The notes under the pieces are model-generated. The model did no database searches. It saw only the letters and a program-made list of their open reading frames with translations, and was not told where the DNA came from. Source: Calocera cornea HHB12733 (lineage: Eukaryota > Basidiomycota > Dacrymycetes > Dacrymycetales > Dacrymycetaceae). From it: 38,844 bases of DNA. The position numbers were made by a program, and so were the translations under genes. The DNA is taken from NCBI GenBank assembly GCA_001632435.1, contig KV424026.1:30949-69792 (forward strand). Direction: 5' to 3'. Each line of letters begins with the position of its first letter. Within the stretch, counting starts at the first letter, position 1. Shown piece after piece: positions 1 to 38,844 of this stretch.

Positions 1-418
1 TATTACTAGAACTGCTAATGGAGCTTGTAGGAGCATATGTGAGGCTCTGTTTAGTATAAAGACTACTTGGACAATATGTAAAATGGGCTAATTTAGACTG
101 AGAAGGGGCTACAGCCGGGGCTACAACACAGTTGTGCTGTACCCCACCCCCTTCAAGGACATTGGGGTTGACGCAGGAAATACTCCTCCTGGGGGGACCC
201 TGGTTTTTAGGACGGCTTGGTGACCTGACGCTGGACGCAATCAGAGCAGGCTACAGAAGCTTCTGAGGTCTTCCCGCTCAGCGCCGCACGGTTTAAGTAG
301 ACGCGTCGTCCCGCGATCTGATGGTCCCTCTTTCTCTCAGACCACAACCTCGGTGGACGGATAACAGTGAGTCCCCCAGCCTTTGGGCATACATCTCGAA
401 CTCAGAGTTTTCCCAGTA
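1..418. other. Upstream non-coding region
   Basis: No coding frame here has an ATG start, length or composition that I can support. The stretch precedes the first ubiquitin-like gene and probably holds its promoter and 5' leader. Pyrimidine-rich tracts occur near 325-345, but I see no clear TATA element. Confidence 0.4.
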
Positions 419-1013
419 ATGTCAGGCAACACAAAGAGACCAGCTCTCACGCCTTCCATTGAGATGAGTTCTCTCGATAATCCGGACAAGAAATACCTTT
501 TCCCACTTACCGTGTGCCGTGACGACAAGGTGCGCTTGCCGACGAACAATGACAGAGCGCGTCTGACAGAGATCCCAGGCCTTCGACTTAGCTTTGACCA
601 AGACCTTCAAGTACCTCGGAGATCCGCTTGTCATCTATACTATCGAAGGCAAGGTGCTACCGCGCGATATCTTTCCCAAGTTTGTGAAGAAGAATGCCGA
701 GTTCCTTGTCGGACCGCAGTTTTTCGAGTTCAAGATAGCCTATTCTCGTGAGACCACCAAGTTCAATACCTGCAAGGACCATGGGCATACCAAGTTGCAA
801 GTGTTCGTCGAAGACTATGCCAGAGAGATGCTCAAGACGATGGATGACGTGGTGCTTCGTAACAGTAAAGGCGATATTCTGGACCTGGACCAAACTGTCG
901 GGGCCGCGGGTGTTCTACCGGGCGAACGTCTCATCTGTACTTGGCCCGCTACTGATGTTCAAATGGCCTCTCTTCCCGGATCGAGTCTCTATGGTCCTGG
1001 GCGGATGAAATGA
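419..1013 (+). CDS. Two-domain ubiquitin-like family protein, member 1
   Basis: Model: exons 419-529 and 579-1013, with a 49-base phase-0 intron (gtgcgc...cccag), giving 181 residues. The start is the first ATG of the open frame. The intron sits where the paralogues at 1851 and 2793 have theirs, after a first beta-hairpin (KKYLFPLTV). The second half ends with GDILDLDQTV followed by GERLICTW. This matches the final beta-grasp strand and turn of the other members, which resemble SUMO/Rad60-type domains. No Gly-Gly end is present, and the protein runs on about 20 residues past the domain, so conjugation is unlikely. It is the most divergent of the three tandem members. Function is unknown; a protein-protein interaction role is inferred only from the fold-like pattern. 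Confidence 0.65.
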
Positions 1014-1086
1014 TGTACTGGGGCATGGGGTGGTGCTGAGTATATGCACACGAGGGACGGTCACGGAGGCTAGCTATATGCACTCG

Positions 1087-1405
1087 TTCCGAATCCCAAA
1101 CTGTACAGTCTACACTGACTCCGGGGAACTCATCCATATGTCCGTCTGGTCTATGTATGCGCAAGAAAACGACCATGGTGTTCTACGTTCACGAACAGTC
1201 TAAGGACACACTCTATCCCGTGGAAGTGGCACCAGATGATGCAGTTGCCTGTGTCGTTGACAACCTTGCCAAGGAGTTCGGTATGGATGCTGGAGAAGCC
1301 GAGCTCTGGATGGAGGGGTATAAGGTGGATCCGGAGACTGTCATGGAGTATTCGGAGGTCTCCGCGGGCGATACGGTCACCATCGTCTGGACGGGAGAGA
1401 TTTGA
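1087..1405 (+). pseudogene. Truncated, frameshifted relic of the ubiquitin-like family
   Basis: One frame from about 1087 reads TDSGELIHMSVWSMYA, matching the middle of members 2 and 3 (ESGDIIHSSVWSSY in member 2). At about 1150-1165 the homology jumps to another frame that starts at an ATG (1157) and runs to 1405. That part contains FYVHEQ, a beta-grasp-like middle and the end GDTVTIVWTGEI, equivalent to the C-terminal strand of the paralogues. No equivalent of exon 1 is visible upstream (1014-1086). A single-base-scale frameshift plus loss of exon 1 indicates a relic. The 82-residue frame from 1157 could still be expressed as a stand-alone C-terminal domain, which I cannot exclude. Confidence 0.6.
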
Positions 1406-1850
1406 TAGAGCACGTTTGACAACAGGCATGAGCGAAGGAAGAAGGTCCCAGCCTGCCCGGTCACGCACAGCGTAACGCTGTCAGCATATATACATAGCTT
1501 ACGTACGGATACGACTACTGTGTACCATTCCCCATTCCTCATCCGGCACACCTCCAAGTCTCCTCCAATCGCAACGCCTGGGTGCCTGTCCTCTAGTGTG
1601 GGAGCGTCATACGCATAGATGGGTAGAGCCATGATGTACACGTCCGATGGGTGCCTCGACGCGTCGCGCCGCCTTGAATGCAGAAGTCTTCCTAATCACG
1701 CGGACACAGCTCTACTCGCGACGGTCACATTGGCGCATCGTAGTTGTGTTCTCCCACAAGGAAAAACGTGCACGGTGAGCAGCGCACTACTTATAGGAGA
1801 ACTGACTAACTATCAATGGATAATAATGCTTATAGTCAGAAGCATTGAAG
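1406..1850. other. Intergenic region between relic and member 2
   Basis: A plus-strand frame runs 1619-1969, but it overlaps exon 1 of member 2 in a different frame and has no family-like content. I see no gene. The stretch probably includes the promoter of the gene starting at 1851. Confidence 0.4.
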
Positions 1851-2378
1851 ATGCCACCGACCGTGCCCTCTATCCGTATCGCGCTGAAGAGCATGAAGAC
1901 GCATACATACCTCATTCCAGTCAAAATTACCTCTACATGGAGCGTAAGCGACTGCATCTGCGCTTCTAGTCTACGATTGAACTAGCATGTCCAGGAACTT
2001 CAACTCACTCTCAGAAAGATCTTCCCCAGCTTTCAGAGTCCGTTCATCATCTATGCCGAGTCGGGCGACATCATCCACTCGTCCGTTTGGTCGTCGTATG
2101 TGACCGATCAAGCTCTGTTCTTCGTGGAACCACGTCCCAAAGAGAAGTTAAGACTGATTGTGGACGTATCCGGACCATCGGAGCCTGTCACCGTCGCTGT
2201 ATATCCTTGGGGGGAGTTACAGCACATGATGGACAGATTCGCCAAGCGGTTGGGGAAAGACCCGACTGGAGCCAGGCTGGAGAAGGACGGCTCCACTCTG
2301 CACTTGAGTCAGACGGTAGAAGAGGCGGGGATAGTCTCGGAAGATCGACTCATGTGCACCTGGAGGGACGAGTTGTAG
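1851..2378 (+). CDS. Two-domain ubiquitin-like family protein, member 2
   Basis: Model: exons 1851-1943 and 1995-2378, with a 51-base phase-0 intron (gtaagc...gtccag), giving 158 residues. The start ATG gives MPPTVPSIRIAL, parallel to MPKAAVPSIRIAL in member 3. Exon 2 opens ELQLTLRKIFPSF, aligning without gaps with member 3. It continues ESGDIIHSSVWSSY and FFVEPRP, then a SUMO-like domain of about 70 residues: strand RLIVDVS, helix with MMDRFAKRLG, strand GARLEKDG, turn LSQTVEEAGI and last strand RLMCTW, ending RDEL. There is no Gly-Gly terminus. The first about 75 residues form a second probable beta-grasp unit. Members 2 and 3 are the closest pair, consistent with recent tandem duplication. 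Confidence 0.75.
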
Positions 2379-2792
2379 CTCATGTCGCGTTAGGGTAATG
2401 CAACAGCCCGTCACGCCGCTCATTCTTCTCTCCCTTCCACCATCATTCTCTTCGCATCCTCTACCGTAACATCCCCGCTTATCCAGCACTGCATGTCTGT
2501 TGATTCATCCGTAACGGATTCCCTATGTGGTTATCCCACCTGATAGCATAACCGCTCATTGTACCGGGTGACTCGTTCGATGTGTAGGCGCAGCCCAAAA
2601 AACGGCGCGTCGCGCACCACGAAATTCCAACGTGTTCCCGCTCACGCGGACGCGTCCTTTCTGGAACGCGCTCCTGCCACAGACTTTTCACTCTTCTCTC
2701 TCCATCTACGTGCATACAGACGGTGATTAGCCCGACTACTCTATGAGCACTGTTTTGACACGTTCGAACTCAGGTCCAACGCCGATATCAAG
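2379..2792. other. Intergenic region between members 2 and 3
   Basis: No supported gene. A minus-strand frame at 2479-2715 has no recognisable content. The region presumably holds the end of transcript 2 and the promoter of member 3. Pyrimidine-rich tracts lie near 2424-2450 and 2688-2706. Confidence 0.4.
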
Positions 2793-3327
2793 ATGCCTAA
2801 AGCTGCTGTTCCTTCTATCCGTATCGCCCTGATGAGCAACAAGAAGAAGACCTACCTCGTTCCACTTAAGAAAGTCTGCACGTGGCCGGTAAGTGGAGCA
2901 CAAAATGCCGCCTCACATCAGTCTAACCTACCGCTACTAGCTTGCGGAGCAGACCATCAAACTCTTGTTCCCCGGACTCTTCAAGCCTTTCGTGGTCTAC
3001 AACGAGTCTGACGATGTCATCCACCATTCCGACTGGTCGTTGTATGCGCTTGAGCAGACGACTTTCTATGTGGAGAACCGTCCAGAGGCAAGACTGGATG
3101 TGCACCTTGAGGACTCAGACGGAAACAGACAGCGCTACTCGGTCAAGCAAAGTCGCAAAGTCCAGAAGGTAGCAGACTTGTTTGCCGAATACTGCAAAAA
3201 GACCGATAAAACGGTGAAAGTCTGGAAGAAGGGCCATCGAGTCCATTTGTCCCAATCATGGGAAGAGGCAGGGATCGTGTCGGGCGATGTCCTCAAAGTT
3301 TACTGGGCGGATGAGGAAGAGAGCTGA
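2793..3327 (+). CDS. Two-domain ubiquitin-like family protein, member 3
   Basis: Model: exons 2793-2888 and 2941-3327, with a 52-base phase-0 intron (gtaagt...ctactag), giving 160 residues. N-terminal unit: strands IRIALM and TYLVPLKK, helix AEQTIKLLFP, then FVVYNESDDVIHHSDWSLY. C-terminal unit, from about residue 85: RLDVHLEDSDGNRQRYSV, helix VADLFAEYCKK, strand VKVWKKG, LSQSWEEAGI, GDVLKVYW, end ADEEES. The spacing from first strand to last strand, the helix with YC, and the acidic turn before the last strand are those of SUMO-type domains. The Gly-Gly needed for conjugation is absent. The shared intron position with members 1, 2 and the 11691 gene shows common descent. Likely a soluble adaptor-like protein; function unknown. 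Confidence 0.78.
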
Positions 3328-3709
3328 TCGCCGGTGAAGCATGTAATGGTCGACGCGAAGATCGTGACGGTCGACATACGCAGGTATATCTGGAAGGAGG
3401 ATGAGCACCCCATATCCGATGAAGCATGTAATGATCACTGTTATAACGCCGTGCATACAGCCTTCACAGTATGGGGACATATGCACCGGATCGCACCCTA
3501 TTGCCGCATGTGGGAAAGCGGCGCATAGCTCGTATGCTATGAATCAAGCGCCGTCCAACACTACATGCACTTAAGGACATAACACCCCTCACTGCTGTCT
3601 CCGACTCCTGCCACGACACCGCTCAGGTCCTGTCCGATCGAGCATGTACTCATCGATAGCACAACCACCTCTATGCCACAGAATACAAGCCGCTCCCCTA
3701 GCCTCTGGC
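3328..3709. other. Convergent intergenic region
   Basis: This lies between the 3' end of member 3 and the 3' end of RPF2. The 12-base string gatgaagcatgt recurs as gaagcatgtaatg near 3336 and 3421, a small local duplication. No gene is supported. Confidence 0.4.
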
Positions 3710-4805
3710 TTACTCCTCCGTCTCCATCTGCCCCTCCTCCACGCGTCGCCTCTTCGCCCCCCTCTCCTCCTTGAGCGCCCTGACCTTCCTCCCCTGGAGC
3801 TTGCCCAGATCCTGCCTCCCCACATGCACGCGCCCAACCATATCGCCGCCCTCATCGACGGCCACATTCTTCCTCTTCCTCCCGAGCCCGCTCTCAACAT
3901 CCCGTTTCTCGAGCTTGCGCTTGCGCGTCGCCGCGCGCCAGAGGTCCTCGTCCGGCGGCTGGTGGCGGCGCAGGGAGAGGTCGAGCGCGGGACCAATCGG
4001 CTCGAGCTCCACACGGGGCGTGCGCTGCCCCGAGGCCAGGAAACGCATGGCGTAGCAGCGCACGTGCACGGGAGGCAGGTCCTTCCCCTCCGTGCTCTCG
4101 TTCGTGAATGACGCAGGGAGGGGCCCGAGGGAGACCTGGACAACGTGCTCCAGCCCGGCGAGGGTGATCCCGTCTATCTGCTCGCCGTTGAACAGGTCTA
4201 GCAGGAGGGACTTGACCTGCTGGAACCGCGGGTGCGTGTCAAACAGCGGCGAGTCGAACGTCATCAAGGGTCTGTGGCCCGGGGGCGGCTTGCGGCCGGA
4301 GAAGTCCGACATGGGCACGTAGGCGTCTACGCCCAGCTCGAGCATCTCCAGCACGCGCGAGTCGTACATGCGGATGAGAGTGAGGTCGTGCGGCCGTTTT
4401 TTGCTGTGTGTGCCGACGAGGAAGAGCGGCGCGTCGTTCTTCTGCGCCCAGAAGATGAACGAGTCGGTCGACTCGAACGGGTGCACAGCGTTCTTCTTCG
4501 AGAAGGAGATCGCGTTGGGTCTTTTCAGTGCCATCTGCAACAAGGGGGTTAGGAGTGCTGAGAGAGGAGGGGGGAACGGGAGAGGGGAAGGCGCACCAGG
4601 TCCCGCAGCACCCCGTTCAGCCGCTCGCCCGTCGTGCTGCCCTTGACGAAGATGGCCGTCTTGGCGGGCTCGACCTCCTGCGGCTCGCGCGCGAGCATGG
4701 CCCGCTTCGACCGTGCATTTTTGGGCTTCCTAATCCTCAGCGCTGTATCTCAGTCCTACATCTTCTGTGCGGGGGGGGAGGAGGGACTCACACTACTCGT
4801 AGCAT
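3710..4805 (-). CDS. RPF2: Ribosome biogenesis factor RPF2 (Brix domain)
   Basis: RPF2 acts in the nucleolus with RRS1 to recruit the 5S RNP to pre-60S particles. Model on the minus strand: exon 1 4792-4805 (14 bases), exon 2 4597-4729, exon 3 3710-4534, giving 323 residues, close to human (306) and yeast (344). The protein opens MLRVVKPKNARSKRA, then KTAIFVKGS and GVLRDLMALKRPNA. The Brix core follows with FESTDSFIFWAQKND, APLFLVGTHSKKRP, RMYDSRVLEMLELGVD and GITLAGLEHVV, the order seen in RPF2 orthologues. The tail from about residue 240 is basic (RKRKLEKR, AKRRR), typical of nucleolar proteins. The exon 1 model is unusual but keeps the frame and restores the conserved N-terminus. It shares a 316-base divergent promoter with the coiled-coil gene. 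Confidence 0.9.
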
Positions 4806-5121
4806 CGCAGGTCGTCGAAGGGCAGAGCAGAGGCGTCAGGGTCCGCAGAGAGGAGCGCCAAAAATTCCCCTTTGCGCTGTGCGATTTTCACGTGCCCTGA
4901 GCGAGGCTGCCTCCGCCGGAGCCGCGAGGCCGCGGCGGAATCAACCGGTGGGGAGCAGCACGTGACGGATGGATGCGTCTGTGTCCGCGTGCTTCTGTGT
5001 GCGGCGCGAGCGCGCCTCGGCTCGCGTCCCTGTGTCCCACTGCCCCACTGCCACGCCGCCCCCTTTCGTCCCTCCCTCGCCCCTTGCCTCTCCACGCCCA
5101 CGCCGGGAGAGAGTGCGCAGC
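4806..5121. promoter_or_regulatory. Divergent promoter between RPF2 and the CM1 coiled-coil gene
   Basis: The 316 bases between two oppositely oriented starts must carry both promoters, unless the coiled-coil protein starts at the upstream in-frame ATG at 4969. The sequence is GC-rich with a pyrimidine-rich stretch at 5039-5095 that leads into the plus-strand start, a common fungal core-promoter feature. No TATA element is apparent. Confidence 0.5.
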
Positions 5122-8100
5122 ATGGCCTCGCGCAACCTGCACGCCCTCCTCCCGCACGCCACCCCCGGCCCCAGCGAGATAACAAACTCAAACCTCCCCG
5201 AGCTCACCCTCGGCACGCAGATGTCCAGCTTTCACTCCCCGCCACCATCCCCCCGCCAGCAACAACAACAGCAGGGCGGACCGCGCAGGCCCAGTGGATT
5301 CACTGTACCGAGCGGACTGGCGAGCAGGATGACCTCTGCATCTACCCAGTCGTCAGAGCCGATCCGCACGCCCGCGGACGGCGGCTCTCGACGCACAAGC
5401 AGGAATGGCCTCCTGGGGGACGACACGCCCAAGGCTGCTGGAGGACGGATCGATGTGAGCGACGAGGAGGTGCCGAGCGCGACGGAGCTGAGCAATTCGC
5501 GGTTGAGCGGCATTTGGGACGAGCCGGCGAGCGCGGCGAGTGGGGGGGATGGGAAGGGGGATAAGGAGGGGAAGAGGGGGAAGAAGGGGCAGTTGACGCT
5601 GAGGGAGCAGGAGAAGGTGCGTTCCGCCCCTGTTTCTATGTTATGTTGGAGGTACTCATGCATAGATGACAGGCCGCAGACCGTCTGGAAAAGGAGAACT
5701 TCAACCTGAAGCTCAAGGTGCATTTCCTGGAAGAGCGTCTGGCAGAGATGTCGCCCGAGCAGATCGACGCGGCGCTGAAGCAGAACATCAACCTGAAGAT
5801 CGAGGTGCAGTCGCGCGGGATGGAGCTGAAGAAGCAGAAGAAGCTCATCCTCGAGCTGGAGAAGACGGTCGATCGGCTGCAGAAGGCTACTGGGCGGGAG
5901 AGGGAGCGCAAGTTGGAGGAGGAGCTCAGGGAGCTCAGGGAGCAGCTGAGGCGCCGCGCGGGTGGCAAGGGCGTGGAAGGCGGGGCGGACAAGGTGCTCG
6001 CGGAGAAGTATGCCGAGGTCAACGTGCGGAACGAGCAGCTCGAGCAGGCTCTGGAGGAGGCGCAGTCCGCGCTGGAGGAGAACGTGCGCGAGCTGGAGCG
6101 CCAGCGTACGCTTGGCGACCTGCCTGCTGGCCGCGGGCGCGAGGGGAGGATGAAGGAGCAGCTCGAGGCGCGCATCCTCCAGCTCGAGGAGGCCGTCGAG
6201 CGGCTGGAAGTGGAGCGGGAGGAGCAGGCGGCCGAGCTGGACCGCGGGGAGGAGGTGCGGGACCGGCTCGAGGACGAGCTGGAGCAGGTGAGGCTCGAGC
6301 TGGAGGAGCTTACCAGGCGGAGGGAGGTCGAGCTTGCGGATCGCAGTGAGAGCCGGGCGGAGATGGAGGAGGAGCGCGAGGGCCGGGAGCGCCTGCATGA
6401 TGTGCGTCGTATTTTCTTCTGCCATTTTCCCGCTACAGGCCGGACTATGGTGCCTCTGATGCTGCTCGTGCTGACATCGCGGTGCTTGGCTAGATGTGCA
6501 ACAACCTGCGGGACCAGCTGGCGTCGACGCAGATCGAGCTGGAGCGGAAGGAGCGCGAGTGCGACGAGATGGAGGAGGAGCTCGCGGGCCGCGACGAGCA
6601 GAAGCAGGAGGAGCTGTACAGGGTAGAGGAGAACTGGAGGAGCGAGCTCGAGGCTGCTAATGCTAGGGTCGAGAAGCTGCAGGATGTGCGTCATTTCCCA
6701 ATTCCCGTTCCCACATTTCGCCTTTCCGACTTTCTGGCTCTCCGGTTCTGCGCTTGTTGCGTGGATGGATGGATGCTGATACATGTGTGACAGGTTGTGG
6801 CACAACGCGAGCAGGAGGCGAAGGAGAGCCAAGACCGGCTGGAGGCGCTCGAGGCGGACTTCCGCGACCTGCACAACCGGTTCGACGAGGAGGTGGACCT
6901 ATGGGCCGGGGACAAGGAGAAGATGGAGCTGGAGCTTTCGGAGCGGGACGAGGAGCTCAAGGCGGCGAATGAGGATGTGCAGAAGGTGCGTTTCTTCAGA
7001 CTTCATCGTATTGGGGGAACGGCGTGCTGATGTGCGTTGTGGGGATAGTATGGTGAGAGGGTGCAGGAGCTCGAGGAGGAACTCGATAGCCAGGCGAGGG
7101 AGTTTGAGGCTCTTGAGGAACAGCTACGCGCGCTGGAGAGGGAGAAGGCGGAGGCGGAGGAAATGCACGAGCAGGTCGTCGCCGCTCTGAAAGATGTGCG
7201 TGCTTCGGGTCACGGAGTGGCATATATGCTGACTGGACGGCAGAAAATGGCACAACAGCGCAATGAGCTTGAAGACGTCCAGGAGCTGTACGAGGAAGCG
7301 CGGCAGACGCTGCTCGAGGCTAAGGAGAAGATCGACGAGCTCGAGGCGAAGATTGAGGACCTTGAGGCTGCCTTGGATGAGGAAAAACATGGCGGGCAGA
7401 CGCTCAGGATCGAGCAAGACAAGTGGGAGCAGGAGAGGAGGGAGATGGAGGAGCATTGGGGGCGGGTTGTGGCTGATAAGGATCTGGTACGTCTTGATCT
7501 TTGATATGAACGGATGGCTGCTGATTCCTACAGGTCAACGACCGCCTCCGCTCGCAGCTCAGGGACACGGAGGCCCGGCTCACGCAGAAGGAAGACGACC
7601 TGGCGGCGCTGGAGTCGTCCCTCAGCGAGACGCGCAAGTTGAGCGAGAGCAGGACAAGCGACCAGTTCGCGATGCAGCTCGAGCTGGACCGTGTCAAGCG
7701 GGATCTCCAGCGGTGCGAGGCGGACCTGGAGAGGGTTAGGAAGGAGCTCGATAAGCGGGAGGACGTCATTCGCGAGAGGGAGAATGTCATTGCTGGCTTG
7801 GTACGTCGGGCCTACTGTGAAGCACAGTGCGTTGCTGATACCGGTACAGCACGCGACCAACCGCGATATCAGCTCGCAGCTGGCTGCTATGACCCAGACG
7901 AAGCTCAACCTCTCCGACAAGCTGGACGTCGAGCAGCAAGCGCGCAAGTCCGCCGAGACGGACCGCGAGACGTACCGCTCGCGCGTCAACGACCTCGAGT
8001 CGCGCACATCCAAGTCTGAGCGCAGCCTCATCTCGAACGAGCAACGCTTCCGCGAGCAGATCGCCGAGCGCAATACTCTGCTTATGACCATCTTCAACTA

Positions 8101-9038
8101 TATGGAGGAGATCCTCGGTGTGGACAAGAGCTCGGTCTGTGCCTTTCTATGCCCTTTCGGGAGTTGCCTTCTCATGCGCCTGACAGCACAAGTCCGGCCA
8201 GCCGGATCCCAAGCCGTTCACAAACTTCCCGAGCTTCCACGAGAAGCTCATGGCCCGGCTCAAGTCTGTCAGCCAGATCCAGCTGGACTTTGACAGGCGA
8301 TGCAAGGAGGCGGAAGCCCGGTTCTCGGATCGCATGGCGTACGTACCTTCTCCTAACTCAAACTCACTTGTCTGACGGTTATGATGCAGCGATCTCAAGA
8401 AGCAGCTTGACCTGCGTTGGAAGCAGATCGATCGGTTCGAGACTACGCTCAAGGGCGCTACTGAAGCCAAAGCCAAGTGGCGCAAGCAGTATAGCGCTAA
8501 GGAGGGCGAACTGGAAGCCATCAGGGTGAGCGGTCACCCCTATGTGCGTGGACTGAGAGCTGACCTCCCTCGTAGGCATCGAACGCAGAATTGATGAACC
8601 AAGTCAATGCAATGAAGAAGGGCACTTCTGAATCGCCCTCGGAACTCCGCGCCTTGAGCGCGCGCGCAGTCAACGCTGAGAAGCAGCTCGCCGTCCTTCA
8701 AAATCGGCTGCGGGCTGCAGAGGAGGCCGCCATGCATGCCAACGAGAACAAGGGCATGACAGAGTCCAAGTTTGCTGCGCGTGTCCGAGAGTACGAGGCG
8801 CGCGAGAAGGCTTCTGCGGAGAAGATCAAGCGAGAGCGTCAAGGCGCGAAGGAGATGGAAGCTACGCTCAGAGGCCAAATGTATGTTCACGGTCTGTCTA
8901 AATATGGCTCTTTATTGACAGCTGCGTGTTAGTGATCAATTGAGGACGCAGCAGGAGCAGACGGATCGGCGTCTAAGTCAGCTGCGGGAGATCAAGGAAA
9001 CCGGCCCCCTGGTGTCGACTTCTCCTAGATTGCGATAG
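5122..9038 (+). CDS. Long coiled-coil protein with N-terminal CM1 (Cnn_1N) motif, Mto1/ApsB-like
   Basis: CM1 proteins bind and activate gamma-tubulin complexes at microtubule-organising centres. Twelve exons: 5122-5616, 5673-6401, 6494-6685, 6794-6985, 7049-7195, 7244-7486, 7534-7800, 7850-8134, 8187-8338, 8390-8525, 8576-8880, 8933-9038, giving 1082 residues with all phases consistent. Residues 1-155 are Ser/Pro/Gln-rich and probably disordered. The CM1 signature spans about 156-190: LTLREQEK, then ADRLEKENFNLKLKVHFLEE. The rest to about 1060 is almost continuous Glu/Lys/Leu-rich heptad coiled coil. A non-helical break occurs near FNYMEEILGVDKS, with KPFTNFPSFHEKL shortly after. An upstream in-frame ATG at 4969 would add 51 Pro/Arg-rich residues; I prefer 5122 because the composition becomes protein-like there. 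Assignment to Mto1/ApsB/Pcp1 rests on the CM1 motif. Confidence 0.85.
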
Positions 9039-9744
9039 CTGGCTATTGTAGACCGTTCCTTTTCCCCTCGGTATACGGGCTTCGTGCGCTACGGGTGGAC
9101 AGGAGTTCCTTATTTGTATCTTTACTTGTAGTATTAATGCCTTCTCACTATTTTTGGTTTCCCTGATGTCGTGTCGATGAGTGACCGTGCACACGAGGCT
9201 TGTTTCCCTATCTCCATGTGCAACACGATCAAAAAGATCCGGCCTTGGGCCGTTTTCGTGTGCACAGACGGTCATCAGACGCTACCCATTTCCCGTCCTC
9301 TCCAATATTCTGCGCTTGCAACACAATGCGTCGGATTTCCATGGAGATGGCCGTCGTCTCGGGTTTGCGTCCACTTGAAAGGACACGGCGTCCTTGTCCT
9401 CATTGGATGAAGTGGTGCACTTGAGCTAGAGTCTGGGTTTGGACTGGGCGCCTACTTCTGACATCCACACGCGCCAATCAACCGGCATTTTCGGGCGCCG
9501 CTGCATCTATTTCTTGCTGACACTCCTGCCTGCAAGAGCTCTGGACGACATACCGGCTCTGTCCGTACGGAGACCGCTCGGTCCCGTCCCAGGCTGTGCG
9601 TCGGTGCATGGTCCAGTCCGGCCACAATGACTAGCCGGCGGGTTCCGCGCAGCTACTGTCTATATAGCAGCTGTTGAGTGTCCATGGTATTTGTGCCTGG
9701 TCTACTCGTTCCCGCATTGGCATCTGCAATACCTCTGTCTGTCG
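9039..9744. other. Intergenic region
   Basis: No supported gene. Several plus-strand frames (9171-9424) lack conserved content. A different frame from ATG 9684 reads a hydrophobic stretch resembling a signal peptide (GLLVPALASA). It is out of frame with the downstream PLC-like gene, and I found no splice that joins them convincingly. Confidence 0.4.
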
Positions 9745-11364
9745 ATGCCGAGCAAGGGGATCGACGCGTATTGTTATGTCGGCCTGCCAGGCGCCCATGT
9801 CGACTTCACCGTCGCCGGCAAGAACGTCATCCGGCGCGACTGTGGAAACAACTTCACCGCCAGCAGACTGGATATGGACTGGTCCAACGCTGATTGGCAC
9901 GGGTGTGGCTTATACTCGTGGACTGTCTTCGGAACCGATGGCAAGGCTCTCACATCGCGAGAGGTCACTGTCAATACCTTGACCGGCAGGATGTATGGTA
10001 CATCATCACTCGCACCGTTCAACACACCCGCTATTATACAGAAAGATTATTGCATATGCTACGGATACTAGTGAGCTATTTTGATTACGATACTTATGGA
10101 TAACGCTTAGCGCTGACAACCGTTAGCGTCGCCGGCAAGGGCGTTCTGGGTCTCACCAATCGCCATCAAAGCTGGGTTACTGTAACCCCTCGAAGAAGCA
10201 ATTGGATGGGAGAGCTCGTGCCTCCTGGCTCTTGTGTTGAGACGAAGAGTTTCTCTCTCTTTGTGCTCCCTGGAGCGCACAACGCGGGTATGAATACCAT
10301 GGACAACTTCCCTGCCTTCATGCACATGCAAACGAAACCACCCGTGATGACGCCTACTCAAGCCAGGATCGCTGCGTTGTCGATGCGGCTATGCCGGAGA
10401 GGCATCCACAATATGGCAATCACCCAAAAAGAGAGCATTACTGCTATGCTGCACATTGGAACGAGGTCGATCGAAGCACTTCGCGAGGCACAACAATTCT
10501 GACCCTACCCTAGGATGTTCGACTTTCGTCCAGCATTCTTATCTGGTGTATCGCCTTCAAACGCACGGTCAATAGAGAAGTCCAACACTTTCCTAGAGCG
10601 GTGAGTACGATAGGCATATTTATCGAATTCGAAGCTTAACTGTTGCGCAGTGTATATGCTACTCATGTCCGCATACCAGGCATTGACTTGGCTACTTTTC
10701 TCAAGGAGCTTATCGATTTCCTCAAAGACAATCCCACCGAAATTGTCGTTCTATCTCTAAGCAGCGCGGGAATCCGTGGCTGTGAGCAACCAAAACGAGA
10801 AGCTCTCCGGAGAGCAGTTAATCGTGCTTTCCCTGAGTCGCTTCGAGTGGGATGGGGGCATGCGCTCCTGAGCGAGAGTGTGGCAGAGCTGCGTGCTTCC
10901 AGGATTCGAGTGATCGTCCCCGATGGAGCCACCGGCTACGATGCTTGGAGTGGGAAAAATCACAGAGCTTTCACCCCGGACAAGATAATCAACAACGTCT
11001 TCCGAAGTCTCAATGCTGAAAGACATGCAGCCGTACACATTACGAAGCTCAGATGTGCTGTGCGTGTCACTGCGTATATGCTTGATCAGACCGTGCCTGA
11101 ATGCTTTCGCAGCTTACACCGACCGCTACCGGGAAAGGCATCGTCGCTCATTCAGCAATCTCCGACAAAAGCTCCAGTCCGTTGATGGAGGTCAAAGCAA
11201 GATCTGATCTCAAGACGTTGAAGTGGATTCGAGACCACGCCCTTGAGCACTTAAAGGCGGATACGACGATCACTGTAACCAATGACTTCATCGATGGACA
11301 AACTGTGGAAATATGTGTCACCTTATCTGACAGACGATTTGGCATTCCAGATCCTGTCCCTTGA
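9745..11364 (+). CDS. PLC-like phosphodiesterase with PI-PLC X domain
   Basis: The PI-PLC X domain is a TIM-barrel catalytic module that cleaves phosphatidylinositol-type phosphodiesters using two histidines. Exons: 9745-9992, 10127-10465, 10514-10600, 10651-11059, 11113-11364, giving 444 residues with phases consistent. Residues 1-110 form a beta-rich N-terminal domain. The X domain then starts with SLFVLPGAHNAGM (first catalytic His about 134), GTRMFDFRPAF, VYATHVRIPGIDLATFLKEL (second His) and NPTEIVVLSLS. The end is WIRDHALEHL and TITVTNDFIDG, as in fungal X-domain-only proteins. No Y, C2 or EF-hand modules are present, so it is not a canonical signalling PLC. The first intron (134 bases) is long for this genome and might hide a small exon. 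No clear signal peptide is in frame, so location is uncertain. Confidence 0.8.
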
Positions 11365-11690
11365 GGACATACCTAGTACGGATGTTGATACATTATGATG
11401 CAGTAGGCTTGCGTGGTACTACAAGTGCGATCCTCCGCCGATAGAACCATCTCCACCCATATGTGCATGCTACCTCCATTCCCCTGCTCCACATATCTAT
11501 ACCAGAGACCCAGACCATAATGGGATGCAGTGTACTGGAGAAGGCGGCCAAAGAAAGAGAGAGACCGGAACGAGAAGCGTATTGTGAACGGCGAATCTGC
11601 GGTGAGCGGGGTGAACCATGCTGCGTCATGACGGTAGCCCAGATATATGCGTGCCGAAACAACACAGATAGCCACAAGAGGATAGCGATG
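11365..11690. other. Convergent intergenic region
   Basis: This lies between the 3' ends of the PLC-like gene and the minus-strand ubiquitin-like gene. Overlapping frames on both strands have no recognisable content. No gene supported. Confidence 0.4.
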
Positions 11691-12422
11691 CTAGGACAAT
11701 GTCGAGATGATCGTTCCCAGTCGAGGTGGCAAGTCCAGTAAAGGCTGCGCAGCTGTCCGGGACTGTCCTTGATATGTGACAAAGAGCTTCGCCCCGTCGC
11801 CAAGCAGTACATCATGATCCTGCGGCTCTATCGTCTGATCGTCAAGGATGAGAGAAAGAGTCGCCTTGTCCTTAGAGTAGCGTCGACAGTATGTCTCAAT
11901 CGCGTCATCGATCGTGGGTTGATCGGTGAATTTGAACGCTGTGAGCTGTGGTCCCGCGGAGAAGACTATCGTCCAGCCTTTCCGCGTCTGACTCGAGTCA
12001 CCCTTCTTAGTGCTCGATACGTGTACGGGCAAGCCAGCACTCGACAGGAATGAGATGTCCTCTGTGTTCGATATGACGTAGAAGAATGCACGATCCAGAA
12101 GGAACAACCGCCAGCGTCCCCTGGGCACGGCCCTCTTCGACGAGGTGAGGAGGGCGAAGGGCTGGCGTTTGGAAGGGAACAGGGAGGCTAACGTGCGCTG
12201 CAGACCCTAGACACGGCGACAGTTAAGTGGATCCTCCAAATCAGTACTTGTCAATGTCTTTGTCTGGAGAGATCTCGCCTTCCATGAGTGTATGCTCTTG
12301 GTGATCGGGATGTGCCGCGTGGTGGCGTCTTTGGACTGATAGAGCTGGACACGAATGTAAGGCCTTTCAGCGTTCTCCTTTCCTTCCTTCGGCTGTCTCG
12401 GATGATCAGCGGCGCCAGTCAT
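11691..12422 (-). CDS. Two-domain ubiquitin-like family protein, distant member with a GC-AG intron
   Basis: Model: exons 12279-12422 and 11691-12206, giving 219 residues. Exon 1 reads PYIRVQLYQSK then IPITKSIHSWK, matching SIRIALMSNK and VPLKK of member 3. Exon 2 opens GLQRTLASLFPSKRQPF, aligning without gaps with ELQLTLRKIFPSFQSPF of member 2. To keep that alignment the phase-0 intron must be 12207-12278, starting gcgaga and ending gtctag, a GC-AG intron; no GT donor gives the right phase. The C-terminal beta-grasp domain runs WTIVFSAG, AFKFTDQ, helix DDAIETYCRRYSKD, LSLILDD and DGAKLFVTYQ, followed by about 22 extra residues. No Gly-Gly. It lies 8 kb from the tandem cluster and on the opposite strand, so it is probably an older duplicate. 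Confidence 0.68.
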
Positions 12423-12528
12423 GGTACTCAAGAGACTGCCGTAGTTGTTACAGTCGAAGACGGTCGCAGCGTGACCTGCTCAGAGTGGCAACGATGGCCG
12501 TAACAATGTGAGAGCCTAGGTTGCTTCC

Positions 12529-12573
12529 GGGGTCCCTATAAGTGACTTCAGGGGTCCCTAAAAGTGAAGATCC
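12529..12573. repeat. Imperfect tandem repeat, about 22 bases
   Basis: Two adjacent copies begin ggggtccctataagtgactt and ggggtccctaaaagtgaaga, differing at a few positions. The core aggggtcc also occurs in the inverted-repeat element near 27375-27960, which may hint at related mobile-element ends. Confidence 0.6.
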
Positions 12574-13081
12574 AGCCTCAGCGTCCGAAGTTTGGCCTCT
12601 GATGTCACGTCTGAAACAACACCTCTCATCATATTCATGGTACTCCTAAGCATACTTTGTAACGGGCATATCTCTCCACGTTTAAGGTAGACGCGCACTT
12701 GACATGGACTGCACCTACTGGGAAGGTGCAGACGTTGCTACAACTTGCCCGGACATCTACAGTTGTGCAGCGATATGTTCAGGGATAGGCAGGCCCTATC
12801 AGACCCGTCAGGGCTGTCAGGGCTGGCCATCTGAAAGGCCCCTGAGCAGGCCTAGTAACCACCTGCGCCGGGTTGGCAATGCCTGTCATCTGGGCAGGGT
12901 TCAATATCATTATGACGGGTGTTAGTCTGGCAGGTCTGGTTGCGAGACCCATCCGGAGGTATATTAGACCCTCCGGAGGCTAAATCAAGTGTCAAGTGCC
13001 GGTCACCCTTGTGTTAGGTGATGTTGTGTCAAGTGACCAGGCACGGATCACCAGTTCTCACTGTTTACACAAACAACACGG

Positions 13082-13175
13082 TTCATTCATTATAGCTAGC
13101 TAAACTAATGGGCTCTAGCTAATATATAACTAATTACAGGTTAATAATTCTATATATATATATATATAGCTAATT
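13082..13175. repeat. AT-rich block with TA microsatellite and repeated agctaa words
   Basis: A run of alternating T and A occupies about 13151-13167. The word tagctaa recurs around 13098, 13116 and 13167. The sharp fall in GC relative to neighbours suggests old repeat sequence. Confidence 0.65.
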
Positions 13176-13494
13176 TTTATCTGTGGAAGAAGTCAGCCAA
13201 ATGAGAAGACGGAAGTGAGAGGACTCACCAGTGAGGAACCTCTTCGGACTGCAGAGTGCACCCTTTTATGCACTGGGCAGTTGCAGTGCGCAATCAGGGA
13301 CACAATCAGAGTAAACAAATGGCACGTGACACATGGGGGTGGCAAATGAATGTGACCTCAGGGTGGGTCTGCACTGCGGTATATTTTGGATCACAAGGGT
13401 CTCACTCAACTTTTGTCATTGATTACAATGCCAGATCAGGGCTCTACAGGCTGGCCAATTGTCCGTCGCATGAGGGCTCTGGCCCCAGGGGCTG

Positions 13495-14690
13495 TCACGT
13501 CTCTGCACGCGCGTAGATGGATGAGGTCCAAGGCTGCCTGAATCCCTGACTGACATTCCCATTCACCCGCAACTTCACCGCCTGCCAATCCAGGTACAAC
13601 ATCCAGAGATGGATGTCCAGAAGAAGCCTAAGCTGCTGTTCTGTCTTTCCCGTGAGCTGCTCCTGGAAGAAGTTGCCGACCATGTGGAGGATCTGGTTTT
13701 CAACGTGCCTCATGGCCAAGTTGTCGTTGCGTTGAACTTGGAGCTGTGGTCCATACTGGCAAACCAGCTGCAGGTACCAGTAAGCTGGCATTCTTCACAT
13801 GAGCCGTAGAGTACTGACGTACTTGCATCATATTCTTCAAGTCAAGTCGCTGAATTTTCTTCAGCTCCGAGTCCGCATGCGCCGATGAGTAGCGCTTTCC
13901 GTATGCTGGGTCCTGAACTTCCAGAAGGGCCACTGGCGATAGCCCAAGTGTAACGAATATCTTCGCTGCTGCCCATTCCGGGAGCAGGTGATGCAGCTCT
14001 CCACGGAATTTGCGGTACAAGTGGCCGTCTGGACCAAGTTGCAGGGTCTAGCAGACATGGTCAGCTTCGGTCTATCAACTCCTGTGGGAAGCTCACATAG
14101 AGATACGCTAGAGACCCTGAGGCTTCAATCATACTCTGCCAATGGACACTTGACGGACTTTGAAGACCCTCGGGACCAGCACAGAGAATGCCGTAGTTGA
14201 AGGTATAGGCCCATTCACGCGCAATCTGCTCGAGGTCCTTGAAGATCGACTCATCTGCCACCAGTGGTCTGGTCTGCAGATATCCGGCATGCAGGTTGAG
14301 CATGGATGGATATTGGTCCGTGTCTCCGACAGCTGTCCAGGGAAAGTCGGGATAGAGGTATGCGTCCTCGATCGCATCAACAACGAGGATGAGTATCTGT
14401 ATGATCATGACTTCATCCCAGATCCGTAGCGTGTAGGGCGTGTGGACATTGGCACCCCCTTGAACGATGCTGGCCAAGGCATAGCAAAAGTTGGCGTCAT
14501 GATGCTCCCTTGTCCAGAAAGCACGAATGAGGGTATATGCGGTTCGGCAGAACACGGCGAGGCTGGTGGGCATGAAAGCGGTGTTGAAGGGAGCCGTTGG
14601 GAGGGCGTAGTTGAATGACTCAAAGGTACAGCGGAGAGGTAGGCGATGGAGGAGGGAAAGCGCAGATGGGCCGAGTTGGAAGTCAGACAT
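13495..14690 (-). CDS. Unrecognised protein, 363 residues
   Basis: Model: exons 14097-14690, 13823-14047, 13495-13767 with two phase-0 introns (gtgagc...gctag, 49 bases; gtacgt...tgcag, 55 bases). The start ATG gives MSDFQLGPSALSLLHRLPLR; the open frame extends upstream, but this ATG is followed by the first ordered-looking sequence. The protein is globular in composition, with a helical stretch VMIIQILILVVDAIEDAY, a WAYTFNYGI segment and Leu-rich helices (FRGELHHLLPEWAAAKIF; QLRLLLDIHLWMLYLDW). No signal peptide or convincing membrane segment is visible. I do not recognise a family. It may be a fungus-specific protein. The neighbours suggest no function. Confidence 0.65.
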
Positions 14691-16011
14691 AGTGAGACGA
14701 CTCGGACAAGGGTGAGAAAGGAGGGGGAACAGATTTTCAGTGGGGCAGACGTGGTTTATAGATGGGCGAGGGTGGTGCCCACCACCCACCACATAAAAAA
14801 AATATTCCCGGCCGAAACGCCCTCCGTCGGCCTGTGTGACAGGCAGCTTCTCAGAGATTCCTATGGTGGTGACCCTGGACCCGATCCCCCATTTCCGAAA
14901 GTCATTCGCTTCCCGCAGTCGCTCTGTGGTTGTTGAGACAGGTGCTCGAACAAGCAGAGATGTACTAATGAGAATCACCATTGAAGTGGTATGCAATCAG
15001 CCTTAGCCCTCTGGCGTTGGCCTGAGCATGAGGACTGATGAGTCACGCTTCGGTAGACGGCTGTGCACTTGTACAACACGGTCTAATAAACTAAATCTTC
15101 TCCCTGCTGGTGATGTACACCAAGTCTTTGGGTGCTACACAGAGTGTGCCGCCTGTGGAATGCGATGCAAGCAGTGACCAAGTGGTATGCAATCTCAGAA
15201 ACAGAAGAACTGCTCCGAAGGCGAGGAACTGAGTTAGCACTACAAAGTCCATACAGTCGATCTCACTTTCTGATCCACACCAGCCTACCATCCAGAAATG
15301 CATATGTAGGCTCAATGAGATGCCGATCGACAGTAATTTCATGTCTGCAGGCTCAGTCGGAGAGTGTTTTGATGGTTTCAAGGTGGCGTAAAAGCGGCAG
15401 GGCCCGGCTCTCACTGGAGCGCCCTTCCGCCAGGAGCCGACTGGCATGCCGTCTGTCCAGCTCCGGACACCGACGTCGCAGAGTCGCGCGTTGTCTTTGT
15501 TTTTGATGCACCAGCTTTTCCAAGCTATCGTTGCAGTCTTGGGAAGTCGACGACCTCACGTTTCGCCAGATCGGAAGGTCAAGACAGCGCCAGCACAGCA
15601 TGTACGGCTGGTCAAAGGTCATGGAAGCATACTGGCAGCAGCCGACAGGCCGGTCATACAGTAGATGACATTGAAGCAAATCTCCACTTTGGTGATGACA
15701 CTGATGCGTGAATCGAGTACCCTGCCGCCGTGCCGATTCCTCTCATAGACAATGATGTACTAGACTTGGTGCTCGGAAGTTCGGAGGATACAGTGGAGCT
15801 CGCGAAGTGGCATCCGGAAAAGGAGGTGCAGAGCTTAGCCATCGATCTGTCTTTATCTTCAAGGCGCGAGCTGGTACACATTGTGATGACGCAATGATGC
15901 CATAAGCAACCGTCTCAATTGCAATGCCAACCAAAGGACGCGTGAGCATCTCGGCTTTCCTGCAGAGAATTTCAACCATCTATCCTATTTACCTCTTCTT
16001 AAGTTCCTGAC
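14691..16011. other. Long intergenic region with one remnant-like frame
   Basis: No gene with a credible start and end is visible. A plus-strand frame from about 15712 to 15897 reads PIPLIDNDVLDLVLGSSED, VELAKWHPEKEVQSLAIDLS and ends HIVMTQ. Its composition is protein-like, but it has an upstream stop and no ATG, so it may be a decayed exon. Frames at 15132-15506 and 15353-15679 overlap on opposite strands without recognisable content. Confidence 0.4.
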
Positions 16012-16984
16012 ATGATCGTCGTAACAGGAGCGACCGGCGGCCTTGGCTCCCAAGTCTTCAAATACCTCCTCCAGCTGCTCCCGTCGTCCCAGATAACCGT
16101 CTCCCTCTACAACCCATCCGGCGCGAGCGACTTCATCAAGCACTCCGGCGCGCAGCTCCGTCAAGGCTCCTACACCGACTCCGCCTCGCTTGACACCGCC
16201 TGGGCTGATGCTGACAAAGTCTTCCTCATCTCCTACCCGGGCATCTCGCGCGATGCTCGCGTCGCAGCGCACAAGAACGCGATCGACGCAGCGAAGCGAC
16301 TTGGGATTGGGCATGTGTACTACACCTCCCTCGGGTTCGGCACTGGAGTGAGCCCAGAGAGCATAGCGGACGTGATGCAAGCGCATTTGGAGACGGAGCG
16401 GTACATCAAGGCAAGTGGGCTCAAGTATACGATCATCAGGGAGGGCATCTACTCGGAGAGCTGGCCGTTGTACCTCGGGTTCTGGAGCAAGGAGGAGGGC
16501 GGCGACGAAGTGGTCATCCCTAATGCGGATGGGCCGATCGCTTGGGTGAGCAGGGAAGATCTGGGAGAGGCGACAGCGAAGATCATCGTTGAGGTACGTC
16601 TGCCACCAACACATACTTGACATCACTAATATGCTTTCGCAGGGTGCCTACGAGAACGAGACGATCTTCCTCTCCGGCCCACGCACATACACGCTCACTG
16701 AGCTCGCCGCCCTCATATCCTCCATCCTCTCTCGTCCACTCAAGGTCGAAGTCGGCACTCTGGAGGAGTACATCGCTGCGAACCACGGTAAGCGCGGCCC
16801 TCGCGGCGAAGTCGAGTTCCTCAAGCAGTGGGCGACGACGTATCCCGCGCTTGCGAAGGGGGAATGCAGCGTCGTCGATCCGACTATCAAGAGGGTGTTG
16901 GGGAGGGAGTTGAAGCCGATGGAACAGACGCTGAGGGAGATGTTAGGTGCTACGGATGATTCGATTGATAGGTATGCCAAGTGA
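16012..16984 (+). CDS. NmrA-like NAD(P)-binding Rossmann protein
   Basis: Exons 16012-16593 and 16643-16984 (49-base phase-0 intron gtacgt...tcgcag), 307 residues. It opens MIVVTGATGGLGSQVFKYL, the first Rossmann strand with the dinucleotide-binding loop. It continues ADADKVFLISYPG, AAKRLGIGHVYYTSLGFG, a substrate-side segment SGLKYTIIREGIYSES and PIAWVSREDLGEATAKII, all typical of NmrA/quinone-oxidoreductase-2-like proteins. The short-chain dehydrogenase YxxxK is not evident, so it may act as a redox-sensing regulator or as an atypical reductase. Length is normal for the family. It sits alone, with no biosynthetic cluster partners visible. Confidence 0.87.
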
Positions 16985-17181
16985 GGATGTCCTTGTAGAG
17001 GATGTATTGGAGGAATTGAGGAGTTAGTGATGACCGGGATGGGGTGTAACAATCATGACGATGCTGAAAATATTAACATGTCGTAAACTGGACGGGTGCT
17101 GAGATTGTAATGTCTCACATCACCGAGATCCCATGATCGCGCCCAGTGTTGCTCGACGCGCTGCCGTTCGTTCTGACCACC

Positions 17182-18902
17182 ATGATCTCCCGAGGCTGTC
17201 TGCTCGCCCGGCCGCGCGTCCTCCATCCGATTCTGACCTATCAACGGCATCGAATATATGCTCGCTCATTCTGGGGCATCGGCGAGATCATCGGTGTGCT
17301 CACCGCGCCGGGGCAGACGCTGCAGCAGCTGAGCGACGTGCGCAAGGAGCTGCAGAATGCCAAGGCGGAGATGGACGAGGCGAAGGAGCGGGATGTACGT
17401 ACCTCTGGTCTACGCCTCTTGATCATGAGACTAACGAAAGAAAGGATAGCGGCTACCGCCCGTGAGAACGTTCGTTCAGGCGGAGGGCTACTTTCCGAGG
17501 AAGAAGGAGGAGGCTGTAGTCAGGCGGATATTGGAGGGTCCGCCTGAGTTTACGGTCATCTTCGGTGCAACCAGGTGCGTCATTAGCATATATGCATCAT
17601 ATTAATCACTAACGGTGCTGTTGGAAGTTCAGCGTTGGCAAGACTGCTATGCTCCGGCATATCCTCACCTCGCCACGATACTTCGTCCTCCCGCTCGACC
17701 TGCGCATAGCGGGGTTCGCCGACCCACAGTCAATGTACTTCGCCCTGTCGATGCAGTTCGAGCAGTACTTCCTGCAGCTTGGCGACTTGCTGGAGGGATA
17801 CAAGGAAGAATGCGAGAACATTGCGCTATCTTTCAAGCACCAACGGCTGGATGTCACCAGACGAGTGGATGGCGATGGGAGGCCAGTTGGGACAAGCGAT
17901 ACCGCTGCCCTACTGGAGCTACTGCAGAATGCTCTAGTTCGATATTGGAGTTTCGATCCGTCCTTCAAGGAGGAAGACAATGAACAGACCGAGAAGGTGG
18001 ACGACAATCAGCAGGAGGAGGTGCAGAGAAGTCCGGAGAAGAAGGTGCCCGTTTGGTTCATCGACGAGGCGCACAAGCTCCCTAGCCTGGTCGACGAGGA
18101 CGCCGACTACCTGAAGACGCTCATCGACGGCATGGTGGTGTTGACGAAACAGGAGCGGCTTTGTCATGTGGTCCATGCCACGTCGGACAGTCTGTATATG
18201 GAGACGCTCGTGGGGCGTACGTGCTTTGCTCAATGTCGCGTCGCATTGCTGAACTATGTATAACGCAGTGTCCGTCGCCAGCCACGTGAAGTTCATGCGT
18301 ATCAATGATCCTGACAAGGAGACGACCATGGACTACGTACGACATCAGCTCCTCAGACCGTTCGCGCAGGATCACCAAACCGAGGTTCTGAACCACTTTG
18401 AAGACATATACGAGGTCATTGGCGGAAAATTGTTGCATTGGGAGAGTGGCGTGCGGGAGTGGGCTGACGAAGGGATACCGAGTATGCACTTTCCTCTCCA
18501 AGCAAATCACCTGTGCTAATTGCGCATACAGTCACTCAATCTTCGCACGTCTCCCAAGCATATATCCTCGTCAACAACTTCCTGCACCCCTCTGCAATCA
18601 CCGAGCTTCCGACACATTTCCTCAAGTCTAGTCTTCGCCTTTTCGAACGCCTGGTCTCCCCCACTGACAGGGTACAATACTTCGACGCTTTGCATCAGTT
18701 CGGACCAGAGCTCGTAACCGCTCTTCTCCAAAGTGGGCTTGTTGAGATACGCTGGGATGGGCGGATAGGCGACGAGCCCAAGAAGAACAAAATCATGGAG
18801 GGTGACGTGCGAAAGCCGCTTTTGGAGCCCATGACACCGGCGATCCGGTGGGCAATGGGAAAGGTGCTGAAGGAGTGGGATGCTACCTCCAGCTCAGTTT
18901 AA
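17182..18902 (+). CDS. P-loop ATPase, ATPase_2-like, possibly mitochondrial
   Basis: Exons 17182-17394, 17450-17574, 17633-18216, 18269-18481, 18532-18902, giving 501 residues with phases consistent. The N-terminus is Arg-rich and hydrophobic without acids (SRGCLLARPRVLHPI; RHRIYARSFWG), like a mitochondrial presequence. A short coiled coil follows (QLSDVRKELQNAKAEMDE). Walker A is GATSVGKT at about 110-117; the codon for its Ser is split by an intron. Walker B is VWFIDEAHKL at about 253-262. Downstream VVHATSDSLYME fits sensor-1, and the C-terminal part is helical. This resembles fungal proteins assigned to the archaeal-type ATPase_2 family. The exact role is unknown; a chaperone-like or organelle-maintenance function is only inferred. 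Confidence 0.83.
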
Positions 18903-19086
18903 CGACCATAACGTTTTCATTGTTTCAACTGTATCGTTATAACCTCTCAGGTGTACACTCACGCTCAAAATGACTGTACAGTAAGCATATCGCGTTTGCA
19001 AAAGACTCAGAATATTGTCATACAACAGACTAAGGTGGCATTGTCGCTCAGAAAGCTGTGCGCACATCACGTCCAAATGGAACAGT
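18903..19086. other. Short convergent spacer
   Basis: 184 bases separate the stop of the ATPase from the stop of RAD7. It is AT-richer than the flanking coding sequence and must hold both 3' ends. No gene. Confidence 0.5.
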
Positions 19087-21329
19087 TCAATAAGGATGTG
19101 TTTCCACACCGATGATTCGGACACCACGCTGAGACTGCAATCAGATCAAAGTTACTGAATACCTAAACAGGATTCCTTACCTTTTTGGGGCAGTTCTCAG
19201 TGATGCGATTGCACCCATAGACTTTGAGCTCCTTCAGGTGCTTGCAACCATCCTGGACAGCCTTGACGACAAAGTCGTCCACCTCTCTACAGAAGCCCAG
19301 GTCGAGGAACTCCAAGATGGTCGCCTTCTGCGGGATCTGCATCAGGACTTCGCTCGCGGCAGCCTTGAATTGGTTGATGTTGAGATGAGCAAGCCCTGCG
19401 CCAGAATGGTCCAACAGGCTGCTCAGAGCCTTGTCCGCCAGCTCTGGATTTCGCGACAGGTCGATCCAATGCAGGGGCGGCGATACCAGGGCATCGAAGA
19501 AGGCGCCCACGCCATCGTCTGTGATATTCGCGAGCTCTACAAGGCGCAACCACTTCAGCTTCGGCGTGTTGGGGGCGATACCACGGATGAGCATGTCGTC
19601 GGTTACCAGTTCGTGCCCAGATAGATCGAGAGTTTCAAGGTTGCCGCCGATCTTAGTCAGGAAGTCGATGATCGGCTCATCACTCAGAGATATCGGCAAG
19701 TTCCCAAGGCTCGGGTCGGAGAGGTCGAGTAGCGTGAGCTTCGTCAGAGGGTGCAGGAGTGGAAGCCAATCATCGGTGAGTTTGCCTATCCGACGAAGGC
19801 GCAGCTCGGTCAGGTTTGGACAGTTTTTGACCAGGGACTCGATGCATTCTTGCGAGAAACGGGGCGAATTCCTGATAACTATTGTCAGAATCGAGAAGAT
19901 CGAGCGACACGTTCTGACATACGTGATCAAGAAACCTTCTAGCTTGTCTCCCACAGTCTCGAAGAAGTCGACCCATGCCTTCTCTCTAACTAAGAACGGT
20001 GCATGCAACTCCAGGCGCCTCAGTTTCGTGAGGCGCTGACCCCAGTGCTCAAGCGCTTTGGCTTCCATACGGCCGCAGAAGTCTAGCCGTACGTTGACGA
20101 GATTGGGGTTCAGGTTAGCGAGCGCGATCAAGCCGTTTGGATCCAAATCTACACGCATGTGAGAAGAGGCCTTGATTCGAAAAGACCACGCATACCAGTG
20201 CAGTCATATAAAGTAAGGTTCTCGTTCGCAACATCGTAGAATAGCGGAGCAACAGCAGCATTCCTACCTCTGCATCAGGGATGAACGAGTAAGAGACAGC
20301 CGGTGGAGCTCACAATCTGCGGTTCTTGGAGATGATCTTGGCGATCTTGTCCATATTCAAGCTTCCGATATCGCCCAGTGCCTCAACATCGTCAATGTGC
20401 TGCGCGATCGTCTCTAGGCACAGCTCAGCCAGCGTAGGTACAACATGGTTCTCCTCGAAGAAGACGATCTTGCGCTTGTCCTCTGGCTGCTTGCGCTTCC
20501 GAGGACCGGGAGCGACCTTGAAGAGGTCGTGCCCGGCTGCCTTCGTGCATGCGGGGCAGAGGTAGCCAGGGCCTGGATCGGCGGGGCGCGTGTATTTGGT
20601 CTTAACAGCGATCAGTCTTTGCTGGGAGAAAGGATGTTTTGACGCACGAAGGTATACAGCTTCGCACACTCCGCACACTCATCGCGATCTCCGATGTTCG
20701 GCGTCGCCCCACTCGCCTTTCCCGCACCGACCCCACCCTTGCTTTTGGCGGTATATTCATCTTCCTCATCCTCATCATCTTCGTCTTCACCATTCAGCCT
20801 TCGCTTCTTCGATCGCTCGAACTCGGCCTTTGCCTTCGCCTTCGCTTTCGCCATATCTTTCTCGGACATCTTCCGCTTCCGGCCATTCGTGGCAGGGGTG
20901 AGCTCTTCCGCTTCCCCGTCCAAATTATCCGACGTGTATCCGTTCTATATTGGATATAAGCATGTGGATAGGGGGATGAAAGAAGCATAACGGACAGTTG
21001 TACTGTTACGAGTTGCCCTCCGAGGTCGACTCGGACCAGCCTCAGCGCTCTCCTGCAGCGTCACTGTGACCGGCACCGTCGCACTAGAGCCCGCCTGCTG
21101 CACAGGTGCATCATCCCCATCTGCTGCTTCACCGCCTTCTTCATCTCCATCTTCCATAAGACGGCGTGTATAGCCTGACAGGGCACGGGCAGTGATGCCT
21201 TGTTCCTAGGTGACGACCCGTGAGCGCTCGTTGACGGATCGATGGGTCGCGTGTACCCACCCGCAGGAACTCGGTCAGAGCGCTTGTTGGCCCCCTGACC
21301 CTATTGTTTGCGGCTGCCCGCCTCGACAT
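19087..21329 (-). CDS. RAD7: DNA repair protein RAD7 homologue (zinc motif plus leucine-rich repeats)
   Basis: RAD7 works with RAD16 in global-genome nucleotide excision repair and in a cullin-based ubiquitin ligase. Eight exons on the minus strand: 21261-21329, 20996-21205, 20648-20944, 20314-20600, 20196-20263, 19923-20148, 19181-19871, 19087-19134, giving 631 residues. The N-terminus holds NNRVRGPTSALTEFLREQGI, conserved in RAD7. An acidic/basic linker follows, then a zinc-ribbon-like pair CAEC and CPAC flanking TKYTRPADPGPGYL. Next come DDVEALGDIGSLNMDKIAKI, LYDCTDLDPNGL, and leucine-rich repeats to GCNRITENCPKK. The end RGVRIIGVETHPY is the RAD7 C-terminus. The 51-base intron at 19872-19922 is a multiple of three without a stop, so its retention would insert 17 residues. 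Confidence 0.92.
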
Positions 21330-21581
21330 GTCTGTCAGAGGTGGTGGAGAGATGTTGAGAGGTGAAAGGAAGAGGAAGTGGGTGGTCGAAGCAGACGCGC
21401 TCCACCGATTTTGCGATGACTGGATCGGCTAGGCGCGTCGCGTCTGTCATGAACGGGCCGCCACGGATCCAAACCGAGGCTCCACCACCTGGAGCATGCA
21501 ACGAATTGTAAACTTTTCTATCCGAAGATATAAATTCATCTGAGTCCATCGAGTGTCCTACGTGCATATGTTATATATCAT

Positions 21582-24200
21582 CTACATTCTGCTCAAACGA
21601 TCAACAACTTGAGATGCTGTTGGCCGTTCCACGCGCCTCTGCCTCCAGCAGTCTTCGATCAACCTCCCCAGCACAGCGTTGCAATCTGAAGGGAGGGTTG
21701 GTCGCTGCCCTGCTACGATGGCAAAGATCACATGATAGTTGTTCCTATCATCGAATGGGAGCTTTCCTGATATTACCTGCAGGTCGTCAGCGTCTCGCTG
21801 CTATGGAAAACTGAAGTCTCTCCACCTCATAAGCTGTCATTCCAAAGGAGAAGATGTCTGATGCTGTCGTTCGCGCCGTCGATGTACTCAGATCAAATTG
21901 GTCCGGTGCCAATCGCTCAGGTGCCGTCCAGCGTGTCGTGCCTTGGGTTGCCAAGGTCGTCGTTGCTCTGTCAAGGGTCTCGTAGGCAGCTAATCCAAAG
22001 TCGCAGAGGAGTGGTGTGCCGGACTGGTCAACGAGGATATTTTTCTACAATACACAACACGAATACTCAGCCCCATTTTGTCTTCCTTATGGCGTCGAAA
22101 CTCACCGCTTTGATATCTCCATGGACCAAGCCGGGCTTTTGATCGTGAAGGTACTGGATGCCCGCAGCGATTCCTGGTAGCCGTGCAGAGCCGAGGAGCC
22201 GTCACTCCACCGCGTTACAGAGCTTTACTAAAATTTTTGACTCACTAATGCTTCTCGCACTACGTGGGGATTTTGATCCAGATAATCCTTAACATTGCCG
22301 TTGTCCATCCAAGGTGACACAAAGCACACCGCATGAGACACGGAAGGTCCTAAATTGGCGGTTCCTAAGAACGGCAACACGTTCACATGCGAAAGAGCCG
22401 CCCAGATCCCAAGCTCTCTGTTGAAGCGCTGATACACCATTCAGTGATTCATTGTGTACACATGAGGAAGCTGTCAACACCTTCTTTATCCCCCTTATGT
22501 CTGACGCCGATATATGACGCAAATGTTTCAGAGCGACTTTCGTCCGCCAAGGAGAGTCCTCGTGCCAAGAGTACCACCCTTGCCTCGTATCCGAGGATGC
22601 GGTATGGATCACCGGGCTGTCCTCGATGTGCTGAACGCGAGAAGTGATGTCCAGTGCCGTGAGCGCGAGTTCATCCTCCCTGGACAGACGGGATGCATCA
22701 GTAGTATCTTCATCATTAGAGAGCTGGCTGGGCTTAACTTACTCGTAAGCCTCCTCCTCGATAAAATAAGTACTGGTGACTTCTAGAGAGCGTTTAAGCG
22801 CAGACTGCGCAGTGGAGATCAAAGCGGCTAGTGGATCTCCACAAACTTGCTCTGGGGAAGGAAGCGTGTATGACACGCCGTTGAACGGCCACACGGAAGC
22901 TGTCCTAGGCGTTAAATGGCTATCTGAGGACTAACGAACAGGACAAGCGCACCGACCCTCGATAACTCTTCCAGATCAGTGTGCGTGGAAAGCTTGAAGT
23001 CGTCATTCAATTGTACATTGTCCTTTTTCGGCCGCGTTGATCCAAAGAAAGGATGCTTGTAGACTGATGCGGTCTGGCGCCTTTAGCTTCAGCTCACGAT
23101 GGCCGGTGTATCAGTACAGACTCGTCTCACCAGGGATCCAGAAGCCGTGGATGAGAGTGTGTCAGATACTAGGGTGTTGCTCGTGTCAGCGCTTGGGGTC
23201 TCGAGCGGGGCCAGATCCAGCTTTTGTACAACAGTGTTCACTGTTTCTAATGAGCGTGTGAAAGGCGGAATGTCCCCAGGTACGTATTTCTGCTTGTAAG
23301 GGGGAACGTTCCCAGGTATGTATTTCTTGGTCTTGACTTTGGGCCGGGCAGACTTGGTGTCGGTGGCCAGGGGCTCGATAGGAAGCAAACCACGCGAGCG
23401 TTTGGAGCTACGGAATCACGCTGCGACTTCTCCAATATTTGACTCCGCCTCTCTTCGTCTTTGGCGAGCATCTGAAGCAAGTCTCCTGGAATTGCGGCCT
23501 TCAGCTATGAGTATGATCGGTGACAGATTAGCTTATCAGATTAGAAGTTGGCCTTCGCGCGGCATGCTTACTTTGAACGAGGAGCCGAAGCGGATCAAAT
23601 CAGATATCAGCTTCTCCCTGTTGTGAGGTGTCGAAACTTTCGGTTTGCTATGCTCCTTTTCTGCTGCTTCGTCTTCATTCATGGTACATGGTGTAAGGTC
23701 TTCAGCAAGCGAATCGTCGGTAGTGAACTACCAGAATGGTGAGTATTCGAGATGGTCGGAAACTGCACGCATCTGACCTTGAGATTGGCCGCCGCCAGGC
23801 TGCGGTCTTGTCCCTCATGCTCCCCACTGGGGACATAGTAGGTGCCACCATCAAGGTGTTTGGCATACCAATGTGTTTTTGATGGAGATTGACGGACGCT
23901 CCCGTCTGACGTGGAAGAATCTGCTGCTTCTCTTCCCGACGACGTTGCTTCTGTAGTATAGGCGCCTGATCCCTCTTTCGATGAATCCATTTCATCCGTG
24001 TACTCTGAGATAGCAGGATGCTCCCTAGCAGCCAGTACTGCGAACTTATTGGCTGCTGCAGTGTTGCCACCGTTCTGTACTGTCCATGAGCAAGGAGTCG
24101 TTGCAGTGCTACTCAAAGCAACAGATCAACACACCTTTGGGTTATCAGACGACGATAGCCTAGGGCGCTTATTTCTGTTCGTACCACGTTTCTTGGACAT
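21582..24200 (-). pseudogene. TKL-type kinase gene A, probably decaying
   Basis: Kinase-domain exons match paralogues B, C and D in length: 22246-22428 (183 bases), 22106-22180 (75), 21826-22044 (219), 21582-21776 (195, ending in a stop). They encode WAALSHVNVLPFLG, CFVSPWMDNGNV, LVHGDIKA, LLCDFGLAAYE, TRWTAPERL and DCWRQRRVERPTA. The exon 22481-22679 carries HTASSDTRQGWY and KVALKHLRH. Upstream exons (24135-24200, 23778-24074, 23572-23727, 23391-23504, 23098-23352, 22957-23055) encode a long low-complexity N-terminus starting MSKKRGTNRNKRPRLSSS. Defects: the acceptor of the 75-base exon reads GG instead of AG (22181-22182), and no phase-consistent splice joins 22957 to the frame of 22742-22904. 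An in-frame acceptor 27 bases downstream could give a shortened protein, so activity is not excluded. Confidence 0.6.
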
Positions 24201-24939
24201 TGCAGCTCGTACGACGTACAATCTCAGGAGTGCCTTCAATGGCTGAAATTGGGCGAGTTTGGTTTCGTGGGAGGTGCGATGGTCAGAGTGAAACTGTAAG
24301 AGGATTCAAAGCGGGAGAAGTTCGTAAACCCTGCCGCGCAGGCACAGCTTTGGAAGAGACTGCAAGATCTCGCTTTTGTTAACCCGTAATGACTTGAGGG
24401 GCAGGGTTTATTGTGTTTCCCATCACCGCCCAGAAACCGGCCAGCTACCGGAATTGCCCAAATGATAAGGTGCTGTCTTCCTCCGGGAAAGGCTGAGAGA
24501 GAGGAGCATAATGGCGAGTGCATTGAAAACAGTCGCGTAGTCCGGGAATGTACTAGGCGCCCAAGATTCGTGGGCGTTGCTCCTGGGCCTTGGAAGCAAA
24601 TCAACCGCCAAGAGCGGTTGTACTGCTCTGGTACCCTTCACACAGATGTGTCCATATTCTCGTATTTCGCGCATACATTGTCCATACAACCACAGGTGCG
24701 CAAGTTACCCGAGAGCTCAGTATACTAAATACATGCCGTTACTAGCCCCCAGCCCGTTGCATGTTCAGGAGCCTTGCACGAGAATTGCCAATTGCTTGAT
24801 CAGGCTGACTTCCAATACGATGATGCATGTGTAGGTTGTACACGCATGTAGATGCGAGAGACTGCTGTGAGGCAGAGATGGATAAAATGCGGTTCCAGGC
24901 CGAGATGCAACTGCGGAAGTATCGCATAACAACATTCAA
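24201..24939. other. Intergenic region between kinase genes A and B
   Basis: Frames on both strands (24236-24604, 24411-24728) show no recognisable content. The region presumably contains the promoter of gene A, on the right of its start at 24200, and the 3' end of gene B. Confidence 0.4.
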
Positions 24940-26369
24940 CTACGCGTTGTACATAAGTGCCGGCAATAGTGGTCCGTAACCCATGCGCATGTGCATAGTT
25001 TGTGTCGTATCTTGCAATACGAACCCATACACATAAATGTTGTTCACACGCTTGGATATCTGCGTGGCCGTGGGTCTCTGGGATCGCTGTTGCTGCCAGC
25101 AGTCCTGAATAACTTGAACAATTTCGCTCTTCCAGGTCGATGGGATCGGCGGTCTGTTCCCTGCGACAATCGCCAGTATAGCATCCCAGTCGCTCTTGCC
25201 GTAGAATGGAATCTGTCCGGATAATATCTATGAACGCTTAGAATGGGACACGTGAATTGGCCAAGCCATGAGCACCTCATATGCGGTCAATCCGAACGAA
25301 TAGACGTCGGCTGTTGTCGTTCTCGTCTTGGATGTCGTCAGTCCGAAGGTGTCTGGAGACAATCGCTCTGGTGCCATCCATCGCATAGTTCCATGTGTGG
25401 CTAGGGTCGTCGTCGCTCTTTCCAATTCCTCGTAGGCGGCAAGTCCAAAGTCGCATAGTACTGGCACGCCGGATTCATTGATGAGAACATTTTTCTTGAG
25501 CGAACATCAGACACGGCCATAATGAACAAAGTTCTGAAGAGCTCACCCCTTTGATGTCTCCATGGACGAGACTCGGAGTTCTTCCGTGCAGATACTCCAT
25601 CCCATCCGCAATACCTCCGATCTAACACAATAATGTAGCCAGCGAGAGGAGCAGGGAAGTCTTGTGCCTACCAGATTCAACCGATCGACATTGGGATACT
25701 GCTCCAGAAACTCTATCACGTTTCCTTCCTGCATCCAAGGAGAGACGAAGCAGATCTGGGCGTGATCGGTGACCGAAGGCAGCCTTGCCGTGCCAAGAAA
25801 CTGTAGCACATTCGGGTGATCAAGATCCCTCCATATTTGGAGTTCTCTGTTGAATCGCTGGAGCGCCATATGAGCTAATTGTTAACAATCTTGGAACGGT
25901 CGCTGACCTTCTGCATCTTACTTGAGTCCAACCCCGTGTTATGACGCAGATGCTTCAAAGCGACCTTCATCACTTGCACGCCATTTTGCTGAGGCGGCGT
26001 GTACCACCCTTGTCGGGTATCGGCAGAAGCTGTGCAGATAACCGTACTTCCAGCGATCGGCTCTACCAGCTGGGTGATGTCGAGGTCGACTGGAGTCGCC
26101 CCGGCTATGGAGTGCTCCCTATAACTAGTAGTCGCAGGTAAGGACGGGCTTGGAACATGACGGCAAGTGGACTCTCACCCTGAGTCTTTTTGCGGCTCAA
26201 GACCCAGCTCGCTGAGTAGGTCCGCGAACCCTTTGAGCCGCACGACATCCTTCTGCTCTCCACCCGCATCCAATTTCTCTTCGATGTGATGATCAACCGA
26301 CATGGCTGGCGGGCTAGGAGAATTGTTTCGACCGATGGATTCTTGAGGATCTTTGGAGGCGAACGGCAT
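24940..26369 (-). CDS. TKL-type protein kinase B
   Basis: Six exons on the minus strand: 26179-26369, 25922-26118, 25672-25874, 25547-25621, 25276-25494, 24940-25227, giving 390 residues with all phases consistent. Kinase features: VALK with the beta-3 lysine at about 119; a catalytic loop HGDIKGKN at about 217-224 (HGD in place of HRD, Asp kept); DFG at 237-239; MAPERL at 262-267; and DCWQQQRSQRPTA near the end. No GxGxxG loop precedes the lysine; instead STVICTASADTRQGWY is conserved with A and C. The start ATG at 26369 is the first in its frame. An upstream exon is possible, because a frame near 26480-26512 reads SPDDFKGIALQM, resembling an N-terminal exon of A. The TKL-type expansion typical of mushroom fungi fits; the substrate is unknown. 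Confidence 0.8.
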
Positions 26370-27374
26370 AGTAGAGCTGATACGCTTCTCATTGCGGGTC
26401 CCTGCAACAGGATACGGGCTGAAAGGAGTGGTGCGATCATGGCGCTTCTGAACTCGACCGATTGCATTTGTAGGGCAATCCCTTTGAAATCGTCAGGGCT
26501 TGTGAACCGCTTCCGACGAATAGGGTACCAACAGGCTTTCAGGCAGTGGACTGCGAGGAAGAGGCTTAGCAACGTATATGCGATTCTAAAGAAACATCAA
26601 GGTGGGCAGTCGAGTAGAGCGGAGAGTGCATACGGGATCCGACCAACAATCGTGACATATCAAGTACGCATTGTCGTCATCGGTTATCCAATGTGAGGTC
26701 CCATGCTGTCCGCAGAGGCGACAGGTTATCAGGTCAATGCTTGGCATACTCGCGTCGCTCGGAGAACCTCCCAGTCGATGAAAAATGGAGATGCGGCTAG
26801 TCCCATCTACGCTGGGGAGGGAGGGGCTGAACTTCTCGTACGCATTCAGGACACTAGCACTCTGCCCATGGCGTCAGGATCAGTGCGGATGCAACTAATA
26901 CGCATTGCGTACCTCGAAGCCATTGTCATCTCTTATGGTCGGCACTCCTGACCCTCCCCCGCCGTCCCTCACACTGCTCTTAGCAAGTGCCGTCGCACTG
27001 ATCTCTGTACCGCCGCGTGTGTTTTGGCTACCGGGTAGATACTGGAGGTCGTCATCGGCGAGACAGAAGGGAAACAGAGGATCTGAAAGCTGGCTATATG
27101 CAGAAGCGCTTTCGGCGATTGCCAGAGCAGTTGGAACACGTCGAATCCTCGGATGCGGCATTCGGTGTCCAAGGTTCTTTGCTGGTCTATTACGCACGGT
27201 CGAAGTAGGATCGGTCTCGTTAGCGCTTCAGGGGGACAGCGGCGGCGGTATGCAGATGGAGACAGTGCAGTGGGCGGCGTCCTGCCTGCCAGGTGATAGG
27301 GGCGCCAGACTCGACTCCATGCGGTTGGACGATGTGTCCGGGAAAGCACGCATGATGGAGGGAGCAGAGGACTC
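26370..27374. other. Region upstream of kinase B
   Basis: No confident gene. Minus-strand frames at 26105-26572 and 26895-27197 may contain decayed or unplaced N-terminal exons of kinase B. I could not find splice sites that connect them in phase. The region probably also contains the promoter of B. Confidence 0.35.
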
Positions 27375-27960
27375 CAGAAGTCCTGACTGGACAGCTACTC
27401 TGGTCGCCTGTTTAGGGGTCCAGCTGTCCAGTCAGGGCACGATTCTAACTGGACAGCTTCCGCACCACCCATCTCGGTGTTAAGATAAGCCAAAAATGAA
27501 TTATAGGCTCTGATTCCGTCAATCTGAGTTTGAAACTTCCCTTCACAGCCACTCCGGCCACACTGTTTTCTGCATAAATGCTTGAGGGCAGATGAGCTTC
27601 ACTTCACCCAGAGACAATTACTACAAATGGGAGCATTGTTTTGTCGCTCAATCTCTGTTTCCAAAACTGGCAAATAAACTCAGTTATGGTGACATGATGA
27701 TGCTAACTAAGGTCCTACCGCACGAGAAAGTTCTTGGCTTATCAATTTACCAGTGAAAGTCACCATTTGCTTGCTCAATCTGCTTACTTCCGATGTGGCT
27801 CTGCGGAAGCAATCAGCCAATGAAATAGCCCAAACTGCTTCCGTTATTTGAGTGGAGCCAGCTTTCCAGTTCTGCCAGTCTTTTCACGGACTGGGTGGAA
27901 AAGGGTCACACTTATCGCCGCGCCGAGGACCCCTAACCAGCTGTCCAGTTAGGACTTCGG
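27375..27960. mobile_element. Probable miniature inverted-repeat element
   Basis: The left end, about 27375-27396, reads cagaagtcctgactggacag. The right end, 27939-27960, read on the other strand gives ccgaagtcctaactggacag, so about 20 of 22 positions are inverted repeats. Inside both ends the word ttaggggtcc follows, after 20 extra bases on the left. A further pair of the ggacagct word lies at about 27419-27460. No transposase-like frame is present in the roughly 590 bases, and GC falls in the middle. This fits a non-autonomous DNA element, but target-site duplications are not obvious. Confidence 0.5.
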
Positions 27961-28093
27961 TAGAGGACGACGCGTCGAGAGAGGTTCTGACTCGACAAGG
28001 ATCCCTGAGACCCGATAACCCAGGCCTGGATTCTACAACAGAGACAATACGGTTTACCAATATACAATCGCTCGCGCCCTCTGCAAATACCAG

Positions 28094-29492
28094 TTACACT
28101 TGTCCGAGACGCTCCACTAGCAGCGCTGCTGTTGGGCGATCTCCACGATCTTGCTTCCAACAGTCCTCCATCACCTCCACGATGGTAGCGTTCCACTCTG
28201 AGGAAACTGGCGGTCTCTTCCCGGCTACGATCGCCAGAATCGCATCCCAATCACTCTTATCAGAAAGTGGAACATTTCCCGACAAGAGCTACAATGTATC
28301 AGCAGAGATGCCCGGTAGTATGATCGATGATCTTACCTCATACATCGTCAATCCAAATGAGAAGACATCTGACGCAGTCGTCCTTGTCTTCGAGGTCGTC
28401 AAGCCAAAGCTGTCTGGAGAGAGGCGCTCTGGCGCCATCCATCTCATTGTCCCATGGGATGCGAGGGTTGTGGTTGCTCTGTCGAGTTCTTCGTAGACAG
28501 CGAGCCCAAAGTCGCATAAAAGCGGTGTTCCATCCGCGTCAATCAGGATGTTCTTCTGTCAAGGCCCTCAGCATATATATGCGCTTGATTGATGCTGTAG
28601 CGTACCCCTTTTATATCGCCATGAACCAGACTAGGCGTCCTTCCATGAAGGTATCTGATACCCGCAGCGATACCTTGTATCTGATGCATCGGGTTGAGCG
28701 CGGCCAGCGTATGACGAGGACTTACTTACCAGAGATACTCGATCTGCATCTGGCACGCGTTGTAGGTATTCCATTGCGTTTCCGTACTCCATCCATGGAG
28801 AGACAAAGCATACTTGGGACGCGGCAACAGGCCCCAGATGGGATAAACCAAGAAATGGCAGAACGTTTCGATGCTCTAGCCTCGCCCATATCTCAAGCTC
28901 TCGGCTGAACTGCTGATGACATGATTCAGCCGCCACCGAAGAGCATCAAGTAGGCCAGACGAACCTTATGCCGTCTAGTATCTTGTGGCCCAGTCATACG
29001 GCGTAGATGCTTCAAGGCAACCTTGACGCGCTTTAGCTGGTTCCCATCAGGAGCGAACCAGCCTTGTCGAGTGTCGGATGATGGCGTACAGATTACTGCG
29101 CTGTCGTTGTCAGGCTCAACGTAAGCTGTGATATCGAGTTCTTTCCCGAGCATGTTGCCTTTAACTCGCAGCTCCAGTATGCTGAAAATAATCCATCATT
29201 GATTGTCATGCATGCAGAGCTTCAAATCGCACCTAGCACGGGCATGTGCTGCGCTGCTACCGGTCGCTTCCGCCGAAGTCGTAGGATATTCTTCCTGATG
29301 TCGGCTTGTATCTTCTGCTCCGCTACTGTCCCCATCGGTATCGCCTTCATAACGCATGCGCCTCCCCCTGCGAGGGAGGCTGTCAGGGAGGCTGATACTG
29401 ACATTGGGAGTTCGGGGTACAGGATGAGCAATGCGAACAGCAGACCCGGCGTCTCTTTGCGGGAGAGAACGGTTGCGTTGCACCACGTCCAT
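28094..29492 (-). CDS. TKL-type protein kinase C
   Basis: Six exons on the minus strand: 29233-29492, 28965-29181, 28730-28912, 28606-28680, 28337-28555, 28094-28288, giving 382 residues with all phases consistent. The N-terminal 86 residues are Arg/Ser-rich and probably disordered. Kinase features: ELDITAYVEP, then TPSSDTRQGWF where a glycine loop is expected; VALK with lysine at about 144; LVHGDIKGKN at about 238-247; LLCDFGLAVYEE; RWMAPERLS; and EDCWKQDRGDRPTA. The exon lengths 183, 75 and 219 are identical in A and D, and 75 and 219 in B, so the four genes are clear duplicates. The catalytic Asp, Lys and DFG are all present, so activity is likely. It lies just downstream of the GATA gene on the same strand. 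Confidence 0.82.
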
Positions 29493-29590
29493 AGCTGCAG
29501 AGACTCTGGCACCAGTTGATGCTGTACCACGGCCGGCATTCTTCTTTGAGATGCCAGCTCTGACCCCAAGTCAGACAAAGAGGAAAATCC

Positions 29591-30070
29591 TTATACAAGC
29601 CAAGAGGCGAACCTCTTCTTGATCACATCACTCGTTCGCCGCACCGGGCGTACAGTGCCATGTGTTTTCTGTGCCCGTCAGTTTGGCTATATGTCCATTG
29701 ATGGAAAGGAAGAAGCACGCACGAGAAACAGTCCGCAAGCATTGCACAGGACCGTACCTGCCGCATCTCTCCTCCAGAGCGGAGTAGTTGTTGTAAGGCA
29801 ATTTTCGCAAGTAGTCGTCCTTGTCTTATTTGGAGCGCTAGATCCCGTGAAGCCGCGACCCTCTATCAGCATCGCCTCATCCTCTCTGCTCTCGTCGAAC
29901 GTGGAGGCGGCACTCGAAGGGGCGGCAGTGATGTTATTCTTCTGTATTGCTGCTGGTAAGAGGGCTCCCAGACAGCAAAGTGGTGGTGGACTCACCTTCA
30001 GAAACTCGGCGAGGGCGCTTGCTGGGCCGGTCACGGCTACTCTATCTCCGGCATCATTCCGTTTCGACAT
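29591..30070 (-). CDS. Small GATA zinc-finger protein with RAD7-like first exon
   Basis: Three exons on the minus strand: 29996-30070, 29723-29941, 29591-29668 (introns gtgagt...atacag and gtgcgt...gcacag), 123 residues. The GATA finger spans about 74-113: [35 protein letters not shown], then TSDVIKKR, the classic C-x2-C-x18-C-x2-C layout with its basic tail. Such fingers bind GATA-type DNA sites. Exon 1 reads [16 protein letters not shown] and the next exon continues ITA, closely matching RVRGPTSALTEFLR and GITA of RAD7 (21329), with a phase-0 intron at the same point. There is no other domain. It may be a true short regulator or an exon-shuffled chimera. Start chosen at the only ATG in frame. 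Confidence 0.75.
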
Positions 30071-30396
30071 CCCGAATAGCAAGTAAGGTGGGTGGTGACT
30101 AGCAGAGACTCCCACGTGAGCTGTTCACTCGTCTTGGTATAGTGGGTGACGGTTTCGGAGCGAAGTAGCGGATGTGAGTGGCGTGTCATCTGCTGGCAAT
30201 TGGGCGTCAGACGGGATTGTACGAGGTTGGACTTGTTAGACAAGCGGGCTATGTTCGGGAAATGCGTTGGCCCACATCAGCAGGCATCTGATCCCGTGAT
30301 GGTGACTGATCTTGACCATTCGCTGCCATCGCACCGCTGAAAGAGGGTGCATTTTCGACAATCCTGACTACATATTCGAAATCTGAACACCGCTAG

Positions 30397-30990
30397 CTAG
30401 CAACAACTTAACCGATTTGAAATCTGCTCAGCTCCTGCAGAGTAAATCGCAGAGTTCGGCTTTCCAGGCAATGGTCCAGACGGCGATGGTCCCATTCTAG
30501 ATGGGAACTTGATGAGGCTGGCACCATGGCTCTCTGTTTCAGTGCCGTGGTCCATGGCGATGTTCTCAAGCTCTTCGGGTTCGAAGGATCTGATCTCCTG
30601 CAGGGGGATTTCGCTGTTGATGTGGGGTGGAGATGCTCTCGGCGGTAGCGCAATAGGTTTGGTGTTCTTTCATTTCGGGGCAGGTACTACAACGGACCGT
30701 GCTCCATCTGCCGTTGCGTCTTGCTTGGACTTCTACAAAATCTGACTTCGCTTCTCTTCGTCTTTCGTCACGATGTCAGTCAAGTCTTCCGGCGTTGGAG
30801 CGCGCAGCTGTGTGGGACAATCAGAAAGTCACTCTCCCGTTGGGAGACACCAGCAACCTTGAATGTGGCTTGGAAGCGCGTGAGGTCGCTGAGGGTTTTC
30901 TTCCTTGCGTCGGACGTCCCCGCATCTCTTTGTGCGCTAAGGCGCGCCTTCTCGGCCGCTATGTAGGATCGAAAAGCTGCGACGGATGGA
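30397..30990 (-). pseudogene. Broken copy of the kinase A N-terminal region
   Basis: On the minus strand, a segment ending at 30858 reads ARKKTLSDLTRFQATFK. After an intron-like gap (gttgct...acacag, to 30808) it continues LRAPTPEDLTDIVTKDEEKRSQIL. This matches exons of kinase A encoding REKLISDLIRFGSSFK and LKAAIPGDLLQMLAKDEERRSQIL, with the intron at the same place and phase. A TAG stop at 30733-30735 interrupts the frame directly after the match. A Pro-rich open frame then runs to 30397. No kinase domain follows, because the GATA gene comes next. It is best read as a fragment of a duplicated kinase gene. Confidence 0.6.
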
Positions 30991-32280
30991 TAGATCGTAG
31001 AGCTCTGTTACGGTCGGCAGTCCAAGCATTGACCGAGCGAAACACGACAGGGGGCACCGAGGCCTCTTTGCTGGCAGCGAACGAAGCAGGTCTCCGGCCA
31101 CCAATAGACGCAAGCAGCGGGTGGGTATGGATGCCCTTACTTCTGGCCGCAGTGAAGGTCCTTGAGCCCATTCAGAGCCACAGGCGTCCTGGTTTCCTCG
31201 CTTGGGAAAGGCGTCAATTTCCCAGCGGCAGCGTGTTGGTCACGACAAGCGGCCGACACTTCTAAGAGCTCCCAAGAAAGGACGGGAAACTCGTTCGTGA
31301 ATTGCACGCTGAGGGGTGTCTATGTGATTGTCAACAATATCTCATGACTGGAATGAACCGCCGTCCACCTGCAGGCCACACCGGTGCTGTCTTTGAATTA
31401 CGGGGTCTATCATTGTTTCCGCCCTGATCCTTCTCCATCCTAGACTGACTTGAGAAGGTATATGCTTGCAATCACGGCGATCCAGCGGGCAGCACTCAAG
31501 CTGCTACGGTCCGAAGTGGTAGTGGAAGGGAGGTGATCAAGTAGGAACTGGGTTGCGGATGAGGTGACGTGGCTATGCGTTTTCATCGACCAGCAACGCC
31601 ATAACTAGATAGATGGAAGATGTTAACCATGGCCAGCACCTACGTATCCGGGTGTACCGAGTGGACTTGCACGTGTTGCGCGGCACCGATGAGCCGATCT
31701 GGAGGAGAGGACTACTCGTTTGTTGTTTATCGTTCTTAGGCATAATACGGTAGATTGGAAGGACTTGAATTGAAACACCAAGGTGATCTGCGCAATGACA
31801 TTCTATCATTATGTCATTACGCAACATCATGCCAATCTGGGAGCACCCACAGTTCACACCGATCAACAACGACAGCCCGCACCGCGTTCCGCCCAAACAC
31901 GCACATCCAAGCCCTCACGCCGCGCGGCGCCACTTTGCAGAAAGATCGATTTGGCTTTGTGTGATTATCGTTCAGGGACGTCATACAGTATATTCGTGTG
32001 ATTCCGATCACATACGAAGATGGTCCCGTGATGACAATGATCCATTCTCGAACTGCCGGGGGAAGATTCACAGCATCGGGGCTTTGGATCTATCCACCCG
32101 TGTGATACGCCAGTTTCAGAAAGGGATAACAGCTGTGAGCCTGACCTTGTTGTCTGCCGTTCAGGACGGCCGAGCGATGATTGGATTATGATGCACATAC
32201 GAGAATACAGCCAGGCACGGGGTACCAGCGCTCCGCACGCAAACATCATGTGCGGCCGACATCGCCCTCTGAACCACCGC
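30991..32280. other. Intergenic region upstream of PER1 3' end
   Basis: Frames at 30959-31171 (minus) and 31755-32191 (plus) have no recognisable content. The first may be further decayed kinase N-terminal sequence. I see no supported gene. Confidence 0.35.
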
Positions 32281-33303
32281 TCAAAGCTTGACCCTCCCCC
32301 CACCGCTCCCAGCCCTCGCCGCCTCCTCCAAATCCCGCACATCCTCGACCAGCCAGCCATACCAGAACATGACCAACGGCACGGTCGCGATATGCCACAG
32401 CGCATGCGCATCGAGCACACCCAAGAGCGGCGGGAAATCCAGCAGCTCGAGGGACATCGCTGCCATCGTCAGGCATACAAACGCGAGGGGTTTGTAGGAT
32501 GGGCGGGGGCGCGGCGGGGGGAGGAGGGGCGTGTAGCGGGCGAGGAGCCACAGGGCGTTGTGCAACAGGCCGACGGAGACAGCGAAGAGCATGTTGTAGG
32601 CGTAGTCGAATCGCGGCAGGCTGGGGATGTATCGAGGGAGCCAGGTGAGGTAGCTCACGTGCGCGGAGAACACCAGCGCCAGTGTTCCTGCGAGGGCGTG
32701 CCGCCAGCGCGTGTTGGAGGGGAGGTAGAGGTGAAACAGCCGCTGGAGGGTGTAGTACAGCGAGTAGAGCAGCGCGAGCGCGGCGGAGAAGTAGTCGAGC
32801 CGCTCTGTCCAGGGCGTGTCTCGCGTGTGGAAGACGCTGCTCCAGAGCCAGGCGTTCATCCCGACGTACGTGTACCACTCCAGGGAGCTCTTTAGGCCCA
32901 GCGAGACGGGGCCGTGGAATCCCGCGAGCTGCCGGCGGATGAAGGAGAGCCCGCGCAGGTGCTGCTGCCCGTTTGCCAGGCTCGCGAGGACGCTGAGGGG
33001 CTCTTGTGCACCGAGCAGCCGGTAGAACGCCCATTTGCCGTAGTACTGCTGCGGCTTTGCCTTTTCGCTTCCCTGGGGCAGGGACTCAAGCGCGTGCATG
33101 CACTCGTAGGCGCAGTTGTCGCCGCATGACCAGAGGGTGAGCCGGAGTGCGAGGGGGAGGGCCGTGCGGGCGGGGTTGTGCGGGGAGCACGTGGTCGACG
33201 TGCAGTGCTGCAGGCAGGACTGGAATGCGGGGGCGCGGTCGCCGGAGGAAGAAAGGGCGGGTACGGCGAGCAGAAGCAAGGTGAGGGAGAGGGGGAGCTG
33301 CAT
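32281..33303 (-). CDS. PER1: PER1/PGAP3 GPI-anchor lipid-remodelling protein
   Basis: PER1 in fungi and PGAP3 in animals remove the sn-2 acyl chain of GPI anchors in the secretory pathway (ER in yeast, Golgi in animals) during lipid remodelling. The gene is a single exon of 340 residues, near the family size. Residues 1-20 are a signal peptide (MQLPLSLTLLLLAVPALSSS). A luminal Cys-rich part follows (SCLQHC, TTC, CGDNCAYECMH). About seven membrane segments follow, interrupted by GKWAFYRLLGAQEPLSVLAS and NAWLWSSVFHTRDTPWTERLD, both strongly conserved in the family. The C-terminal segment LLDFPPLLGVLDAHALWHIA holds the Asp and His residues of the CREST hydrolase superfamily. Lack of introns is notable beside intron-rich neighbours. 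It is divergent from HOS2. Confidence 0.93.
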   Translation of the reverse strand: MQLPLSLTLLLLAVPALSSSGDRAPAFQSCLQHCTSTTCSPHNPARTALPLALRLTLWSCGDNCAYECMHALESLPQGSEKAKPQQYYGKWAFYRLLGAQEPLSVLASLANGQQHLRGLSFIRRQLAGFHGPVSLGLKSSLEWYTYVGMNAWLWSSVFHTRDTPWTERLDYFSAALALLYSLYYTLQRLFHLYLPSNTRWRHALAGTLALVFSAHVSYLTWLPRYIPSLPRFDYAYNMLFAVSVGLLHNALWLLARYTPLLPPPRPRPSYKPLAFVCLTMAAMSLELLDFPPLLGVLDAHALWHIATVPLVMFWYGWLVEDVRDLEEAARAGSGGGRVKL

Positions 33304-33628
33304 GCTGGCGATGGGTGTATGCGCTCAGAACGCGAACGACGCGGTGGGCGCGGTGTGCGGTGCGGAACTCAGTGGGCTGCCAGGCTGGGTTGGAATGCAC
33401 GCTGAGAAACAGGCAGCACGGGCCAAAAAGCCTCCGTCGTCCCTGAAAGCCTGAAAACCCGAGTCGGCTTTACGCGTCCCGCCACTCTCTCTCGCCCTCT
33501 TCATCCCCCACCGCCCCCCACTCGCACGCACAAGAGCATCCGTTTTCGCCGACCAGCTACACCACTGCACAGACAGAGCTATCTGACCGCCCCACTGATC
33601 CCTCCACCAAAGTGGCCCCCGACCGGGG
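33304..33628. promoter_or_regulatory. Divergent promoter of PER1 and HOS2
   Basis: 325 bases lie between the two opposite starts and must serve both genes. The plus strand has pyrimidine-rich runs at 33478-33506 and around 33585-33600, just before the HOS2 start. No TATA element is evident. Confidence 0.5.
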
Positions 33629-35572
33629 ATGAACGCGGACCCGATCGTGCAGACGTACTCGGACACGAAGGGGTTCTACGATGGGCGGCAGGCGACAGAG
33701 TACGAGAGCTACCGCGTGCAGCCGCACAGCCGGCGCTCGGTCGATTATTTCTTCCCCAAGGGCGTGGGCGACTACCACTATGGGGTGCGTGCATTGTGGA
33801 CTTGATATGTCAATGGGACGAGGCATGGTGCTGATGTGGTTTGCGTGGTGTGCAGGAAGGACACCCCATGAAGCCCCACCGGCTCGCCATCACCAACACG
33901 CTTGTGATCGGGTACGGCCTGCACAACCACATCGACCACTTCTTCTCGCCCACGCCCGCCTCCTCCGCAGAGCTCGAGGCCTTCCACGACAGCGACTACA
34001 TCGACTTCCTTTCCAAGCTGACACCCAAGAACGTGGACGAGATGTTCAAGCTGCACGGGGATATGATCAACTCCTCCGAAGACTGCCCGGTGTTTACGGG
34101 GCTGTTCGACTTCTGTAAGCAGTATGCGGGGGCGAGTATCCTAGCGGCCAGAAGGCTGGGCGAGGAGAGCTGCGATGTGGCGATCAATTGGACGGGAGGG
34201 CTGCATCATGCCAAGAAGAGGGGCGCGAGCGGGTTCTGCTATGTCAACGATATCGTGCTCGCCATCCAGCATTTATTGAGGTGAGATGAAGGATCTCCGG
34301 ATATGGACTCTTCTGAGCCACAGCAGGAAATACGCCCGCGTGTTGTACATCGACATCGACATCCACCACGGGGACGGGGTGGAAGAAGCGTTCTACAACA
34401 CGAACCGCGTGCTCACCGTCTCCTTCCACAAGTACAACGGCGAGTTCTTCCCTGGCACGGGAAAGCTAGACGACAACGGTTCAGGGCTCGGCAAGCACTT
34501 CTCGCTCAACGTCCCGCTCAAGGATGGCATCGACGACGAGTCGTATGTGACCATGTTCCGTGCAGTCATGGAGCCCGTCATCGCCACCTTCCGCCCGTCG
34601 GCGATCGTCCTGCAGTGCGGGGCCGACTCCCTGGGGTGCGACAGGCTCGGCGCATTCAATTTGAGCATCAAGGCGCATGGAGAGTGCGTGCGGTTTATCA
34701 AGTCCTTCGACCTGCCGCTGCTCGTCCTCGGCGGGGGAGGGTACACGATGCCGAACGTCGCGCGGTGCTGGACGTACGAGACATCGGTGCTGCTCGGCGT
34801 GCAGCTCCCGAACCAGCTACCGTCGACGAAATACGACAGCTACTTCCTCACGGACCGGCGGCTGCACCCTCCACTGGTCAGGAACGTCGAGAACCAGAAC
34901 ACGCGCGCGTCGCTCGAGCGCATCCGCATCTCCATCCGCGAGAAACTGCGGTACCTCGACGGCGCGCCGAGCGTACAGATGCAGGTGCTTCCCCCCGACC
35001 TCATGGCCTGGTTGGAGGACGAGGAGCGGCGCGAGATGCGCGAGCTGCGCGGGGATAGCGAGGCCGAGAAGGACAGGAGGAGGGAGGACAACCCCAAGCA
35101 CCTGGCGGAGTACTACGATCCTGAGCTTGCCAGCCCCGGCCAGTCGGGCGGCGAGCGGAATAGGTACGTCGACCCGAGCGCGCCGAGCGTCGCCTTCGAG
35201 CCGAGTGTGATACCGAAGAGGGGCAAGCCGCGCGGCAAGTCGGCGCTTGGCAAGGGGAAGGGAAAGGAGAGGGTCACGTTTGCGGATGAGGAGGAGGGGA
35301 CGGGGCCCGGTACGCCGGGCGCTTCAACCGCTGTGGCTGGGGCAGGAGCTGCGTCTTCCGCTGGAGGTAGCGCAGCGACCGGAGCGGGGGCAAGCGCCGG
35401 GGCGGGCGGGACGCCGAGCAGGGAAAGGACTGTGAGCGGGGGGAAGAGGAAGGTTGCCGGTGGGGCGCGGGTTAGGAAGGCTGCGGCCCGAAGGGGCGCA
35501 GGCGGGGCCGGGGAGGGGAAGAAGGAGAAGGAGAAGGAAGGCGCGGACGGAGAGGCGGATATCGATATTTGA
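33629..35572 (+). CDS. HOS2: Class I histone deacetylase HOS2
   Basis: HOS2 is the zinc-dependent lysine deacetylase of the Set3 complex in yeast. Exons 33629-33784, 33856-34280, 34327-35572, giving 608 residues. The N-terminus [32 protein letters not shown] and FCKQYAGAS fit the HOS2/HDAC3 branch better than Rpd3. The catalytic dyad is GGLHHAKK (His about 169-170). Zinc ligands are in DIDIHHGD (Asp 205, His 207) and [11 protein letters not shown] (Asp about 294), and LGGGGYT closes the pocket. After the deacetylase core (about 400) comes a charged segment and a long tail rich in Gly and Ala, then Lys/Arg, that ends EADIDI. This makes it about 150 residues longer than yeast HOS2 (452). The tail is probably disordered. 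Confidence 0.92.
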
Positions 35573-35689
35573 TGGATCTCTGCCCCTGTCCCTGGGTGGG
35601 CTGGCATGGGCGAGGCATCCAATGCCGGTTTGGGAGCCGCTGAGTCGAAGGCTGCAGAGGCGGACGCACCTTTGATGTGAACGTGCGTA

Positions 35690-36460
35690 TTTTTGAGTTG
35701 CTCAGGCTGTACGCTGGGTGTATACTAGTGAGTGTCTACTTATGCTGTGTGGATATTCTGGTGACTGTCGGCGCAGCTGTACTGTATAATCGAGTTGATA
35801 TCCGTCCAACGCGCGACGATATCGGTGGCTCACTCTGGAATGTGTGAACTTGAATCTTGTCCCGTTAGGCGATGTGCTGTCAGCAAGCCAGTGGATCTCG
35901 GCCCGGATCTATGATGCCGCGGTTGGTGCGATGGGAAGCTAAGCAGAAGGCTGCGGATGCCGAGGCAGCTTGTATCTGGATGAACGGCTTGATGATTTCG
36001 TGTCCGCTGTATGCGGCATGTCTGCCAGTGAGTCTCGCTCATGATGCGTGGACGATCGGCTGATGAGCATACCAGGTGCACTGGAACAATGATCCTCATA
36101 TTGCGTTCCGTCCACGAAGGCAGCGGTGGCTCACTCCATAATGCGTGAAATCGAACTTCGTCCTTCGGGCCGGGCGCTGCTGGAGAGGCAATGGAGCGGC
36201 GTCGGGTATCCGTGACGCCTTGGTCTCTCTGATATGATGGCTAAGGAGAAGGCTGCAGATGCCGAGGCAGCTGGGACCGTTATGCGCGTCTCGATCCTTG
36301 TGCTCTGCATGCTGGGGTGTATGCTAGTGAGTCTCATCTTATGATGCGCGGATGATCTGCTGACAGGTGATACAGTTGTCAGTTCATCAGTGCATAACGA
36401 TCATATCGAGTGAGCGGTATAAATATATTATTGGCTCGCTCCGGATTGTGCGGGATGAAT
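35690..36460 (+). repeat. About 300-base tandem repeats downstream of HOS2
   Basis: Anchors recur about 300 bases apart. gtgagtgtc/gtgagtctc followed by tatgatg-like sequence is at 35728, 36028 and 36327. ggtggctcactc is at 35824 and 36125, with a weaker copy ggctcgctcc near 36432. aaggctgc(g/a)gatgccgaggc is at 35947 and 36249. Copies differ by many substitutions and small indels. One copy encodes a tiny plus-strand frame from ATG 36236 (MAKEKAADAEAA, then a hydrophobic stretch), but the neighbouring copy has a stop at the same place. I do not call a gene. Confidence 0.7.
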
Positions 36461-36959
36461 TGAGCGCTGGGCGTGCCCTGTTTCGCACTGTCATGGCCAG
36501 CTGCTTTACCCAGCGACTCCGACGGAATGGAAAAAAATTGTTGCGGGAAAGCAGGACTCGTGCTGCACCAGTGGAGGAAGGACAGCTGGAATCACGAGCG
36601 GACCGCGAAGGTCCTAATCGGCGCGGTAGCTGTTGTTTGCACCAGCGTCTCATAATTACCTTATTACGCCCCAATATGGTTACAAAAAAATCCCCTTTAT
36701 TGAGCAGCGCGAAGTTCTATCTCTGAACCCTCAGGCCCTGTCTTGATCACCCAGATCGATGTACCGTGTGGAGTGAACGGATTGGGAGTGCATGTAGGCA
36801 GCCTCGAGGCGTACTGTGCGAAGAAAGAAGGTCTCGGACCCTCGCTTCGTTGTAGCACAGCCATTAAAAGGGCCACGTCAGCAAAACTGAGCACCAACTC
36901 CTCCTCTGCAGTCCCGTTACGCTCTGTCCTTCTTGTCGTCTACTCTCAGATCTCGCGAA
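36461..36959. other. Upstream region of gene D
   Basis: No gene is supported; the frames at 36367-36726 (plus) and 36697-36897 (minus) are unremarkable. AT-rich runs (aaaaaaatt near 36530, aaaaaaatcccc near 36686) lie in the probable promoter. Confidence 0.4.
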
Positions 36960-38543
36960 ATGGCAGCTTCTTGGTCGCAGTTCACTGCAGCTATCTGGGC
37001 CAACGCACGCACTGCGCTCGGATATCATGATACCGTTCGTGCCTTGGAGCCCCTATCAGCGTGACTCCTACTTTCTGAGCAACATTCTGCAGACGCTCCT
37101 ACTATCGAGGCTTGAAACGCTTCAAGATAATTGTTCAACTGCTCTGAAAGAAATCAAGGGCGTAGCATGGAACGATTCTGCTCAATCTCAAGACAGTCGA
37201 AACCAACTCGAGAGGTCAGCTTCCAATTCTGTGCTGAGACGTCCAGACTCATGCGTACCAAAGGGTTTATTGGGAGATCACCGGGGCAATTCAAGTTCTC
37301 AAGACGACCTATATCGGGGCCTCGGGTGGTGTATCAGCCAATAGCTACATGGAAGACCTGAACAGGCGCCTCGATGCGGCACGTACGGCAACACAAGCGG
37401 GCCCTTCTTTCCTGCCATCTCAACCACAACCAAAGCGCGTAGCACACGTCCCAGCCGGAGCACACGTCCTAGACGACATGCTTCCATCGGACAGCTCTGG
37501 ACGTGTTGTCACTGCCAATCCTCGGCGTGCTACTATGACCGATGACTTCGAGACGCGGCTGGGCACGTACCGTCCGGATGATTCAGTGCACACGGTTCTG
37601 GTGGCGGTCAAGTCTTCGCACGTGTACAATGACCTGTACACAAAGGGCGAACAAGCAGTAAGAGCCTAATCGCTTTTGAATGTCAAGCTCAAATATCTTG
37701 ATCAGGAATTGGATCATGAGATCACTCGCTGGATTGAACTCGACCACCCCAACGTGCTTCCGTTCCTCGCTACTGCCCACATCCCAGCGAATGGTCTACC
37801 ACGCGTCTGGTTCATTGTACCTTGGATGAAGAATGGTGATGTGATGAAGTACATCAAGACTCACAGAGATGTCGACAAGCATGCACTGGTATGTCTGTCC
37901 CGGACTCTAAAGGACGCACGATCATGTGTGATTAGTTGCGCGGAATCGCGCGTGGACTGTTGTATCTGCACACCCGGAACCCCCCAATCGTTCACGGAAG
38001 TGTCAGAGGGGTGAGTCGTTGATAGAACGCCAAGATTGTGTGCTAATTCTTATAAGTCCAACGTACTCATCGACGAGCTCGGCAAGCCGCGTCTGTGTGA
38101 CTTCGGACTGGAGAACTTTCGGGACATTACTGGCGATCTCTATCTAGGCAAGCCTACGCGGTACTCCTGGTGGCCGCCAGAATGGCAGGGACGAAGTCAC
38201 CGCAAGTCACCAGAAACGCAAGCGGTTGTATCAACGGCGTCGGATGTGTTCTCATTCGGTATGACAGCATGGGAGGTCAGATGACTGCTTTTCGAGATTG
38301 AATTTCACTCAGTCTCACTGTCTCCCCCTTCATCAGATCTACGCCGAGAAGCGACCATTCTCACCTATCCGATCGTATGACATCATTCAGATGATTCTCA
38401 GAGGCGAACGCCCTGACATTCCTAGCAATTGGACGGAATCCCCTGCTATGGCCCAGCTCGTTGAGTTAATCCCCCGCTGCTGGGATCAGGAACCCTCTAG
38501 GCGTCCTACGATGTCTGAAGTGGTACAAATCCTCGGGCCTTGA
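36960..38543 (+). CDS. TKL-family pseudokinase D with helical N-terminal region (MLKL-like layout)
   Basis: Firm exons: 37247-37657, 37706-37888 (183 bases), 37936-38010 (75), 38057-38275 (219), 38337-38543. Tentative first exons: 36960-37034 and 37093-37161, giving 412 residues; their junction to 37247 is uncertain. N-terminal part: MAASWSQFTAAIWANARTAL, LSRLETLQDNCSTALKEIK, RVYWEITGAIQVLK, YMEDLNRRLDAAR, all helix-like and amphipathic. The kinase-like part has VAVK (Lys about 170), ELDHPNVLPFLA, a catalytic loop VHGSVRGSN in which the catalytic Asp of the paralogues (HGD) is Ser and the following Lys is Arg, LCDFGLEN, and PPEW instead of APE. It is therefore probably a pseudokinase. The order helical bundle then pseudokinase recalls MLKL; that link is inference. 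Confidence 0.72.
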
Positions 38544-38844
38544 CCAAAGGGCCTCTGCCGGTATTGCGATGCAACCTCTCGAATCTCGCCCAGTATCATA
38601 TGATCGTTCCTCGTTGCTTCAGGCATATATGGAGCAATCGAACTCAAATGTGGCGCTTTGTGAAACGCATTACGGGTACTGTGAGTTTTTGGGGCTGTTC
38701 GCTCGCTGTTTGCTTGTGAGCCCCCTCTTTCGCTGCGAAGACGTCCCGCTGATGAGCAGTGGAGCTGTGTTGTAGACTATCAACTTGGGGTCGCAGTAGG
38801 GAGTGTTACTATTACAAAGGGAAATCACTGGGCTTCTACTCCTA
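38544..38844. other. Downstream region of gene D to window end
   Basis: A short plus-strand frame (38569-38775) has no recognisable content. The stretch probably contains the 3' end of transcript D. No gene supported. Confidence 0.4.

Follow-up and report, generated by a model that had tools for sequence, protein, structure and literature searches.

Gene D of the jelly fungus Calocera cornea HHB12733 encodes a TKL-like kinase that has lost the catalytic aspartate and is preceded, within the same undisrupted frame, by a domain predicted to be helical. The gene is intact, the other motifs of its active site are retained, it belongs to a family of paralogues clustered on several contigs, and its divergence from the closest copy carries the mark of purifying selection. 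The original prediction had proposed D as a possible fungal analogue of MLKL, with a helical N-terminal region fused to a pseudokinase; this reading is partly supported.

The analysed window, 38,844 nucleotides in length, corresponds to positions 30949-69792 of contig C113 in the 32.1 Mb genome of the dacrymycete C. cornea HHB12733. Gene D occupies positions 36960-38543 of the window on the forward strand, from an ATG at 36960 to a TGA ending at 38543, and comprises seven exons that together encode 424 amino acids; its introns are 46-61 nt long, every one GT..AG. Exon 1 (36960-37034, 75 nt) carries the start codon and the predicted first helix (MAASWSQFTAAIWANARTALGYHDT), exon 2 (37093-37214, 122 nt) continues the helical region, and exon 3 (37264-37657, 394 nt) holds the end of this region (YMEDLNRRLDAAR), a linker and the start of the kinase N-lobe with the VAVK motif. 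The N-lobe and the hinge are encoded by exon 4 (37706-37888, 183 nt). Exon 5 (37936-38010, 75 nt) is the catalytic-loop exon and ends with HGSVRG, exon 6 (38057-38275, 219 nt) contributes the catalytic-loop asparagine, DFG and PPE, and exon 7 (38337-38543, 207 nt) completes the C-lobe up to the stop codon.

A spliced alignment with an independent query, the protein P0001, returned the same splice sites for the kinase part, with neither a stop nor a frameshift. With the acceptor at 37093 taken as given, exon 1 has a single in-frame ATG-to-donor solution of 48-120 nt, and its donor, GTTCGT, is non-consensus. This gene model was set before P0121 came to light, an annotated C. cornea paralogue of 500 residues that represents a full-length fusion (gene at C49:20729-19001, reverse strand). 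The exons of P0121 measure 75, 122, 133, 50, 271, 183, 75 and 219 nt and are followed by a final exon that the end of the locus truncates. The N-terminal exons of D (75 and 122 nt) and its kinase exons of 183, 75 and 219 nt have the same lengths, and exon 3 of D has as its counterpart the three shorter exons of 133, 50 and 271 nt. An exon 2 of 122 nt is also found in the paralogues K94, K30 and K36, and one of 119 nt, with the phase unchanged, in K43 and K50. The equal exon lengths of D and P0121 thus indicate that the helical N-terminus and the kinase form one gene in one family, and the fusion proposed at the outset holds. D itself had no matching entry among the protein-search matches, of which the closest was P0001 of C. 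cornea (46% identity over 79% of D); in its present form D appears to be absent from the C. cornea annotation.

Among the ordinary neighbours in the window are a frame with a histone deacetylase domain (34280-35572, forward strand, 187 bits) and one with a Brix domain (3710-4729, reverse strand, 126 bits). Several frames with small domains (~567-1400, 1986-3327 and 11691-12206) look alike by eye, with ends such as TVSAGDTVTIVWTGE and EAGIVSGDVLKVYWADE, and possibly represent a ubiquitin-like or related tandem family.

The kinase domain of D (37559-38534, forward strand, introns included; residues 165-422) matches PK_Tyr_Ser-Thr (PF07714) with 116.7 bits, above the curated cut-off of 23.1. The HGSVRG loop, VAVK, DFG and PPE, noted initially from the sequence, are all present in the spliced gene model. 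The HGDIK(G/A) loops that had been ascribed to three paralogues in the window are confirmed as well. All three lie on the reverse strand: A (kinase domain 21591-22612, HGDIKA at 22123; NCBI P0127, in which one short stretch is spliced differently), B (25042-26042, HGDIKG at 25564; NCBI P0124, identical sequence) and C (28106-29096, HGDIKG at 28623). Judged by the motif HGS, D is a pseudokinase through loss of the catalytic aspartate. The loss of this residue and the replacement of the loop lysine by arginine had both been proposed as marks of D, and both changes are there. The arginine, however, is ruled out as diagnostic, as it occurs in two of 12 HGD kinases (C113, C49 and C238 loci), and the loss of the aspartate is not peculiar to D: many relatives lack it, which rules out D as a single oddity. 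Sequencing error or chance as the source of HGS is ruled out as well, because HGN in the closest copy and HGE in P0001, an annotated relative, show the loss as well.

The rest of the active site is conserved on the D side of the family. The 14 Asp-less members of this side, which take in P0001, P0121 and the disrupted copy C49_6698, all retain the loop histidine, the catalytic-loop asparagine, and the aspartate and glycine of DFG. The beta-3 lysine is kept in 12 of the 13 members covered and is arginine in the remaining one; the disrupted copy lacks this stretch in the alignment. Unlike the D side, several members on C91 and C231 have lost the DFG aspartate. Three genes at 34.7, 55.2 and 56.8 kb of C91 form a clade with HGN in which the DFG aspartate is also lost (GFA/GFS), and by these motifs they constitute an independent, deeper kind of pseudokinase. 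As background, 178 catalytic loops could be read among 187 database matches, and 16 had no aspartate: C. cornea accounted for four of these, and of the remaining 12 eight were, by name, activin-receptor-like kinases with HRN.

We modelled 43 cluster paralogues on C113, C49, C91, C231 and C238 (C91_31809 and C91_31244 are one model, counted once). The catalytic aspartate is missing in 17 of them, a proportion that applies to loci chosen by likeness to D, P0001 or the kinase family together with the catalytic-loop pattern and is not a genome-wide rate. Stops or frameshifts occur in three models (C49_6698, C49_33965 and C91_41050). In an IQ-TREE tree of 55 rows, from which the catalytic column and its two neighbouring columns were excluded, D falls into a six-row clade (support 100/99) with no aspartate in any member: serine in D, asparagine in C49_6698, glutamate in P0001, histidine in C113_83397, tyrosine in C113_106588 and arginine in C49_4408, the last being a less sure model with nine exons. 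A second Asp-less clade of seven rows (97/99) has arginine in five, serine in one and alanine in one. The tree requires five changes at the aspartate site, of which well-supported branches force four; the number is due in part to a separate loss of the aspartate in the C91/C231 group. D lies within a larger clade of 27 rows (100/99) that also holds 13 HGD kinases, 12 from C. cornea and one metagenomic, and that stands apart from nine other fungal rows. Orthologues of D that retain HGD had been named as evidence against the pseudokinase reading; no orthologue from another species was found among the best 120 matches of the protein searches, and the D clade is Asp-less throughout. The family is tandemly multiplied in C. 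cornea and would be lineage-specific. The metagenome protein P0004 (699 aa) has two tandem kinase domains, the first with HGD and the second with HGR, an active-plus-dead arrangement.

Comparison of D with its disrupted copy C49_6698 gave an NG86 dN/dS of 0.27, distributed as 0.30 for the N-terminal part, 0.33 for exon 4 and 0.23 for exons 5-7. The values for other pairs were 0.14 (HGR pair C49_43159/C49_50513), 0.19 (HGD pair C113_98112/C49_16114), 0.27 (a C91 pair, one partner of which carries a stop) and 0.50 (the very close pair P0121/K94); pairs with saturated dS (C113_56542/C113_59601 and D/C113_83397) and the nearly saturated C49_30067/C49_36844 are left out of this argument. By these ratios D is under purifying selection, with a constraint similar to that on its active relatives. 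The disrupted copy itself is split on C49, with the N-terminal part at ~14.5-15.1 kb, the remainder at 6.1-7.7 kb and a DDE_1 transposase frame (106.8 bits) between the pieces.

The N-terminal domain deserves separate attention. About 106 residues of D are predicted to be helical, and a linker of some 50 residues separates them from the kinase, so that the helical region first described stands and its proposed extent of about 145 residues does not. The helicity of N-termini in the D family rests on low-confidence models of P0121. Computed from one sequence (pLDDT 64.6), the P0121 N-terminus shows four helices and matches plant Rx-CC, NRG1 CC-R and MLKL N-termini, but also unrelated bundles. 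The domain of D is probably a four-helix bundle as well, to the extent that this weak model of a relative's N-terminus applies to it. Homology with MLKL_N or HeLo, in turn, found no support in the sequence. The D-family N-termini that were tried gave no Pfam match to HeLo, HeLo-like, MLKL_N or Goodbye at E up to 10, a negative of little weight given how fast these N-termini diverge. The best hit of the MLKL_N profile over the C. cornea genome reached only E 0.15, and a PDB profile search for the N-terminus returned no match below E 0.13. Residues 1-128 of P0121, searched against a set of 5.8 billion proteins, matched P0121 itself alone among 408 candidates. As a measure of whether the first helix might enter a membrane, the best 11-residue mean hydrophobicity of the exon 1 peptides ranges from 0.86 in K43 and K50 and 0.74 in K30 through 0.51 in P0121, 0.49 in K36 and 0.44 in D (0.50 in the remainder of D's domain) down to 0.27 in K4 and 0.16 in K74.

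MLKL of animals and plants shares with D the combination of a helical N-terminal domain, predicted in D, and a pseudokinase in one protein; the animal protein differs in that the D family has no match to MLKL_N and D keeps DFG. Moreover, D groups with HGD kinases of C. cornea in a well-supported clade, a placement that speaks against common descent with the MLKL pseudokinase as far as a tree built from other sequences than MLKL can tell. Agaricomycetes possess MLKL_N-kinases: in Mycena P0018 a kinase domain with the loop HAD is preceded by a Pfam MLKL_N match of 27.4 bits (cut-off 27), and in P0009 one with HGD is preceded by a match of 20.6 bits, below the same cut-off. Both keep the catalytic aspartate, which D does not, and hhalign found no profile link between D-family N-termini and those of the Agaricomycete proteins (probability 0.3%, from thin alignments). 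Plant Rx-CC and NRG1 CC-R/RPW8 domains are carried by NLR receptors, whereas D has no NB-ARC domain in Pfam, and the likeness is that of a low-confidence model.

According to a passage of a 2025 review (PMC12881547), HELL domains are found in part in kinase or pseudokinase proteins, like MLKL, and the general architecture is therefore not new to fungi. Part of a 2022 survey (PMC9815663) reports 600 basidiomycete MLKL-like (BaMLKL) domain sequences among NLR N-termini. The expansion in C. cornea resembles that of Laccaria bicolor in being lineage-specific and of TKL type; the Laccaria account, in the part drawn on here, describes neither Asp-less clades nor a helical N-terminus (PMC2838846). 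Among the matches listed from the open-access literature, none concerned Asp-less kinase clusters of Calocera or the Dacrymycetes. Set against the portion of the 2025 review that already mentions fungal HELL-kinase and HELL-pseudokinase proteins, the Asp-less tandem family would be a new, lineage-specific variant.

Another group of observations concerns a fused relative of D. At C113:93501-96652 we found an open chain of 15 exons, with all introns GT..AG and no stop or frameshift, its first exon being cut by the locus start. The chain encodes, in this order, a helical domain, an HGR pseudokinase (K94), a Zn2Cys6 finger (25.3 bits when the piece is scored and 20.5 in the whole of P0123, against a cut-off of 21) and an HGD kinase (K96). 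NCBI divides the stretch into P0125 and P0123, the latter consisting of the pseudokinase end, the finger and the active kinase. On C49, the annotation ends P0121 inside the finger (11.1 bits) and lists P0126, a kinase, as a separate protein. K94, finger and K96 are thus possibly a single protein that, in the manner of JAKs, combines an active kinase with a dead one, and if the chain is one gene, the two kinases would be wired together within one protein. The order HGR, HGD, HGD is found both on C113 at 94-99 kb (K94, K96, K98) and on C49 at 15-21 kb (P0121, P0126, K16), the placement of P0126 being inferred from partial matches. The dS of paired genes is unequal, 0.10 for K94/P0121 vs 0.81 for K98/K16, which argues against one simple block copy. 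A GATA finger (58.1 bits, cut-off 26.8, scored on a stretch spliced by eye) lies at ~29735-29809 on the reverse strand, ~640 bases upstream of the kinase domain of C, and a degenerate one (19.9 bits) at ~26646-26723 upstream of B; GATA-kinase fusions at both genes are possible on this evidence. The Zn2Cys6 finger and the GATA finger upstream of C bring transcriptional outputs into play too, and the former is compatible with a nuclear function of its protein no less than with a killing one.

We tentatively favour, with less than even confidence, the view that D is a signal-gated pseudokinase switch with the helical domain as its output. As an intact and selected gene, D would provide a short helical domain, a linker and a TKL-type pseudokinase that holds the residues for nucleotide and magnesium binding and is devoid of the catalytic base. 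The pseudokinase might change state on binding ATP, or when an active HGD paralogue from the same clusters phosphorylates or binds it, and the change would free or assemble the helical domain. Its effect could then come about by oligomerisation, possibly at a membrane, with cell death as one conceivable consequence. For a partner kinase related to A-C, as the original prediction proposed, the K94/K96 chain offers indirect support; D itself has no second kinase.

The same chain, through the finger that joins K94 to K96, shifts weight away from a switch with helical output and towards a scaffold for partner kinases. JAK pseudokinase domains and HER3 are dead partners that act on active kinases, and D and its relatives might likewise be allosteric scaffolds that activate or restrain active HGD paralogues, with the helical N-terminus as a dimerisation or docking module and transcription as one possible output. 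We consider this account, including its transcriptional part, a serious though somewhat doubtful possibility. The retention of ATP-site residues without the base agrees with it, as do the joint occurrence of active and dead paralogues in the clusters, P0123, which already joins the K94 end to K96, and the gene order shared, by inference in the case of C49, between the two contigs. Nevertheless, the unequal dS of the paired genes, the annotation of P0121 and P0126 as two proteins and the fact that D has neither a finger nor a second kinase speak against it.

Plant ZED1/ZRK pseudokinases are baits sensed by an immune receptor, and by analogy the tandem pseudokinases of C. cornea might serve as decoys or guardees in fungal self/non-self recognition. 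The matches listed contain no such tandem arrays from other species, the N-termini diverge fast and the D-like copy C49_6698 is broken by insertions, all in keeping with such a role; whole-gene selection on D is, however, purifying and not diversifying, and we regard the proposal as improbable. The insertions and the frameshift in that copy, with stops or frameshifts in three of 43 family models, could also be taken to mean that D has lost its aspartate by mere decay. This is very improbable given that D is undisrupted, has usable splice sites and a dN/dS of 0.27, and that the remaining active-site residues are kept throughout its clade. Least probable of all is that D is still an active enzyme, through other chemistry or with another residue as base: its ATP-site and magnesium-site residues would allow it, but the base position is occupied by a different residue in each of the six clade members, which does not look like a single alternative base.

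Returning to the switch with helical output, its broadest form would be that a lineage of fungi arrived independently at MLKL-type switches by way of TKL kinases of its own and multiplied these switches as tandem copies, each with a membrane-active four-helix domain held by a dead, ATP-binding kinase domain and triggered by active kinases of the same clusters, in one instance perhaps as part of a single fused protein. In this scenario, which we consider unlikely as a whole, the aspartate would have been lost early and the site would then have been free to drift among S, N, E, H, Y, R and A, with the nucleotide site fixed. If the helical domain is the output module, the MLKL design would have been invented once more, in a jelly fungus in addition to animals and plants. 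The family would then offer a natural series of close paralogues that differ in the base and retain the other active-site residues, and from which one may learn what selection preserves in pseudokinases. Even without any cell death, the presence of base-less kinases with an intact ATP site among active ones would make the pairing of kinases and pseudokinases in fungi open to testing.
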